From Salinibacterium sp. PAMC 21357 (GTDB lineage Bacteria; Actinomycetota; Actinomycetes; Actinomycetales; Microbacteriaceae): a stretch of 64,000 nucleotides of DNA. Below, piece after piece: positions 1 through 64,000 of the stretch (position 1 is the first letter of the stretch; each line of letters starts with the position of its first letter). Both the position numbers and the translations under genes were made by a program. The stretch covers positions 434,001-498,000 of the forward strand of contig NZ_AHWA01000002.1 of the NCBI RefSeq assembly GCF_000247645.1, read 5' to 3'. A model generated the notes under the pieces. It was not told the origin of the DNA, searched no databases, and was given only the letters and a program-made list of their open reading frames with translations.

Positions 1-335
1 CGCGCACCAGACGCATCGGGTAACCCCTACCTCGCGTTTGCTGCTCAGCTCATGGCTGGCCTCGACGGCATCAAGAACAAGACTGAGCCGCACGAGCCCG
101 TTGACAAGGACCTCTACGAGTTGCCTCCCGAGGAAGCACGCCTAATTCCTCAGGTGCCCGCTTCGCTCGAGATGCCCTGGTGGCTCTTGAAGCTGACCAC
201 GAGTTCCTCATGGAAGGCAACGTCTTCACCAAGGACCTCATCGAGACGTGGATCGACTACAAGCGTACGAACGAACTGCTTCCGTTCGCACAGCGCCCGC
301 ACCCGTACGAATACGAACTGTACTTCGGCGTCTAA
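1..335 (+). CDS. glnA: Glutamine synthetase type I, C-terminal part (5' end outside window)
   Basis: This is the C-terminal ~110 residues of the ammonia-assimilating, GlnE-regulated glutamine synthetase (glutamate + NH3 + ATP to glutamine). The reading starts with [20 protein letters not shown] and contains [10 protein letters not shown], whose Tyr (codon 115-117) matches the adenylylation site of type I enzymes. The glnE gene next door makes the modifying enzyme. The frame breaks near base 170: the upstream frame reads PASLE, then the family sequence ([18 protein letters not shown], ending [12 protein letters not shown]) resumes in another frame. One base appears to be missing between GA and GAT, where two Asp codons would be expected. 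The stop is TAA 333-335. I read this as a sequence error, not a pseudogene. A strong terminator follows. Confidence 0.9.
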
Positions 336-352
336 GCGCTAACACAGCACAC

Positions 353-386
353 AATTGGGCCGCATTCTTCGGGATGCGGCCCAATT
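353..386 (+). terminator. Intrinsic terminator of glnA1
   Basis: A perfect 13-bp stem (353-365 with 374-386, containing ATTGGGCCGCAT) has an 8-nt loop and is followed by a short T-containing tail. It lies 17 bp after the glnA stop and before the convergent glnE stop. From here to base 590 I see no gene. Confidence 0.85.
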
Positions 387-590
387 TGCGTTAAGCGGAT
401 ACCAAAAGTCGGGCAAGGGGGTTCCCTGCACGGAGCGGGTTCCACTCCGTCAAGACTGCAACCGAGTTGGCTGATCGGGACATCGTAGCTAAAGCGCCAA
501 AATTCGTAAAAATAGTCTCGTCAAGGACCATATTTTCGCGCGTCCCAGACATTGGCCGTCGCGCTGGACCGCCACGCAGCGCGCTAGAAG

Positions 591-3527
591 CTACGAGCGC
601 ACGGCGTTCGCGACGCCGTAGAAGCGACGCTCGAACACCCGTCGCGCGCGACGAGTCGCCCGAAGATAATCCTCTTCGAGCTTGGTAGCAGACCCGGGTG
701 GGTACTCCAACATGCGCGCAATGCCTTCAAGCTGGAGACGGTCATTGGGGAGAACATCCGCGGCCTTCGACGCCCATAGAGTGATCGCTGATCGAACGCG
801 TGACGCCAATATCCACGCTTCGCGCAGTCGGGCAGCATCCGACGCGGTGACCAGCTTCTCCGCCACCGCAGCATCGAGCGCGTCCAACGTTGACGTCGTG
901 CGCAGCCCCTCAACGCGAGCACCATGCTGCAATTGAAGCAACTGCACAAACCACTCAACGTCGCTAAGCGAACCGCGGCCAAACTTGAGGTGGCGGGAGG
1001 GGTCAGCGGCCTGGGGAAGTCGCTCAGACTCCACTCGGGCTTTGATTCTCTTCACTTCGCGCACATCCTGCGGAGAAATCGATTGCGGGTAGCGCATGCT
1101 GTTTGCCAGCGTTTCAAAGTCATTCAGCAGTGCCACATCGCCCGCTACGCCGCGTGCACGCAACAACGCCTGTGCTTCCCAAGTGAGGGACCAACGAGCG
1201 TAATACGCCTTGTACGAGTCCAGAGAGCGCACGATCGCGCCATTCTTCCCCTCCGGGCGGAGATCAAGATCAAGCTCTAGAGGCAGCTTCACGTCTTCAG
1301 TGATGCGGGTGAGCCCCTTAGCAATCACCTCGGCGCGCTTCGCCGCATCCTCGTTCGCTGCATCAGTGGCACGGTAGACGTACATTACGTCGGTGTCTGA
1401 GCCGAAACCAGACTCCGCTCCCCCGTAACGCCCCATTGCGATCACACCAAACTCGATGCCATCGGGTTCGGGACGAAGAACCGCCAGAGCTCCCTCAAGC
1501 ATTGTCGTGGTCACATCGCTCAACCCGCGGCCCAATTCCTGAATCGTGGTGACCCCGACGATTGAGCCAATAGCGAGACGCAAAACCTCACGGCGACGAG
1601 CTGTGCGCAGCGCGACGCCAGCAGCATCCTCATCACCCTTGTGACGCGCAACGATCGCCCGGGCCTCATCACGCATCACGGCCAACGGTCGCGGACGGAG
1701 CTCTTTCTCATGTTCGAGCCACGCAGCAGCTTCAGGGATGCGTTCGAAAAGCCCACCCACATATTTAGACGCCGACAACACGTGCGTGAGCCGTTCTGCC
1801 GCCCCCGAAGAATCCCGCAGCATTCTTAAGAACCAGTAGGCCTCACCGAGCGCCTCACTCAGGCGACGAAACGCCAGAAGTCCGTAGTCGGGGTCGGCTC
1901 CGTCTGACAGCCACTGCAGCATGACAGGCAGCAACGCCTTCTGGATGGTCGCGCGACGAGAGACGCCACCGGTCAACGCCGCAATGTGCGCAAGCGCGCC
2001 CTTGGGGTCAAGGAAACCAATCGCGGCAAGCCGAGCAGACGCTTGGGCACTCGACAACGCGAGGCCCTCATCGGGAAGCGCCGCTACAGCAGAAAGCAGC
2101 GGGCGATAAAAGAGTCGCTCGTGCAGACGACGAACAGCGATTTTTGTGCGCTGCCACTGCTCCATGAGGTCCGTGGCACTCTTGGCGATCCCGGTCGCAC
2201 GGGCGAGCACCCGAAGATCGTCTGGGTCGCGAGGCATAAGGTGAGTGCGGCGTAGCCGAGAGAGTTGGATGCGGTGCTCGAGCAGTCTCAAGAAACGGTA
2301 ATCTCGCGCGAACTCACCGGCTTCTGTGCGACCGATATAGCCCTGCTCTGCGAGAGCGATCAGGGCTTGAAGACTTGATGTTTGACGAACTTCTTCGTCG
2401 CTCTGCCCGTGAACTAGTTGAAGCAATTGGACCGTGAACTCAATGTCACGAAGCCCACCAGGACCAAGTTTTAGTTGCACGTCACGTTCCTGCGGCGGAA
2501 TGTTCTCGGTAACGCGCTCACGCATCCGCTGCACAGAAGCAACAAAGTTCTCCCGTGACGCACTCGACCACACCATCGGCGAGACACCGGCAATATAACG
2601 AGCACCGAGTTCACGATCCCCCGCAATCGGCCGAGCCTTCAGAAGCGCTTGAAATTCCCAGCTCTCTGCCCAACGGTCGTAATAGGCCAAGTGAGACTCG
2701 AGAGTGCGAACGAGCGCACCATCTTTGCCCTCAGGACGAAGATTGGTATCAACCTCCCACAGTGCAGGTTCGATAGTGAGGTCGTTGATCGCGCGTATCG
2801 TCTGCACGGCCAAAGGCGTCGCGATGGTGACGGCACGATCGGCGCTTATTCCGTCAGGTTCTGTCACAAAAATGACATCGACATCCGACACATAATTCAG
2901 TTCACGAGCGCCGGCCTTGCCCATGCCAATGATGGAAACGCGAGTAGCGGCAATATCCGCCTCGGGAAAGTTCACCGAACGACGTGCGACGGTGAGCGCC
3001 GCCTCGAGTGCTGCGCCAGCGAGGTCAGCTAACGCCATCGCGACGCGGTCAACGGCCGCAAGAGGATCTTCTTGAGCAAGATCCCACGCGGTCAGTTTGG
3101 CAAGTTCTCGGCGGTAACGCACGCGCAGAGCGACCCAAGCATCCTCACCATCACAACCGTCAGTGGCCTCGGTGAGCACCGCAATGTATTCCTCGGGCGA
3201 GGATGGCGCCAGAATCGGAGTACACATTGCGTCAAGCTCTTGGGGGTGACGAACAAAGAAATCGCCAAGCCCGGACGATGCCCCCAATACCTGCACGAGT
3301 CGCACTGCCGCTTCATCGTTTGCCAGCAGCGCGCTCAAATGTTGCGGTGACGATTCCGCTAACTCCAAAAAGAGTCGAAGAGCCTGATCGGGGTCTGCGG
3401 CCCGCGCAAACAGCCGTGCTGGCGCCTCGACTGGCCGATCGAGCGCAACAAGTCGCTCGCGCGCCTCGCTGAGCTCTAAGAAGCCAAGTTTGGCGAGTTC
3501 GGTGAGGGTGTACGGAGCCTTCGACAT
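591..3527 (-). CDS. glnE: Bifunctional glutamine synthetase adenylyltransferase / adenylyl-removing enzyme
   Basis: GlnE adds AMP to, or removes it from, the regulatory Tyr of GlnA1, setting glutamine synthetase activity to nitrogen status. The protein is 978 aa, as usual for the family. It has the two expected nucleotidyltransferase halves: GMGKAGARELNYVSDVDVIF at about 201-220 (adenylyl removal) and AMGRYGGAESGFGSDTDVMY at about 697-716 (adenylyl transfer). Each is followed by LRPEGK.G and a conserved L..G.GGLRDIEF or FGRGSLSDVEW stretch. I chose the ATG at 3527 (MSKAPYTLTELAKLGF) because the in-frame extension upstream overlaps glnA2 and does not look like GlnE. It starts 11 bp after the glnA2 stop, so the two are probably co-transcribed. 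The order glnA1/glnE/glnA2 is the one known from mycobacteria. Confidence 0.95.
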   Translation of the reverse strand: MSKAPYTLTELAKLGFLELSEARERLVALDRPVEAPARLFARAADPDQALRLFLELAESSPQHLSALLANDEAAVRLVQVLGASSGLGDFFVRHPQELDAMCTPILAPSSPEEYIAVLTEATDGCDGEDAWVALRVRYRRELAKLTAWDLAQEDPLAAVDRVAMALADLAGAALEAALTVARRSVNFPEADIAATRVSIIGMGKAGARELNYVSDVDVIFVTEPDGISADRAVTIATPLAVQTIRAINDLTIEPALWEVDTNLRPEGKDGALVRTLESHLAYYDRWAESWEFQALLKARPIAGDRELGARYIAGVSPMVWSSASRENFVASVQRMRERVTENIPPQERDVQLKLGPGGLRDIEFTVQLLQLVHGQSDEEVRQTSSLQALIALAEQGYIGRTEAGEFARDYRFLRLLEHRIQLSRLRRTHLMPRDPDDLRVLARATGIAKSATDLMEQWQRTKIAVRRLHERLFYRPLLSAVAALPDEGLALSSAQASARLAAIGFLDPKGALAHIAALTGGVSRRATIQKALLPVMLQWLSDGADPDYGLLAFRRLSEALGEAYWFLRMLRDSSGAAERLTHVLSASKYVGGLFERIPEAAAWLEHEKELRPRPLAVMRDEARAIVARHKGDEDAAGVALRTARRREVLRLAIGSIVGVTTIQELGRGLSDVTTTMLEGALAVLRPEPDGIEFGVIAMGRYGGAESGFGSDTDVMYVYRATDAANEDAAKRAEVIAKGLTRITEDVKLPLELDLDLRPEGKNGAIVRSLDSYKAYYARWSLTWEAQALLRARGVAGDVALLNDFETLANSMRYPQSISPQDVREVKRIKARVESERLPQAADPSRHLKFGRGSLSDVEWFVQLLQLQHGARVEGLRTTSTLDALDAAVAEKLVTASDAARLREAWILASRVRSAITLWASKAADVLPNDRLQLEGIARMLEYPPGSATKLEEDYLRATRRARRVFERRFYGVANAVRS

Positions 3528-3538
3528 GATGACGGGGT

Positions 3539-4882
3539 CTAGAGAATCTCTAGGTTGCTCTCCAACTCGTACGGCGTGACCTGGGCCCGGTACGCCTTCC
3601 ACTCACGACGCTTATTGAGCAGTACGAAGTTGAATACCTGCTCCCCCAACGTTTCGGCAACGAGCTCAGAACTCTCCATGATGCTGAGAGCGTGGTTGAG
3701 GTTTGACGGCAGCTGCTCGTACCCGAGCGCACGACGCTCGTGCTCCGAAAGATCGCCGACAGCATCCTCCGCCTCGAGGGGCAGCTCGTAGCCCTCCTCG
3801 ATGCCCTTGAGCCCGGCAGCAAGCAAAAGTGAATAGGCCAAGTAGGGGTTGGCTGCTGAGTCGAGCGCACGATATTCGATGCGCGCGCTCTGGCCCTTGC
3901 CAGGCTTATACAGCGGAACCCGCACGAGAGCCGAACGGTTGTTGTGGCCCCAGGTCACAAAACTAGGAGCCTCGTCGCCGCCCCAAAGTCGTTTGTAGGA
4001 GTTGACGAATTGATTGGTGACCGCAGTGATTTCCGGAGCATGCTTCAGTATCCCCGCCATGAACTGCCGGCCGACCTTAGAAAGCTGGTAGTGCCCACTA
4101 GCGTCGTAAAACGCATTCTGGTCGCCCTCAAAGAGGGACATGTGAGTGTGCATTCCCGAGCCCGGCTGCCCAGACATCGGCTTGGGCATGAATGTCGCGT
4201 AGACACCCTGCTCGATCGCGACCTCTTTGATCACGGTGCGGAACGTCATGATGTTGTCTGCGGTTGTCAGGGCATCGGCGTAGCGCAGATCAATTTCGTT
4301 TTGACCCGGGCCAGACTCGTGGTGGCTGAACTCAACCGAGATTCCTAAGTCTTCGAGCATCCGCACCGAACGACGACGGAAGTCGTGGGCAGTCCCACCG
4401 GGAACGTTGTCAAAGAAACCAGCAGAATCAACAGGCTGAGGGCTGCCATTCTTGAGCTTGCTCGACTTGAGAAGGTAGAACTCGATCTCGGGGTGCGTGT
4501 AGAAAGTGAAGCCGCGCTCGGCTGCTTTCGCCAGTGTGCGCTTGAGCACGTTGCGAGGGTCGGATGCTGCTGGCTGACCATCGGGCGTCGTAATGTCGCA
4601 GAACATACGCGCAGTCGGATCAATCTCGCCCCGCCATGGCAAAATCTGGAAAGTTGTGGGGTCGGGGTGCGCCAGCATGTCAGCTTCATAGGCGCGGGTG
4701 AATCCCTCGATGGCTGAACCATCGAATCCAAGGCCCTCGGCGAAAGCACCCTCGATCTCTGCTGGAGCAACAGCAACGCTCTTGAGCGTGCCGACTACGT
4801 CGGTAAACCAGAGTCGAACGAACTTAATCCCACGTTCTTCGATAGTACGAAGAACGAAGTCGCGTTGCTTGTCCATAGACAT
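3539..4882 (-). CDS. glnA2: Glutamine synthetase, GlnA2 type (second paralog)
   Basis: A 447-aa type I glutamine synthetase. It has the N-terminal beta-grasp domain (KFVRLWFTDVVGTLKSVAV) and the catalytic domain with GFDGSAIEGF, the metal-site stretch HPEIEFYLL, NQFVNSYKRL and the ammonium/glutamate region GHNNRSALVRVP. At the place where GlnA1 has [10 protein letters not shown] this protein reads AVGDLSEHER: the adenylylation Tyr is replaced by Gly. GlnE therefore probably acts only on GlnA1 (inference). The start is ATG 4882 with GAGGGA 4 nt upstream; ATG 4876 (MDKQRDF) is also possible. glnE follows on the same strand. In other actinobacteria GlnA2-type enzymes are non-essential or used in polyamine/glutamate homeostasis, so the exact role here is open. 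Confidence 0.92.
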   Translation of the reverse strand: MSMDKQRDFVLRTIEERGIKFVRLWFTDVVGTLKSVAVAPAEIEGAFAEGLGFDGSAIEGFTRAYEADMLAHPDPTTFQILPWRGEIDPTARMFCDITTPDGQPAASDPRNVLKRTLAKAAERGFTFYTHPEIEFYLLKSSKLKNGSPQPVDSAGFFDNVPGGTAHDFRRRSVRMLEDLGISVEFSHHESGPGQNEIDLRYADALTTADNIMTFRTVIKEVAIEQGVYATFMPKPMSGQPGSGMHTHMSLFEGDQNAFYDASGHYQLSKVGRQFMAGILKHAPEITAVTNQFVNSYKRLWGGDEAPSFVTWGHNNRSALVRVPLYKPGKGQSARIEYRALDSAANPYLAYSLLLAAGLKGIEEGYELPLEAEDAVGDLSEHERRALGYEQLPSNLNHALSIMESSELVAETLGEQVFNFVLLNKRREWKAYRAQVTPYELESNLEIL

Positions 4883-5013
4883 TGAGTCCCTCGATCCGTG
4901 CTGGGTCGCGGATGCGCGACGTCGATTGTGCCCTTCTTAGGCTACTTGCTCTGAAGCGCCAATGCAGCGCACTCGCCGTCACCCGCCACCATTCGACTGT
5001 GCCACGGTTTCGT

Positions 5014-5019
5014 TAGACT
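5014..5019 (+). promoter_or_regulatory. Candidate leaderless -10 box of panB (TAGACT)
   Basis: TAGACT ends 7 nt before the panB ATG and there is no Shine-Dalgarno. TTCGAC at 4992-4997 is a possible -35 with 16-bp spacing. This arrangement places the transcription start at the ATG itself. Confidence 0.55.
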
Positions 5020-5026
5020 GACGACT

Positions 5027-7253
<2,227 letters not shown>

Positions 7254-7261
7254 CGCCGAGG

Positions 7262-7429
7262 CTACTCGTCAGCTTCGTCAGCAGCCCACTTGCGTGCACG
7301 CTCAGCGGCGATCTGAGGAGCACGCTCAGCTAGCTCACGAGTGTCGTAGGGACCATCGCGCTCGACTCCGAGCGACTGCGGACCTTCTTCGACCTCGTGG
7401 GTCTTGTTGTTGTACCACCATTGCGTCAT
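7262..7429 (-). CDS. Conserved small actinobacterial protein, 55 aa (often labelled SPOR domain-containing)
   Basis: A 55-aa protein starting MTQWWYNNKTHEVEEG, followed by QSLGVERDGPYDTRELA and the helical end RAPQIAAERARKWA. The pattern W.(Y)N..T..VE.G...G...R.GP(Y/F)D...EA...AP...AERA..W is one I recall from short actinobacterial proteins annotated as SPOR domain-containing; it is too short for a true SPOR fold, so the label should not be trusted. It is convergent with gdhA (8 bp between stops) and divergent from map. AGGGA lies about 10 nt upstream of the ATG. Function unknown. Confidence 0.8.
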   Translation of the reverse strand: MTQWWYNNKTHEVEEGPQSLGVERDGPYDTRELAERAPQIAAERARKWAADEADE

Positions 7430-7465
7430 GGTCTCGTCCCTTCGTTGTTCTCAAGGCTACGCCGG

Positions 7466-7471
7466 TAGACT
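7466..7471 (+). promoter_or_regulatory. Candidate leaderless -10 box of map (TAGACT)
   Basis: TAGACT ends 6 nt before the map ATG at 7478, with no Shine-Dalgarno in between. It is the same hexamer as at panB and the Nif3-like gene. Confidence 0.55.
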
Positions 7472-7477
7472 GGCCAA

Positions 7478-8344
7478 ATGCCTCGGAATAATATTGGTCA
7501 CCTCGTTCCGGGAGTAATCCCACCCGCACTTGCGGTCCCCTCATCGATTACTCGACCGGAATATGTCGGCAAGAAGGGCCCGCGGGAGTTTACGGGGTCT
7601 GACGTCTATAGCACCGAGGCAGTCGACCGCATCCGCGAGTCGGGAAAGATTGCTGCCGGGGCTGTCGAGGCTGTCGGCGCTGCGATCGCCCCCGGCGTGA
7701 CGACAGCCCACCTGGATGAGGTTGCGCACGAGTACATGATCTCGCGGGGTGCCTACCCGTCAACTCTCGGTTACCGGGGCTTTCCCAAGTCGTGCTGCAC
7801 CAGCATCAATGAAGTTATCTGTCACGGTATTCCTGACGACACGGTGCTCGAAGATGGTGACATCATCAACATCGACATCACGGCATACAAGAACGGGATG
7901 CACGGCGACCTGAACAAGACCTTCCTCGTTGGCAACGTGTCAGAAGACGCCCGCAATTTGGTCGAACGCACTCAGGAGGCACTGAATCGCGGAATTAAAG
8001 CTGTCGCTCCCGGTCGCCAAGTCAACGTCATAGGCCGCGCCATTGAGTCGTACGCGAAGCGCTTTGGCTATGGCGTAGTGCGGGACTTTACTGGTCACGG
8101 CGTCGGTGAAGCCTTCCATTCCGGGCTCATCATTCCCCATTACGATTCAGCTCCACAATTCAACGACGTAATCGAAGTCGGCATGGTCTTCACGATCGAG
8201 CCGATGCTCACTCTCGGCACTCACGACTGGGACCTGTGGGCAGATGACTGGACGGTCACGACCCGAGACAAAAGCCTGACTGCTCAGTTCGAACACACCA
8301 TGGTGGTCACTGAGCGCGGCACGGAAATTCTGACGCTTCCCTAA
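7478..8344 (+). CDS. map: Methionine aminopeptidase type I
   Basis: This enzyme removes the initiator Met from nascent proteins. It has 288 aa, with a ~40-residue N-terminal extension that actinobacterial type Ib enzymes share. The pita-bread residues are all present: H116 in CHGIPDD, metal ligands D133 (NIDIT), D144 (HGDLNKTF), H207 (GHGVGEAFH), E241 (FTIEPML) and E272 (QFEHTMVVT). Peptide deformylase, which acts immediately before it on the same substrate, is encoded at 50.5 kb in this window. ppgK follows after 20 bp and could be co-transcribed. Confidence 0.96.
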   Translation: MPRNNIGHLVPGVIPPALAVPSSITRPEYVGKKGPREFTGSDVYSTEAVDRIRESGKIAAGAVEAVGAAIAPGVTTAHLDEVAHEYMISRGAYPSTLGYRGFPKSCCTSINEVICHGIPDDTVLEDGDIINIDITAYKNGMHGDLNKTFLVGNVSEDARNLVERTQEALNRGIKAVAPGRQVNVIGRAIESYAKRFGYGVVRDFTGHGVGEAFHSGLIIPHYDSAPQFNDVIEVGMVFTIEPMLTLGTHDWDLWADDWTVTTRDKSLTAQFEHTMVVTERGTEILTLP

Positions 8345-8364
8345 CCACGCGAAAGAGGCACATC

Positions 8365-9111
8365 ATGACCCACGCTTTAGGAATCGATATTGGTGGCACC
8401 GGAATCAAAGGTGCTGTGGTCGACACGATCACCGGCGAGCTGGTGAGCGAACGCAAAAAAATCGCCACGCCCAAGTCGGGCAAGCCTGACGCGATCGTTA
8501 AGGTTGTCGTTGAGATCATTGCCGAACTCGGCGGCATCGCTCCCGATATGCCGGTCGGCGTCTGCTTTCCCGCCATCGTGCGCAATGGCAAGACAATGTC
8601 GGCGGCAAATATTTCTGACGAATGGATCGGGCTTGAAGCGGAGAAGCTTTTCGAGAAAGCTCTCGGCCGCGACATCCACTTCGTCAACGATGCGGATGCC
8701 GCTGGCGTAGCCGAAGTGCGCTACGGGGCAGCAAAGGGTGTACCGGGTCTGGTTCTGCTCACGACGCTCGGAACAGGAATCGGTAGCGCTTTGATCTACA
8801 ACGGAACCCTAGTGCCCAACTCGGAGCTGGGACACCTGCTCATTGGCGGCCGTGACGCCGAGAAAGGTGCTTCGTTTGCGGCGAAAGAACGTCGCCGTCT
8901 CAGCTGGGCGGCGTGGGCGAAGCGGCTGCAGCGGTATTATTCGCATCTTGAGATGCTGTTCTCCCCCGACCTAATTCTGGTAGGCGGCGGTGTCTCTAAG
9001 AGTCACGAAAAGTTCCTGCCGCTGTTGAAGCTCAACGCGCCGATCATTCCGGCAAAGCTTCGCAACAACGCCGGCATTCTCGGAGCCGCAGCGCTAGCGG
9101 TAAAGGAATAG
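8365..9111 (+). CDS. ppgK: Polyphosphate glucokinase
   Basis: PpgK phosphorylates glucose with polyphosphate (and usually ATP); it is the typical actinobacterial glucokinase. It has 248 aa and is a ROK-family fold: phosphate-binding GIDIGGTGIKG near the N-terminus, the catalytic Asp segment FVNDADAAG, adenosine-motif TTLGTGIGSALI and the ELGHLLIGGRDAEKG region. GAAAGAGG precedes the ATG. It overlaps nothing, but its stop lies 3 bp before the next start, so it is probably translationally coupled to the VIT-family gene. Confidence 0.93.
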   Translation: MTHALGIDIGGTGIKGAVVDTITGELVSERKKIATPKSGKPDAIVKVVVEIIAELGGIAPDMPVGVCFPAIVRNGKTMSAANISDEWIGLEAEKLFEKALGRDIHFVNDADAAGVAEVRYGAAKGVPGLVLLTTLGTGIGSALIYNGTLVPNSELGHLLIGGRDAEKGASFAAKERRRLSWAAWAKRLQRYYSHLEMLFSPDLILVGGGVSKSHEKFLPLLKLNAPIIPAKLRNNAGILGAAALAVKE

Positions 9112-9114
9112 TTG

Positions 9115-9825
9115 ATGAGCTTTCATACCAACGAGCCTCACTCCGGTGATTTTGCTGGTCGCCTAAATTGGTTGCGCGCCGGAGTGCTTGGCGCAAACGA
9201 CGGAATCGTTTCTGTCGCGGCAATCGTCGTCGGTGTCGCCGGTGCGACTTCTGCGATTGCGCCAATCCTCACCGCCGGAATCGCAGGGCTCGTCGGTGGC
9301 GCTATCTCTATGGCCTTAGGCGAGTATGTTTCCGTCAGCAGCCAAAGTGACAGCCAACGAGCACTCATCGAGAAGGAACGCCGCGAACTCGCCGAGATGC
9401 CGGAAGAAGAACTCGCTGAGCTCACCGCCATTTACCAAGCCAAAGGCATCAGCGCAGCTACCGCCAAACTGGTTGCCGAAGAACTAACGGAACACGATGC
9501 GCTAGCTGCTCATCTCGAAGCCGAATTAGGCATAACCGAAGATGCAGTCGTGAGTCCGTGGCAAGCCGCCGGCGCCTCGGCATTGGCATTCACTATCGGT
9601 GGTGTACTGCCGTTCGCGGCAATTCTGCTTGCGCCTGAGCCGGTACGCGTGCTCGCGACTTTTGCCGCTGTACTGACGGCTCTCATCATCACCGGGACCC
9701 TGTCGGCCCGAGTGGGCGGCAATAGCTGGGTACGCCCGACGCTTCGAATCGTCATTGGAGGGGCCATCGCCCTAGCGACAACGTTCCTGATCGGAACACT
9801 ACTGGGCAACACGGGAGTCGTCTAA
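9115..9825 (+). CDS. VIT1/CCC1-family membrane transporter (iron/manganese type)
   Basis: A 236-aa membrane protein. It opens with the family signature WLRAGVLGANDGIVSVAAIVVG, then TM2 with GGAISMALGEYVSVSSQSDS. A charged ~80-residue cytoplasmic segment follows (IEKERRELAEMPEEELAEL), which in VIT-type proteins binds metal, and then three further hydrophobic segments. Plant VIT1 and yeast CCC1 move Fe/Mn into vacuoles; the bacterial proteins are presumed exporters of the same metals. The ATG at 9115 is preferred over TTG 9112 because AAAGGA is at good spacing inside the end of ppgK. Confidence 0.88.
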   Translation: MSFHTNEPHSGDFAGRLNWLRAGVLGANDGIVSVAAIVVGVAGATSAIAPILTAGIAGLVGGAISMALGEYVSVSSQSDSQRALIEKERRELAEMPEEELAELTAIYQAKGISAATAKLVAEELTEHDALAAHLEAELGITEDAVVSPWQAAGASALAFTIGGVLPFAAILLAPEPVRVLATFAAVLTALIITGTLSARVGGNSWVRPTLRIVIGGAIALATTFLIGTLLGNTGVV

Positions 9826-9862
9826 CACGGCGATAGCGACTACGTTGCGGTGGTGAGAGTTT

Positions 9863-10239
9863 ACGAATGGGCCGGCTAGTACGCCGGGTTCTGTTCACAC
9901 GAAGCCGAAACCCCGTGCTGGACGGTCATCTATCTACGATGTACGTTGCCGCACACCTCTAGCGATCTACCCGAAGACTCGGCGAGCAGCCTTAGCGTCT
10001 TCTGTCTGATCTTGCTCCGGACGAGGTTTACCTAGCCGGCTGAGTCACCCCAACCGCTGGTGGTCTCTTACACCACCGTTTCAGCCTTACCCCGGATCGA
10101 AATCCGTGGCGGTCTACTCTCTGTTGCACTGTTCTCGCGGGTTACCCCGGGTGGGTGTTACCCACCATCCTGCTCTGCGGAGCCCGGACGTTCCTCGGTG
10201 CCCTTGCGGACAACGCGACCGTCTTGCCGACCCATTCAG
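9863..10239 (-). ncRNA. rnpB: RNase P RNA (bacterial class A)
   Basis: The catalytic RNA that matures tRNA 5' ends. On the minus strand the P1 helix forms between GAATGGGTCGGC (10237-10226) and GCCGGCCCATTC (9876-9865). The conserved core is recognisable: GAGGAACGTCCGGGCTCC near the 5' side and GTGTGAACAGAACCCGGCGT near the 3' side. The length of about 375 nt fits. TAAGCT at 10251-10246 (minus) is a possible -10. The ends are estimated to within a few bases. Confidence 0.93.
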
Positions 10240-10332
10240 CTGTCAAGCTTATCCTCCGCGAAGTGCCCGACGCACCACTATAGAGAGGATGCAGGACACA
10301 GTACGCGGGGCCTCGAAGTGACGCTGAGGAAT

Positions 10333-10360
10333 GCACGATGCCGCACGCACGATGCCGCAC
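10333..10360. repeat. 14-bp direct tandem duplication
   Basis: The unit GCACGATGCCGCAC occurs twice back to back between the start of rnpB and the convergent end of the zinc-ribbon-family gene. It has no obvious function and may be a slippage product. Confidence 0.6.
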
Positions 10361-10381
10361 GCATGGAGTTCTCGTTGAACG

Positions 10382-11122
10382 CTAGAGACCCGACTCGTCA
10401 GTGCGCACCAGGATCGCTTCGCTGCTGGCACACATGATGATGGAGTCAGGGGCTGCCGCACGGATTTCTTGCATCTCATTCTCAAGAAGCTTGACGCCGG
10501 ATGCGAGCGAAACACCGCCACGAAGAAGCGATGCTCCTGTTCCGTAGCGTGAACGCTGACGTTCGTAGAGCGCGAGGAGATCTTCGGGAAGGGTCTGCTG
10601 AAGCGATGCGCGGCCGGCACGAACGGTGCCGAGTTCTGCCTCAATGTCGCGAAGTGCTTCATCACGACTTGCCTCTAGACCTGAAGTCTCAGCGGTGAGA
10701 TTCGCGGCCTGCTCAAGAAGGTTGTCAACAATTTTCTGTTGCCCTTCGAGGCGCTCCATCACTGCCAACTCAATGTCTTCCAAATTACTCAAACGAGTTC
10801 GCAACGCGGCCAACTCCTGCTCGAATGCCGCAGCATCCTTGGCGGATGACGTGGCATCGAGTCGAGCACTATCGCGAGCGATCCGAGCGTCGACAACCTT
10901 GACATCAGAATCGACCCGGCTGAGTTCGAGTTCGATATCGTCCTTGATACCGCGCTCTTCAAGAAGGGTCAACTGAAGCTTGTCCCGGTGTTGCTGCAAC
11001 TCGGTGAGGCTCGTGTGTTGCGGAAGCTTCTTAGCGCGGTGCTCCAACTGCGAAATTTTGGTGTCGAACGCCTGCAGTTCGAGCAGACGTGCTTGGTCGG
11101 CCGGGCTAGCAGTTAACGCCAT
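10382..11122 (-). CDS. Coiled-coil zinc-ribbon-family protein (COG1579) with a degenerate zinc ribbon
   Basis: A 246-aa protein of the coiled-coil plus C4 zinc-ribbon family, usually annotated as nucleic-acid binding. About 180 residues form a long antiparallel coiled coil (LLELQAFDTKISQLEHRAKK at the start). The C-terminal ~50 residues align to the ribbon, but three of four zinc ligands are Ser: the first CxxC is SLAS (GVSLASGVKL) and the second CxxC is CASS (IMCASSEAILVR). The surrounding residues of the ribbon (EIRAAAPD, ILVRT.ESGL) are retained, so this is substitution and not truncation. It lies 30 bp downstream of the Nif3-like gene on the same strand, the usual partner in actinobacteria. 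AGAAAGAAG precedes the ATG. Confidence 0.88.
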   Translation of the reverse strand: MALTASPADQARLLELQAFDTKISQLEHRAKKLPQHTSLTELQQHRDKLQLTLLEERGIKDDIELELSRVDSDVKVVDARIARDSARLDATSSAKDAAAFEQELAALRTRLSNLEDIELAVMERLEGQQKIVDNLLEQAANLTAETSGLEASRDEALRDIEAELGTVRAGRASLQQTLPEDLLALYERQRSRYGTGASLLRGGVSLASGVKLLENEMQEIRAAAPDSIIMCASSEAILVRTDESGL

Positions 11123-11152
11123 AGTGGTACTTCTTTCTGTATACCGGTGTGC

Positions 11153-11971
11153 TTACTGCACAACCGCAAAATCCCAAGGGTCGGTGCGCAACTCGCTCAC
11201 CGTGATCGTTACTTCTGGAAGCAGCGCCTGCAACTCAGTAGCTGCGGCTTCTAGCCACAACCATTCGCTTGCCCAGTGCGAAACATCGACAAGCGCGGGG
11301 CCCTGCATGAGACGAGCATTCTCTCGCGCCTCAGACGCGGGATGATGTCGCAAATCGCTCGTGATGTACACATCAGCGGCAAGCACGGCAGGGTCATTCA
11401 AGTATGCGTCACCCGCTCCCCCACACAGCGCCACAGACTGAACAACCTGGTCAAAATCGCCAGCAACACGGATTCCGGACGCCGTTGGTGGCAGAATTTC
11501 GCCAATGAGACGAGCGAGCCGGCCCAGCGTCATAGCCTCCGGCAGTTTTCCGGTGCGGCCGATCCCGCGATCTGGAGTCTCTCCGACCACGATGGGGGCG
11601 ACATCCGTTAGCCCCAATTTCGCCGCGAATCGTCCGGAGGTTCCGGTCTCGACGACATCCGCATTGGTATGAGCGGCAATCAGGGCACACTCTGCTCGCA
11701 CGAGCTTTGTGAGCACTGCACCCTTGTAGCGGTCGCTAGCGATCGAGGTGACACCCCGCAACAGCAAAGGATGGTGAGTGATGAGCATGTCTACACCCTC
11801 ACCGATCGCTTCGTTCACGGTGTCGAGCACGGCATCAACTGCGAGCGATATACGGTTCACTGGGGCATCAAGATCGCCCGCAACGAGCCCAACCGCATCC
11901 CACGATTCGGCGCCCGAAGACGGCCAAAGTTGTTCGGTTACAGCGATGACATCCGCGACAGTAGTAGACAC
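11153..11971 (-). CDS. Nif3-like dinuclear metal centre protein (GTP cyclohydrolase 1 type 2 homolog)
   Basis: A 272-aa NIF3/YbgI family protein, which forms a toroidal hexamer with a two-metal site; its physiological role is unsettled. Metal ligands are visible in ITHHPLLLRG (two His), AAHTNADV (His, Asp) and near the C-terminus in LVDVSHWASE (Asp/His/Glu). The GTG start at 11971 (MSTTVADV) is supported by the spacing of an upstream TAGACT box. It follows the giant permease gene by 9 bp on the same strand and precedes the zinc-ribbon-family gene. Confidence 0.9.
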   Translation of the reverse strand: MSTTVADVIAVTEQLWPSSGAESWDAVGLVAGDLDAPVNRISLAVDAVLDTVNEAIGEGVDMLITHHPLLLRGVTSIASDRYKGAVLTKLVRAECALIAAHTNADVVETGTSGRFAAKLGLTDVAPIVVGETPDRGIGRTGKLPEAMTLGRLARLIGEILPPTASGIRVAGDFDQVVQSVALCGGAGDAYLNDPAVLAADVYITSDLRHHPASEARENARLMQGPALVDVSHWASEWLWLEAAATELQALLPEVTITVSELRTDPWDFAVVQ

Positions 11972-11977
11972 GCTTTC

Positions 11978-11983
11978 AGTCTA
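11978..11983 (-). promoter_or_regulatory. Candidate leaderless -10 box of the Nif3-like gene (TAGACT)
   Basis: TAGACT on the minus strand ends 6 nt before the GTG at 11971. Its first three bases are the TAG stop codon of the upstream giant gene, so stop and promoter element share bases. Confidence 0.5.
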
Positions 11984-14900
11984 GGCGTGGCGGGTAGCGC
12001 GCTCCGAACTACCTGCCTCTTGATGGCGAATCGCAGGGATACCGGCAACGAGCGGGGTCAGGATGCCGAGGACAAGCGCAACGAGCACACCAAGGTCGGT
12101 TGCTGCCAGCTCGGAGTTGAGGTCGACGCCTAGCGCGACGAACCCATAGCCTTGCCACGAGAGCCAACCAATTGTTGCGCTTGTCAGCGCAAACCCGATT
12201 GCCGAAATCGCGAGGAACGCGCTGAGGTTGACCCAACGAACATCCGCGTAAATTCCGCCGCGAGAGGTCAACGAAGCACTGTCTAGTCGACGGTTGCGAA
12301 TCATTGTCTCTGCAGCGAAAATTCCGACCCACGCTGCTGTCGGAACCGCAAGAGTCGTAGCCACGTCGCGGAAGAGTTCGTTAATTCCCCCATCGATACC
12401 GAAAGCGAACAGGATGGCCAACGCACCCAACAGCACGCCGACGATCACGATTGACCACTGCCGCGGAAGGCGTACGCCAACAGCCTGGAGTGCGAATCCG
12501 CCCGAGTAGAGACTCAATGTGATGCCCGAGAGCAGACTGAGTGCCGCGGCCAGGAGCAGCGGGATCGGATACCATCCGGGCAGCAGAGTCAGCAAGGTGT
12601 CGAGAGGTGATCCCAAGAAATCGCGGGCGATTGCCGGATCGGATGCTGCCAGAAGTGCGCCGTAAGCGATGAGCACGAATGCGGGCAGTGTCGCGCCGAA
12701 CGAGGCTGAGAGTGCCGAAGCTGCTCCACTCGACGACGTGCGTTGGTAGCGCGCGATATCGGCGCCACTGTACGCCCAGACCAAGCCCAAGAAGCTAAAC
12801 ACGAGCACAGCGCCGGTGAGGGTAAGCAGCCAAGAGCCATCGGGAGTCGTGAGCGCCTGAGCTACATCAATGTACTGAGCGGTAAAAGCGATGAGCCCGA
12901 CAACGAGCACTCCGGAAATAATGCTCAAAATCAACTGGATGCGCGCAAAGAGCGGGTAGCCAGCAAACGCGATAACCAGCGCAACCAAGAACGAAAGTGC
13001 CAAGGCAATGAGGAGAAGCTGACGATCGCCCAATCCAACATTGAGATCAGAGCCGATGAGCACGATAGTGACCGAGGACGCCAAAACCCAGAGCAGCACT
13101 GCGCCCCAGAAGAGTCGTGCGACCAATGCGATGACCGACGGAACCACGTTTCCGACCACGCCAAACGCGGATCGGGAAATCACCATTGTTGGCTGTCCGC
13201 TGCGCTTGCCCGCGAGCGTCGTGAGCCCTAGCGGGATGAAGGATAACGCCACGCCAGCCAGAATTGCCACGATTGATTGGCGAAGACTCATTCCCACCGC
13301 GAAGACGGCAGCACCGAGACCGAGACTCACAATCGACGAGTTCGCCGCAAACCACAGCCAGAACATCCGGGCCGCTTGGCCCACGCGGCGATCCATGGGA
13401 GTGGGCTCGAGGCCACTCTCTTCGAGACTAAAAACCGGCTGAGCGGTCGGAGCTACGTCTCCGAGACCAAGAGGTTGTTGGCTCACGCGTGCGTTTGAGA
13501 GCAACATCGGTTGCGGGACCGCTGCAGAATCTGTTGCCTGCGGTGCAGCGACGCTCGGTGCGTTCGAAACAGGCGCTGACGGTGAAGCGACAGACGGTGC
13601 GGCGATGTGTGCCGCGGCAGCAGAACCGGCGATGCCGGCAGCAGCACCCGCAGCGAAGGGGATCGGATTGCTGTCGAGAGAGGTGTCGGGCGCGGCTAGA
13701 TCGGAGGAGTCGGTCGAGCGATCGCTCGCGTCTACAGCCTCATCCGTCTCCGCTTCCTGCATTGCGTCGGTGATCGTGACTGATCCGGTCTGCACGTCCG
13801 AGAGTGGGTCACCCTGTTGAACAGGGCTCTCGGGCTCGGCGATGAACAGATCAAGCGGATTAACGTCGTCGTCCTCGGGCTCATCGTCGATGACATCGAC
13901 GTCATCCGTCTTCAGCAGGTCGTCAAAGCTAACCGGAGCGCTGGGCACATATCGCGGAGTTTCTTGAGACGCGAAGCTAAAGGTGGCGGATGCTGCCTCA
14001 GTTTCGAGATCCTCGACCGCAGTGTCGCTATCGACCGCTGTTGTGTCCGCTGCGTTGTCGCTGAATGCTTCAGTGTCGGTCGCTAGCGGTTCGGACGTTG
14101 CTGCCGACGCAGACTCGGAAGGCACATCGAGGCCGAAAGCAAACGGTGGCTCGGCTTCGGGCTCTGCGATGGGTGCCGCCGCGCTTGCGGATGCCTCTGG
14201 CTCTCCAGAGATCGGAGGAGTGAAGCCAAAGTCGCCGAAAGAGACATGCTCATCAAGATTTGAGCGAGGTGTCGACGGTGCGGTAACCGGCTCGACGAGG
14301 GCCGGAGGGGCGAAAGGAATTTCGTCGTAGTCGCCGTCCTCATCGAGAGGAAGCTGCGGAGACGGCGCAAAACGACTGGCCTCTGGGGCGCTGAAATTGT
14401 CATCAATTGGCGGCGCAGTGGGTTCTTGAGGCGATGCGATGCCGCCCAAGCTCAAGAGTCCGGATTCCGCGTCGAAATGGGGCACGACCTGTTCAGGCCC
14501 AGTCTCGATCGCGGAAGCCGTTTCGGCTTCGGCTTCGGACGGGGCTTCGGCTTCGGCTTCGATCGCAGAATCAGAGTCGGCGTCTTCTTCAGTCGTTACC
14601 TGCCCTGTCGGGGCAACGTCAGCCAGCAAGCCCACCCCGGGCGCGATTACCGGTGCCGATTCCGATTCCGATTCCGATTTCGAATCGTCAACTTCTTCTG
14701 GCGCAGGCTCTGGTGTCGGTGCGGCGAACTGAGCGACATCAGGGACGCTGGCGTGAGCGGAGTCATCCGCACTGGGCGCGAACCGCGACTGACCGAACGA
14801 TACGTTGTCGGACTCCGAAGCACGGGGGCTAACCGATTCCGGTGCCTGCATGCTTTCGGTTGTCGGCCCTGATGGGCTATCCGCATCTTGGAATGGAAGC

Positions 14901-17900
14901 GTGATCGAGCCAGTAGGGTCGGCATGCGCGGCGAACGGAATCTCGTCATCGAAGTCGGCCCCAGGAGACCACGAGTCACTGGGCGGTGGCACCTCCCACG
15001 CTGGCAACTGAACGGCAGGTGTCACGGGAGCAGCGGCGGGGGACGCAGAATTTTCGACCACAGCAGGCCCAGCTGCATCGGTGGAAACATCACTGCGCGG
15101 TGCAGGATCAGCAACCGATGGGCTGGTCGCATCGTCAGCGTCGCCGGCGTCTGCGCGGCCTTGGGAACGAAGAGTCGTCTCCCACTCACGGTATTCACGT
15201 GCGTCTTCTTCGCGCAGGCGAAGCTGAGCTTCGAGCACCTCAATTACGCTCAACGTGCCGGTTGATTGGTTCTCAGGGCTGTCGGCCCACGTCAGTAGCT
15301 CATCGTCGGCCATGGAACGCCGCACAGGAGGCGTCGGAATCTCTGTTTCAGCCGCGGAGACGTCAGGCTCAGTAGTGGGGATTTCGGTAGCAGCAGCGGA
15401 CACTGCATCTTCGCCATTGAAGGCTTTGGTCTCACCAGCAAATTCACCGGCCGCAGGCGGAGCTAATAGGTTGCTCTGGACGACCGCGTCAGCTACGTCC
15501 GCGCTCGGCGCAACAAGAGTCTGGTCGGGTGCCTCGAAGGGTGGCTGCGAGATTGACTCTTCGTCGGCAAGCGTTGATGCTTCCTCGATTACCGGAACGT
15601 CAGTGGACTCGGGCTCTTCAGCGTCCGGTGTCTCATCGATTACTGCGGAGGAGTCGACTGGCTCAAAAGCGTGGAACGGGTTCCACTCCTCAGGAGCGTC
15701 TGAATCGGGAACTTCAGCTTGAGAGATTGGCTCTTCCGCAGACTCTCGCGAGTCGAGGGAATCAGCGGTATCCGTTGACGCGAAAGCGGCAAACGGGTTC
15801 CATTCTTCAGGTGTCGGCGCCTCTGCTGCGGCAGCAGGAGAAGTCTCTGCGTTCGCGTTCGCATCTACCTCGTCTGAGTTGAGCACGTCAACAGGTTCGA
15901 CTTTTTCCGTCGGCACTGCGGCTTCAGCAGGCGCGACGGGCTCAGCTGGCGCGATGGGCTCAGCGGGAGCGAAAGATTCGACAGGACCTGCGAATTCCGA
16001 AGGAGCGAAAATTTCGGCAAGAGCAACTGCTTCTTCAGAAGGTGTCGCTACTTCAGGAGCAATCCCTTCTTCAGAAGCGGTCGCTTCTTCAGGAGCAGTC
16101 CCTTCTTCAGAAGGCGTCGCTTCTTCAACTGCGGTCGCTTCTTCAGACAGGGCAGGCTCGGTCGGTGCCGCGAAAACTTCCGGGTCTTCGGCCGGCTCGA
16201 GCACATCTTCCGTGTTCGACGAGTCATGTTGCGCGAAGGGAGTCCACTTTTCCACTGACGGACCATTCACCGATCCATCGGTAGCGGCGTCCGCGCTGTC
16301 TTCAGCTTCTTCAGCGTCGACAGCCGCCGGTATTTCAGATCCGGAAGGCTCATCCGCGGAATCAAGAGCGAGAGCGTCGTGAGCACTATCAGCCTCACCC
16401 GATGGGACGACGAAGTCGGCTGGCGCGAAGGACTCAGCTGACTCGGATGGTTCTGGCGCTTCTGCCGAAGCCGAGACCACTGTGGCTTCAGGAACGTGCG
16501 ACGAGTCCAAGACCTCAGGCGGCGCTTCTGCCGCAGTTGCATTTTCTGACTCGTTGCCGTGATCGTGAGCGTCTAGGTCCAGACCAGCATCGGCCACATC
16601 AGGCGCGAAGCCTAGTAGTTCGCCGAAGTTTGAGTCCTCGGCACCAACCGGCTCGCTCGCTTCCTTCACGGGGAAAGAGGGATCGTTGTCGAGAGAAGAC
16701 GGCTCGTTGTCGGACGTTTGCGCATCGTACGGTTGATCATCCGTTTGCTTGGGCGCGAATTCTGCCGCTGCCGTTGCGAAAACATCGGCGGGAAACTCTA
16801 GCGACGATGAGCGCTCGACATCGAGACTCGGTTGAGTATTTTGCAGCGGGTCGGGTGCGCCGACTCCGTCGAGGTTCCACATGGGGGCGCCCTCGATTAC
16901 TTCCGCTACCGGAAGCGGAAGTCCGGCGGCGGCAACATCGTCGGCTTCGCTGGCCTCGGGCGGAGTAGCCACGTCGTGGGACTCAGTCGTGTCTGCAGAA
17001 CCGATCGCGTCGCCAATCGAAACAGCTTCGTCGGACGAATTAATCTCCGCAGTGGAGGCATTCTCGTCAGGGGCAAGAACGGCGTCAGGCGACGCTTCGT
17101 TGTCGTCCGAAACATCGTTCTCGTAGGCAGCGGCGGGTTCGTCCTGAAGGTCGGTCTCGCCTAGAGCGGTGGGCTCACTGTCAACCGGCGCTTCGTCGGC
17201 TGCCGTGGCGTCAGCGGTGATTGTGTTTGGCTCAGCGACGACTAGTTCTTCAAGCTCTGGTTCTTCAAGCTCTGGTTCTTCAAGCTCTGGTTCTTCAAGC
17301 TCTGGCTCAACCGTGGCTGGCTCTGAAGCCGCGGTCGCCGGGCTCACGTTTGGTTCGAGCGGTCCGAGCTTCCAGACGTTGTTGGTTTCAGGAGCGTGAT
17401 CTGACGATACGGAGTCGAAAGGATCTACAGCGGGCGATACATCCGCCCACGATGTGTCGTTTACGGTCTCGGCTTGAACAGAATTCGCTGTCGGGTTCTG
17501 AGTCGCGAACAACGCATCGAAATCGAAGTCTTTGGATGCTTCGGGCTCTGCCGATTCGGCGACGTTGTCTGCCTGGTTTCCTGATCCGTCGCCATCGACG
17601 GCGGACTCTGAAGCTGGGCTCAGGTTCAGAGCGACGTCGGTTTCATCTTCGTCATTGCTGACAGGAGGTCGACGTCGAGAAATACGTGACGCGAAGAAGT
17701 CGGGCGTCGTGTAGTCGGCGGGGATTCGGTAAGGATCGTCGTCCTCGGGGGCAGCATCCTTGGGCTCAGGGGCGTCAGGAGCAGGAACCTCAGGGGCATC
17801 CTGGTCGCTGGAGAGCCCGTCAGGGGCATCGAGTTGGGACACCGCCTGTGTGGGATCTGGTGCTGGCGCCATCGCCCAGGGAGGCATGCCCTGGTCGAGC

Positions 17901-18223
17901 GCATCAGAAAGATCGGACCGCTGAAACTCTTCATTCAAATCGATGGGAGCAAAGCTCGAGGCGCTAGGGGGCGGCGCGGGCACATTGGTGGGTTCGTCAG
18001 ACGGCGAATCGCTCGACGCAGTAAAAGCCGCATCCAGATCGAATACTCCGTCACTTGAGGCTTCGCTCGAGTCGACAGGTTTCGTCTTCTCGTCATCGTC
18101 AGCCGAACTATTTACCGGAAAACTTGACGCCGCGCGTCGAGGAAAACGTAGCTCGAAATCTTGCTCTGAAGACGTCTTTTCGTTCGCATCGTTTGCGTCG
18201 TCAACGTCGTCGTGGAATGCCAT
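11981..18223 (-). CDS. Giant 2080-aa protein: ~1600-aa acidic low-complexity N-terminus fused to an NCS1-like permease
   Basis: One uninterrupted reading frame of 2080 codons. Residues ~1-1609 (DNA 13397-18223) are almost entirely Asp, Glu, Ala, Ser, Pro, Thr and Val with scattered Trp/Phe, no signal peptide and no recognisable fold; I predict a disordered, strongly negative chain. Residues ~1610-2080 (DNA 11984-13396) hold 12 hydrophobic segments resembling the NCS1 nucleobase:cation symporter family (cytosine permease type): MFWLWFAANSSIVSLGLG in TM1, VWAYSGADIARYQR in TM6 (compare the family's ADYxRY) and GIYADVRWVNLSAFLA near TM11. Short motifs recur in the tail: EEWNPF twice plus EKWTPF, EIPFA twice plus IPFAAG, SRFAPS twice, and four PELEE units. 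ATG 18223 (MAFHDDVDDA) is preferred over TTG 18229 because a TAAGAT box ends 6 nt upstream. The substrate and the purpose of the tail are unknown. NCS1 proteins are normally 400-550 aa. Confidence 0.85.
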   Translation of the reverse strand: MAFHDDVDDANDANEKTSSEQDFELRFPRRAASSFPVNSSADDDEKTKPVDSSEASSDGVFDLDAAFTASSDSPSDEPTNVPAPPPSASSFAPIDLNEEFQRSDLSDALDQGMPPWAMAPAPDPTQAVSQLDAPDGLSSDQDAPEVPAPDAPEPKDAAPEDDDPYRIPADYTTPDFFASRISRRRPPVSNDEDETDVALNLSPASESAVDGDGSGNQADNVAESAEPEASKDFDFDALFATQNPTANSVQAETVNDTSWADVSPAVDPFDSVSSDHAPETNNVWKLGPLEPNVSPATAASEPATVEPELEEPELEEPELEEPELEELVVAEPNTITADATAADEAPVDSEPTALGETDLQDEPAAAYENDVSDDNEASPDAVLAPDENASTAEINSSDEAVSIGDAIGSADTTESHDVATPPEASEADDVAAAGLPLPVAEVIEGAPMWNLDGVGAPDPLQNTQPSLDVERSSSLEFPADVFATAAAEFAPKQTDDQPYDAQTSDNEPSSLDNDPSFPVKEASEPVGAEDSNFGELLGFAPDVADAGLDLDAHDHGNESENATAAEAPPEVLDSSHVPEATVVSASAEAPEPSESAESFAPADFVVPSGEADSAHDALALDSADEPSGSEIPAAVDAEEAEDSADAATDGSVNGPSVEKWTPFAQHDSSNTEDVLEPAEDPEVFAAPTEPALSEEATAVEEATPSEEGTAPEEATASEEGIAPEVATPSEEAVALAEIFAPSEFAGPVESFAPAEPIAPAEPVAPAEAAVPTEKVEPVDVLNSDEVDANANAETSPAAAAEAPTPEEWNPFAAFASTDTADSLDSRESAEEPISQAEVPDSDAPEEWNPFHAFEPVDSSAVIDETPDAEEPESTDVPVIEEASTLADEESISQPPFEAPDQTLVAPSADVADAVVQSNLLAPPAAGEFAGETKAFNGEDAVSAAATEIPTTEPDVSAAETEIPTPPVRRSMADDELLTWADSPENQSTGTLSVIEVLEAQLRLREEDAREYREWETTLRSQGRADAGDADDATSPSVADPAPRSDVSTDAAGPAVVENSASPAAAPVTPAVQLPAWEVPPPSDSWSPGADFDDEIPFAAHADPTGSITLPFQDADSPSGPTTESMQAPESVSPRASESDNVSFGQSRFAPSADDSAHASVPDVAQFAAPTPEPAPEEVDDSKSESESESAPVIAPGVGLLADVAPTGQVTTEEDADSDSAIEAEAEAPSEAEAETASAIETGPEQVVPHFDAESGLLSLGGIASPQEPTAPPIDDNFSAPEASRFAPSPQLPLDEDGDYDEIPFAPPALVEPVTAPSTPRSNLDEHVSFGDFGFTPPISGEPEASASAAAPIAEPEAEPPFAFGLDVPSESASAATSEPLATDTEAFSDNAADTTAVDSDTAVEDLETEAASATFSFASQETPRYVPSAPVSFDDLLKTDDVDVIDDEPEDDDVNPLDLFIAEPESPVQQGDPLSDVQTGSVTITDAMQEAETDEAVDASDRSTDSSDLAAPDTSLDSNPIPFAAGAAAGIAGSAAAAHIAAPSVASPSAPVSNAPSVAAPQATDSAAVPQPMLLSNARVSQQPLGLGDVAPTAQPVFSLEESGLEPTPMDRRVGQAARMFWLWFAANSSIVSLGLGAAVFAVGMSLRQSIVAILAGVALSFIPLGLTTLAGKRSGQPTMVISRSAFGVVGNVVPSVIALVARLFWGAVLLWVLASSVTIVLIGSDLNVGLGDRQLLLIALALSFLVALVIAFAGYPLFARIQLILSIISGVLVVGLIAFTAQYIDVAQALTTPDGSWLLTLTGAVLVFSFLGLVWAYSGADIARYQRTSSSGAASALSASFGATLPAFVLIAYGALLAASDPAIARDFLGSPLDTLLTLLPGWYPIPLLLAAALSLLSGITLSLYSGGFALQAVGVRLPRQWSIVIVGVLLGALAILFAFGIDGGINELFRDVATTLAVPTAAWVGIFAAETMIRNRRLDSASLTSRGGIYADVRWVNLSAFLAISAIGFALTSATIGWLSWQGYGFVALGVDLNSELAATDLGVLVALVLGILTPLVAGIPAIRHQEAGSSERATRHA
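15905..16160. repeat. Imperfect tandem repeats in the giant gene (SEE/APAEP units)
   Basis: On the plus strand, units such as CTTCTTCAGAAG and GCTTCTTCAGGAGC recur every 18-24 bases at about 16020-16150. GGCTCAGC units recur at 15925-15970. They encode alternating SEE, EEA and APAEP-type peptides. The divergence between units suggests older slippage expansions followed by drift. Confidence 0.7.
17246..17305. repeat. Four perfect 15-bp tandem repeats encoding PELEE
   Basis: TTCTTCAAGCTCTGG is repeated four times without a mismatch. The unit is a multiple of three, so copy-number change keeps the giant reading frame open. On the minus strand it encodes P-E-L-E-E. Identical copies indicate recent expansion. 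Confidence 0.92.
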
Positions 18224-18229
18224 GCACAA

Positions 18230-18235
18230 ATCTTA
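18230..18235 (-). promoter_or_regulatory. Candidate leaderless -10 box of the giant gene (TAAGAT)
   Basis: TAAGAT ends 6 nt before the ATG at 18223 on the minus strand, and no Shine-Dalgarno is present. From here to the tRNA terminator at 18431 I see no other convincing feature. Confidence 0.55.
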
Positions 18236-18430
18236 GGGCGAAGCCAGTACTTTGCGGGGATGACGAGCCGTGCTCAGCACAGATATTCCAGCAAATCTGA
18301 GTACGAGACCAGCGGAGTAGACCGGCGCATGCAGCTCACTCACGAAGATTGCCACCGTAGTCGCTACGCGGCTGGCGACTGCTGCGGCACTCGGCGCTGG
18401 GGAAGCGATCGGAGAGTTTGCGGGAAATGC

Positions 18431-18461
18431 AGAAAGCCCCCGTTGTTGACGGGGGCTTTCT
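18431..18461 (-). terminator. Terminator after tRNA-Val
   Basis: A perfect 13-bp stem (18431-18443 with 18449-18461) with a 5-nt loop lies 2 bp downstream of the encoded CCA end of tRNA-Val. On the minus strand the arm ends in TTTCT. Confidence 0.9.
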
Positions 18462-18463
18462 CT

Positions 18464-18539
18464 TGGTGGGCCCTACCGGGATCGAACCGATGACATCCAC
18501 GGTGTAAACGTGGCGCTCTACCAGCTGAGCTAAAGGCCC
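18464..18539 (-). tRNA. tRNA-Val (anticodon TAC)
   Basis: Cloverleaf on the minus strand: acceptor GGGCCTT with AGGGCCC, anticodon stem CCACG/CGTGG around loop TTTACAC (anticodon TAC), and T arm ATCGG-TTCGATC-CCGGT. The 3' CCA is encoded (18466-18464). Confidence 0.97.
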
Positions 18540-18616
18540 GCAGCGTCGCAATGCGAAGCAGCGCTCGATAATGCTACATGGTTTTTCGTGCCCGCTTCAC
18601 ACCCACCCCAAATCGG

Positions 18617-19090
18617 TCAGCTCCGCCCAGAAGTGAGAGCCACAATTGAGTGTTCATAGTCGGAGAATTGCCGCGCTTCGCCCAGCGCCGCCTCGATCAC
18701 ATCCCGCACCACTCCGTCCTGGTCCACAAGAAAACTCGCGCGACGGGCAAACCCCTTATCTGCCAGCAATACTCCGAAGGCCTCTGCTGTGCGCCCATGC
18801 GGCCAAAAATCAGAGAGCAACGAGAGTTGGATTGCCTCGGCATCCGACCACGCCCGCAGCGTTGCCGTCGAGTCCACCGAGATCACAACGATCTCCACTC
18901 CGGCGCTCGCCGCCACATCATGCCACTCGTTGAGCTGCGCAACTTCATCAGTACACACTGCCGAAAAGGCGAGCGGGACAAAGACCACGAGCACGGCACG
19001 ACGCAACAGGAGCTCACGCAACCGGATGGTCTGCCCATGCTGATTGCGCAACTCAAAGTCGGGCGCCACAGCCCCGATCGTGATCGTCAT
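18617..19090 (-). CDS. Peroxiredoxin, AhpE/1-Cys type
   Basis: A 157-aa thioredoxin-fold peroxidase that reduces hydrogen peroxide and organic peroxides. The peroxidatic site is PLAFSAVCTDE with C46; P39 and Ser43 take the places of the family's P and T/S. There is no second cysteine, so it must use an external thiol, as AhpE does. The FELRNQHGQTIRL start and ASFLVDQDGVVRDV are typical. GAGGGG precedes the ATG. It is divergent from aceE. Confidence 0.92.
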   Translation of the reverse strand: MTITIGAVAPDFELRNQHGQTIRLRELLLRRAVLVVFVPLAFSAVCTDEVAQLNEWHDVAASAGVEIVVISVDSTATLRAWSDAEAIQLSLLSDFWPHGRTAEAFGVLLADKGFARRASFLVDQDGVVRDVIEAALGEARQFSDYEHSIVALTSGRS

Positions 19091-19269
19091 GCGAAACCCC
19101 TCTAGTAACGCCCTCTTCAGTGCCCAGTGTTTACGGCAGAAAATGACTCAGTTCGAATGTTGCCGCATCCGACAACTAGAATCGTTGGGCGTAGTCGATC
19201 CCATCACATCTGCAACCCAGTTGTGACTCGACTCGCACGACTCTGTTCTCTACACGAAAGAGGTCAACG

Positions 19270-21995
19270 GTGACGGTAAACGACCAGGACCCATACTCGG
19301 TAACCAACACCGATAAGGACCCAGAAGAGACCGCCGAGTGGAACGAATCACTCGACTCCCTAGTTGCAGCACAAGGCCATGAGCGCGGTCGCGAGATTAT
19401 GCTCAGCCTGCTCAAGCGTTCCAAAGATTTGCACCTTGGTGTGCCGATGGTTCCCACCACCGACTACATCAACACGATCGCTAAAGAAGATGAACCTGAT
19501 TTTCCGGGTGACGAAAAACTCGAGCGTCGCTACCGTGCGTGGATCCGCTGGAATGCAGCGATCACCGTGCACCGCGCCCAGCGCCCCGGTGTCGGGGTTG
19601 GCGGCCACATCTCGACCTATGCGTCGTCTGCCGCGCTCTATGAAGTAGGGCACAACCACTTCTTCCGTGGCGCAGACCACGAATCTGGTGGAGACCAAAT
19701 CTTCTACCAGGGTCACGCCTCCCCCGGTATGTACGCTCGCGCCTTCCTCGAAGGTCGCATGAGCGAAGACCAGCTCAAGGGGTTCCGTCAAGAGAAATCT
19801 CAAGCTCCGAACGGCATCTCGAGCTACCCGCACCCGCGCCTCATGCCCGAGTTCTGGCAGTTCCCGACCGTCTCGATGGGCCTGGGCCCGATCAACGCGA
19901 TCTACCAGGCACAGAACAACAAATACATCAGCAACCGCGGTATCAAGGACGTGTCCGACAAGCAGGTCTGGGCATTCCTTGGTGACGGCGAGATGGACGA
20001 GGTCGAAAGCCGTGGAGCCCTGCAGTGGGCAGCCAACGAGAACCTCGACAACCTCAACTTCGTCATCAACTGCAACCTTCAGCGCCTCGACGGCCCGGTT
20101 CGCGGTAACGGCAAGATCATTCAGGAGCTCGAGAGTTTCTTCCGCGGTGCCGGCTGGAACGTCATCAAGGTTGTCTGGGGCCGCGAGTGGGATGACCTGC
20201 TCGCGAACGATCATGAGGGCGCGCTTCGCGACCTCATGAACCGCACTCCCGATGGTGACTACCAGACCTACAAGGCAGAGTCTGGCGCTTACGTTCGCGA
20301 GAACTTCTTCGGTCGCGATCCTCGCACTCTCAAAATGGTCGAACACCTCTCGGACGACGTGTGTGGAACCTCAAGCGCGGTGGCCACGACTACCGCAAGG
20401 TTTACGCGGCATTCAAGGCCGCGAACGAGCACAAGGGGCAACCGACTGTCATTCTCGCGAAGACGGTCAAGGGCTATGGCCTGGGCCCGAGCTTCGAGGG
20501 CCGCAACGCGACCCATCAGATGAAGAAGATGACGCTCGATAACCTCAAGAAGTTCCGCGACGAAATGCACATCCCCATTACGGATGCCGCACTCGAAGCA
20601 GATCCGTACCAGCCGCCGTTCTACCACCCCGGTGAAGACGATGAAGCAATTCAGTACATGCAGGAGCGCCGTCGCGAACTAGGCGGCTATGTACCCGAGC
20701 GTCGCACCAAGCACACGCACATCGAGTTGCCAGAGGCGAAGACCTACGACGTCGTCAAGAAGGGCTCCGGCAAGCAGGAGATCGCCACCACCATGGCTTT
20801 CGCTCGACTGCTCAAGGATCTTCTGCGTGACAAGTCCATTGGTAACCGCATCGTTCCGATCATCCCGGATGAGGCACGCACGTTCGGCATGGACGCCTAC
20901 TTCCCGACCGCGAAGATCTACAACCCCGCCGGGCAGCACTACACCTCAGTAGACCGCGAGCAATTGCTTGCCTACAAGGAAAGCCCGCAGGGCCAAATCG
21001 TGCACGTTGGCATCAACGAAGCGGGTGCCTTCGCGGCGTTTACCGCTGTTGGTACCTCATATGCAACTCACGGCGAGCCGCTAATCCCGGTTTATGTCTT
21101 CTACTCGATGTTTGGGTTCCAGCGCACTGGCGATGCCATGTGGGCTGCCGGCGACCAGATGGCTCGCGGTTTCATCATGGGCGCCACGGCCGGTCGCACG
21201 ACGCTGACGGGTGAAGGCCTGCAGCACGCTGACGGCCACTCGCTGCTTTTGGCATCCACAAACCCTGCGGTTGTCAGCTATGACGCTGCCTATGGTTACG
21301 AGCTTGGCCACATCGTGCGCGACGGTATTGAGCGCATGTACGGCGGCAAGCACGAGGATCCCAACGTTATGTACTACCTGACGTTGTACAACGAGCCTCT
21401 TGTTCAGCCTGCTGAACCTGAGAACTTCGACGTCGAGGGTGCGTTGAAGGGTATCTACCACCTCTCGTCAGCGACGATCACGGGGCCGAAGGCTCAGTTG
21501 CTTGCTTCCGGTGTTGCGGTTCCGTGGGCACTCGAAGCGCAGCAGCTCTTGGCATCCGACTGGGGCGTTGCCGCTGATGTTTGGTCGGTCACGTCATGGA
21601 CCGAACTGCGCCGAGACGGCCTTGCGGCGGAGGAGTTCAACTTCCTCAACCCCAACGAGGAACCTCGCGTGCCTTATGTCACGACGAAGCTTGCGGAAGC
21701 GAAGGGCCCGTTTGTGGCACTGACCGACTTCATGCACGCCGTGCCTGATCAGATCCGCGCCTTCGTTCCCGGCGACTTTGCGACATTGGGTGCCGACGAC
21801 TTCGGTTTCTCTGACACTCGCGCGGCTGCACGACGCTTCTTCAAGATCGACAGCCACTCGATGGTCGTTCGCACCTTGCAGTCGCTCGTTAAGCGCGGCG
21901 AAATGGATCCCGCTGTTCTTGCTCACGCAATTGAGAAGTACAGCCTCCATGATGTCAATGCGGGCACCACCGGTTCTGCCGGCGGCGAAAGCTAG
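19270..21995 (+). CDS. aceE: Pyruvate dehydrogenase E1 component, homodimeric type (one apparent base missing)
   Basis: This thiamine-diphosphate enzyme decarboxylates pyruvate and acetylates the lipoyl E2 (encoded elsewhere). Family landmarks are [20 protein letters not shown], the ThDP motif [35 protein letters not shown] and, in the second half, [20 protein letters not shown] and MLTG-type loop residues around [13 protein letters not shown]. The frame breaks at ~20359: MVEHLSDD should run into [18 protein letters not shown], which continues one frame over. Adding one base gives about 908 aa, the usual length. The start is GTG 19270 with GAAAGAGG upstream. The stop is 10 bp before a possible start of fasR, linking acetyl-CoA supply with fatty acid genes. 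Confidence 0.92.
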
Positions 21996-22046
21996 GTCGC
22001 AACCATTCCCCCGGTACAGAAGACCAAGGCGCAAACGCTCGCTTGG

Positions 22047-23189
22047 TTGCGTGTTATCTCGGGCGAACTTGCGACAGCGACTCTGAAGCAGCTTGAGGAC
22101 ACGCTGCCCTGGTATGGCGAAATGCCACCAGGGCGGCGTTCCGCCGTCGGTCTGGTGGCTCAGGCCGGCATCACGAGCTTCATTAGCTGGTTCGAAGACC
22201 CGACCACTACACCGTGGATTGCTGCGGATGTGTTCGGTGCCGCGCCGCGCGAATTGCTGCGTTCGGTCTCACTCCAGCAAACACTGCAACTGATCCGCAT
22301 CACGGTTGAAGTTGTCGAAGCTCGAGTTAAAGCTGACGACGATGTGCTTCGAGAAGCGATCTTGTTGTATTCCCGCGAGATCGCTTTTGCGTCGGCAGAT
22401 GTCTATGCCCGCGCGGCAGAGGCACGTGGATTGTGGGACGCCCGTCTTGAGGCTTTGGTCGTTGATTCCATCCTCAGCGGAGAATACGACAACGAACTTC
22501 CCAGTCGCATTGCTGCTCTCGGCTGGAATGGTCATGGCGAAGTCTGCGTTTTGGTGGGCACGGCCCCACGAATGCTCGATGTTGACCAGTTACGACGCAC
22601 GGCACGGCACTTAGATGCCGACGTATTGATCGGCGTGCAGGGCAGTCGCCTTGTCTTAGTAATCGGTCGCGCAGCCCCTCGTTCTGAGAAGACGGAGGAT
22701 GCCGAACCTCTGCCGTTCATGACGATCGCAGAGCAGCTCGAGCCTGGCTTCGGTAGCGGACACTTAGTGCTCGGTCCCGAGGTCGCGAGTTTGGTTGAAG
22801 CGTCTAAGAGTGCGAAGGCTGCATTGGCCGGATTCGCTGTGGCACGGTCGTGGAGAAACGCACCGCGACCGACTCTCGCCAATGACTTACTGCCGGAGCG
22901 CGCCTTCGCGGGCGATCCCCTAGCGCGTTCGACCCTCATCAACAAGATCTATAAGCCGCTCCAGGCTCACTCCACGGACCTGTTGACCACCCTATGGTGC
23001 TATCTCGACAATGGTCGCTCGCTTGAAGCGACCGCTCGCGAACTTTTCGTGCATCCAAATACTGTGCGTTATCGCTTAAAGCGTGTCAGCGAAGTTATCG
23101 GCTGGGATGCTACCGGTGCGCGCGAAGCATTGATCTTGCAAGCAGCTCTGATCGTTGGCTCAATATCTGACCCCGAGTCGAGCCGCTAG
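22047..23189 (+). CDS. fasR: PucR-type regulator of fatty acid synthesis, FasR-like
   Basis: A 380-aa regulator with a C-terminal PucR-type helix-turn-helix (LEATARELFVHPNTVRYRLK). It lies directly upstream of fabD-fabH-acpP-fabF, the position of Streptomyces FasR, which activates that operon. The conserved core LPWYGEMPPGRRSAVGLVAQ is near the N-terminus. I list the first canonical start (TTG 22047), but homologous-looking sequence (PPVQKTKAQTLAWL) extends upstream in frame to an ATT codon at 22005, 9 bp after the aceE stop. The true start may be that rare ATT, or a base may be wrong there. Confidence 0.85.
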   Translation: MRVISGELATATLKQLEDTLPWYGEMPPGRRSAVGLVAQAGITSFISWFEDPTTTPWIAADVFGAAPRELLRSVSLQQTLQLIRITVEVVEARVKADDDVLREAILLYSREIAFASADVYARAAEARGLWDARLEALVVDSILSGEYDNELPSRIAALGWNGHGEVCVLVGTAPRMLDVDQLRRTARHLDADVLIGVQGSRLVLVIGRAAPRSEKTEDAEPLPFMTIAEQLEPGFGSGHLVLGPEVASLVEASKSAKAALAGFAVARSWRNAPRPTLANDLLPERAFAGDPLARSTLINKIYKPLQAHSTDLLTTLWCYLDNGRSLEATARELFVHPNTVRYRLKRVSEVIGWDATGAREALILQAALIVGSISDPESSR

Positions 23190-23279
23190 AGCACGGACGA
23201 CTCTGTTTTTGGTGCATTAACCACAACGATCCCCCAAAGGTTTGGTGGGGTCATCCAAGCGGTTCCGAAAAAAGATTGG

Positions 23280-23285
23280 CAGACT
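23280..23285 (+). promoter_or_regulatory. Candidate leaderless -10 box of fabD (CAGACT)
   Basis: CAGACT ends 6 nt before the GTG of fabD. It is one base off the TAGACT boxes elsewhere in the window. This would be the FasR-controlled promoter of the fab operon (inference). Confidence 0.45.
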
Positions 23286-23291
23286 AGCTAA

Positions 23292-24212
23292 GTGATTGTT
23301 GTAGTTGCGCCCGGCCAGGGCTCCCAGACGCCAGGATTCCTCGCACCGTGGCTCGAAGACGAATCTCTGCGCGATCAGCTCGGGGCTATCTCTGACGTCG
23401 CAGGAATCGATCTCGTGAAACACGGCACCGTTTCGGACGCAGACACAATCCGCGATACGGCAGTAGCGCAGCCGCTCATCGTCGCCGCTGGACTGTTGAC
23501 TCTCGCGGCGCTCACGGCAGACGGACGACGCAAGAACATTGGGGCGGTTGCTGGTCACTCGGTTGGCGAGATAACGGCCGCCGCGGCAGCCGGGATCCTT
23601 TCTGAAGACGAAGCGATCCGTTTTGTCGTCGAGCGCGGCGCGTCTATGGCGTCAGCCGCAGCCCTCGAGGCGACGGGGATGTCTGCCGTTATCGGTGGCG
23701 ATGAAACCGAATTACTCGAACGTCTCGCTGAGCTTGGCTTGCAGCCCGCGAACTTCAACGGCGGCGGGCAGATTGTTGTTGCCGGTGCGCTTGACGCGCT
23801 TGCCAACCTGGCCGCCGAGCCTCTCAAAGGAACTCGCGTGATTCCGTTGCAGGTTGCTGGAGCGTTCCACACTCGATACATGCAGCCCGCGGTCGCTCAC
23901 CTTGAAACGGTCGCGGCTGGCCTCACGAAAAATGAGCCCACCCTGCCGATCTACTCAAATCGCGATGGTTCTCTCATCGAGAGCGGGTCGCACTACGTTG
24001 ATCTCCTCGTTGGTCAGGTGTCGTCGCCGGTGCGCTGGGACCTCACCATGAACTCACTAGCGGATGCCGGAGTCACCGGAATCATTGAACTCGCGCCAGC
24101 AGGCGCCCTAGTTGGTCTCGCAAAGCGCGGGCTCCGGGGCATCCCGGCCGTCGCTGTGAAGACACCAGACGATCTATCCGCAGCATTTGACCTGATGGAG
24201 GCCAACGCATGA
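23292..24212 (+). CDS. fabD: Malonyl-CoA:ACP transacylase
   Basis: FabD loads malonate onto acyl carrier protein for type II fatty acid synthesis. It has 306 aa. The oxyanion motif APGQGSQ is at the N-terminus, nucleophile Ser90 sits in GHSVGE, and catalytic His is in AGAFHTRYM. It starts with GTG 23292 (MIVVVAPGQGSQ). The last four bases overlap the fabH start (ATGA), so the two are translationally coupled. Confidence 0.96.
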   Translation: MIVVVAPGQGSQTPGFLAPWLEDESLRDQLGAISDVAGIDLVKHGTVSDADTIRDTAVAQPLIVAAGLLTLAALTADGRRKNIGAVAGHSVGEITAAAAAGILSEDEAIRFVVERGASMASAAALEATGMSAVIGGDETELLERLAELGLQPANFNGGGQIVVAGALDALANLAAEPLKGTRVIPLQVAGAFHTRYMQPAVAHLETVAAGLTKNEPTLPIYSNRDGSLIESGSHYVDLLVGQVSSPVRWDLTMNSLADAGVTGIIELAPAGALVGLAKRGLRGIPAVAVKTPDDLSAAFDLMEANA

Positions 24213-25213
24213 CCGCACCCACCCTCACCCAGTCCGCCGGGTCACAGTTCACGAAAATTTACAGTTATGGCGCTGCCCGCGGCGACCTGATTGTTGACAA
24301 CAATCAGCTCGTTGAAGCGATCGACTCGAGCGATGAGTGGATTCAGCAGCGCACCGGCATGATCACGCGCCGTCGTGCGTCAGCGGGCATCCTCGCTGTC
24401 GATCTCGCGACAGATGCCGCTCGCGAAGCGATTGAGAAGTCTGGCGTCGACCCGTCGGCGATCGACCTCGTGATCATCGCGACGATCAGCAACGTTCTGC
24501 AAACGCCGTCGATGTCCGCTGTTGTCGCCGACCGCGTAGGAGCCAACCCTGCCGCGGCGTATGACGTGAACGCTGCGTGCGCTGGCTTCAGCTACGCAGT
24601 CACCCAGGCTGACGCCCTGATTCGTGCGGGCGCAGCAAAATACGCCCTCGTAATCGGCGCCGAGAAGCTCTCTGACATTGTCGATCCCACCGACCGCAGC
24701 ATCTCGTTCCTTCTGGCTGATGGCGCGGGAGCGGTTGTTATCGGTCCGAGCGATACCCCCGGCATCTCGGCTCCGGTCTGGGGCTCGGATGGCTCGAAGG
24801 CTGACGCGATCAAGATGAACGCGACACTTGTCGACTTCCGTGAAGGCGACGCTGCGTGGCCGACACTGCGCCAGGAGGGCCAGACCGTCTTCCGTTGGGC
24901 TGTTTGGGATATGGCAAAGGTAGCGAAGGAAGCACTGGATGTCGCGGGAATCACCGCAGACGACCTCGCTGCGTTTATCCCTCACCAGGCCAACATGCGC
25001 ATCATCGACGAGTTTGCGAAGCAGCTGAAGCTGCCCGAGTCTGTCGTGATCGCTCGCGATGTTGCCGACATGGGCAATTCGTCGGCGGCATCCATTCCGC
25101 TCGCGACTCACCGTCTGCTCGAAGAGAACCCCGAATTGAGTGGCGGCCTCGCCCTTCAAATCGGTTTTGGTGCAGGGCTCGTATTCGGCGCGCAAGTAAT
25201 CGTTCTGCCGTAG
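24209..25213 (+). CDS. fabH: Beta-ketoacyl-ACP synthase III
   Basis: FabH condenses a primer acyl-CoA (in actinobacteria often branched) with malonyl-ACP to begin chain synthesis. It has 334 aa. The Cys-His-Asn triad is visible: C124 in NAACAGFSYA, His in FIPHQANMRI and Asn in DMGNSSAASIPLA. It is coupled to fabD by a 4-base overlap and followed 68 bp later by acpP. Confidence 0.96.
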   Translation: MTAPTLTQSAGSQFTKIYSYGAARGDLIVDNNQLVEAIDSSDEWIQQRTGMITRRRASAGILAVDLATDAAREAIEKSGVDPSAIDLVIIATISNVLQTPSMSAVVADRVGANPAAAYDVNAACAGFSYAVTQADALIRAGAAKYALVIGAEKLSDIVDPTDRSISFLLADGAGAVVIGPSDTPGISAPVWGSDGSKADAIKMNATLVDFREGDAAWPTLRQEGQTVFRWAVWDMAKVAKEALDVAGITADDLAAFIPHQANMRIIDEFAKQLKLPESVVIARDVADMGNSSAASIPLATHRLLEENPELSGGLALQIGFGAGLVFGAQVIVLP

Positions 25214-25281
25214 CACCCCCGCGAAACGCCGCTGCTGGCCTACACTGGCTAACGGTCAATTTACATTCCAAGGAGAAAAAC

Positions 25282-25530
25282 ATGGCACTGTCCACTGAAG
25301 AAGTTATGGCCGGACTGGCTGAGCTCATCAACGACGAGACCGGCATCGCGACCGACACTGTTGAAATGGGCAAGTCGTTCACCGATGACCTCGATATCGA
25401 CTCCATCTCGATGATGACGATCGTTGTCAACGCAGAAGAGAAGTTCGACGTTAAGATCCCCGACGAAGAGGTAAAGAACCTCAAGACCGTCGGTGACGCA
25501 GTGAGCTTCATCACCAACGCTCAGGCGTAA
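25282..25530 (+). CDS. acpP: Acyl carrier protein
   Basis: An 82-aa acidic four-helix protein. The phosphopantetheine attachment site is S41 in DLDIDSISMM. An excellent ribosome site (AAGGAG) precedes the ATG, in keeping with the high ACP level cells need. A hairpin separates it from fabF. Confidence 0.97.
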   Translation: MALSTEEVMAGLAELINDETGIATDTVEMGKSFTDDLDIDSISMMTIVVNAEEKFDVKIPDEEVKNLKTVGDAVSFITNAQA

Positions 25531-25548
25531 CACCCGCTCGACGTGGAC

Positions 25549-25575
25549 GGCCAACCGCATTCGCTGCGGTTGGCC
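25549..25575 (+). terminator. Intercistronic hairpin between acpP and fabF
   Basis: A perfect 11-bp stem (GGCCAACCGCA at 25549-25559 with 25565-25575) with loop TTCGC lies 18 bp after the acpP stop. There is no T-run. It may partially terminate or protect the acpP mRNA 3' end, giving more ACP than FabF. Confidence 0.7.
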
Positions 25576-25643
25576 TCCGCGCAGCACCCCAGGAAGTGAC
25601 CCCTGGCGGATTCTCTGAGCCATGCACTCAAAAGGAACGTGAA

Positions 25644-26879
25644 ATGACCAAAAAGATCGTTGTAACTGGCATTGGTGCCACCACGCCTCTCGGCGGAACC
25701 GCGACAGAGTCGTGGAACGCCCTTCTCGCCGGTGAATCAGGTGCGCGTTCGCTCGAGCACGACTGGGTTGCAGAGCACTCTCTCCCCGTCACCTTTGCTG
25801 CCGAGGCCAAGGTTCGCCCCGAAGAGGTTCTCGAGCGCGTTGAATACAAGCGTCTCGACCCGTCTAGCCAGTTCGCTCTGATTTCCGCCCGTGAAGCTTG
25901 GGCAGACGCGGGTTCGCCCGACGTCGATCCTGAGCGCATTGGCGTTGACTACTCCACCGGCATCGGCGGACTGTGGACACTGCTCGATGCGTGGGACACC
26001 CTGCGCGAAAAAGGCCCACGTCGTGTGCTGCCGATGACGATCCCCATGCTCATGCCGAACGCTGCTGCGGCCGCTATCAGCATGGCCATCCCCTCACGCG
26101 CCTATGCGCGCACCGATGTCTCTGCGTGCGCGTCCAGCACCGAAGCACTCGCAAACGCTTACGCTCACCTGCAGGCAGGCCTTGCGGATGTCGTCATCGC
26201 CGGTGGCACTGAAGCCGTCGTTCACCCGTTGCCGATTGCTGCCTTCGCCTCGATGCAAGCACTCTCGAAGCGAAACGACGATCCAACAACCGCGTCTCGC
26301 CCCTACGACGTTTCTCGAGACGGCTTTGTGCTCGGTGAGGGCGCTGCAACGCTCGTACTCGAGACCGAAGAACACGCTCTCGCTCGCGGCGCACGCATTT
26401 ACGCCGAGCTCGCTGGTGGCGCCGTGACCAGTGACTCATTCCACATCACTGCACCTGACCCTGAAGGCACCGCCGCGGCACGCGCCGTGCGAGACGCTCT
26501 CGAAGCTGCCGGCGCGACCGTCGACCAGGTAACACATATCAACGCGCATGCCACGAGCACTCCCGTTGGCGACATCGCCGAGTACAAGGCGCTCTTGCGC
26601 ATCTTCGGTGAGCACCTGCCCAACATTCCGGTTTCAGCAACCAAGGGCGCCACAGGGCACCTCTTGGGCGGCACAGGCGCACTTGAGGCAATCTTCACGG
26701 TGTTGGCCCTGTACCACCGCACCGCTCCCCCCACGATCAACCTCACCGAGCAGGATCCCGCGATCCCACTCGATGTCGTCACGTCGCCACGCGACCTCGG
26801 CTCAGGACCGCAACTAGCGATCAGCAACTCGTTCGGTTTCGGTGGCCATAACGCGGTAGCGGCATTCCGCTCCGTCTAA
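25644..26879 (+). CDS. fabF: Beta-ketoacyl-ACP synthase II
   Basis: The elongating condensing enzyme of fatty acid synthesis. It has 411 aa. Catalytic C162 is in DVSACASSTEAL, the two His are in NAHATSTPVGD and KGATGHLLGGTGALEA, and the C-terminal NSFGFGGHNAV is intact. ATG 25644 (MTKKIVVTG) is preferred over the in-frame GTG at 25596 because AAAGGA lies just upstream. It is the last gene of the fab operon. Confidence 0.95.
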   Translation: MTKKIVVTGIGATTPLGGTATESWNALLAGESGARSLEHDWVAEHSLPVTFAAEAKVRPEEVLERVEYKRLDPSSQFALISAREAWADAGSPDVDPERIGVDYSTGIGGLWTLLDAWDTLREKGPRRVLPMTIPMLMPNAAAAAISMAIPSRAYARTDVSACASSTEALANAYAHLQAGLADVVIAGGTEAVVHPLPIAAFASMQALSKRNDDPTTASRPYDVSRDGFVLGEGAATLVLETEEHALARGARIYAELAGGAVTSDSFHITAPDPEGTAAARAVRDALEAAGATVDQVTHINAHATSTPVGDIAEYKALLRIFGEHLPNIPVSATKGATGHLLGGTGALEAIFTVLALYHRTAPPTINLTEQDPAIPLDVVTSPRDLGSGPQLAISNSFGFGGHNAVAAFRSV

Positions 26880-26916
26880 CTAGCCACACCCTCCGCCTAC
26901 CGCGCAGGTCGAGTTG

Positions 26917-26970
26917 TTAACGAACTATCGCCCACCAAGATCAATGATCTGGTGGGCGATAGTTCGTTAA
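26917..26970. terminator. 21-bp perfect inverted repeat after fabF
   Basis: Bases 26917-26937 and 26950-26970 are exact reverse complements (outer part TTAACGAACTATCG), with a 12-nt loop that itself contains AGATCA/TGATCT. It sits between the convergent fabF and SDR genes, so it can fold in transcripts from both sides. There is no T-tract; the stem length is unusual for a simple terminator. Confidence 0.8.
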
Positions 26971-27026
26971 GCGTGCTGACCGTTAACGATCCCGATCACT
27001 TCGACGCACGAGATTCTGCTTGTTTG

Positions 27027-27764
27027 TTAGCCGACGGCGCCTTCGCCAGCGAGAGTACCGCCGTCGATGATGAACTCTGAACCGGTGGAGAAGCTCGCGT
27101 CGTCGCTTGCCAGGAAGAGCACCATCTTGGTGACCTCTTCTGGCTCACCGATGCGATTGATCGGCGTGCCGGGCTCGCCCACATCAAGACCGTCAGTCAT
27201 CGGTGTGCGTATTCCGCCCGGGTGAACAGAGTTCACCCGAACACCCTGCGAGCCCAGTTCCATTGCGACGGACTTGGTCAATCCGCGCAACCCAAACTTC
27301 GAGGCGGTGTAGCCGTGCAGGGCTGCGTACCCCTGCATTCCGGCCGTCGACGAGATGTTAACGATGGCCGATGTCTCGTTTTTGACGAGTTCTGGAGCCG
27401 ATGCCTTGATCCCCAGGAATGCTCCCGTGAGGTTGATGCCGATGATCAACGCCCAATCCTTTTCGGTGTAGCCGTCAAGGGTGCCGAAGTTCACTATTCC
27501 GGCGTTATTGATCAAGACGTTCAGCCCACCAAAAGTGTCTACGGCAAGCTTGACGGCCGCGTTCCACTCTTCTTCCTTAGTCACATCCAAATGCGTGTAG
27601 ATCGCATTGGAGCCGAGTTCGTCTGCCAGAGTCTGACCCTCCGCATCCAAGACGTCAGAGATGACAACTTTGCCACCCTCGGCGACGATCGCTCGACTAT
27701 GGGACTCCCCCATGCCGCGTGCGCCGCCGCTGATGAGAACTACTTTTCCGTCAAACCTAGACAT
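27027..27764 (-). CDS. Short-chain dehydrogenase/reductase (FabG/hydroxysteroid dehydrogenase-like)
   Basis: A 245-aa NAD(P)-dependent oxidoreductase. The cofactor loop SGGARGMGE is at 12-20, NNAG at 86-89, and the catalytic Ser138/139, Tyr152 and Lys156 are in NISST and HGYTASKFG. The C-terminus GSEFIIDGGTLAG is standard. Similarity to 3-alpha/20-beta-hydroxysteroid dehydrogenases is an impression; the substrate is unknown. The start is ATG 27764 with GGAAGGA 5 nt upstream. That ribosome site lies inside a nested inverted repeat, so expression is likely regulated. It sits between fabF and DUF3145, which are often direct neighbours in actinobacteria. Confidence 0.9.
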   Translation of the reverse strand: MSRFDGKVVLISGGARGMGESHSRAIVAEGGKVVISDVLDAEGQTLADELGSNAIYTHLDVTKEEEWNAAVKLAVDTFGGLNVLINNAGIVNFGTLDGYTEKDWALIIGINLTGAFLGIKASAPELVKNETSAIVNISSTAGMQGYAALHGYTASKFGLRGLTKSVAMELGSQGVRVNSVHPGGIRTPMTDGLDVGEPGTPINRIGEPEEVTKMVLFLASDDASFSTGSEFIIDGGTLAGEGAVG

Positions 27765-27770
27765 TGTGTT

Positions 27771-27804
27771 CCTTCCGAATCCTGAAATTATTTCAGCCGG
27801 AAGG
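27771..27804 (-). promoter_or_regulatory. Nested inverted repeat covering the ribosome site of the SDR gene
   Basis: The outer arms CCTTCCG (27771-27777) and CGGAAGG (27798-27804) enclose TGAAAT (27783-27788) and ATTTCA (27790-27795) around a single T. The outer arm nearest the gene is the Shine-Dalgarno itself. It could be a repressor operator (13-bp palindrome) or an RNA hairpin hiding the ribosome site. Confidence 0.6.
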
Positions 27805-28116
27805 TCGCAGTCTGAGGACCCGGGAACGGTCCGCTGTGGCGACCGTGCCCGAACAATTCCGGCCACAGTTCAACGCTACGCCGGGAGCCTGCTGAACGCT
27901 AGGTGAGAAAGATGATCGCAGGCAACGGTCAGCGTGCTGATCACCAAAAGGGCTCGCGCTAAAGGATGGAACGGCATCCATCGTGCTGAGCGCACTCGCC
28001 ATCAAACGTCGACTCTGCGGAATCAAGAATGACATCGATACAGTCGTTCCACTCGATCAAAGGTATCCGTGTGTCAACCGCGAGCTCTAGGGCGTGCGTC
28101 CGTTCGGAGATCATGA
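27805..28116. other. Intergenic stretch with no recognised gene
   Basis: About 310 bp between the SDR leader and the end of the DUF3145 gene. A minus-strand open frame (27793-28035) has no ribosome site and no familiar sequence. I see no RNA gene here. Confidence 0.5.
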
Positions 28117-28620
28117 TCAACCGACCTTGTGAAGCCACACAACCGCGGAATCTTGACCAGCGTGCCGGAACGACTCAAGTTCGTCATCCCACGCCTGCCC
28201 AAGAGCTAAACGGAGTTCGCGGTGCAATTCGAAGGCATCGGATCCTGCAACTTCCATGGCATAGCGAATGCGATCCTCCGGAATCACCATGTTGCCCACG
28301 GCGTCGGTTTGCGCGAAGAAAATACCAAGATCGGGGGTGTGCATCCAGCGGCCGCCATCACTACCAGCGCTGGGATCTTCCGTGACCTCGAAACGGAGGT
28401 GCTCCCAGCCGCGAAGAGACGACGCGATCTTGGCGCCAGAGCCTTGCGGACCCTCCCAATAGAACTCAGCACGCTGAGAACCCTTGAGCACAGGCTGATC
28501 ATCCCATGAAAAATTCACGGCACGTTCAAGAGCGCGACCAGCTGCCCACTCGATGTGTGGGCAGAGCGCGCGAGGAGCAGAGTGCACGTAGAGCACTCCG
28601 CGAGCGTTTTGTGCAGTCAC
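28117..28620 (-). CDS. DUF3145 family protein
   Basis: A 167-aa protein. The start RGVLYVHSAPRALCPHIEWA and the sequence WEHLRFEVTEDPS, HTPDLGIF and EDRIRYAMEVAG are characteristic of the actinobacterial DUF3145 family, which is usually encoded beside fabF. It has no transmembrane segment. The function is unknown; linkage suggests lipid metabolism (inference). The start is GTG 28620 with GGAG 5 nt upstream. Confidence 0.88.
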   Translation of the reverse strand: MTAQNARGVLYVHSAPRALCPHIEWAAGRALERAVNFSWDDQPVLKGSQRAEFYWEGPQGSGAKIASSLRGWEHLRFEVTEDPSAGSDGGRWMHTPDLGIFFAQTDAVGNMVIPEDRIRYAMEVAGSDAFELHRELRLALGQAWDDELESFRHAGQDSAVVWLHKVG

Positions 28621-28805
28621 GATATCTCCGTTCCGTTTGGATGCGACTTCCCCATCGATCCACGAACGGTGCCTGTGACGGCACTCAAGCTATTAAATTG
28701 TGCGGCGAACCGCTTGGGGCCATTATCGCCGAAGAATCCGGGAAAATACAAGCGTTGCGGCATATTCGACCGACTTCAGCCCAGATCGAGGCAATTCGGA
28801 AGCTT

Positions 28806-29648
28806 TTAGACGCGGTCGAGGGCCTCGGGAAGCTCACTTCGCCACTCTTCGGGCGCATCCGCCGCCGGTGCGGCGGGGAGGTTTCCTTTGCCGTCCGGCT
28901 CGGGAATCGCCGAGATGAGCGCCCGCGTGTAGGGATGAACTGGATCGTTCCAAATGAGATCGGAGACGCCCGATTCGACGATCTTTCCCCGATACATCAC
29001 CACCGTGCGGTCGGCGATGAGGCGCACGATCGCGAGGTCGTGCGAGATAAACAGCAACCCAGCGCCGGCATCGAGCGCGAGCTTGCGCATCATGTCAGCA
29101 ACAGATGCCTGGCTCGAAGCATCCAAAGCAGAAATCGGTTCGTCAGCAACCAACAGATCAGGGCGCGCGGCCAAAGCACGCGCGATAGCAACGCGTTGAC
29201 GTTGACCACCCGACAGCTCATGGGCATAGCGCGAGATCATGTCGGTGGGAAGCCCGACGCGTTCGAGCCACTCCTCGGGGTGGGAGCCCTCATCGCCACG
29301 TTCCACCGCGGCACGAATGCCTTCAGCGATTTGTTGACCAACACGAACACGAGGGTTGAGCGATGAGTTCGGGTCTTGGAACACCATCTGGATCGACGTG
29401 AACTGCGCGCGACGACGGCGAACACCCAGCAGGGGAACTTCTGAACCGCGATAAGTGACTGAGCCGGCACGCGGCTTCTCCATGCCGACAACGGCTCGCG
29501 CCAAACTCGACTTGCCACAGCCGCTCTCCCCCACGAGGGCCAGCACTTCGCCAGGAGCAATCGTGAGCGACACCTCGTCGACAGCGCGAACGACAGTAGC
29601 GCCGTGGTACTCGATGACGAGGTCTTCGACCTCAAGCAGTTCGGTCAT
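28806..29648 (-). CDS. Opp/Dpp-type ABC importer ATPase (OppF-like), system 1
   Basis: A 280-aa cytoplasmic ATPase that powers uptake with the preceding permeases. Walker A is GESGCGKSS, signature LSGGQRQR, Walker B LLVADEPISALD and switch His in FISHDLAIV; all canonical. The C-terminal extension (HPYTRALISAIPEP) is the oligopeptide-importer domain. Its start overlaps the end of the OppD-like gene by 4 bases. It is last in the operon SBP-permease-permease-ATPase-ATPase. Confidence 0.92.
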   Translation of the reverse strand: MTELLEVEDLVIEYHGATVVRAVDEVSLTIAPGEVLALVGESGCGKSSLARAVVGMEKPRAGSVTYRGSEVPLLGVRRRRAQFTSIQMVFQDPNSSLNPRVRVGQQIAEGIRAAVERGDEGSHPEEWLERVGLPTDMISRYAHELSGGQRQRVAIARALAARPDLLVADEPISALDASSQASVADMMRKLALDAGAGLLFISHDLAIVRLIADRTVVMYRGKIVESGVSDLIWNDPVHPYTRALISAIPEPDGKGNLPAAPAADAPEEWRSELPEALDRV

Positions 29649-30514
29649 TTGGTTGACTCCTCGAAGCCGGCGGCGCCCGGAAGCGACGCGAGCAGCTCAC
29701 GTGTGTACGCGTGCTGCGGGTTAGCAAAAATCTCGCGGCGCACATTCGACTCCACGACTTCACCGTGACGCATCACCGCGATGTCATCGGCGATAGCACT
29801 CATGACGCCCAAGTCGTGGGTAACCAACAGAACCGCGAGTTGGCGCTCATCGGCCAAGTCACGCAGCAAGTGCAGGATGCCCGCCTGAACGGTCACGTCA
29901 AGCGCCGTCGTTGGTTCGTCCGCGAGCAAAACAATCGGATCGCACGCCAACGCGATCGCAATAGCGATACGTTGTCGTTGCCCGCCCGAAAATTGGTGCG
30001 GATAGCGAGTGAGCGCTTCTGCCGGATTCGGAACGCGAACCCGGTCAAGCAGTTCTATGGCATGCGCCCGCGCTTGCTTCGACGACATCCTCAGATGACG
30101 CTTCACATGATCAGTGAGCTGCGTACCGACAGTCAACTGCGGGTGCAAGCTCGACGAGGGATCCTGAAAGATCATGGCGATGCGGCGGCCACGAATCTCG
30201 TTGAGCTGACGGTGCGACATCCCGACGAGTTCCGTGTCACCGCGCTCGGGCTCGGTCAGGCGAATAGAGCCGCCAACGACCGCATTGCTCGGCAGCAGGC
30301 CCAACATCGCGAGCGACGTGACCGTCTTGCCCGAACCCGACTCGCCCGCGAGACCCTGAATACGTCCAGGGGTAAGCGAGAGGCTGATGCCCTTAACGAT
30401 GGACTTCAGGTCCTTGCGAGAGCCGATACCGATCGTGAGCCCGTCGACCATGAGTACTGGCGTGGTTGATGCGGCTGCGGCATCCGCAGGCTGAGGTGTT
30501 GTTTCGTCGATCAT
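29645..30514 (-). CDS. Opp/Dpp-type ABC importer ATPase (OppD-like), system 1
   Basis: A 289-aa ATPase. Walker A is GESGSGKTV, the Q-loop lies in [12 protein letters not shown], signature FSGGQRQR, Walker [13 protein letters not shown] and switch His VTHDLGV. The first ~20 residues ([11 protein letters not shown]) are a low-complexity extension. It overlaps its neighbours by 4 bases on both sides, so the operon is translationally coupled. Confidence 0.92.
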
Positions 30515-31364
30515 GACCGTGCCCCCGCTCGCGAGACCTGAGAGGTCGGGTCGAAGATGTCTCGCAGCGAGTCACCAACAAAGTTGAAGGCCATAACGAC
30601 AGTGAGAATCGCGAGGCCAGGGAACAACCCGATCCACCAGCTATCGAAGTTCTGGATGGCTGCGGAGATCATCGAACCCCACTCGGCCGTTGGCGGTTGA
30701 GCACCGAGCCCAAGAACGAGAGGCCCGAAAGTAACAGGATTGCCGTTCCCACATCGAGGCTCGCGAGAACGAGAATCGGACCAACCACATTGGGCGCAAT
30801 GTCGACGCGCAAGGTTTTGAACGGCGAGAAGCCCATAAGGCGGCCGGCCATGACGTAGTTCTGGGTTCGAAGCCCCAGCACAATACTTCGCGTCATTCGC
30901 GCATATTGCGGCCACGAGACCACGAAAGCTGCGATCACCGCATTGAACAGCGACGGGCCGAGGGCTGCGGCGACCACCATGGCGAGGATGACCGTCGGAA
31001 ACGCCATCACGAGGTCTGTGAGACGCATAAGCAACTCATCGACCCACTTGCCGAAGTAGCCGGCGATTGCACCAATGAGGGTGCCGACAGCAAGCGACAT
31101 GAGCACGAGCATGAGCGCCAGCGGAATCGTGACGCTGGCACCGGTCATCAAGCGCGAGAAAATGTCGCGACCGAGAGCATCCGTACCCATGAGGGTGTCG
31201 ATACCGGGAGCCTGCAGTCGCGGCAAATCTTGCGACAGCGGGTCAAAAGGAACCCACGCACGCGCCGTGAAAGCAATGCCCACCCACGCGAGAGCAATAA
31301 CAGCACCAATGACACCGAGCGGAGTTATCCACGCGGCAGGAATCTTTAGCCAACGCGTTCTCAT
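30511..31364 (-). CDS. Opp/Dpp-type permease (DppC-like), system 1 (one apparent base missing)
   Basis: The inner-membrane permease of the importer, ~285 aa when repaired. MRTRWLKIP begins at ATG 31364, overlapping the upstream permease stop by 4 bases. The conserved substrate-loop [17 protein letters not shown] and the EAA region follow. Near 30709 the frame shifts: [10 protein letters not shown] should continue [14 protein letters not shown], which is in the next frame (GGGCTC where GGGCCTC is expected). The C-terminus [13 protein letters not shown] is the family end. I treat it as intact with a sequence error. Confidence 0.88.
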
Positions 31365-32422
31365 GCGAGCCTCACCCTCGGGTCGAGTACACCGTAAAGA
31401 AGGTCGACGGCGAAATTGATAGACAGGTAGACAACACCAACGACGAGACCGACGCCCATGACGCCGGGAAGGTCGAGGCTGGTTGCCGAGTTGTAGGCGT
31501 AGCTGCCGAGGCCGGGCCACGCGAATACCGCCTCCACGAGCACGGTGCCCGAGAGCAGCGTTCCGAACGCGAGACCAACGATCGTGAGGATCGGCAGGGA
31601 GGCACCGCGCAGCACGTAACCGAAGAGCAAGCGCGGGCTACTGAGTCCCTTAGCGCGACCGGCACGAACGTAGTCGGCGTCGAGAACCTCAAGCACAGAA
31701 GTGCGAACGAAGCGCGTCAAGAGGCCGATAGTGAAGAGCGACAGGACGAAAACGGGAAGCATAAGGTGCGCGAGTGCGTCCGTGAACGTTACCCATTGGC
31801 CGTCAAGGAGCGAGTCCACCGTGTAGAAACCAGTCACGGTCGGCGGCGGCGCTAATGCGGGCGAGAGTCGACCCGAGCCAGGCGCGATGCGCAATTGAAG
31901 GAAGAAGAAGTTGAAGCTAACCAGCGCCATCCAGAACGTCGGGATGCTGAGACCGATCAGCGAGAAAACGCGAACGAGCTGGTCGCTGATCTTGCCACGA
32001 CGGTAGGCCGCAAGCGAGCCGAGAGCGACACCGATGCCGAGGCTGACGATGATCGCGAGCAGTGCGATCTCGACAGTGGCGGGCACTGCCTTGGCGAGGT
32101 CGTCAGCGACGGGCTGGGTCGTCCGCAACGAAATCCCCATGTCGCCCTGGAACAGTCCGCCGATGTAGTTGGCGTACTGAACGGGAAGCGGCTGATCAAG
32201 GCCGCGTTCCTGGATATACGCCTCGACGGTGGCGGGATTACTCGCCGCCCCTTCACCGAGCGCCGCCGCAATGGGGTCACCCGGCACAAGGTTCGCGAGA
32301 GCGAACGTGACGATAGTGACTCCGAAGAGGAGCAGGACTGAGGTTCCGAGGCGACGAAGCAGGTACCCGACCAGAGGTGAACTGGTCGAGTACCTGCGGG
32401 TCGCGCGGGGTGTGTTTCCCAC
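31361..32422 (-). CDS. Opp/Dpp-type permease (DppB-like), system 1
   Basis: A 353-aa permease with about six membrane helices. It opens YLLRRLGTSVLLLFGVTIVTF, has the LVPGDP motif after TM1 and the EAA-loop region DYVRAGRAKGLSSPRLLFGY, and ends [11 protein letters not shown]. The start is GTG 32422, 14 bp after the binding-protein stop. It pairs with the DppC-like protein to form the channel. Confidence 0.93.
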   Translation of the reverse strand: MGNTPRATRRYSTSSPLVGYLLRRLGTSVLLLFGVTIVTFALANLVPGDPIAAALGEGAASNPATVEAYIQERGLDQPLPVQYANYIGGLFQGDMGISLRTTQPVADDLAKAVPATVEIALLAIIVSLGIGVALGSLAAYRRGKISDQLVRVFSLIGLSIPTFWMALVSFNFFFLQLRIAPGSGRLSPALAPPPTVTGFYTVDSLLDGQWVTFTDALAHLMLPVFVLSLFTIGLLTRFVRTSVLEVLDADYVRAGRAKGLSSPRLLFGYVLRGASLPILTIVGLAFGTLLSGTVLVEAVFAWPGLGSYAYNSATSLDLPGVMGVGLVVGVVYLSINFAVDLLYGVLDPRVRLA

Positions 32423-32436
32423 GCTAGAGATTCTTT

Positions 32437-33999
32437 CTACTTAGCTTGCAGTTCAGCGATGTCCATCGTCCAAGTGGAGTTGTAAGCAACTCCATCGATG
32501 TACGACGCGGTCGCGATGTTGGAACCAGGAACGATCAGCGGAACGAACGGGCCACGCTGCTGCAGAGCTTCAGCGAAGTTGCTGAATGCAGTCTCGCGCT
32601 CGTCGAAGCTCGTGGCGTTCTCTGCTGCCGAAGCCAGGTTCACGACGTCGGTGTCCTGCTCAGCGGTCCAACCGGCGCGCAGTCCAACCTTCTGTCCAGC
32701 CGAGAACGGCAGGAAGTTGGCAGAATCGGCGTAGTCGGGGCCCCAGAACCAGATGCTGAAGCCTTCGGTTCCGTTGACGTAGCTGTCGATTTGCGTCGTG
32801 AACGGCGCCGGAGCGAGCTCGATGGTGATTCCCGCATCCGCAAGCTGCGACTGGATGCGCTCAGCCAGCGGGGTGAAGCTCACGCCACCAACCGGGTAGT
32901 CATTCGGGTATTCGAGCGTGATGCTTTCACCCTTGTAACCGGATGCTTCTAGCGATGCTTCTGCAACGTCGAGGTCCTGCTCAACACCGTTCTCCAGCGC
33001 GCCGAGGAACGACGGCGGGATGACACCGGTTGCTTGTTCTGAGCCCGCACCAGCGAGTTCAAGCAGCGCCGGGTAGTCGAGGGCGTAACGAACAGCGTTC
33101 GCGAAGTCGGGGTTGGAGGTAACTCCACCCACTTCTTCGCTCTGGTTGATCAGCAAGAAGATGGTCTGTGCCGACGGAGTCGAGAACACGTTGATGCCAT
33201 CGCTCAAGCTGGCAACCTGGTCGCCACTGAGGTCGACGGCTACCTGCGAGTCATCGCCCTCAAGGTTGATCTTCTGCGTTGCAGCTTCAGAAACGTTGCG
33301 GATAACGACGCGAGTGAAGTCGATGTCTTCGTCACCGTTGTAGTTCTCGTTCTCAGTGAGCACTACCTGCGACTCGAAGTTGACCGAGTCGAGGATGTAC
33401 GGGCCGGAACCAGCAGAAGTCTCGTTCAAGAATGCTTCAGCAGCATCCGAGTCATCGGTCGTTCCGCCGTTTTCGATAACGCGGGCGGAGTTGAGGATCG
33501 CGAGCGACGGGTTTGTCATGAGGGCGGGGAGCTTGAGCGACGGGGTCTCCGTGCTGAGCTCAACGGTCATGTCGTCGATCTTGGCGACGGTGATGCCGTT
33601 CATCAAGAAGTTCGCCTTGCTCTCGGTCATTCCCGCAACGCGGTTGAGCGAGAAGACAACGTCGTCAGCGGTGATCGCTGAACCGTCGGAGAACACGCGA
33701 CCCTCGTCGAGAGTGAAGGTGAACACGGTGGCGTCATCGTTCGACTCGAACGTAGCGAGTCCGGGAACGGGAGTCGACTCGTCAGAGCCGGCGAAGTCGA
33801 GGAGCGTCTCGTAGAGGGCCTTCGACACCATGTAGCCGGTCGGCACGTAGTTGCGACCGGGGTCGCTGGTCTCGAGCGTGAAAGCGGTGTCAATAACGAT
33901 GCTGTCGCTTGCTTCGGGTGCTGCTGCAGCGCAACCGGCGAGGGCCAGTGATGCAGTCAGCCCGAAGGCGGCCGCTACGTAGCGGAACTTAGTGCGCAA
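32437..33999 (-). CDS. Extracellular solute-binding lipoprotein, family 5, system 1
   Basis: A 520-aa lipoprotein receptor of the importer. The signal peptide ends in the lipobox LALAGC, followed by the family-5 core (ETSDPGRNYVPTGYMV, EGRVFSDGSAITADDVVFSL, YGSxx-like C-terminus). The start is TTG 33999 (read as Met-RTKFRYVAAAF), chosen because AAGGAG lies 5 nt upstream. Family 5 proteins bind peptides, nickel or opines; the ligand here is unknown. It is first gene of the operon and divergent from an Lrp/AsnC regulator. Confidence 0.92.
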   Translation of the reverse strand: MRTKFRYVAAAFGLTASLALAGCAAAAPEASDSIVIDTAFTLETSDPGRNYVPTGYMVSKALYETLLDFAGSDESTPVPGLATFESNDDATVFTFTLDEGRVFSDGSAITADDVVFSLNRVAGMTESKANFLMNGITVAKIDDMTVELSTETPSLKLPALMTNPSLAILNSARVIENGGTTDDSDAAEAFLNETSAGSGPYILDSVNFESQVVLTENENYNGDEDIDFTRVVIRNVSEAATQKINLEGDDSQVAVDLSGDQVASLSDGINVFSTPSAQTIFLLINQSEEVGGVTSNPDFANAVRYALDYPALLELAGAGSEQATGVIPPSFLGALENGVEQDLDVAEASLEASGYKGESITLEYPNDYPVGGVSFTPLAERIQSQLADAGITIELAPAPFTTQIDSYVNGTEGFSIWFWGPDYADSANFLPFSAGQKVGLRAGWTAEQDTDVVNLASAAENATSFDERETAFSNFAEALQQRGPFVPLIVPGSNIATASYIDGVAYNSTWTMDIAELQAK

Positions 34000-34023
34000 A
34001 GGGAACTCCTTGGTGGTTATAGA

Positions 34024-34080
34024 ACAGCCTCTGGACGGCTGTGCTTGAGATTGGCACAATTCCCGCTAGTCTGTCCAATC
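34024..34080. promoter_or_regulatory. Candidate operators between the importer operon and the AsnC-type regulator
   Basis: Two inverted repeats lie in the divergent region: ACAGCC-7 nt-GGCTGT (34024-34042) and GATTGG-20 nt-CCAATC (34049-34080). A TAGTCT box lies within the second. They are candidates for binding by the adjacent Lrp-type regulator. Confidence 0.4.
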
Positions 34081-34133
34081 AAAGGCACGTTCGTTCAGAC
34101 CATGAGTCAAACATGAGGGAGTTTTCACACAAT

Positions 34134-34721
34134 ATGTCCACAAAAGGCACCCACGGTTCGGCAGGCACTGGACAATCACCGTCCGAATTGGACGAGATCA
34201 ACCTGAAGATATTGAGCGAGCTGCGCTATAACGGACGAATATCAATGTCGGCTCTCGCAGAGAAGGTAAATGTCTCTCGCGCCAACGTCTATACCCGCGT
34301 CGAACAACTGATGTCAGACGGTGTCATCACGGGCTTCAGCGCCCAGATCGACCCAGCGAAAGCGGGACTCGGTATCTGTGCGCTCGTGTTTCTCTCCGTG
34401 CATCCGCAAACGTGGGCGAGTTTTCGCGATCGCATCACGAACATGACGGAGATCGAATCCTGCCGCATCACAACGGGCGAGCACGATGCGATGCTGCTCA
34501 TTCGCGGGCACGAAGTTGGCGCAATTCACGACTTCATCGTTGGAGTGCTCTCGGTGCTTCCCGAAGTTAAGTCTCTCGAAACCGTTCTGGTTCTCGATGA
34601 AGTCTTTCAGCGGCCCTACCTGCTGCCGTCAGACTTGCCGGAGCGCCCTCAAGAACCGGCGCAACTGGGCCTCACGCGTTTCACTCGGGCAGACCCCAAT
34701 CGAGCCGGATTAAACAACTAG
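34134..34721 (+). CDS. Lrp/AsnC family transcriptional regulator
   Basis: About 195 aa. The N-terminal helix-turn-helix is in DEINLKILSELRYNGRISMS and EKVNVSRANVYTRVEQLM; the C-terminal half is a RAM ligand-binding domain (CALVFLSVHPQTW, CRITTGEHDAMLLIRG). A ~25-residue unstructured N-terminus and a ~30-residue C-terminal tail are extra. ATG 34134 is used; ATG 34113 (MREFSHN) is an alternative. Divergence from the peptide importer suggests it regulates it in response to an amino acid (inference). Confidence 0.88.
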   Translation: MSTKGTHGSAGTGQSPSELDEINLKILSELRYNGRISMSALAEKVNVSRANVYTRVEQLMSDGVITGFSAQIDPAKAGLGICALVFLSVHPQTWASFRDRITNMTEIESCRITTGEHDAMLLIRGHEVGAIHDFIVGVLSVLPEVKSLETVLVLDEVFQRPYLLPSDLPERPQEPAQLGLTRFTRADPNRAGLNN

Positions 34722-34725
34722 CTCG

Positions 34726-35544
34726 CTAGATGACCTGTACGCAGACGCTCTTACCTGGCACACCATCAAGCACGAACTCTTCAATGAGCTCAAGGCGTCC
34801 GTCGGCGCGCGAGCCGAGCGTTGTGCTGCTGTCCCCGAGAAGAGTGGTGTCACTGGCGATGACGTGGTGCACGAAGAATTCGTCGAGCACACCATTGCGA
34901 TATCGACCAACGCATCGGCCCGCTGTAACGGTGTCGCCAAAGTAGAAACCCCACACAACGCCCGAATTCTCGTCAAACTCGAATTGGGTTGGCTCGGCGC
35001 TGACCGCGCTCGCGGTCGACTCCTCAAGGATGAATGTGGTCCCGTCGAGCTGAGGAGCGCTGCGGTGAGCGGGATCAAGGTCGGGCCACGCTCCATGGCG
35101 TTCCGCCTCGAGACAGATGCTGACCTCGGTCTTGCCGTTTTTTTCAAACTCTTCGTAGAGTTCAAGCCTGCCGTCCGCCGCCCAACGGATGGTGCTTGAC
35201 GCCATCCCGAGTACGACCTCGTCGCTGGTTGCCAGACGGTGAGCGAAGCGAATCGACACGACATCGCCATCGCGACGGCCAACGAAGCGCCCGAGAGCGA
35301 CCGTGTCTCCGTAATACTCACCCCAGACCATTTGGCCTTCTTGGCGGTAGCGGAACCGGGTAGGAGACGTTGCGGAAACTTCGCTCCCCGACGAGAAGGT
35401 CAGGATGAACTCGCGATCGTTGATCGACTCGGGAACAGGCTGGGCCGCTGCTGCAGCTACGGGGGAATCACTCACGCAGATGAGTATGGGGCTACGAGCT
35501 TGTTGGTGCGAAATCGGCCGCGATGAGTCCAGTTCATCCAGCAC
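34726..35544 (-). CDS. Tandem-duplicated small beta-domain protein (family often mislabelled N-acetylglutamate synthase)
   Basis: A 272-aa protein made of two ~110-residue copies of one domain. Each copy shows FxxSGSEVSATSPTRFRYRQ-like strands, VWGxYxGDTVxxGRxVGR, then ADGRLELxEEF. The first copy has VWGEYYGDTVALGRFVGR and the second VWGFYFGDTVTAGRCVGR. Single-domain homologs in other bacteria carry the label n-acetylglutamate synthase, but nothing here resembles a GNAT fold, so I give no function. The start is GTG 35544 with AGGA 7 nt upstream; GTG 35475 is possible. The stop nearly abuts the AsnC-type gene (4 bp, convergent). Confidence 0.75.
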   Translation of the reverse strand: MLDELDSSRPISHQQARSPILICVSDSPVAAAAAQPVPESINDREFILTFSSGSEVSATSPTRFRYRQEGQMVWGEYYGDTVALGRFVGRRDGDVVSIRFAHRLATSDEVVLGMASSTIRWAADGRLELYEEFEKNGKTEVSICLEAERHGAWPDLDPAHRSAPQLDGTTFILEESTASAVSAEPTQFEFDENSGVVWGFYFGDTVTAGRCVGRYRNGVLDEFFVHHVIASDTTLLGDSSTTLGSRADGRLELIEEFVLDGVPGKSVCVQVI

Positions 35545-35717
35545 ACACCGTTCCTAGATGGACGTTCCGTCGTGACACGCGGCAGCAACGTCTCCATTGA
35601 TCCACCCCGAAATATTAGACGCGAAGGAACAATTGTGGCCTGACTTTGGTGCAAAGAACTCGACACACCGAGCAGTAGCGGCCGAGCATCCACCCCATCA
35701 CTATCGTCAGTTACTAC

Positions 35718-35728
35718 ATACTCAGTAT
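35718..35728. promoter_or_regulatory. Palindrome ATAC-TCA-GTAT upstream of padR
   Basis: A perfect 4+4 palindrome in an AT-rich patch lies 22 bp before the PadR start. PadR regulators typically bind such sites in their own promoter. This is a candidate autoregulatory operator. Confidence 0.45.
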
Positions 35729-35750
35729 CGATTTACCCGGAAGGTCTGGC

Positions 35751-36383
35751 ATGTCAATCCGCCACAGCTTGCTCTCGATCTTGGCGCAGGGTCCCTGCTA
35801 CGGCTATCAGTTGCGTTCCGAATTCGACCGGCGCACCGGGTCAACGTGGTCCGTTAACGTCGGTCAGATCTACAACACGCTCGATCGCCTCGTGCGCGAC
35901 GACCTGGTGGCTAAAACCAGCGCGCCTGTTGACTCCAACACCGACTCCTCGCAACAGACCTATTACGCAATCACGCCAGCGGGAAAGCTCGAAGTCGATC
36001 GGTGGTTCGATACCCCCATTGACAGCTACTCAGTCAGCCGCGACGAACTCGCGATCAAGCTCGCAATTGCCGTCACTCTGCCGGGTGTCGATGCATACGC
36101 CGTCATCGAGCGTCAGCGACAGACCACGCGCGGCGTCGTTGGCGCCCTCTCTCTCACCGTGGAAGTGCGTGAGGATGCCCGCGACGCCAGCCAACTCGCC
36201 GAGCAATTCGTGACCGATTCGCTCTACGCCCACGCGGAAGCAGAATTGCAGTGGCTCGATCACGTCGAGGCCGCGTTGACGACGGCGCAGTCGCTCGGCT
36301 TTGCCGACTCGTTTGCCCTCAACCTCACCAAGCCGAAACGGGGCAGACCGGCGACGACCGCTGCTGCGTCCCCTAACGATTGA
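35751..36383 (+). CDS. PadR family transcriptional regulator
   Basis: A 210-aa repressor-type protein. The winged helix is SLLSILAQGPCYGYQLRSEF with VGQIYNTLDRLVRDDLV; the C-terminal half is the dimerising Vir-type helical domain. It has a basic C-terminus (KPKRGRPATT). GGAAGG precedes the ATG. PadR proteins usually sit beside an efflux pump or membrane gene they control, but no such gene is adjacent; the convergent neighbour is a DNA polymerase-like gene. Confidence 0.9.
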   Translation: MSIRHSLLSILAQGPCYGYQLRSEFDRRTGSTWSVNVGQIYNTLDRLVRDDLVAKTSAPVDSNTDSSQQTYYAITPAGKLEVDRWFDTPIDSYSVSRDELAIKLAIAVTLPGVDAYAVIERQRQTTRGVVGALSLTVEVREDARDASQLAEQFVTDSLYAHAEAELQWLDHVEAALTTAQSLGFADSFALNLTKPKRGRPATTAAASPND

Positions 36384-36412
36384 GCTGTGAACAGTTGCCG
36401 ACGCCGAAACTG

Positions 36413-38095
36413 CTATTTGGCGCGGTCGTAGCGATCGACGATAGCGGTCGTGAGCGGGAACGTCGCGGGGATATCCCCGAACACGAGACGACCGGCATCC
36501 GCTGCTGCCGCTGTCACATGCTCGGCGACACTGTCCGCTAGCTCAGCCGGAGCGTGCACCACCACTTCGTCGTGCAAGAAAAAGACCAAGTGTGGTGCGT
36601 CGGTGAGCCACGCGGCATCCGAAAGTTGAGTGAGCTGATTGCGGATGCTCGCCATCCAGCACAGAGCCCACTCTGCAGCGGTGCCTTGAACGATGAAGTT
36701 GCGCGTAAAGCGCCCCCAGGAGCGCCCCTGTTCTTGCGACGCTGCACGCTGGGCCGGGGACTGCGAGTCGTCGTAAGCCGCCGAATGGGCGCCGGGAGGG
36801 GAACTGCGACCCAGCTGAGTGCTTACCACCTCACCACGTTCACCCGAGCGCGCCGCCTGCTCGACAAGGGCAATCGCCGCAGGGTAGGCGCGCGCTAGTC
36901 GAGGCATCAGTCGACCGCTCTCCCCCGAAGTCGCCCCATACATCGCGCCCAGCATCGCGAGCTTGGCATGGGCACGAGAATCAACCGCACCACTCGCCAC
37001 AATGCCCTCGTACAGATCGCCCGAAGCCCCAGCCGCGACCATTCCTCGATCTCCGGCCATCGCGGCCAGAATTCGTGGCTCGAGTTGCGACGCGTCGGCG
37101 ACCACAAACTTCCATCCCGGATCGGCCCTCACTGCGCCGCGAATAAGGTGCGGCAACTGCAGCGCGCCTCCGCCGCTCGTCGCCCACCGACCAGTCACGA
37201 CACCGCCGGGAATATAATCGGGGCGAAAACGCCCGTCGACAATCCACGAGTCGAGCCACGACCATCCATTGGCCGTCATGAGGCGCTGGAGCTTCTTGAA
37301 TTCGAGAAGCGGTGCTATCGCCGGATGCTTGAGCTGTTTGAGCTCCCACGACCGAGTTGACGTCGCTTGAATGCCCGCAACGCTCAACGCGTGCAAGAGT
37401 TCAGCGGGAGATTCTGGGGCCAATCGCGGGGAGTCGAGCAGCGTGCGAATCTCCTCAACCAGTGCTTCGAGTTTCACTGGCCGTGCACCCTCGGTACTCG
37501 GTCGCGGGCCGAGCATCTCGGTCAAGATCTCATCATGCGCTTGCGCGCTCCACGGCAGACCAGCAAAGCGCATCTCCGCGGCGATCAGCGCACCAGCCGA
37601 CTCCGCCGAGAGCAGTCGCTGCAGGCGCCCGGTCTCGGTGGAGCTGGCAACGGCCTCGAGTTGGCTCAAAAATTCCGCAAGAACGTCGAGTTCGCCATCC
37701 TCTAAAGCCTGATCGTCCTCCTCGAAGTCAAAGAGCGTCGAGTGTTGCGGGGTGACGTGATCGACGGGCGCGGCATGGCCCGCTTGAGCGAGGGCATCCC
37801 ACCGACTGGATCGCACTTTGGCCAGCGACGATTCGCGAGTGAAGACCGAATTTCTCAGAATCGCATGACACAACCGAAGGTCGAAGCAACGATTAACGCG
37901 CACCCGTGCCTCTAACAAAGCCGGGTACCACGCCGCCGTGTCATGCCACACCCACCGAGTGTCAGGCTCGGCGCGTTGCGTCTGCGCAACAAAGGCAGCC
38001 AGATCGTCGACAAGGATTTCGCCAACAACCGCGCCCGCCGCATCCACGCGTGTGGCGGTGAGGGTGCGGCCACTAGTCGTCAGCACGAAGTACAC
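36413..38095 (-). CDS. Actinobacterial DNA polymerase I-like protein (bifunctional 3'-5' exonuclease/DNA polymerase)
   Basis: A 560-aa family A polymerase distinct from full-length PolA. The polymerase motifs are present: motif A VVADASQLEPRIL, motif B around AHAKLAMLGAMYG and motif C FFLHDEVVVHAP. The N-terminal ~200 residues resemble a divergent exonuclease domain (CFDLRLCHAIL) without obvious acidic triad. There is no 5' nuclease domain. Proteins of this type are common in actinobacteria beside a normal PolA; the role is presumably repair. The start is GTG 38095, supported by a CAGACT box 6 nt upstream. Confidence 0.88.
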   Translation of the reverse strand: MYFVLTTSGRTLTATRVDAAGAVVGEILVDDLAAFVAQTQRAEPDTRWVWHDTAAWYPALLEARVRVNRCFDLRLCHAILRNSVFTRESSLAKVRSSRWDALAQAGHAAPVDHVTPQHSTLFDFEEDDQALEDGELDVLAEFLSQLEAVASSTETGRLQRLLSAESAGALIAAEMRFAGLPWSAQAHDEILTEMLGPRPSTEGARPVKLEALVEEIRTLLDSPRLAPESPAELLHALSVAGIQATSTRSWELKQLKHPAIAPLLEFKKLQRLMTANGWSWLDSWIVDGRFRPDYIPGGVVTGRWATSGGGALQLPHLIRGAVRADPGWKFVVADASQLEPRILAAMAGDRGMVAAGASGDLYEGIVASGAVDSRAHAKLAMLGAMYGATSGESGRLMPRLARAYPAAIALVEQAARSGERGEVVSTQLGRSSPPGAHSAAYDDSQSPAQRAASQEQGRSWGRFTRNFIVQGTAAEWALCWMASIRNQLTQLSDAAWLTDAPHLVFFLHDEVVVHAPAELADSVAEHVTAAAADAGRLVFGDIPATFPLTTAIVDRYDRAK

Positions 38096-38101
38096 GTGAC
38101 T

Positions 38102-38107
38102 AGTCTG
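38102..38107 (-). promoter_or_regulatory. Candidate leaderless -10 box of the polymerase-like gene (CAGACT)
   Basis: CAGACT on the minus strand ends 6 nt before the GTG at 38095. The block CAGACTAG plus 4 nt plus GTG matches the fabD start region. Confidence 0.45.
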
Positions 38108-38226
38108 CCGTGCTCCGCCGACACCGGCTGCCTAACTGAACGGTTCGGCGGTCTTCATCCCCCTATCGCCCTGATGTGAGATTGTTCGACGACGGTCACG
38201 CACTGACTTCAGGCGCAGACGGCCAC

Positions 38227-38288
38227 GGGCTAGCCAGAGGCACTCCGATCAACGTTGGTCGGAGTGCACTCAAGTAGTTGGCTAGCCC
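38227..38288 (-). terminator. Nested stem-loop downstream of aceB
   Basis: The outer arms GGGCTAGCCA (38227-38236) and TGGCTAGCCC (38279-38288) enclose inner arms GCACTCCGA (38240-38248) and TCGGAGTGC (38259-38267). It begins 10 bp after the aceB stop and probably ends that transcript. Confidence 0.75.
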
Positions 38289-38297
38289 ATGGACGTG

Positions 38298-39917
38298 TCA
38301 GGCGGCGTTCTCGCGGGGCTGTTCTACGAGGTAGCTGCTGTAAGCGCTCAGCGTAAGGAAGGTGGGGAACTCTTCCTGCAGCGTTACTTCGCGGAACACC
38401 GCTGCGGCCTCGTCGAAGCGATCGCCTGGAGTGCGTTCGATGGTTCCAAACACGTGAGCGAGTTCTTCCTCAATGCTGCGATGGGTGATGGCAGTGCCCT
38501 CTGCAGTGACAACGCCTTGGTGCATCCATTGCCACAATTGACTGCGGCTGATCTCGGCGGTTGCTGCATCTTCCATGAGGTTATCGATGGCGGCGGCTCC
38601 GACCCCGCGCAACCAACTCTCGATGTAGCGCAACGCAATGGACACGTTTGAACGCACTCCCGCATCCGTTACCGCGCCATCAATGCGCAAGTCGAGCAGG
38701 TCCTCCGCTGTCACGTGGACATCGTCGCGCAAGCGGTCGACCTGGTTGGGGCGCTCCCCCAGTACAGCGTCGAACTCCGCACGGGCGGTCTCGATGAGAT
38801 CAGGATGCGCGACCCAGGTGCCATCGAAGCCGTCAGTGGCTTCGCGGCGCTTGTCGCGAGTCACGGCATCCAGGGCTCGAGCCGTCACTTCGGGGTCACG
38901 ACGATTGGGAATGAACGCACTCATGCCACCAATGGCATGTGCTCCCCGCTTGTGGCAGGTCGAGACCAGCAACTCGGTATAGGCCCTCATGAAGGGCACC
39001 GTCATGGTGATCGCCGAGCGGTCAGGAAGCACGAAACTGGCACCGCGGCCACGGAAGTTCTTGATGATCGAGAAAATGTAATCCCAGCGACCCGCGTTCA
39101 GGCCAGCGCAATGTTCACGCAGTTCGTACAGGATTTCATCCATCTCGAAAGCGGCCGGAATAGTCTCGATGAGTACCGTGGCGCGAATCGTGCCGTGGGG
39201 AATGCTGAGGGCGTTCTCGGCAAAAGTGAAAACGTCATCCCACAGTCTCGCTTCGAGGTGGTTCTCGATTTTGGCGATGTAAAAGTAAGGACCGCTGCCA
39301 CGCTCAATTAGTTCGTGCGCATTATGGAATATGTATAGCCCAAAGTCGACGAGTGAACCGGATGCCGGCGTGCGTTGCCCAGCACGATCCGTGTATCGCA
39401 GGTGCTTTTCTACCAAGTGCCAACCACGAGGGCGCATCACGATCGTGGGAGTCTCCTCACCCAACGCGTAGGTCTTGCCCTCGGGGCTCGTGAAGTCGAT
39501 CTGACGGCGAATCGCGTCATAGAGATTGGTCTGGCCCCCGATGACGTTCTGCCAAGTGGGGCTGGTGGCATCTTCTTGATCGGCCAGCCACACTTTGGCA
39601 CCCGAGTTCATGGCATTAACCGTCATCTTGCGGTCAGTGGGCCCTGTGATTTCGACGCGGCGATCATGCAAGCCGGGGCCGGCCCCAGCAACGCGCCAGC
39701 TGGTGTCTTCACGAATTGCTGCCGTCTCCGGCAGAAAGCGCAGATTGCGGCCGTTAGTGATGTGCTTACGTGACTCCATACGGGCTGCGAGACGATCGTG
39801 GCGACGCCCCGCAAACTGGTCGTGCAGTCGAGTCAAAAAGTGCAGGGCTTCTGGTGTGAGGATTTCGTTGAATCGTTCGTGCGATTCAGCGATGGGTTCC
39901 ATTCTGTGCGTGGTCAT
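38298..39917 (-). CDS. aceB: Malate synthase A
   Basis: Condenses glyoxylate with acetyl-CoA to malate, the second glyoxylate-shunt step. It has 539 aa, the length of the A isoform. Typical segments are [33 protein letters not shown] and [20 protein letters not shown], the last containing the Mg-binding Glu, and [21 protein letters not shown] precedes the ATG. It follows aceA by 87 bp on the same strand, separated by a hairpin. Confidence 0.95.
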
Positions 39918-39959
39918 GATGAGTCCTTAGAAAGATTTTGAGACGTGCAGGTGTGTGGG

Positions 39960-39996
39960 TGCCAGTGCCGGCATCGTGCCGCTGCAGGCACTGGCA
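39960..39996 (-). terminator. Hairpin between aceA and aceB
   Basis: A 10-bp perfect stem (TGCCAGTGCC 39960-39969 with 39987-39996) has a GC-rich 17-nt loop and no T-run. It lies 8 bp past the aceA stop and may reduce read-through to aceB or stabilise aceA mRNA. Confidence 0.65.
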
Positions 39997-40004
39997 GCGC
40001 TGAT

Positions 40005-41306
40005 TTAGTGAAATTGGGCGGTTTCAGTGCTTCCGACCAGTGCGAGCGTTTCGCTCGTGGGGTTGAGAGCGGTCGCAATGCGATCGAAGTACCCCGTTCC
40101 GACTTCGCGCTGGTGGCGCGTTGCCGTGTAACCGTCTGCTTCTGACGCGAACTCTGCCTCCTGCAGTTCCACATACGCGCTCATGTGGCGCTCGCTGTAG
40201 CCCTTTGCGAGGGTGTACATCGAGTGGTTGAGGGCATGGAAACCGGCGAGGGTGATGAACTGGAACGCGTACCCCATGGCGGCAAGCTCACGCTGGAACG
40301 TCGCAATTTGGGCATCATCGAGGTGACGCTTCCAGTTGAACGATGGCGAGCAGTTGTACGCAAGTTTTTTGCCCGGGAATTCCTTGTGGATGCTCTCCGC
40401 AAACGTTCGCGCCAGCTCAAGGTCAGGCTTCGAACTTTCCACCCAGAGCAGGTCCGCGTAGGGAGCGTAAGCGTGGCCGCGGCTGAGCACCGTTTCGATG
40501 CCGGGGGTGGTGCGATAGAAACCGTCGCTCGTACGCTCTCCGGTAAGAAAAGGCTTGTCGCGGTCATCCACATCGTTGGTGATGAGGTCGGCAGCAAGCG
40601 AGTCTGTGCGAGCAATAATGATGCTCGAAACACCGGCAACGTCGGCGGCGAGGCGCGCCGCGTTGAGCGTGCGAACGTGCTGAGCCGTTGGGATGAGCAC
40701 CTTGCCGCCCATGTGGCCGCACTTCTTTTCTGAGGCGAGCTGGTCTTCCCAGTGCACGCCGGCCGCTCCGGCTTCGATCATGGATGACATGAGCTCGTAG
40801 GCATTCAGCGGCCCGCCGAAGCCGGCCTCAGCATCCGCAACAATCGGTGCCATCCAGTCGGTAGCGGGGGCACCGAACTCGGCGGTTTCAATCTGGTCGG
40901 CACGCATCAGCGCGTTGTTGATCCGGCGCACGACGGCAGGAACGCTGTTCGCCGGGTACAGGCTCTGGTCGGGGTAGGTCTGACCCGAGAGGTTGGCGTC
41001 GGCGGCAACCTGCCAGCCGCTGAGGTAGATCGCTTCGAGCCCGGCGCGAACCTGTTGAACGGCTTGGTTGCCGGTGAGCGCTCCGAGGGCGGCGACCCAT
41101 TCGGTGTCGTCGCGCTGAATAAGGTTCCAGAGGTTTTCGGCTCCTCGACGCGCGAGGGTGCGATCTTCCCGAACACTTCCGCGGAGAGCGATGACGTCTT
41201 CGGCGCTGAAATCGCGGTCGATACCGTTCCAGCGTGCATCCGTCTTCCACTCGGTTTCGAGCTCTGTTGCGGTTTGCATCTGGTCGCCTGGGCGGTTGTT
41301 CGTCAT
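40005..41306 (-). CDS. aceA: Isocitrate lyase
   Basis: Splits isocitrate into glyoxylate and succinate, the entry of the glyoxylate shunt used on acetate and fatty acids. It has 433 aa (class 1). The catalytic loop is [14 protein letters not shown], the metal region [13 protein letters not shown], and NCSPSFNW is conserved. ATG 41306 (MTNNRPGDQ) is chosen because GAGGAG lies 6 nt upstream. It is divergent from ramB. Confidence 0.96.
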
Positions 41307-41381
41307 GGTGTGCTCCTCGGTCGGTGGTTCCTTTCTTCGACTCTGGACGCGTTGCACTGGTTCTTAACCGACTTTTAGGGC

Positions 41382-41398
41382 AGAATTCTTGCAATTCT
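41382..41398. promoter_or_regulatory. Inverted repeat in the aceA/ramB divergent region
   Basis: AGAATT-CTTGC-AATTCT is a perfect 6+6 repeat and contains TTGCAA, which recalls the TTTGCAAA core of corynebacterial RamB sites. It is a candidate RamB operator controlling both aceA and ramB. Confidence 0.5.
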
Positions 41399-41437
41399 TC
41401 TGTTTTTCAGCAGAAGACAGCCAAGGAGGGCGCCGAG

Positions 41438-42907
41438 ATGACCCCACGCACGCATAGGCAGGCAGACGATGAGGACATGCTCGATTCCCTCACCATTGGC
41501 CGCCGTATCCGCCAGCTGCGCACCGACCGCGGACTCACCCTCGATGACCTTGGAGCGTCGCTGGGCCGTGCCGCCTCTCAGGTCTCCGTTATCGAGAACG
41601 GAAAGCGCGAACTGAAACTCAGCGAGCTGCAGAAACTGGCGCGCATCTTCGACGTGAGCGTTGACGATCTCCTCGACAGCGAACCGCCATCACGTCGCGC
41701 TGCACTGGAGATTGCTCTCGAGCGTGCTCAGCGCGGTCCGCTCTACAACTCGCTCGCATTGCCAGAATTGCCTGTGCGTAAATCGCTAAGCGATGAGGCG
41801 ATTGAGACGGTGCTCGGGCTGCACAACGAATTGCAGCGCCTCCACACCGAGCGCGCGGCCACTCCAGAAGAAGCCCGCCGTGCCAATACAGAACTTCGCC
41901 GCATGATGCGCAAACGCAACAACTATTTCGCCGAACTTGAAACGACTGCTCGTGATCTCTTGGATGCTGTGGGCCACGCCGGTGGTCCGCTCTCCCAACG
42001 GGTGGCCTCTGACCTTGCTTCGCATCTCGGGTTTTCGTTGCACTACGTGCCCGACCTGCCCGCCTCCACTCGCAGCGTGACGGATCTGCGCAATGGCCGC
42101 ATCTATCTGCCCGTAGCGCAGGCCGAGAGCACCGACCCGAGATCAACATTGCTGCAGGCGCTTGCCGGGCATGTGTTGGGCATTCGCGAGCCGGCGAACT
42201 ATGCCGAGTTCTTGCACCAGCGGGTCGAGACCAACTATTTGGCCGCCGCGCTAATGGTTCCGGAGAAAACCGCGGTCGAATTTTTGACGGCAGCCAAGGC
42301 ACAGCGCGAGCTTTCGGTCGAAGACCTGCGGGATGCCTTCGCGGTGCCCTACGAAACCGCGGCGCACCGATTCACGAATCTCGCGACCGAACACTTGGGG
42401 GTACCCGTGCACTTTCTCAAGGTGCACGAGGGCGGCACAATTTCTAAGGCCTACGAGAATGACAACGCAGCCTTTCCCACCGATGCTCTTGGCGCGATTG
42501 AGGGGCAGATTGTTTGCCGCAATTGGAGTGCCCGCAAGGTTTTCGATGTCGAGGACCGCTTCAGCCCGTACCACCAGTACACCGATAAGCCGGGCGGAAC
42601 CTACTGGTGCACGTCGCGCATCCAGTCGGGTCGTCGCGGCGACTTCTCCGTTAGCCTCGGCACCCCCTTTGCTTCCGCAAAGTGGTTCCGCGGCCGCGAC
42701 ACCACCAACCGGGCAGTCTCAACCTGTCCCGATGACGGATGCTGCCGCAGTGCCCCAGAGAATCTTTCGCAGCGCTGGGCGCAACATTCGCTCCCGAGCG
42801 CGCGGCTCAATAGTTCTCTGCTCGCCGCAATGCCCACCGGAATGTATCCCGGCGTGGACACGACAGAGGTGTTCGAGTTTTTGGAGTCGCACTCGCCCAC
42901 GAGCTAG
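41438..42907 (+). CDS. ramB: RamB-like regulator of acetate metabolism (XRE HTH + ImmA/IrrE + DUF2083)
   Basis: A 489-aa regulator. The N-terminal XRE helix-turn-helix is GRRIRQLRTDRGLTLDDLGA with QVSVIENGKRELKLSELQ. A central ImmA/IrrE-like segment (NYLAAALMVPEKTA, in place of the protease HExxH) and a C-terminal DUF2083 region with a cysteine cluster (STCPDDGCCRSAPENL) follow. RamB in Corynebacterium and Mycobacterium represses aceA/aceB and related genes; its position here supports the same role. AAGGAGG precedes ATG 41438. Confidence 0.92.
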   Translation: MTPRTHRQADDEDMLDSLTIGRRIRQLRTDRGLTLDDLGASLGRAASQVSVIENGKRELKLSELQKLARIFDVSVDDLLDSEPPSRRAALEIALERAQRGPLYNSLALPELPVRKSLSDEAIETVLGLHNELQRLHTERAATPEEARRANTELRRMMRKRNNYFAELETTARDLLDAVGHAGGPLSQRVASDLASHLGFSLHYVPDLPASTRSVTDLRNGRIYLPVAQAESTDPRSTLLQALAGHVLGIREPANYAEFLHQRVETNYLAAALMVPEKTAVEFLTAAKAQRELSVEDLRDAFAVPYETAAHRFTNLATEHLGVPVHFLKVHEGGTISKAYENDNAAFPTDALGAIEGQIVCRNWSARKVFDVEDRFSPYHQYTDKPGGTYWCTSRIQSGRRGDFSVSLGTPFASAKWFRGRDTTNRAVSTCPDDGCCRSAPENLSQRWAQHSLPSARLNSSLLAAMPTGMYPGVDTTEVFEFLESHSPTS

Positions 42908-42928
42908 CCAGAGCTCGGCGCTAGCTCG
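42900..42928 (+). terminator. Stem-loop at the end of ramB
   Basis: CGAGCTAGC (42900-42908) pairs with GCTAGCTCG (42920-42928). It overlaps the ramB stop and lies before the convergent DUF1684 gene. Confidence 0.6.
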
Positions 42929-42959
42929 CGTTCTGCCAAGGTGCGCTTCGAGCTAATTG

Positions 42960-43787
42960 CTACTCGTGAAGCAGTGAACCATCTTTCTTCAGCACGTTCT
43001 TTTCGCCAGCCTCAATCGCGACCGAGAAGCGGTTCTGCTTGGGCGGCATCGGGCAGTTGAAGTTGTAGCTGAAAGCGCACGGTGGCAGGATCGCGAGGTT
43101 GAAGTCGAGAATGATTGTGCCATCGGGATTGGGCGCTACGAACAGGAAGCGACCGACGCTGTAGGTATCAACACCGCTGGTAGCGTCGGCAAAAACGAGC
43201 TGAAGTGCACGGCCCGATTTGAATGCCGCGAGGCTGTAGTCAACGCCGTCTTTCGTGAAAGTGATGTCGCCAGGAATGGGCTGCTCACGCTCTTGGCCAT
43301 TGTCTTTGAGGTGTTCGAAACCGAGTGTTGTGCCCTCGGGGTTTGGCGTAAACGCGGCCGTAATCACCCAGTCAGGGTTGTAGGCGTAAGCATCGATGGT
43401 GCCGAATTCTTGAATCGCAGGAGAATTGGTGTCCCACACGCGCAGTGCATGATTTCCTTCTGGCGCCTTGATGACGAACCCGGTCACCGTCTCGCCGAAC
43501 ACAATCGCGCTCGGGTTTTCATCGCTCTTGCTGCGGACAACAGCACTGCCCTCAACAATTGTGCCGTCGACGACAATGTTGTCTTCTGCCGTCGCCGTGA
43601 CCGTGAGACCGTTCTCGTGAGGCGCCCACGTGCCCGGCACACCCCAAATGGTCTGCTCAGAATCGACCCACTGGGTATTGGTCAGCGCGAGATTGCCATT
43701 CTGCTGCACGACCGCCAGGTCGCGACGTTCGCGAAAGTTCGCGAGCTTAGCTTCGGGAGTGAGCGTGGGAGCAGCAGTGTCAGTCAT
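42960..43787 (-). CDS. DUF1684 family protein
   Basis: A 275-aa protein with the DUF1684 hallmarks: an N-terminal WRxxR..-like region (LANFRERRDLAVV), a beta-rich core, RFLFVAPNPDGTIILDFNLA and the C-terminal LPPCAFSYNFNCPMPPKQNR. The family has no established function. ATG 43787 (MTDTAAPTL) is chosen over 43832; AAGGA is upstream. It lies 55 bp after the CoA-transferase on the same strand. Confidence 0.85.
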   Translation of the reverse strand: MTDTAAPTLTPEAKLANFRERRDLAVVQQNGNLALTNTQWVDSEQTIWGVPGTWAPHENGLTVTATAEDNIVVDGTIVEGSAVVRSKSDENPSAIVFGETVTGFVIKAPEGNHALRVWDTNSPAIQEFGTIDAYAYNPDWVITAAFTPNPEGTTLGFEHLKDNGQEREQPIPGDITFTKDGVDYSLAAFKSGRALQLVFADATSGVDTYSVGRFLFVAPNPDGTIILDFNLAILPPCAFSYNFNCPMPPKQNRFSVAIEAGEKNVLKKDGSLLHE

Positions 43788-43841
43788 AAATCCATCCTTG
43801 TCGAAGTCCATCATGCCAACCACCGCCGACACGGGATTATT

Positions 43842-45200
43842 TCAGGAAAGCCATTCCGGCTTACTCGAACCCCACTCCACAGCAGGGGCAAGAAAATTGC
43901 TTGGCCCACCATCGTAGTGAGCCGCAGCCACCGCACTCGTCACACCGTTACGAGTCATGACGGTCGGCGCAAAACCGGCGGAGGCCGCTGGCGCATGCCG
44001 CGGACGCCGCTCCCGCAACAACTCCGTCGCCAAGCGCGCCAACGACACCTCAACCAGCCATGAATGACCGGCATCGATTCGTCGCCGCACTGCCGTCGTG
44101 ATCCCCGCCGCCAGCAGATAGCCGGCCGCATGATCGAGAGCTTGAGCAGGGAGTACCCCTGGTGCTCCAGAGCCATCGCCCTCGACCATCGCAATGCCGG
44201 TCGCCGCCTGCACAATACTGTCGAAGCCACGGCGTTCGGCCAACGGGCCGACTGTTCCCCACGCGCTGAGGCGGCCAACGATAATTCCCGGGCGTCGCTC
44301 GGCGAGAGCTGCGGGCGAAAGACCGAACTTATCTAAGGCTCCCGGGCGGTAGGCCGTGAGTACGACATCCGCAGTCGCGAGCAGTTTCTCGAAGGTCGCT
44401 CGGTCGTTGGCGTCATCGAGGTCGAGCAGTGCCGAACGCTTGCCGGCTCCTGTATCGAGATGCTGCCAGCCAATTTCGGGCAGTCGTGGGTTATCGATGC
44501 GCACAACGTCTGCTCCCCAAAGGGCAAGCGTTCGGCTCGCAACTGGCCCGGCAATCACGCGGGTGAGATCGAGCACGCGCACACCGGCAAGCGGGGCGTC
44601 GATGGTCGTCGTATCGAATTGTGCGGTCTCGGTGTTTCCCAGCGAACTCATCGTAATGACCGGCAGATCAGCCAAGGCTTGAGCTTGCGGATGCTCGGCC
44701 CACTGTTCTGGTGTGCGAACTACGGTTGCGACTCCCCCGGCCGCGACCATTTTGCTCTCCACGTCGGCAGCGAGCATCGGATGCACGGCCAGCATGAAAT
44801 CGTCGGCGCTGGTGTCATCGGCCAACTGGAAGGCGCTCAGGAGCGCCGACCGGTGATGCGGGTAATTGGCGTGAATACGTACCCACCCGTCGCGGCAGGG
44901 CCAGAAACCCGAGAGCTCTGCCCATGCCGCAATCGGTGCCCCATCGAGGCGAAAATGTTTGTCGCTCGTTACCGCGGTCGCAACTTTTGCCGCGCCGAGT
45001 TCCACGGACGGCACGGCGCATCCAACGCGGCGCGCGGCAAGCAACGAGGCCGAGAATGAGGCTGCCGCAATCGCATCGTGAACGAACCGCCCCGACGGCA
45101 GCGTGCCAGAAAGTGGCACCAGGGTGCCGTTGTCGCGCACCAAGGCGAGGGCTGCAGCATCTTCCCCAAGGGATTGCCACGCGGTATCCAGCAAGCTCAT
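43842..45200 (-). CDS. CoA-transferase family III (CaiB/BaiF) with apparently swapped halves
   Basis: A 452-aa protein. The segment that opens classical family III enzymes (PLAGVRVLDLTRVIAGPVAS, GADVVRIDNP) begins only at about residue 206. The likely catalytic Asp is in RRGFDSIVQAATG. The first ~200 residues contain what is normally C-terminal material (DGWVRIHANYPHHR, TPEQWAEHPQAQALADLPVI). So the domain order is reversed relative to the standard enzyme, a form I recall from other actinobacteria and fungi. The CoA donor and acceptor are unknown. Confidence 0.82.
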   Translation of the reverse strand: MSLLDTAWQSLGEDAAALALVRDNGTLVPLSGTLPSGRFVHDAIAAASFSASLLAARRVGCAVPSVELGAAKVATAVTSDKHFRLDGAPIAAWAELSGFWPCRDGWVRIHANYPHHRSALLSAFQLADDTSADDFMLAVHPMLAADVESKMVAAGGVATVVRTPEQWAEHPQAQALADLPVITMSSLGNTETAQFDTTTIDAPLAGVRVLDLTRVIAGPVASRTLALWGADVVRIDNPRLPEIGWQHLDTGAGKRSALLDLDDANDRATFEKLLATADVVLTAYRPGALDKFGLSPAALAERRPGIIVGRLSAWGTVGPLAERRGFDSIVQAATGIAMVEGDGSGAPGVLPAQALDHAAGYLLAAGITTAVRRRIDAGHSWLVEVSLARLATELLRERRPRHAPAASAGFAPTVMTRNGVTSAVAAAHYDGGPSNFLAPAVEWGSSKPEWLS

Positions 45201-45221
45201 AACTTGATAGTGCCACGCCGC

Positions 45222-45227
45222 TAAGAT
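45222..45227 (+). promoter_or_regulatory. Candidate leaderless -10 box of the 62-aa membrane protein gene (TAAGAT)
   Basis: TAAGAT ends 7 nt before ATG 45235, with no Shine-Dalgarno. On the opposite strand CACTAT ends 6 nt before the divergent CoA-transferase ATG at 45200. Confidence 0.5.
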
Positions 45228-45234
45228 TTAGACC

Positions 45235-45423
45235 ATGGATCCCATCAGCATTAGCTTCAGCTTCGTTGGCTTCGTCATCTTTATCATTGCGGCCGTGTCC
45301 ATTATCAAGAGCACCAATCATGGTGCGATTGGTAAGTTCTTGTGGTTCTTGGTGGCGTTGCTCTTGCCGATCGTTGGACCCATTCTCTGGTTCCTTCTCG
45401 GTCGCGGCAAGGTGCGCAACTAA
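45235..45423 (+). CDS. Small PLDc_N-type membrane protein, 62 aa
   Basis: Two hydrophobic helices joined by KSTNHGAIGKFLWF, ending IVGPILWFLLGRGKV. The pattern W.....l...P..GpilYf..GR is that of phospholipase-D N-terminal-like small membrane proteins common in actinobacteria. Function unknown. Confidence 0.8.
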   Translation: MDPISISFSFVGFVIFIIAAVSIIKSTNHGAIGKFLWFLVALLLPIVGPILWFLLGRGKVRN

Positions 45424-45452
45424 CAGCGTGAACTAGTGGGCCTCATCGGCCT

Positions 45453-45578
45453 CTAGTGGCCCTTTCGGGGCTTTAAGAAGCCCGTCTCTTCGAGTTTTTC
45501 CCGCTTCTGTGCCCGTTTGTCTTTGATCGACAGCTTGGCTTCTTTTTTAGTGTTGCCGCGAGGCGATTTTCCAGCCAT
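45453..45578 (-). CDS. Small basic conserved protein, 41 aa
   Basis: Begins MAGKSPRGNTKKEAKLSIKD and ends KREKLEETGFLKPRKGH; nearly half the residues are Lys, Arg, Glu or Asp. GGAG lies 5 nt before the ATG. Similar short basic proteins beginning MAGKSPR are common in Microbacteriaceae (recollection). Function unknown; convergent with the 62-aa membrane protein. Confidence 0.8.
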   Translation of the reverse strand: MAGKSPRGNTKKEAKLSIKDKRAQKREKLEETGFLKPRKGH

Positions 45579-45751
45579 GATTACTCCGCTTCCCCTGTGT
45601 CAGTTGGCGTGCTCACCATGACCATAGCCCATTCCTCAGCGGAAAGCACTTCCCCTCTGACCGGCTTTTTTATTTACCCTGGTCCCCTAAAAAAATTGAC
45701 TTCGTCTACCGCATGAATGTCGGCAACCGAGCTCAATTGTGAGGGCGTTCG

Positions 45752-45841
45752 CTACTGAGCGATGCGCTTGCGCGGGGTCAAGAATCCGGCCTCCTCGGTC
45801 TCTTCGCGCGTCTGGGTGCGCTTGTCGATATAGTCAGCGTG
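45752..45841 (-). pseudogene. Remnant or start-less paralog of the 41-aa basic protein
   Basis: The peptide DYIDKRTQTREETEEAGF, then LTPRKRIAQ, closely resembles the end of the 41-aa protein (KDKRAQKREKLEETGFLKPRK). No usable start codon lies just upstream in this frame, so it is either a degraded copy, a frameshifted gene or a protein started from a non-standard codon. It sits in the leader of the Pr6Pr gene on the other strand. Confidence 0.45.
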
Positions 45842-45869
45842 ACCGCACGTTTTTGGTTCGAGGGGAACT

Positions 45870-46547
45870 ATGACTAACGCAACGAAGCCAGCCATCCGAA
45901 ACGACGGAGCACCCGCCGACCGCAACGGCACGGCACTCGTCGCCATTCTGCGTTTAGCGGTTGCCGCAATCGTTGCCGGAGCTGTTGTTGCCACAGTGGC
46001 CGAGGCCGCTGGGCGCACGACGATCAATCCGTTCAACATGTTCGGGTACTTCACGATTCAGTCGAACATCATCCTGGCCATCGTCTACGTGGTCATCGCC
46101 GTCGTGTCGCTTCGAGGCGAAACCGCGTCAGCCGCCCTCAACATTGCTCGAGGCTCGGTAACGACCTACATCATCATCGTTGGAGTCGTTTATGCGACTC
46201 TGCTCGCCCCACTCGGCGCAGCCGGCGGTGTTCCGGTTGAATGGGCCAACACTGCCCTACACATCGTCACTCCGATTTACGCACTTGCTGACTGGATTCT
46301 GTTCTCCGACCGCGCCCGCATCGGCTTCAATCGCCTCTGGATCGTGCTCATCTACCCCATCGTCTGGGTTGTCGCCGTGCTCGTACGCGGCGCAACCGAT
46401 GGTTGGGTTCCCTACCCGTTCTTGCACCCTGACACCGGATACGGCAGCGTCTTCTTCTACGTCGGGCTTATTGTCGTCGTGATGCTCGCGTTCGGCTCCC
46501 TCGTATTTTGGATTTCGAGCAAGCGCTCAGTGTTGCGCGTACCGTAG
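45870..46547 (+). CDS. Pr6Pr family membrane protein
   Basis: A 225-aa integral membrane protein with about six helices. NPFNMFGYFTIQSNIILAIV, ALHIVTPIYALADWIL and PYPFLHPDTGYGS are typical of the Pr6Pr (FAR-17a/AIG1-like) group. In eukaryotes the related AIG1 proteins hydrolyse fatty-acid esters with conserved Thr and His, and matching T (YFTIQSN) and H (LHIVTPI) residues are present. The bacterial role is untested. GAGGGGA precedes the ATG. Confidence 0.85.
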   Translation: MTNATKPAIRNDGAPADRNGTALVAILRLAVAAIVAGAVVATVAEAAGRTTINPFNMFGYFTIQSNIILAIVYVVIAVVSLRGETASAALNIARGSVTTYIIIVGVVYATLLAPLGAAGGVPVEWANTALHIVTPIYALADWILFSDRARIGFNRLWIVLIYPIVWVVAVLVRGATDGWVPYPFLHPDTGYGSVFFYVGLIVVVMLAFGSLVFWISSKRSVLRVP

Positions 46548-46561
46548 CAACAGGAGCACTG

Positions 46562-46593
46562 GCCCTGGCCCACTTCGGGGAATCTGCCAGGGC
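46562..46593 (+). terminator. Stem-loop after the Pr6Pr gene
   Basis: GCCCTGGC (46562-46569) pairs with GCCAGGGC (46586-46593); it lies 14 bp after the stop and just before the HAD gene. Confidence 0.6.
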
Positions 46594-46609
46594 GGAAAGC
46601 TGAGCCGCA

Positions 46610-47287
46610 ATGAGTAGCACTGCTGTGACGATCTTTTTCGACGTCAACGAGACACTGTCAGACCTGAGTCCGGTCGCTGATGCGTTCGATAAAATCGGTG
46701 CTGGGCGCGAAGTGGCTTCGGCCTGGTTTGCCAGTGTGCTGCGCGATGGATTCGCGCTCACGGCCACCAATGGCACAGCGCACTTCCTCGACATTGCTCA
46801 GACAAACGCGCGCGACACTCTTCGTGGGCGCTCGCTCACAGCATCACTCGACGAGTCAGTGGATGCGATACTGGCCGCCTTCTCAAGCATGCCGCTTCAC
46901 GACGACGTGGCCCCCGGCATCCGTTCTCTCCATGCGGCAGGGCACCGCCTGTTCACACTCTCCAACGGACCCACGACAACCGCCGAGCGACTATTCGCGA
47001 CCGCGGAACTCTCTGGCCTGCTGACGGGCATGCTTTCAGTGGAGGGCCATACACCTTGGAAACCCGGCCGCACCGCGTACCTAGACGCCGTGGAACGCAC
47101 CAACACCGGGGGGATCGCCTACCTCGTGGCCGTTCATCCGTGGGATATTCACGGTGCTACTGAGGCGGGGCTGTCCACCATCTGGGTGAACCGAGCAGCG
47201 GCTGCCTACCCCGAGCATTTCCATCCTCCGACATTCTCGGTGACGAGTATCGGCGCGATCGATTCTCAACTCGTTCAGCGGCACTAG
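46610..47287 (+). CDS. HAD hydrolase, haloacid dehalogenase type II-like
   Basis: A 225-aa HAD-superfamily enzyme. The nucleophile Asp is in TIFFDVNETL, motif II Ser in FTLSNGPTTTAERLF, motif III Lys in HTPWKPGRTAY and motif IV Asp in AVHPWDIHGATEAGL. The helical cap is of the L-2-haloacid dehalogenase type. The physiological substrate cannot be read from sequence. Confidence 0.87.
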   Translation: MSSTAVTIFFDVNETLSDLSPVADAFDKIGAGREVASAWFASVLRDGFALTATNGTAHFLDIAQTNARDTLRGRSLTASLDESVDAILAAFSSMPLHDDVAPGIRSLHAAGHRLFTLSNGPTTTAERLFATAELSGLLTGMLSVEGHTPWKPGRTAYLDAVERTNTGGIAYLVAVHPWDIHGATEAGLSTIWVNRAAAAYPEHFHPPTFSVTSIGAIDSQLVQRH

Positions 47288-47311
47288 CGCCGCTCGGAGT
47301 GAGGGAATGAG

Positions 47312-47385
47312 TAGGGCGGATGGGACTTGAACCCATGACCGAACGATTATGAGTCGTTTGCTCTAACCAGCTGAGCTACCGCCCC
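47312..47385 (-). tRNA. tRNA-Met (anticodon CAT), probably elongator
   Basis: Minus-strand cloverleaf: acceptor GGGGCGG with CCGCCCT, anticodon stem AACGA/TCGTT around loop CTCATAA, and T arm ATGGG-TTCAAGT-CCCAT. CCA is not encoded. The G1-U72 end and the loop context fit elongator Met; tRNA-Ile2 with modified CAT cannot be fully excluded. Confidence 0.93.
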
Positions 47386-47549
47386 GTGTCCGCACGAGTG
47401 CGAACGCGTATCTACGTTACCGGCAAACTGGGCGCTTGAGGTGCCACCTCGTCCAACGACTTATGCGCGTCGCACAGTGCAGCCGGGCATGGCAGCTAAC
47501 ACTCGGCAGACTCTCGAACAACATTGAGCTAGCTCTCAAAAAGCGCTCG

Positions 47550-47555
47550 TACGTT
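47550..47555 (+). promoter_or_regulatory. Candidate leaderless -10 box of dps (TACGTT)
   Basis: TACGTT ends 6 nt before ATG 47562; no Shine-Dalgarno is present. Confidence 0.45.
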
Positions 47556-47561
47556 TGCCGC

Positions 47562-48103
47562 ATGACTGATTCACAGAAAGCGCAGAACACGACTCCCGCC
47601 AAATCTGGGGCTCGCAAAACCCGCCGTCAGAACGCCGAAAAGGGGTTCACCGCCTCTAAAGGGCTCGCAGACAAGATGCAGCTAGTGCTCGTCGACCTTC
47701 TAGAGCTTCAACTTCAGGGAAAACAAGCCCACTGGAATGTTGTCGGCAAGAACTTTCGCGACACCCACCTAGTGCTCGACGAAATCATCGAGGCTGCTCG
47801 AGGATTCAGCGACACCATCGCCGAACGGATGCGTGCCCTTCATGCGACCCCAGACGGCCGCAGCGACACAGTAGCTGCCACCACGACCCTGCCGGAGTTT
47901 CCCGCTGGCGAGATCAGCACCACAGACACGATTGATCTACTCCTGAACGTCTTGAGGGCACGGTCGCGACCATTCGTGAGGTTCACGACCCCATCGATGA
48001 AGAAGACCCCACGAGCGCAGATCTGCTTCACGCCATCATCGAGACTCTCGAGCAGTATGCCTGGATGGTTTCGGCGGAGAACCGTACCCCCGCCAAGAAG
48101 TAG
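47562..48103 (+). CDS. dps: Dps-type DNA-binding ferritin (one apparent base missing)
   Basis: A ~180-aa ferritin-like protein that stores iron, detoxifies peroxide and coats DNA as a dodecamer. The Lys/Arg-rich N-terminal tail ([16 protein letters not shown]) would bind DNA. The ferroxidase residues are in [14 protein letters not shown] and [12 protein letters not shown]. Near 47953 the frame shifts: LLLNVL is followed in the next frame by [20 protein letters not shown] and the family C-terminus ([16 protein letters not shown]), stop 48101-48103. One missing base explains it. Confidence 0.9.
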
Positions 48104-48139
48104 GTTCCACGTCTGCCTCAACGAAAACTGTGGCTACCC

Positions 48140-48168
48140 CGAGAGCGTCTCCCTAGGAGGCGCTCTCG
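48140..48168. terminator. Bidirectional stem-loop between dps and the glycosyltransferase
   Basis: CGAGAGCG (48140-48147) pairs with CGCTCTCG (48161-48168), overlapping the end of the convergent glycosyltransferase gene. It probably serves dps. Confidence 0.65.
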
Positions 48169-49397
48169 CTTGCTTTTCCGAACGCTACGGGGTCTGTGAC
48201 CTCTTCGCCGCGGTACAAGCTCTCGAACGTGTCGAGGGTGCGTTGAATGTCGTGAGCCGCCACGATGGCGAGACTCGCCTTCTTCATCGCGAGAAGTTCC
48301 GCCGCGGGCAGAGTCAAAACGCGGGTCAACTTTTCGGCAAGGTCTTCGATGCTCGTGGGGTCGAACAGATACCCGTTTTCGCCATCATGAACGAGATGTG
48401 GCAACGCCATAGCGTTAGCCGCGACCACCGGCAGGCCCGAGGCCATCGCTTCCATCGTAGAAATACTCTGCAGCTCAGCGGTCGACGGCATCGCGAACAC
48501 GGAACCACGCTGCAGGGCGTCACGCAACTGATCCTGCTCGACGAAACCAGTGAGCGTTACGCGATCCGCGAGGCCCAAGGATGCAGCGAGGGCCCGCAGT
48601 TTTCCTTCCAGCTCTCCCCCACCCACAATCTCTAGCTGTGTGTTGAGCGCGGGATCCATGATCGCCACTGCCCGAATGAGTTTGTCAATCTGTTTCTCGT
48701 CAGCCAGTCGCCCCAAAAATACGACCAGGTTTTCGGGTTTGGGGTCGAGGTTTCCGTTGTAGCCATCTGCATCGATTCCACAGGAGACCGCAATCACGTT
48801 GCGGATCTGCGTGTTCTCTTCTAGATACTCCGCCGCGCGGCGCGTGGGCGTTGTCACTCTCGCGGAGCGTGCGAAGGAACGTCCCGCCGCAGCCCACCCC
48901 ATCCGAATTGCCCTCCGGCGAAGAAATTTCGGAATGAAGAACGCGTGATCTAGCAAGTTCTCGGGCATGAAGTGGTTGGTGCCGACGAGGCGAATTCCTC
49001 GCTTGGTGCCTTCGATTGTCATTCCCCGACCGATCACAATGTGTGACTGAAAGTGGATGACGTCGGGCTTGACGCGATCAAGAATTGTTGCCGAATTGCG
49101 TTTTATCCGCCACGGCAGCATGAATCGCAACCAGGGGTGACCGGGCCAGCGCCACGAATAGATTCGGTGGAGAGTCAGCTTCTGACCCTCATGAACCTCG
49201 ATCATTTGACCGAGTTTCTTGTTGGTGTACGACGGGGCTGCGATGTGCACATCGTGTCCACGCTCGGCCAGGCCGGCCGATAAACGCGCGATGAACGTGG
49301 CGGCACCATTAATTTGGGGCCAGAAAGTGTCTGCACCAATCAGGATGCGAAGTCGCGGTTTGCCCTCGTGGGGCGAACGTTTCCCAGCGGAATTCAC
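48153..49397 (-). CDS. GT4-family glycosyltransferase
   Basis: A 414-aa GT-B enzyme. The N-terminal acceptor domain starts RILIGADTFWPQINGAATF, with HDVHIAAPSYTNKK. The donor domain has VVFLGRLADEKQIDKLIRAV and the nucleotide-sugar EX7E region MPSTAELQSISTMEAMASGL. It resembles glycosyltransferases that glycosylate membrane lipids (PimB or diacylglycerol types), but donor and acceptor are unproven. The start is GTG 49397. Confidence 0.88.
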   Translation of the reverse strand: MNSAGKRSPHEGKPRLRILIGADTFWPQINGAATFIARLSAGLAERGHDVHIAAPSYTNKKLGQMIEVHEGQKLTLHRIYSWRWPGHPWLRFMLPWRIKRNSATILDRVKPDVIHFQSHIVIGRGMTIEGTKRGIRLVGTNHFMPENLLDHAFFIPKFLRRRAIRMGWAAAGRSFARSARVTTPTRRAAEYLEENTQIRNVIAVSCGIDADGYNGNLDPKPENLVVFLGRLADEKQIDKLIRAVAIMDPALNTQLEIVGGGELEGKLRALAASLGLADRVTLTGFVEQDQLRDALQRGSVFAMPSTAELQSISTMEAMASGLPVVAANAMALPHLVHDGENGYLFDPTSIEDLAEKLTRVLTLPAAELLAMKKASLAIVAAHDIQRTLDTFESLYRGEEVTDPVAFGKASESAS

Positions 49398-49526
49398 AGT
49401 CGAAGAGTTCCTTAAAAGTTTTGTGCGACGAGCAAACTCGTTTACGACCCGGTCAGGTCAACGGCACCTAATAACGTACCCCACAGCACTCGACAACGCG
49501 GGCTGCTCTGCCGAGCATCCGAAAAG

Positions 49527-50468
49527 CTACGCCTTCAATTGCGGATGATGTTTTGACAGCGAGAAGACACCAAAAATGGCGACCGCACCGGTGATCACGA
49601 ACGCGATAACGGCCCACAGCGGGGCGTTCGAGGCTTCCCCCAACACGATAATGCCAACCGAAACCGCGACCAGCGGATCGACAACCGTAAGCCCGGCAAC
49701 CACCAGATCTGGCGGACCAGACGCATACGCCGTCTGCACGAAATAAGAACCAAGAAGCGATGCCGCAATGAGGCCGACAATACAAAGCACGGTGAGCAGG
49801 TCGGTGCTCTCAAAGCCGGAACCCGAAATCACGATGGTCTTGATTCGATCAATCACGACCTTGGCGAGCGTCGCGACAAAACCAAACAACATTCCCGCAC
49901 CCAGAATGTAGAACACGGGCGAGGCGTTCTTGCGAAAAACCGCAAAGAGCACGATCCAGAGCGCTAAGACGATGACCAAAATGATCAGCACCGTCGACAA
50001 TTCATGCTGCGTGATCCGGGTAGATTTCGCGAACACTGCCGCCAGTGCAACAAAAACGCCAACCCCGCCGACGCACATCACAATTGCACGGACCGACCGG
50101 GCATCGAGGCGAACTTTGGTGAGGCGGGAATTCATGATCGCCGTCATCACCAACGCCACCGCACCCAATGGTTGAACGACCATGATCGGCGCGATTGCCA
50201 AGCTCGACAACTGAAAAACAATCGCAAGCCCCAGAAATGACGTGCCGATCACCCAAGAAGGACGAGCCAAAAGCGCTTTGAGCTGGCCGAAATCTAGACC
50301 AGAACTCGCTTCTCCGCCGTAAAATTTCTCCATCCGGGCAACGCCACGATGTTGAAACTGCGCACCGAGTGACAACAACACGGCACCAATGAGCGCTAGC
50401 GGAATTCCCACCGCTTGCAGCGGGGTCAGGCTTATCTGATCGGTGAGGTCAAGAATGTCCGGCGGCAC
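49527..50468 (-). CDS. DMT-superfamily membrane transporter
   Basis: A 313-aa protein with nine to ten hydrophobic segments in the two-fold EamA/NIPA-like pattern (ALIGAVLLSLGAQFQHRGVA; LGEASNAPLWAVIAFVITGA). It is 129 bp upstream of the glycosyltransferase on the same strand, so it might be co-transcribed and move a related lipid or sugar, but this is inference. The start is GTG 50468, supported by a TACATT box 6 nt upstream. Confidence 0.83.
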   Translation of the reverse strand: MPPDILDLTDQISLTPLQAVGIPLALIGAVLLSLGAQFQHRGVARMEKFYGGEASSGLDFGQLKALLARPSWVIGTSFLGLAIVFQLSSLAIAPIMVVQPLGAVALVMTAIMNSRLTKVRLDARSVRAIVMCVGGVGVFVALAAVFAKSTRITQHELSTVLIILVIVLALWIVLFAVFRKNASPVFYILGAGMLFGFVATLAKVVIDRIKTIVISGSGFESTDLLTVLCIVGLIAASLLGSYFVQTAYASGPPDLVVAGLTVVDPLVAVSVGIIVLGEASNAPLWAVIAFVITGAVAIFGVFSLSKHHPQLKA

Positions 50469-50474
50469 TCGTCA

Positions 50475-50480
50475 AATGTA
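50475..50480 (-). promoter_or_regulatory. Candidate leaderless -10 box of the DMT transporter (TACATT)
   Basis: TACATT on the minus strand ends 6 nt before GTG 50468. Confidence 0.5.
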
Positions 50481-50496
50481 CTCGGTTCAACCGGGA

Positions 50497-50502
50497 TATT
50501 CT
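50497..50502 (+). promoter_or_regulatory. Candidate leaderless -10 box of def (TATTCT)
   Basis: TATTCT ends 6 nt before ATG 50509. It lies only 16 bp from the opposing TACATT box, so the two divergent promoters must overlap. Confidence 0.55.
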
Positions 50503-50508
50503 GGGTGC

Positions 50509-51072
50509 ATGGCCGTTCTTCCCATCATTATCACCGGCGACCCGGTGCTCCACACTCCTGCGAATCCGGTAACGGCTTTCGACAGCTCCCTCACCACTCT
50601 CGTCGACGACATGTTCGAGACCATGGAAGAAGCACCAGGGGTCGGACTCGCAGCCCCCCAGGTCGGTATCTCGCAGCGCATTTTCGTCTACGACTGGACC
50701 GACGAAGACGATACCCACTGGCGCGGAGTCGCCATCAATCCCGAACTCTGGCACAGCCCAACGCCCCTCGCTGACCCCGGAGAAGACGATGAAGAGGGCT
50801 GCCTGTCGATCCCTGGCGAACGATTCGGGCTGGTGCGCGCCGATCGCGTCATCTTGCGCGCCGTCGACCTCGACCAGCAGCCATTCGAGATCGAAGCATC
50901 CGGTTGGCTTGCCCGCATTTTTCAGCACGAATACGACCACCTCGATGGCGTGCTCTACGCCGACCGTCTGCGCAAACCAGATGCCAAAGCAGCAGCGAAG
51001 GCGATCCGCAAGCAGGGTTGGGGCCAGCCCGGCAACTCGTGGCTTCCCACTGAGGAACAACTCGACGCCTAG
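50509..51072 (+). CDS. def: Peptide deformylase
   Basis: Removes the formyl group from new proteins before methionine aminopeptidase acts. It has 187 aa. The three family motifs are GVGLAAPQVG, EEGCLS and the metal-binding HEYDHLDG. ATG 50509 (MAVLPIIITGDPVLH) is supported by both the family N-terminus and the upstream TATTCT box; an in-frame start at 50443 would extend into the neighbour's promoter. Confidence 0.95.
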   Translation: MAVLPIIITGDPVLHTPANPVTAFDSSLTTLVDDMFETMEEAPGVGLAAPQVGISQRIFVYDWTDEDDTHWRGVAINPELWHSPTPLADPGEDDEEGCLSIPGERFGLVRADRVILRAVDLDQQPFEIEASGWLARIFQHEYDHLDGVLYADRLRKPDAKAAAKAIRKQGWGQPGNSWLPTEEQLDA

Positions 51073-51113
51073 CCACGTGGGCCGCCGCCCCTGTCGCCAA
51101 GCAACCGCTCACG

Positions 51114-51419
51114 TTAGGTGAACGCGCGGATCGTTGCAGCGACGAGAGCCGCCGCGATGATCACGAGGATGAACGGCACGCGCAGGGCGAAGAGCACTGC
51201 AGCCACCGCCACAGCGGGCAGTCGAGCATCCACCTCGAATCCTCGCGACGAGCCAAAAGTCTGCACAACAACGAGGGCAGAGAGCAGCGCAACTGTGAGC
51301 AGATTCGCAAGTCGCGTTGCGGTAGGTTTTTCTGCCCACGCGGCAGGCACTGCGAATCCAACAAGCTTCAGAGCAAGCACCGCGATTGAGGCGAGCAGAA
51401 CAATGTGCCAGACAGTCAT
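51114..51419 (-). CDS. azlD: AzlD-family branched-chain amino acid exporter subunit
   Basis: A 101-aa membrane protein with four hydrophobic segments (IVLLASIAVLALKLVGFAVP at the start). AzlD is the small partner of AzlC; together they export branched-chain amino acids (BrnFE in Corynebacterium). Its ATG overlaps the AzlC stop by 4 bases. Confidence 0.88.
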   Translation of the reverse strand: MTVWHIVLLASIAVLALKLVGFAVPAAWAEKPTATRLANLLTVALLSALVVVQTFGSSRGFEVDARLPAVAVAAVLFALRVPFILVIIAAALVAATIRAFT

Positions 51420-52159
51420 CGCTCCCCCATCGGATCAGGTTCGGCTTCGGCGATGTCGCTCTCGCGCGTACCGAACACATTTGTGAGGCCAACAACCACG
51501 GCAACGAGGGCAGCCGCAAGAACGGGAACCCCGGCGGGAAGGATGGGCATCAGCACTGCAGCGACAACCGCAGCGCCGACAGCGACGACGACAGGTTGTA
51601 ATTGCTTTAGCCGCGGCCACAAAAGACCAAGGAACGCGGCAGCAGCCGCAGCGTCAAGCCCGTACTGGCTCACGTCGCCCAACTGATCGCCAATCAGCGC
51701 GCCGAGCAGCGTTGTCAGGTTCCAGCCGACGTAGATGATGACGCCCGTCCACCAGAAGCCCGCACGCTGGCTCGCAAGCGTCGGCTGTGCCGTGGAGACC
51801 GCGGTGGTCTCATCAATCGTCCAATGCCCCGCGAGAAGCCGTTTCAGCACGCCAGGTCCAATCATCGGCGCGACCCGCAACGCATACAGAGAATTGCGAG
51901 TACCCAAGAGCACTGCGCTGGCAATAGCCGCGCCGCCGGCAGAAGCACCACCCGTCGCCAATACTCCGACCAGAGCAAATTGAGAACCACCAGAAAACAT
52001 CAGCAGGCTCAGCACACACGTTTGCCACACATCCAGCCCGGCAGCTACCGCCAAGGCGCCAAAAGAGATGCCGTACGCGGCAACCGCGAGGCCGACGGCG
52101 AAGCTCGATCGAATAGCCGCGGTGATGTCAGGCGATCGAGTGCGTTTCGTTGCCGTCAC
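51416..52159 (-). CDS. azlC: AzlC-family branched-chain amino acid exporter subunit
   Basis: A 247-aa membrane protein. SFAVGLAVAAYGISFGALAV, SLLMFSGGSQFALVGVLATG and GTRNSLYALRVAP are AzlC signatures. It overlaps the response-regulator gene upstream and azlD downstream by 4 bases each. Confidence 0.92.
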   Translation of the reverse strand: MTATKRTRSPDITAAIRSSFAVGLAVAAYGISFGALAVAAGLDVWQTCVLSLLMFSGGSQFALVGVLATGGASAGGAAIASAVLLGTRNSLYALRVAPMIGPGVLKRLLAGHWTIDETTAVSTAQPTLASQRAGFWWTGVIIYVGWNLTTLLGALIGDQLGDVSQYGLDAAAAAAFLGLLWPRLKQLQPVVVAVGAAVVAAVLMPILPAGVPVLAAALVAVVVGLTNVFGTRESDIAEAEPDPMGER

Positions 52160-52821
52160 ACCGATCGCCCAGAAGTCACGAGACCAGTCTCATACGCAAT
52201 CACAACCAGCTGCACACGATCCCGAGCCATCAGCTTCGCCATGATCCGCGACACGTGTGTCTTAGCCGTGAGCGGACTCAGAAACAGCTTCGCGCCGATC
52301 TCGGCGTTGGTTAGACCCTGGCCGACAAGAGAGAGAACTTCGCGCTCGCGCGTCGTAATGGCGCTGAGAACGCTGTCATCAATCGCCACGGCTGAACCGC
52401 CAGCAAACCGGGCCAGCAACCGCTTAGTGACGCCAGGACTCAACAGCGCATCACCCGCGGCAACGACGCGTACCGCGCGAATCAATTCCACCGGCTCCGT
52501 GTCCTTCACCAAAAAACCACTCGCTCCCGCTCTAATCGCGCGAGCAACATACTCATCGACCTCGAAAGTCGTCACCACCACAATGCGGGTAGCCGCGAGC
52601 TCGGGAAACGTCGCAATCTGTTCGGTCGCCCACAGGCCATCACCATCCGGCATCCGAATGTCCATCAGCACCACATCGGGGCGCTCACGACGCACCACAT
52701 CAATCACATCGGTGCCCGTAGCCGCCTCACCGACCACCTCAATGTCATCTTCAGCATCGAGCAAGCTGCGGAATCCCGCGCGGATCAGCTGCTGATCGTC
52801 AGCGACAACAACCCGAATCAT
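52156..52821 (-). CDS. NarL/LuxR-type response regulator
   Basis: A 221-aa regulator. The receiver domain has acidic DD at 9-10, phosphoacceptor D54 in VVLMDIRMPDGDGL, and Lys in FLVKDTEP. The C-terminal LuxR helix-turn-helix is TTREREVLSLVGQGLTNAEI with TAKTHVSRIMAKL. It is coupled to the kinase (4-base overlap) and to azlC (4-base overlap), so the exporter is its probable output. Confidence 0.93.
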   Translation of the reverse strand: MIRVVVADDQQLIRAGFRSLLDAEDDIEVVGEAATGTDVIDVVRRERPDVVLMDIRMPDGDGLWATEQIATFPELAATRIVVVTTFEVDEYVARAIRAGASGFLVKDTEPVELIRAVRVVAAGDALLSPGVTKRLLARFAGGSAVAIDDSVLSAITTREREVLSLVGQGLTNAEIGAKLFLSPLTAKTHVSRIMAKLMARDRVQLVVIAYETGLVTSGRSV

Positions 52822-54050
52822 GCGGATGCCAGTCGACGCGGAATACGCGCCGTCACGAGCCCGCCGCCCGTCATCGATGCACCAATCAGGAGGGTGCCGC
52901 CCAAAAGATCGGCGCGTTCGCGCATGCCTAGCAACCCTCGCCCCTCGTTCTCAACAGAGTCATCGATTCCTTGACCGTTGTCGGCAATAGTAACGAGATA
53001 GTCGCCCCCGTCGTAACCGACGCTGACGTCGATGCGGCTGGCGTTGGCATGGCGCACGATATTCGTCAAAGACTCTTGAACGATCCGATAGAGCGCCAAT
53101 TGCACTGCCGTCGGAGTCTCTGAAGAAACTTCGCAGTCGAGCTGCACGTCTAACCCTTGAGACCGCACCGACTCGACCAGGCTGTTGAGTCGCGAAAGGT
53201 CCGGCTCCGGGATGGGAGGAACCGCAGCGCCATCAACGTCGTCGCCGGTGCTCTCGGTACGCAGCATTCCGAGTAGCGACCGCACCTCATCCAGAGCATC
53301 CTTACTCGATCGCTTGATGTTTGTCAGCGCGGCCTCCGCCTGCTCTGGCTGCTTGTTCATGAGATGCAGCCCAACGCCAGCCTGCACATTGATCTGGCTG
53401 AGCGAATGTGCCAATACATCGTGCAACTCTCGCGCAATACGCACCCGCTCGGCGCGCAACTCAGCCTCGCGACGGTCGGCGAACGCTTGCTGAAACTGCA
53501 CGAAATGTTCGCCGCGGCGCCGATTCGATTCGGCAAACCCCAGAACGAGCAGAAGCCCCAGCGTTGTCACCACGATTCGCGGCGGTTCGAGCTCGATGCC
53601 GACCAAGAGCGCCGCCAACAGTGTCGCCTCCCACACCACAATGAGCGAAATCCACGTCCACGTTCGCGCACCACGAGAGATCGCAATCACGATCGCAAAA
53701 GCCAAGGCCAGATAGGGCGGAGAAATCTCGGTGTACCCGAGCAAGAAGTCAGTTGCGGCGGCCACCGAAATGACGGCAACGATCGGCCCGGGATAGCGCC
53801 GCGCCCAAATCAAAAGAATTGGTCCGATGATCGAGAGCAGAATGAGGGCAATACTCGAGGCGCCAAAGTTATCGGCGCGCACGACACCAATGCCGGTGAT
53901 CGACACCTGCAAGAACAATGAAATGGTTACCGGTAGCCACAGTCGCAGCCGTGTCGACCGCCGAGTGCGCGGATAACCGAAGCCGTGACCCTTCATCATC
54001 GCGTCGACCATGGCGCTGGGAGTGCGAGGGGAACGGTCGGATGCGCGCAT
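52818..54050 (-). CDS. Sensor histidine kinase, HisKA_3 type
   Basis: A 410-aa membrane kinase. About four to five hydrophobic segments in residues 33-175 act as sensor. The dimerisation helix carries the phospho-His in RVRIARELHDVLAHSLSQIN, and the ATPase domain has TIADNGQGIDDS and EGRGLLGMRERADLLGG. There is no extracellular domain of note, so it may sense the membrane or an intramembrane signal. ATG 54050 is preceded by a TAGCAT box at leaderless spacing. Confidence 0.92.
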   Translation of the reverse strand: MRASDRSPRTPSAMVDAMMKGHGFGYPRTRRSTRLRLWLPVTISLFLQVSITGIGVVRADNFGASSIALILLSIIGPILLIWARRYPGPIVAVISVAAATDFLLGYTEISPPYLALAFAIVIAISRGARTWTWISLIVVWEATLLAALLVGIELEPPRIVVTTLGLLLVLGFAESNRRRGEHFVQFQQAFADRREAELRAERVRIARELHDVLAHSLSQINVQAGVGLHLMNKQPEQAEAALTNIKRSSKDALDEVRSLLGMLRTESTGDDVDGAAVPPIPEPDLSRLNSLVESVRSQGLDVQLDCEVSSETPTAVQLALYRIVQESLTNIVRHANASRIDVSVGYDGGDYLVTIADNGQGIDDSVENEGRGLLGMRERADLLGGTLLIGASMTGGGLVTARIPRRLASA

Positions 54051-54056
54051 GCCTTG

Positions 54057-54062
54057 ATGCTA
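54057..54062 (-). promoter_or_regulatory. Candidate leaderless -10 box of the histidine kinase operon (TAGCAT)
   Basis: TAGCAT on the minus strand ends 6 nt before ATG 54050. Confidence 0.5.
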
Positions 54063-54210
54063 GTTGCCGCTCACCGCCTACACATCGGCTTTGTGGCGCA
54101 CACTGCGCTACTCCCCGGGGAGTAGCAGACAGCCACCGCGTCTGGCCTCTGGCTGCCGGGCCACAACCGCGAAAACGCAGCGGCAAATAACACCCCACCA
54201 GAATGCACAA

Positions 54211-54238
54211 AGTCCCGGTCACGTTAGTGACCGGGACT
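54211..54238 (-). terminator. Terminator after tRNA-Asn
   Basis: A perfect 12-bp stem (AGTCCCGGTCAC 54211-54222 with 54227-54238), GTTA/TAAC loop, followed on the minus strand by TTTGTG. Confidence 0.9.
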
Positions 54239-54244
54239 CATAAG

Positions 54245-54317
54245 CTCCTCGACTTGGACTCGAACCAAGAACCTACCGGTTAACAGCCGATTGCTCTGCC
54301 AATTGAGCTATCGAGGA
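54245..54317 (-). tRNA. tRNA-Asn (anticodon GTT)
   Basis: Minus-strand cloverleaf: acceptor TCCTCGA with TCGAGGA, anticodon stem ATCGG/CCGGT around loop CTGTTAA, and T arm around TTCGAGT. Discriminator G73; CCA is not encoded. Confidence 0.96.
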
Positions 54318-54368
54318 TCGCTGTGCATCGGAACTACTTTAGCAAACGATTCAGTAGTTCAAAAACCA

Positions 54369-55409
54369 TCAGGCGATTCGGGCGAGGTATGTCGGCGAAA
54401 GAACCCGGGTTGGCGGGGCAATGAGCTTAGGAATCCCGTTGGGATCAATGCGAAAACTGGCGACAGAATGCGAAAACTGGTTGCTGACGTGCAAAACATC
54501 GTCATGCAGCACAATGTGACGCGGCCAATCGCCTTCACAAGAAACTGCAGTGAGCGGGGCAACGCTGCGGCCATCTTCGGCAATGGTCAACACGGCAATA
54601 AGGTTGCTTCGGCGCACGCCGACGTAGGCATGGCGACCATCGGCAGCGATGGCGATCGCGGATGCTTGGTCGCCCTCGACCGCGCCCGGAAGTGCAATGG
54701 CGCAGAGCTTCTGCAATTGGCGGTCTTTCCACTCGAACACGAGAAAACCGAGCCCCAGTTCGCCCAGGACGTAGAACAGATTGCCGGGGCGAGCCACAAT
54801 GTCACGCGGACCGAATCCTTGGGGCAGCACAACCTCATCTACTTGACTCAGTGAACCATCGCTGAAACTAAAGATGCGGATGCGGTCAGCGCCAAGATCT
54901 AGCGTGAACACGGTGCGATCGTCGACGAACAGTGACGAGTGGGCATGCGGGCCCTCTTGCTGAGGCCTCGGGCCCCCACCAGCCGTTACAGCGGTGTTCT
55001 GGTGCTCGATCGAGGTCAAGTCAGCTGAGCGCGCAATGACTCCCAGCGTGCCGGTTCCATAGTTCGCCGCAATGACAACCCCGCCATTCACCGTCAAATG
55101 GCACGGATACTGGCCACCACTGGATGTCGTGTTCGGGTTGCTGAGAGTCTCACCGTCACGGTCAAACATCGCGACCTCACCGGAGCCTTCGAGCGTCGCA
55201 AACACGTGGTCGCCATCGACCACCAGAAAGGACGCCGAAGCAACGTCAGCTGCCAGGTGAGAGAACTCAAGCGACCCGTCTGCTCGGCTGCGCATGACCG
55301 AAATTCCTTCGGATTCGCACTCCATATCGGCGCCGAATCCTCCGACGAGCCAAACCGATTCGGGGCTGGTTGTCACATCAAAATTTTCTTTCGCACTAAT
55401 GCTGGTCAC
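54369..55409 (-). CDS. Lactonase-type seven-bladed beta-propeller protein
   Basis: A 346-aa protein of the 6-phosphogluconolactonase-like (PF10282) type. Repeated blades contain GSGEVAMFDRDGE, GGQYPCHLTVNGGVVIAANY and GPHAHSSLFVDDRTVFTLDL, and it ends DGDWPRHIVL-like sequence. The GTG start at 55409 overlaps the end of the degenerate ABC ATPase by 14 bp, with GGAG 7 nt upstream, so it is translationally coupled to the importer. There is no signal peptide. It could hydrolyse a lactone derived from the imported substrate (inference). Confidence 0.83.
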   Translation of the reverse strand: MTSISAKENFDVTTSPESVWLVGGFGADMECESEGISVMRSRADGSLEFSHLAADVASASFLVVDGDHVFATLEGSGEVAMFDRDGETLSNPNTTSSGGQYPCHLTVNGGVVIAANYGTGTLGVIARSADLTSIEHQNTAVTAGGGPRPQQEGPHAHSSLFVDDRTVFTLDLGADRIRIFSFSDGSLSQVDEVVLPQGFGPRDIVARPGNLFYVLGELGLGFLVFEWKDRQLQKLCAIALPGAVEGDQASAIAIAADGRHAYVGVRRSNLIAVLTIAEDGRSVAPLTAVSCEGDWPRHIVLHDDVLHVSNQFSHSVASFRIDPNGIPKLIAPPTRVLSPTYLARIA

Positions 55410-56217
55410 TTTTGATCTCCACGAGTGAATGGGCAAGACCCCGCACATAGGGATGCCACGGGTCAGACAAAACCTCGTCGAGCTCACCGATACCCACCAA
55501 AATTCCGCGATGCATCACCGCGATATTGGTCGAGATGCGGCTCACGGCGGCGAGGTCAGCGGTAACGAGCAGCGCCGAGAACGCACGGTCTCGTTGAAGA
55601 TCAACAATGAGATCAAGAATGGCGGCTCGCACATTCACATCGATACCCGCGGTCGGGTCATCGGCGACCAACAACTGTGGTTCGAGAATCATGGATCGAG
55701 CAATCGCCACGCGTTGACGTTGACCTTTGCTGAGTTCGTAGGGGTACCGGTTCATTACTGACAGCGGAAGCCGTACGGTATCAATGAGCGTCGCCACGGC
55801 CTCAGCGGCGTGACGTTGGTTGAAGCGACGATCACGAACAAAAATGGGTTCGGCAATATTCTCACCGACGGTGAGCCGGCCATTCAGGTGGTTACCGGCA
55901 TCCTGAGGCAAATAGCCGACCTTGAGGCTGAGGCGGTCACGTTTGCGCCGAGACACTGATCTCAGCTGGGTGCCCATGACACTCAATTCGCCGCCGCTGA
56001 ATAGCGGCGAGCCATAGTCGCCAGTAGCGGCCTGCAGCGCCACAGCCTTGGCGAGAGTGCTCTTTCCTGAGCCACTCTCGCCAACGACAGTGAGAACTTC
56101 GCCAGCGGCAATCTCGAAACTCAGCCCATTGACGGCAACCGAACGTGTTTCAGGGTTGCGCGACGGATAGCGCAGTGACAGGTCACGGGCGCGCACGGTT
56201 GGCTGAGTGGAAGTCAC
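55396..56217 (-). CDS. Third Opp/Dpp-like ABC ATPase with degenerate catalytic residues
   Basis: A 273-aa nucleotide-binding protein. Walker A (GESGSGKST, 47-55) and Q105 are normal, but the signature is LSKGQ (162-166), the catalytic Glu after Walker B is Asp (LLVADDPTAG, D187), and the switch His is Ala (LLVTADLAAV, A220). Such a domain should bind but poorly hydrolyse ATP. The fused ATPase upstream has canonical residues at all three places. It is 1 bp from the fused ATPase stop and overlaps the lactonase start. Two normal NBDs usually suffice for an Opp/Dpp importer, so its role is unexplained. Confidence 0.85.
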   Translation of the reverse strand: MTSTQPTVRARDLSLRYPSRNPETRSVAVNGLSFEIAAGEVLTVVGESGSGKSTLAKAVALQAATGDYGSPLFSGGELSVMGTQLRSVSRRKRDRLSLKVGYLPQDAGNHLNGRLTVGENIAEPIFVRDRRFNQRHAAEAVATLIDTVRLPLSVMNRYPYELSKGQRQRVAIARSMILEPQLLVADDPTAGIDVNVRAAILDLIVDLQRDRAFSALLVTADLAAVSRISTNIAVMHRGILVGIGELDEVLSDPWHPYVRGLAHSLVEIKSDQH

Positions 56218-56218
56218 C

Positions 56219-57897
56219 TCAATAATCTACGGCAGTAAGCGACCTGAGTGCCTCACGACGCTCAGTCTGTTCCCGAGGATCAGGGACCGGAAGCGACGCA
56301 AGAAGCCGTTGAGTGTACGGATGCTGGGGATTTCCGAGCACGTCAGAACCCACGCCCTCTTCAACAAGTTTTCCCTTGTACAGCACGGCGATGCGGTCAG
56401 AGAGCATGTCCACGACCGCGAGATCGTGGCTGATGAAGAGAGCCGCGAAACCAAGATCCCGCTGAAGCTCAGCGAACAACTCAAGAACCCTTGCCTGCAC
56501 TGACACATCAAGCGCGCTTGTCGGTTCATCGGCGATCAACAGTTTCGGGCGCAAAGCAAGCGAACGAGCCAAGCTTGCACGCTGGCGTTGACCACCACTG
56601 AGCTCATGCGGATAACGATCCCCAAAAGCGCGCGGCAATTGCACCGCTTCAAGAAGCTCATTCACTCGGCCGCGAGCAGCCTTGGGATCCTTAGCCTGAC
56701 CGTGCACGATCAGCGGTTCTGCAACGCACTCTGCAATTGTCAGCAGGGGGTTAAAGCTCGAGGCTGGGTCTTGAAAGACAAACCCGATATCGCTGCGAAC
56801 AGGCCGGAAGTTGCGCTCTTTGAAGCCCAACATTTCGTGACCAAGCACCTGCAGCGAACCACCCGTAACTTTGTTGAGACCGCCGATAGCTCGGCCGATT
56901 GTGGTTTTACCCGATCCACTCTCACCAACAAGGCCAAGAACCTCACCGGGAGAAATGCTGAAACTGACCCCGTCGACGGCGCGAAATGCCGGCTGACCGA
57001 AACGGCCAGGAAAGGAGATTCTCAGATCGTTCGCAACCACCACTGGCTCAACGTGATCGTCTCCACCCGCCTCCGCCCGGTCGACGACCCGCGCCGCAGC
57101 TCTGGCAGCACCGGTGCCGATGCGAGGAACAGCACGAGCAACTTTTGGGTATACGGGTGCTTGGCAGAATCGAACAACTCCTGAGCGGGAGCCTCTTCAA
57201 CAAGTTTGCCCTGATACATCACGGCAACACGGTCAGAGAGGTCGGCCACGATTCCCATGTTGTGCGTGATCAGGATGATCGCAGCGCCAAACTCATCGCG
57301 ACACCGACGAAGCAGATCAAGAATTTCTGCCTGCACCGTGACATCCAACGCGGTTGTTGGCTCGTCAGCGACAATCAACTCTGGCTCGAGCACTAGCGCC
57401 ATTGCGATAACCACGCGTTGCTTCTGCCCACCCGAGAACTGGTGCGGGTAATAGTCGACGCGACGCTCGGGCTCGGGGATACCCACCCGGCGCAGAATGT
57501 CGATCGCCTTCACTCGTGCTTGCTTCTTGCTGACTTTGCCGTGAGCCCGCAAACCCTCGGCGATCTGCCAGCCGACGGTAAATACCGGGTTGAGCGCTAG
57601 CGACGGTTCTTGAAACACCATCGCGACATCGACACCGCGCAATTCGCGCAGCCGCTTTCCCGACATGCCAATAACGTCTTTGCCATTGAGCAGGATTGCG
57701 CCGCGCGATACCGCAGTTTCGGGCAGCAGCCCGAGAACAGACTTGGCCGTGACACTTTTGCCACTGCCGCTCTCCCCAACGATCGCCAGAACCTCGCCAG
57801 GGGCAAGTGTCAGCGAAACATTATCGACAGCTTTCACATCTCCGCCATCGGTGGCGAAAGTTACTTCGAGGTTCTTAATTTCAACAATGTTGCTCAT
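56219..57897 (-). CDS. Fused DppD-DppF ATPase, system 2 (one apparent base missing)
   Basis: Two complete ABC ATPase domains. The first (57897 down to ~57140) has [29 protein letters not shown] and ITHNMGIV. The second has [29 protein letters not shown] and FISHDLAVV. Read directly, the first stops at 57022 after KLLVLFLASAP. Adding one base near 57131-57136 gives KLL, two residues, then PRIGTGAARAAARVVDRAEA and VVVANDLRISFPG, running in frame into the second domain: one protein of about 560 aa. Fused two-NBD importer ATPases are known (GsiA/YejF type). Unrepaired it would be two genes, 57022-57897 and 56219-57043, overlapping by 22 bp. Confidence 0.8.
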
Positions 57898-58922
57898 GAG
57901 CGAGCCTCCAAAGGATCGATCGGCGACTCATCGTCATCAAGGTCAACAGTGCTCAGTGCTGAAGTCTCGAGAATCGGTGCCGACTGCTCAGCGCGCCGAC
58001 GCGTACGAAGTCGCGGGTCAGCCAGGTCATTGAGGCTCTCCCCCACGAGAGTAATTCCGAGCACAACGAGCACGATTGCCAAGCCCGGGAACAGTGATGT
58101 CCACCAGATACCGCTCGTGACATCCGAAATCGACTTGTTGAGGTCGTAGCCCCACTCCGCCGCAGCAGACGGCTCGATGCCGAAACCGAGGAAGCCGAGA
58201 CCAGCCAACGTCAAAATTGCCTCAGAGCTGTTGAGCGTAAAGATCAACGGCAACGTACGAGTGGCGTTGCGGAACACGTGACGGAACATGATGCGCGGAG
58301 TGCTAGCACCGAGCACCTTTGCCGATTCCACATAGGCCTCCGACTTGATGCGCACCGTTTCGGCGCGAATCACTCGGAAGTACTGCGGGATATAGACAAC
58401 AGTGATCGAGATCGCGGCAGCAAAGACACCGCCCCAGAAACTCGAACGGCCACCACTGATCGCAATTGCCGCAACGATGGCGAGCAAGAGCGTCGGGAAC
58501 GCATAAACAGCATCCGAAATGACAACGAGAACGCGGTCAAGCCAGCTGCCGAGGTAACCCGAGACCAGACCAAGCAATACACCGGCAAAGATCGACAGGG
58601 CGACAGCCACGACAATCACGAGCACCGCCGTGCGCGAACCCCAGATCACCCGCGACAGTACGTCATAGCCGCCAACCGTAGTGCCGAGGATGTGCTCGCC
58701 GCCCGGAGGAACCTGAGCCCCAAAAGTGCCGTCATCGTCACGCAACTGCGAAAAGCCATACGGCGCAAGGATCGGAGCGAATAGCGCCGTGAAGAGAAAA
58801 ATTCCCGTCAGGATGAGACCAGCAACGAGCATTCCGCGCTGCAGGCCAACGGCCTGATGGACTTGGTGAACAACGGGCAAACGCCGCCACATACGAACCA
58901 ATCGAGAGGTCGTCGTAGTCAT
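57894..58922 (-). CDS. Opp/Dpp-type permease (DppC-like), system 2
   Basis: A 342-aa permease. LILTGIFLFTALFAPILAPY is TM1; the loop HILGTTVGGYDVLSRVIWGS and EAA region ESAKVLGASTPRIMFRHVF follow. It ends LADPRLRTRRRAE plus a ~30-residue acidic tail. It overlaps the ATPase start by 4 bases and begins 2 bp after the DppB-like stop. Confidence 0.92.
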   Translation of the reverse strand: MTTTTSRLVRMWRRLPVVHQVHQAVGLQRGMLVAGLILTGIFLFTALFAPILAPYGFSQLRDDDGTFGAQVPPGGEHILGTTVGGYDVLSRVIWGSRTAVLVIVVAVALSIFAGVLLGLVSGYLGSWLDRVLVVISDAVYAFPTLLLAIVAAIAISGGRSSFWGGVFAAAISITVVYIPQYFRVIRAETVRIKSEAYVESAKVLGASTPRIMFRHVFRNATRTLPLIFTLNSSEAILTLAGLGFLGFGIEPSAAAEWGYDLNKSISDVTSGIWWTSLFPGLAIVLVVLGITLVGESLNDLADPRLRTRRRAEQSAPILETSALSTVDLDDDESPIDPLEARS

Positions 58923-58924
58923 GA

Positions 58925-60019
58925 TTAGTACCTCACTCTCGGGTCGATGATCGCCGCAATAATGTCGACGATGAAGTTGGTCAAGGCAACAATGACCGCG
59001 AGCAGCACCACAATGCCCTGCACCGCCACGAAGTCACGAGCTCCCAAATATTCGACAAGCTTGAAGCCGAGACCCTTCCACTCAAACGTGGTTTCGGTCA
59101 GCACCGCACCTCCAAGCAAGAGCGCGATCTGCAAACCGATGACCGTGATGATCGGGATGAGCGCCGGCTTGTAGGCGTGCTTGCGCACCAAACGGAATTC
59201 GCTAACGCCACGAGAGCGGGCAGCATCCACGTAGTCCATCGATAGGGAGCCGATGACATTCGTGCGAACGAGCCGCATGAAGATACCGGCCGTGAGCAGC
59301 CCGAGAGCAAGACCGGGCAATACGGCGTGAGAAAGCACATCGCCAATTGCCGCAGGGCTGCCCAAACGGATTGCATCAATCAGGTAGATGCCCGACTTGT
59401 CGTCAAGCGAAGTGAGCTGCAACTCTGTTCGAGTGGATGCTCGACCCGCGACAGGCAACACCTTGAGCCACACCGCGAAGACCAACTTGAGCAGCAAACC
59501 GGCGAAGAACACTGGAGTTGCATAGGCAAGGATGGCGGCCACCCGAAGTACCGCGTCAGGCCACTTGTCACGGAAGTATGCCGCGGTCATACCGAGCGGA
59601 ATGCCGACGATGAGAGCCACAAGAACCGCGTACGCCGCGAGCTCAAGCGTGGCACTTCCATACGTGACAAGCAGCTCGGAGACTGGACGACCATCGCTGA
59701 TCGCCGTACCGAAATTGCCGGTAAAGATTTGCCCCAAGTACTCGAAGTACTGCACCAAGATCGGCCGGTCGTAGCCGGCGGCACTGATGCGTTCGGCGAG
59801 CTGAGCTGCCGTCAAACGGTCGCCGAGAGCGGCGGTAATGGGATCACCGATCGACCGCATCAAAACGAACACCATCGTTACGAGGATGAACACGGTCGGA
59901 AAAATGAGAAGAAAACGAACTATGAGAAAACGTGCGAGAGGATTTGTGATCCCCCGAAAACGCCGGGTTGGCGTTGGAGTTGGTGCCGGATTAATCACGG
60001 CGGAAGCAGACTGCGACAT
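58925..60019 (-). CDS. Opp/Dpp-type permease (DppB-like), system 2
   Basis: A 364-aa permease. FLIVRFLLIFPTVFILVTMV is TM1, SIGDPITAALG follows, the EAA loop is DYVDAARSRGVSEFRLVRKH and the end is IAAIIDPRVRY. AGGTAGGT precedes the ATG. It is separated from its binding-protein gene by a 109-bp gap with a hairpin. Confidence 0.92.
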   Translation of the reverse strand: MSQSASAVINPAPTPTPTRRFRGITNPLARFLIVRFLLIFPTVFILVTMVFVLMRSIGDPITAALGDRLTAAQLAERISAAGYDRPILVQYFEYLGQIFTGNFGTAISDGRPVSELLVTYGSATLELAAYAVLVALIVGIPLGMTAAYFRDKWPDAVLRVAAILAYATPVFFAGLLLKLVFAVWLKVLPVAGRASTRTELQLTSLDDKSGIYLIDAIRLGSPAAIGDVLSHAVLPGLALGLLTAGIFMRLVRTNVIGSLSMDYVDAARSRGVSEFRLVRKHAYKPALIPIITVIGLQIALLLGGAVLTETTFEWKGLGFKLVEYLGARDFVAVQGIVVLLAVIVALTNFIVDIIAAIIDPRVRY

Positions 60020-60052
60020 ACCTACCTATCGTGCAGAGAATGAAGACGAGGA

Positions 60053-60079
60053 GGTGACCCACATTGTGTGTGGGCCACC
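60053..60079 (-). terminator. Hairpin between the binding-protein and permease genes, system 2
   Basis: GGTG-A-CCCACA (60053-60063) pairs with TGTGGG-C-CACC (60069-60079), one mismatch, 5-nt loop. Placed between the binding protein and the permeases it would favour excess binding protein. Confidence 0.6.
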
Positions 60080-60128
60080 CCCTATTTGTCACAACGTTAG
60101 ACAGATGCCTAACTGGAGCGAATTGCTC

Positions 60129-61757
60129 CTAGTTTTTTACCAAGCTGCCGTAGCGGAACTTGAACGAACCGTCGAGCGTAGCTCCGGTGACGTCCTTGCC
60201 CGTTACTGCGATTTGCGCTCCCTGAAGGAACGGAACGGTCGACAGCTGGGCTGCAACCTTCGCCTGGATTTCCTCAATCATTCCCTCACGTACGTCAGGG
60301 TCGAGCTCGGTTGCCTGAGCCACGATCAGATCGTTGACTTCAGCATCCGCGTAGTGGTTGCTGAGGAAGTTGCCATCACCGAAGAACGGGGTCAGGTAGT
60401 TGTCAGCGTCGGAGTAGTCAGGGAACCAACCCAGCTGGTAAGCCGGGTAAGCATCTGCCGTGCGCTCCTTGGCATACGTGACCCACTCAGTGGACTGCAG
60501 GTTGACGTCGAAGATTCCCTCGGCCTCGAGCTGGCTCTCAACAAGCGCGTACTCGTCACCCGACGACTCACCGTAGTGGTCTGGGTTGTACTGCAAGTTA
60601 AGGCTCACAGGAATTTCAACACCAGCATCAGCAAGACGCTGCTTTGCAGCCTCGGTGCTTGGTCCGCCCTCGCCGTCGCCATAGAGGTCCTTGAGAACCT
60701 CAGTTGCGCCGGTAAGTCCGTCAGGAACGTAGGAGTACAACGGCAGGTAGGTGCCCTTGTAAACCTGGTCTGAGATTTCCTGGCGGTTGATGAGGTCAGC
60801 AACAGCTCCACGGACGGCGAGCGATTTAGCAGCGTCGGCCTCAGGAGTCGCAGCGCCGAAGGGCTGCGTGTCGAAGTTGAACACGATGTAGCGGATTTCT
60901 CCACCAGGGCCTACGACGACGTTGACATTGTCATTGCCTTCGAGGTCCGCAACGTCCGTAGCCGAAAGGCTGCGGTGCGCGACATCAATGTTGCCCTCTT
61001 GAACGTCGAGCTTCAGGTTCGAAGCATCGGTGTAGTACTTGAGCGTGATGCTGTCAGTCGCTGCAGCACCAAGAACACCCTGGTAGTCAGCGTTAGCCTT
61101 GAACGCCACGATGTTGTTGAAGTCGTAGCTGTCAATCACGTACTGACCAGCAAAGGCCATGCCGTCCACGATGTCAGCGTCAGGAGTGACGGCGTCGGCC
61201 GAGAATACTTCTTCGTCAACGATGGGCGCAGCAGGGCTCGACAGGATCTGTGCGAACGTCTGGTCGTTGCCATTGATGAGGTGGAAGACGACAGTTGTGT
61301 CATCGACAGCTTCTACGCTGTCAATGTTGCCGAGAAGAACCGAAGGTCCGTTTTCGTCATTGATAGCAACCTGGCGATCGAAGCTGAACTTCACGTCAGA
61401 CGACGTCAAATCATTGCCGTTGGCAAATTTCAAACCCGACTTGAGCACAACCGTGTACTCGTCATCGCTCGTGTACTCCGCGGACTCAGCAATGTCAGGT
61501 TCAACATCAGAAGTGCCGAGAGGTGAGTTGAGCAAGAACGGGAAAACCTGGTTCATTAGTGCGAACGAACCGTTGTCGTAAGAACCGGCCGGGTCGAGGA
61601 ACGTGACCTTGTCAGTCGTGCCCACGATAAGCGACTCAGAACCGCCACCGCTAGAGGAATCTCCCCCAGCTTGGCAGCCAGTCAAAGCGAGCGCGAACGC
61701 TGCTGAACCGGCAACTACAGCAAGGACTCGCTTGCTGTTCTTGGATGCGGATGTCAT
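60129..61757 (-). CDS. Extracellular solute-binding lipoprotein, family 5, system 2
   Basis: A 542-aa lipoprotein. The signal peptide ends in LALTGC, then a Gly/Ser linker (DSSSGGGSES). SYDNGSFALMNQVFPFLL, LKSGLKFANGNDLTSSDVKF and YQLGWFPDYSDADNYLTPFF are family-5 features typical of peptide binders. GAAGAGG precedes the ATG. First gene of the operon SBP-DppB-DppC-DppDF-third ATPase-lactonase. Confidence 0.93.
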   Translation of the reverse strand: MTSASKNSKRVLAVVAGSAAFALALTGCQAGGDSSSGGGSESLIVGTTDKVTFLDPAGSYDNGSFALMNQVFPFLLNSPLGTSDVEPDIAESAEYTSDDEYTVVLKSGLKFANGNDLTSSDVKFSFDRQVAINDENGPSVLLGNIDSVEAVDDTTVVFHLINGNDQTFAQILSSPAAPIVDEEVFSADAVTPDADIVDGMAFAGQYVIDSYDFNNIVAFKANADYQGVLGAAATDSITLKYYTDASNLKLDVQEGNIDVAHRSLSATDVADLEGNDNVNVVVGPGGEIRYIVFNFDTQPFGAATPEADAAKSLAVRGAVADLINRQEISDQVYKGTYLPLYSYVPDGLTGATEVLKDLYGDGEGGPSTEAAKQRLADAGVEIPVSLNLQYNPDHYGESSGDEYALVESQLEAEGIFDVNLQSTEWVTYAKERTADAYPAYQLGWFPDYSDADNYLTPFFGDGNFLSNHYADAEVNDLIVAQATELDPDVREGMIEEIQAKVAAQLSTVPFLQGAQIAVTGKDVTGATLDGSFKFRYGSLVKN

Positions 61758-61854
61758 ATCCGTCTACCTCTTCCTGTTGCGTGCAGAAATGCGACGGCGC
61801 GTTTGTAGGCGCCGCGCACTGTAGTGCTCCAATGGAAACACAAGTTGAGAGTTA

Positions 61855-61911
61855 ACCACTAGGTTGTTGGCGACCAAATGAACGATATTTACACGAACGC
61901 AACCAAGTGGT
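61855..61911. promoter_or_regulatory. Inverted repeat between dnaG and the binding-protein gene
   Basis: ACCACTAGGTTG (61855-61866) and CAACCAAGTGGT (61900-61911) pair with one mismatch across a 33-nt AT-rich loop. It lies just after the dnaG stop and upstream of the importer, so it could be a terminator for dnaG or an operator for the importer. Confidence 0.45.
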
Positions 61912-61919
61912 GAAAACTG

Positions 61920-63889
61920 CTAACTTTCGCGAAGAGCGCGACGCTCGCCTTCGATGCGCATGAGGTCGCGTTGGGTTTGTACATAACGGGCAGGATCAGC
62001 CTCGCGATCCATGCGTTGCAACACTCCAAGGAGCTCTCTTTTTTGGCGCAAAAGATCGCGTTCGACCAAATCAGTAGTCACCTGAACGCAGTAGACCGGG
62101 ATGCGTTCTTCACGCTCCGGAATCGGCGCGACGCTCAGCTGCTTCACGAAAGTAGAGAACGACTGCGGCACCTCGTCGGCTACGGCAGAGGCCCACCCCG
62201 GCAACAGCGCACGCTCAACAAGCGAAGCGACAGCATCCCGCACTACAGCGAGAGTGTTGTCGGCAAAGGAAATTGCGTGAGCTTGCGGATGAGCTCATCC
62301 CCGACGACATCCGGATGCTGCAGCACAGCCATGAGAGCATCTCTCTCTAGGCGCGTCGAGGCGTCGGTCTTCAAGTCCATGATCGACGGACCCTGCTCGG
62401 GCGCGCGATCCGGTGCGGCGTTCGCCCCGCCGTTGTCACGGGTACGGTTGCCGTCGACGTCAGAAGTCGAACGCGACCCTGCTAATCCTCGCGCAGAGTC
62501 AGCGCCTGCGCCTGCGCCTGAAGATGCTGCGCCTGATGCCGGTGCAGCACTGGGAGCTTGGCGCTTTGCCGCGGTCACCGCGCTCTGCACCTCATTCGGC
62601 TCCATCCCGAGCCACCCGGCGACACTGCGCACATAGCCGATCCCCAACGCCTGATCCCGGATGCCCGCAACGACAGGTGCCGCAGCGCGAAGCGCCGCCA
62701 CCCGGCCTTCAACAGTTTCTAGATCATGCACCGCCAACTCACGGCGAATCTTGAACTCAAACATGGGCTTGCGAGTGCTCACAAGACGACGAACCGCGCC
62801 ATCACCCTTCTTCAAACGCAAGTCACACGGGTCGAGACCGTCAGATGCGACCGCAACGAAGGTTTGCGCAGCGAAACGATGCTCCTCGGCGAACGCACGG
62901 TTCGCGGCTTTCTGACCCGCGTCATCCGGATCGAAGGTGAAGATCACTTCGCCAGTAGCCGTCGTGTCAGCGTTGTCGTAGTCGCCGATCATCCGACGAA
63001 CAATCTTGATGTGGTCGACACCGAACGCGGTGCCACACGTTGCAACAGCGGTCGTGACGCCGGCAAGGTGGCAGGCCATGACATCCGTGTAGCCCTCGAC
63101 AACGACGATCTGCTTGCCGCGCGAAATGTCCTTCTTGGCAAGATCAAGGCCATAGAGAACTTGGCTCTTGTGATAAACCGGCGTCTCGGGAGTATTCAGG
63201 TATTTGGGGCCCTTGTCGTCGTCAAGCAGGCGACGAGCACCGAAGCCCAAAGTTTGACCCGTAACATCGCGGATCGGCCACACCAGACGCCCACGGAAGC
63301 GATCGTAATAGTCGCCACGTTCGCCCTTGCCAATGAGGCCAGCAATCACCAGCTCATCGGACGTGAAACCTAAAGTATTGAGGTGCTTCGTGAGCACACC
63401 ACCGCGCGGTGCGAAACCAATGCCAAAGCGCTCGGCCGCCGACTGATCGAAACCGCGCTCCCCCAAGAAACTGCGACCGGGAGCCGCCTCGGGAGTCGAA
63501 AGTTGCGCAACAAAAAACTCGGCTGCAGCCTGATTAGCCGCGAGAATGCGGGCGCGATTGCCGTGATCGGTTGCCGCACCGCCGTCCTCATAATGCAGTT
63601 CGTAGCTGATGCGGCCCGCGAGGCGCTCAACGGCTTCGGAAAACGAGACGTGGTCCATTCGCTGCAGGAACGTGAAGACGTCGCCACCTTCACCGCATCC
63701 GAAGCAGTGGTAGAAACCGACCTGCGGGCGCACGTGAAAGCTGGGACTGCGCTCTTCATGAAACGGGCACAAGCCCTTCATCGAGCCGGAACCTGCGCTC
63801 TTGAGAGTGACGTAGTCGCCCACAATGTCAGCGAGGTTCGTGCGCGAACGCACCTCGTCGATATCGCTTCGTTTGATCAGGCCAGCCAC
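61920..63889 (-). CDS. dnaG: DNA primase (one apparent base missing)
   Basis: Primase makes RNA primers for replication. The N-terminal CHC2 zinc domain has CPFHEERSPSFHV and FYHCFGCGEGGD. The TOPRIM core has VVVEGYTDVMACHLAG and FTFDPDDAGQKA. The C-terminal helicase-binding domain is interrupted near 62268-62273: KLTQF should continue FADNTLAVVRDAVASLVERA, which lies one frame over and runs to the stop at 61920. Repaired length is about 656 aa. A ~45-residue Ala/Gly/Ser/Asp linker (ASGAASSGAGAGADSARG) precedes the C-terminal domain. The GTG start at 63889 is supported by a TACAAT box. Confidence 0.92.
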
Positions 63890-63896
63890 AATCGTA

Positions 63897-63902
63897 ATTG
63901 TA
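63897..63902 (-). promoter_or_regulatory. Candidate leaderless -10 box of dnaG (TACAAT)
   Basis: TACAAT, close to the ideal -10, ends 7 nt before GTG 63889 on the minus strand. It lies 20 bp past the dgt stop. Confidence 0.55.
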
Positions 63903-63921
63903 GGCTCACCGGGGTGAGACT

Positions 63922-64000
63922 CTAGCCAACCAGACGTGAATGCCACGCCATTGCGGACTGATCGGTGAGGCTAGCCACCTGATCTACTACTGCCCGCTTG
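63922..64000 (-). CDS. dgt: Deoxyguanosinetriphosphate triphosphohydrolase-like protein, C-terminal end only
   Basis: The last 25 codons of a gene entering from the right edge: KRAVVDQVASLTDQSAMAWH then SRLVG and TAG. The segment RAVVDQVASLTDQSA.AWH is the C-terminus of actinobacterial Dgt proteins, and dgt directly upstream of dnaG is the usual order. Confidence 0.75.
   Translation of the reverse strand, partial: KRAVVDQVASLTDQSAMAWHSRLVG

Follow-up and report, generated by a model that had tools for sequence, protein, structure and literature searches.

Organization of the locus

The window analysed here is a 64,000-nt stretch of the genome of Salinibacterium sp. PAMC 21357. As listed in Table 1, it contains a single frame of 2080 codons without a stop, in which a long acidic N-terminal region (the tail) precedes an NCS1-type permease. 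An earlier reading of this DNA made from its letters alone (the sequence-only reading) had described one long frame in an old housekeeping neighbourhood. Both descriptions were borne out, the second by 58 of the 60 tailed loci, in which the NIF3 gene directly follows the tailed gene. According to the cited part of PMC3372290, the pair of NIF3 and zinc-ribbon-family genes stays together in many bacteria. The present gene places a membrane-bound protein beside this pair.

Table 1. Features of the tailed permease gene and its neighbours (window coordinates).
Feature	Position	Strand	Evidence
Whole gene, 2080 aa: acidic tail and NCS1-type permease	11981..18223	-	ORF, Pfam
Tail, residues 1-1601 (about)	13421..18223	-	Net charge -320; linkers 47-56% identical between close relatives
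TAAGAT, -10-like box, 6 nt before ATG	18230..18235	-	Pattern in 37/41 orthologs
Conserved N-terminus MAFHDDVDDANDAN...	18140..18223	-	Ortholog comparison
Motif D1 PPWAMAPAPDPTQAV, residues 114-128	17840..17884	-	In 21/57 tails
Module C, residues 965-1039, PPVRRSMADDELL...TLSVIEVLEAQLRLREEDAREYREWE	15107..15331	-	Profile, 42/57 tails at E < 1e-3
Motif D2 LPAWEVPPPSDSW, residues 1073-1085	14969..15007	-	In 20/57 tails
Motif E VSFDDLL, residues 1431-1437	13913..13933	-	In 18/57 tails
Junction motif LEPTP, residues 1605-1609, ahead of TM1	13397..13411	-	Junction pattern in 36/57
Permease domain	11981..13402	-	PF02133; model's best matches Mhp1 and CodB
Tandem repeats in tail, 18/36/54-base periods	16029..16147	-	Repeat scan
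Further tail repeats, 15 bases and 18 bases	17245-17305; 15924-15972		Repeat scan
DUF34/NIF3 gene, 9 bases past permease stop	11153..11971	-	Pfam; adjacent in 58/60 tailed loci
CT398-like coiled-coil hairpin protein, zinc-ribbon family relative	10382..11122	-	PF24481, E 1.6e-43

The frame and its start

A permease ortholog was found in all 27 same-genus genomes searched, the own genome included. The best-matching open frames were 967-2188 aa long in 25 of them, and a long acidic tail of varying length is kept in relatives; those of G015 (791 aa) and G018 (503 aa) were shorter, and in both genomes module C, a conserved part of the tail described below, sits on a different contig. In 12 close-clade pairs dN/dS was 0.11-0.29 for the tail and 0.01-0.05 for the permease (dS was above 1, i.e. 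saturated, in most), and the tail codons are under purifying selection. In 37 of 41 orthologs a TANNNT box precedes the chosen start, a conserved ATG, by 5-8 nt; among the 1640 ATGs of the window, 23 have such a box. From the position of this -10-like box a leaderless or nearly leaderless mRNA would be expected. On the strand of the gene, a consensus scan of 11000-18700 detected nothing promoter-like, either within the gene or at its start, and the TAAGAT box itself is absent from the output of this two-hexamer scan. No conserved internal start was detected just ahead of TM1, the best position being ATG or GTG in 16 of 54 orthologs.

The permease part

PF02133 matched residues 1608-2017 (E 6e-30, 104.9 bits against a cut-off of 23.5), and simple hydropathy gave 11 hydrophobic segments, all beyond residue 1628. 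For a model of the permease (pLDDT 78.5), Foldseek ranks 1-5 were Mhp1 and CodB, with 4d1a (E 2.4e-9) and 7qoa (E 7e-8) as best PDB matches; a Mhp1/LeuT-type fold is predicted by this model. The NCS1 assignment of the sequence-only reading was therefore upheld by both the Pfam score and the model. NCBIfam TIGR00800 (ncs1) scored 68.4 bits, below its curated cut-off of 353.1. Having passed the PF02133 cut-off and missed this one, the protein belongs to the Pfam family but lies beyond the core NCBI subfamily. Its length of 2080 aa is beyond the usual, not defining, 400-550 aa of NCS1 proteins with short termini. It is the sole NCS1 match in its own genome at E <= 0.001.

Assignment of a substrate by homology led nowhere: phmmer returned no PDB sequence match for the permease at 0.01, and the family profile reached Mhp1 at E 0.00096 only. 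W125 of the aligned fragment was invariant in 31 of 31 sequences and aligned with the Mhp1 tryptophan that we take to be Trp117; in this weak alignment the other Mhp1 site residues differ. Ahead of TM1, S-G-L-E-P-T-P stands where the NCS1 N-tail motif N-X-D/S-Phi-X-P lies, with different letters; the cited part of PMC6597760 places that motif about 10 residues ahead of TM1. The permease is very conserved in Salinibacterium, and so it probably still transports there. Strong selection on the permease in this clade gives no indication of lost transport.

Composition and distribution of the tail

The tail contains 175 D, 185 E, 13 K and 27 R (pI 4.05), and no Pfam family was found in the first 1601 residues at E <= 1. 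It is predicted to be disordered, as judged from composition and low pLDDT only. The median net charge per residue of 57 tails was -0.15. Tail length was 869-1708 residues in the window's clade versus 159-867 in 46 other orthologs, and the tail repeats are in-frame routes to greater length. In Salinibacterium amurskyense DSM 16400 the tail has 1526 residues. Similarly charged tails occur in non-marine genera such as Leifsonia, and the tail as a marine-only trait was rejected since Leifsonia and others carry it. Long tails are also not a property of ordinary NCS1 paralogs: in five of seven compared (32-39% identical; L088, L089, L091-L094, L097) the N-terminus measures 14-30 aa, and in L089 (474) and L093 (133) the open stretch ahead of the permease is longer, with a start that is not fixed. 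No NIF3 was found in the fetched stretches of these seven. Most relatives outside the window's clade carry G-P-R-R-S-T-F-T-P-P at the N-terminus, a pattern that the window protein lacks. It was not borne out as a shared sorting signal: a search of 30 genomes gave 9 matches in 9 of them and none with the reversed control, and by contig and position each match is consistent with this gene or its split tail.

Module C

Module C comprises about 75 residues. Of 57 tails, 42 were recognised by its profile at E < 1e-3, and 27 of those had served as its seeds. Three confident helices were predicted in a model of L077, with pLDDT 87-95 over residues 131-200 and mostly 30-44 in the rest of the tail. In four close-clade pairs the identity was 86-91% for module C, 87-90% for the permease and 47-56% for the linkers. 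Module C was more conserved than the TM part in two small-genome pairs (88 vs 67%, 78 vs 43%), while in other pairs the TM part was as conserved or more so (module vs TM 59/84%, 60/70%, 43/51%). In profile searches 29 of 60 relatives had one copy of the module each, as did 53 of 199 family genomes except for G130, which holds two. It was missing or unrecognisable in 15 of the 57 tails, mostly from Leifsonia; a Leifsonia-type form gave a pattern match in three of nine tails tried.

Pfam had no match to the window's module C at E <= 1, and 24 members gave a single, unrelated best match at E 0.0098. A PDB search gave a best E of 0.055 and no convincing match, and sequence homology to a known scaffold was found in neither database. 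The sequence-only reading overlooked this conserved, predicted-folded module and the short motifs. It had called the tail acidic low-complexity sequence; the acidity stands, and uniform low complexity does not, given the conserved islands, module C and the motifs.

Tails without a transport core

Forty loci were inspected, 20 picked as lacking or weak in the permease and 20 further ones. In 11 of the 40, from five other genera, the place upstream of NIF3 is occupied by a tail that has module C and lacks the transport core, which the sequence-only reading also overlooked. The tail of L132 has one TM. In L133, L153, L154, L155 and L156 the permease is reduced to its final hydrophobic segments (profile positions 337/345-480 of 494, E 6e-13 to 0.0016), and L152 has two hydrophobic segments with a non-significant permease match (E 0.35). 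The tails of L139, L157 and L158 end in W-rich basic sequence and that of L170 in KKRRRLWPFGRR. Module C was recognised at E 1e-22 in L152 and 9.1e-11 in L157, and its score exceeded 500 of 500 shuffles in all 11 loci; L170 is a weak case (E 0.0075 over 20 profile positions, no tail by phmmer). The core-less tails fall in three places of the NIF3 and zinc-ribbon-family tree, for which support values are not shown. L095 and L096 both have tail and permease.

In six pairs the core-less tails had dN/dS of 0.26-0.61, indicating weaker selection than in the Salinibacterium clade, so that some may be decaying. Neither tail nor permease was found upstream of NIF3 in 18 of the 40 loci, and the gene is thus dispensable for many species. 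In six small-genome loci 12 hydrophobic segments were unmatched by the family profile, and also by PF02133 in the five scanned; module C was still found. Retention of the tail after loss of the core suggests that the tail has an independent function at the inner membrane face.

Discussion

We give a probability of about one half to the reading that the protein is a membrane-anchored disordered tether presenting module C to a putative partner, the permease being the original anchor and probably still transporting here. The tail, the module, their conservation, the gene position and the core-less tails were computed. The N-terminal tail would hang in the cytoplasm, given the N-in topology of NCS1/LeuT-fold transporters. 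Its flexible acidic chain would hold the three-helix module and the short aromatic or arginine-containing motifs away from the membrane, where they may bind one or more partners. In Salinibacterium the protein would join a transporter to a scaffold; other lineages have lost the core, and there the tail persists on a permease remnant, on one helix, or on a basic aromatic end that may bind the membrane. Among the roles named in the sequence-only reading, tether or scaffold is retained as the leading idea, for which we infer both partner binding and the scaffold role. More tentatively, and at somewhat less than even odds, these proteins could form a new Microbacteriaceae family of disordered scaffolds tethered to the membrane, whose mark is module C, whose genes precede NIF3 and for which the permease is an exchangeable anchor. 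The transporter would have been trimmed on at least three occasions, leaving a few of its helices, one helix or an end that binds the membrane; the scaffold would have been retained and, in Salinibacterium, extended to about 1700 residues.

A regulatory arm of a working transporter for a nucleobase or similar ring compound, sensing a cytoplasmic signal or partner and gating through the junction motif by TM1, is possible, with roughly one chance in three in its favour. It would agree with the low dN/dS of the permease, with the invariant W125 and its presumed Mhp1 counterpart, with the absence of another NCS1 match from the genome at the threshold used, and with LEPTP standing at the place of the specificity-controlling N-tail motif of fungal FurE (cited part of PMC6597760). 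However, the tail exists without the core in 11 genomes, and the six small-genome loci keep module C although their hydrophobic segments miss the family profile. An unspecific acidic brush acting as cation or metal buffer, crowding sensor or salt adaptation, its length drifting through repeats, is improbable. The net charge, the repeats and the greater tail length in the window's clade speak for it, but specific islands are conserved, tails of like charge occur in non-marine Leifsonia, and acid content alone would not preserve module C; the crowding sensor and metal/cation buffer of the sequence-only reading gained no specific support.

We regard it as very improbable that two genes were fused by frameshift or misassembly, or that the permease is produced separately from an internal start. 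Among the 60 family matches that reach 40% identity, three have frames below 600 aa, and the upstream frame of L086 is non-acidic, perhaps through a frameshift, but two of the three short frames (G236, L071) lie at contig ends. A fusion artefact is rejected on the long same-genus frames, the purifying selection, the -10-like box before the tail and the conserved place upstream of NIF3. A chance open frame, misassembly and a separate internal start were rejected together: the single frame recurs in independent assemblies, its tail is under purifying selection and preceded by the box, and neither a start codon conserved among the 54 orthologs nor an internal promoter-like site on that strand was found. 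No relative was seen with tail and permease as adjacent intact genes.

The usual picture of a bacterial secondary transporter is a bare membrane body whose ends are short. In the whole bacterial family considered here, tails reach up to three times the transporter size and include a conserved module that is predicted to fold; in several lineages the tail has persisted after the transporter core disappeared. Should this be confirmed, it would amount to a natural experiment series on the role of a transporter tail once the transporter is gone, and to an example of a permease converted into a membrane anchor. Word searches of one open-access library found no published description of such a protein, which does not imply absence from print.

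FurE of Aspergillus nidulans is likewise an NCS1 protein with an N-terminal motif just ahead of TM1 and functional tails; according to the cited part of PMC6597760 this motif controls specificity, the cytosolic tails are regulatory and the termini of prokaryotic relatives are shorter than those of their eukaryotic counterparts. In contrast, the tail described here is far longer, holds a predicted-folded module and exists without the core. The hydantoin permease Mhp1 and the cytosine permease CodB share the PF02133 match and are the best PDB matches of the model, but with 16-19% identity in the model matches and a tail of 1601 residues here. A scaffold-type layout of predicted folded part, long disordered region and membrane anchor is present. 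In Caulobacter SpmX the other domain is a muramidase fold; no homology was found, and a likeness would lie in the working plan only. SpmX, an integral membrane protein, has its TM helices at the C-terminus and a large cytoplasmic region that is disordered, and functions as a scaffold (cited part of PMC8849385). The present protein may also be compared by analogy with the ZipA type of tether. Such tethers consist of a membrane anchor, an unstructured P/Q-rich linker and a small partner-binding domain, whereas here the order is reversed and the linker is acidic.

A single frame of tail and permease

The sequence-only reading had taken one gene for a permease with a long acidic tail, and database searches bear this out: the frame is stop-free over all its 2080 codons, and its product ends in an NCS1-type permease. 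Residues 1-1601, with a pI of 4.05 and a net charge of -320, had no match in Pfam.

Features of the window and their positions
Feature	Position	Strand	Content
Tailed permease gene	11981-18223	-	2080 codons
PF02133 match	residues 1608-2017		E 6e-30
TAAGAT	6 nt ahead of ATG 18223		TANNNT box
ACGGCYCGKCA-like stretch	~40-50 nt upstream of ATG 18223		ahead of the -10-like box
Zinc-ribbon-family gene	10382-11122	-	only match, coiled-coil hairpin model PF24481; one cysteine in the translation
aceE (pyruvate dehydrogenase E1)	19270-21995	+	two overlapping ORFs in different frames, 19270-20523 and 20361-21995

The first five Foldseek matches of the permease model (pLDDT 78.5, pTM 0.81) were Mhp1 and CodB. 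One tryptophan is invariant in 31 of 31 permease sequences and aligns with Trp117 of Mhp1; the weak alignment shows different residues at the other positions of the Mhp1 site. The permease is the sole NCS1 match in its own genome at E ≤ 0.001.

Distribution and gene neighbourhood

Among 60 relatives searched, each of the 27 genus members, PAMC 21357 itself among them, carried a permease ortholog at E 7.7e-181 or better. The best-match open frames were 967-2188 aa in 25 of them; the other two were 791 and 503 aa, with module C, a conserved piece of the tail, on another contig in both. Across the family, 90 of 199 genomes matched at E ≤ 1e-50, at 108 places whose frames were counted stop-to-stop and therefore overstate true lengths. 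These form a group with at least 40% identity (n=60, median 991.5 aa, three under 600) and one below 40% (n=48, median 535.5 aa, 34 under 640), which takes in tailed orthologs from the small genomes G036, G076, G079, G140 and G201. Relatives by name include Salinibacterium, Rhodoglobus, Glaciihabitans, Lacisediminihabitans and Leifsonia.

A NIF3 gene follows at most about 180 bases downstream in 58 of 60 tailed loci (L031-L087, L090, L095, L096); L057 stops inside the permease and L069 has NIF3 4.5 kb off. Seven loci with ordinary short-type homologs had no NIF3 within the fetched stretch. This indicates one old, vertically kept gene, in agreement with the earlier argument against a recently acquired island. 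PMC3372290 describes NIF3 and the zinc-ribbon-family gene side by side as an old pair, and the single cysteine of the window's zinc-ribbon-family product fits what it reports for many actinobacterial DUF164 proteins. The split of aceE, which is one ORF of 950 aa in relative L134, is a frameshift or sequencing error in the PAMC 21357 assembly.

Tail anatomy and module C

A long acidic tail of varied length is kept in relatives: by first-start counting, the 11 members of the window's clade have tails of 869-1708 residues, and another 46 orthologs have 159-867 (median 409). Median net charge per residue was -0.15 over 57 tails, the lone exception being L086 (+0.04), perhaps owing to a frameshift. 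Recurring motifs were a strict RRSTFTPP type (29/57), PPWxxxPAPDPxQAV (21/57), LPAWEVPxPS (20/57) and, at the junction, LEPTPxDxRxG (36/57). The largest element is module C (~75 residues, PPxRRSLPDxEL...TLxVIExLExQLRLRExEAREFxxWE; alignment A3). At E < 1e-3 its profile recovered 42 of 57 tails, counting the 27 that had served as seeds; among the 30 non-seed tails 15 were found, nine at 1e-23 or better. In the AlphaFold2 model of L077 (791 residues), residues 131-200 form three helices (pLDDT 87-95) and the rest of the tail is mostly at pLDDT 30-44, a short helix at 52-65 excepted; with a whole-model pTM of 0.51, the module's position relative to the permease is uninformative. Neither Pfam nor the solved chains (best E 0.055) yielded a convincing relative of module C.

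Expression and selection of the two halves

Separate production of the permease from an internal start found no support, since at no position directly ahead of TM1 did more than 16 of 54 orthologs have an ATG or GTG in common. A TANNNT box lies 5-8 nt ahead of the start in 37 of the 41 orthologs (out of 67 sequences) whose start could be picked by pattern, versus 23 of the window's 1640 ATGs. With spacing of 4-9 nt allowed, 12 of 19 further genes had the box, including 7 of 11 tails without transport core, a count that depends on starts chosen by us. A consensus promoter scan of window 11000-18700 reported nothing promoter-like on the strand of the gene, so it did not pick up the proposed TANNNT site either. 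By eye, the ACGGCYCGKCA-like stretch recurs at the same place in most non-Leifsonia orthologs listed; it is a possible operator or -35 element.

In the window's clade (11 sequences, 12 pairs) dN/dS was 0.11-0.29 for the tail and 0.01-0.05 for the permease, rough values because dS exceeded 1 in most pairs. Four pairs of this clade showed 86-91% identity in the module, 87-90% in the permease and 47-56% in the linkers. The module exceeded the TM part in two small-genome pairs (88 vs 67% and 78 vs 43%); other pairs, in which the TM part was put at or above the module, gave (TM part first) 74 vs 76, 84 vs 59, 70 vs 60, 51 vs 43, 26 vs 29 and 28 vs 37%. Both halves of the window's protein are thus under selection.

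Tails without a transport core

The A3 profile matched 29 of 60 relatives, once in each genome, and across the family gave 54 matches in 53 of 199 genomes; two weak matches lay at other places (G118, E 0.0019; G101, E 0.003). Some of the profile's matches lay too near NIF3 for a permease to fit between. DNA upstream of NIF3 was read in 40 loci of 39 genomes. The selection went to loci with an absent, weak or doubtful permease, so that proportions among them are not those of the family. Eleven had a tail with module C and no transport core, five a tail with a recognisable permease (L144, L151, L160, L166, L167), six (five genomes) the module with about 12 hydrophobic segments lacking a permease-profile match, and 18 nothing of the gene. 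PF02133 matched none of the five 12-segment loci scanned.

Loci with tail and module C but without transport core
Locus	Membrane segments	Match to permease	Other
L132	one C-terminal TM		240 aa
L133	four hydrophobic	permease's end, E 2e-10
L153	four hydrophobic	permease's end, E 6e-13
L152	two hydrophobic	not significant, E 0.35
L154	four	E 4e-7
L155	four	E 0.0016
L156	four	E 1e-6
L139, L157, L158	no TM		ends such as GWWSRFVARILQAFGRR, hydrophobic moment 0.59-0.77
L170	no TM		C-terminal end KKRRRLWPFGRR

In every one of the 11, module C outscored all 500 composition shuffles. The L170 match covers 20 profile positions only (E 0.0075), and phmmer linked L170 to no tail. In a NIF3 plus zinc-ribbon-family tree of 98 loci (FastTree, support values not shown) these tails fall in three places: a nine-member clade, L132 and L170. 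Their dN/dS (six pairs) was 0.26-0.61; they are kept, under weaker constraint.

In small-genome relatives (L150, L161-L165) the 12 hydrophobic segments are unrecognisable as NCS1 and module C is still recognisable; these are perhaps transporters turning into mere anchors, or ones with a new substrate. The small genome G130 (78% complete, two contigs) carries the module C gene twice (L162, L163), each time before a NIF3 gene, by either duplication or mixed assembly.

Role of the tail

The main alternative is that the tail regulates the transporter. In its favour, the junction sits at the place of the N-tail motif that tunes FurE (PMC6597760); however, tail and module are also present where the transport core is absent, which argues that the tail's job is not solely regulation of transport. 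Nor is the transporter dead weight in the window's protein, where the core is so conserved. Both points are most simply accommodated by a membrane-anchored tether that would have been built on a permease and carries an independent, putative partner-binding module. No homology to SpmX-type scaffolds was found; in layout, as PMC8849385 describes them, they are similar to the tailed permease.
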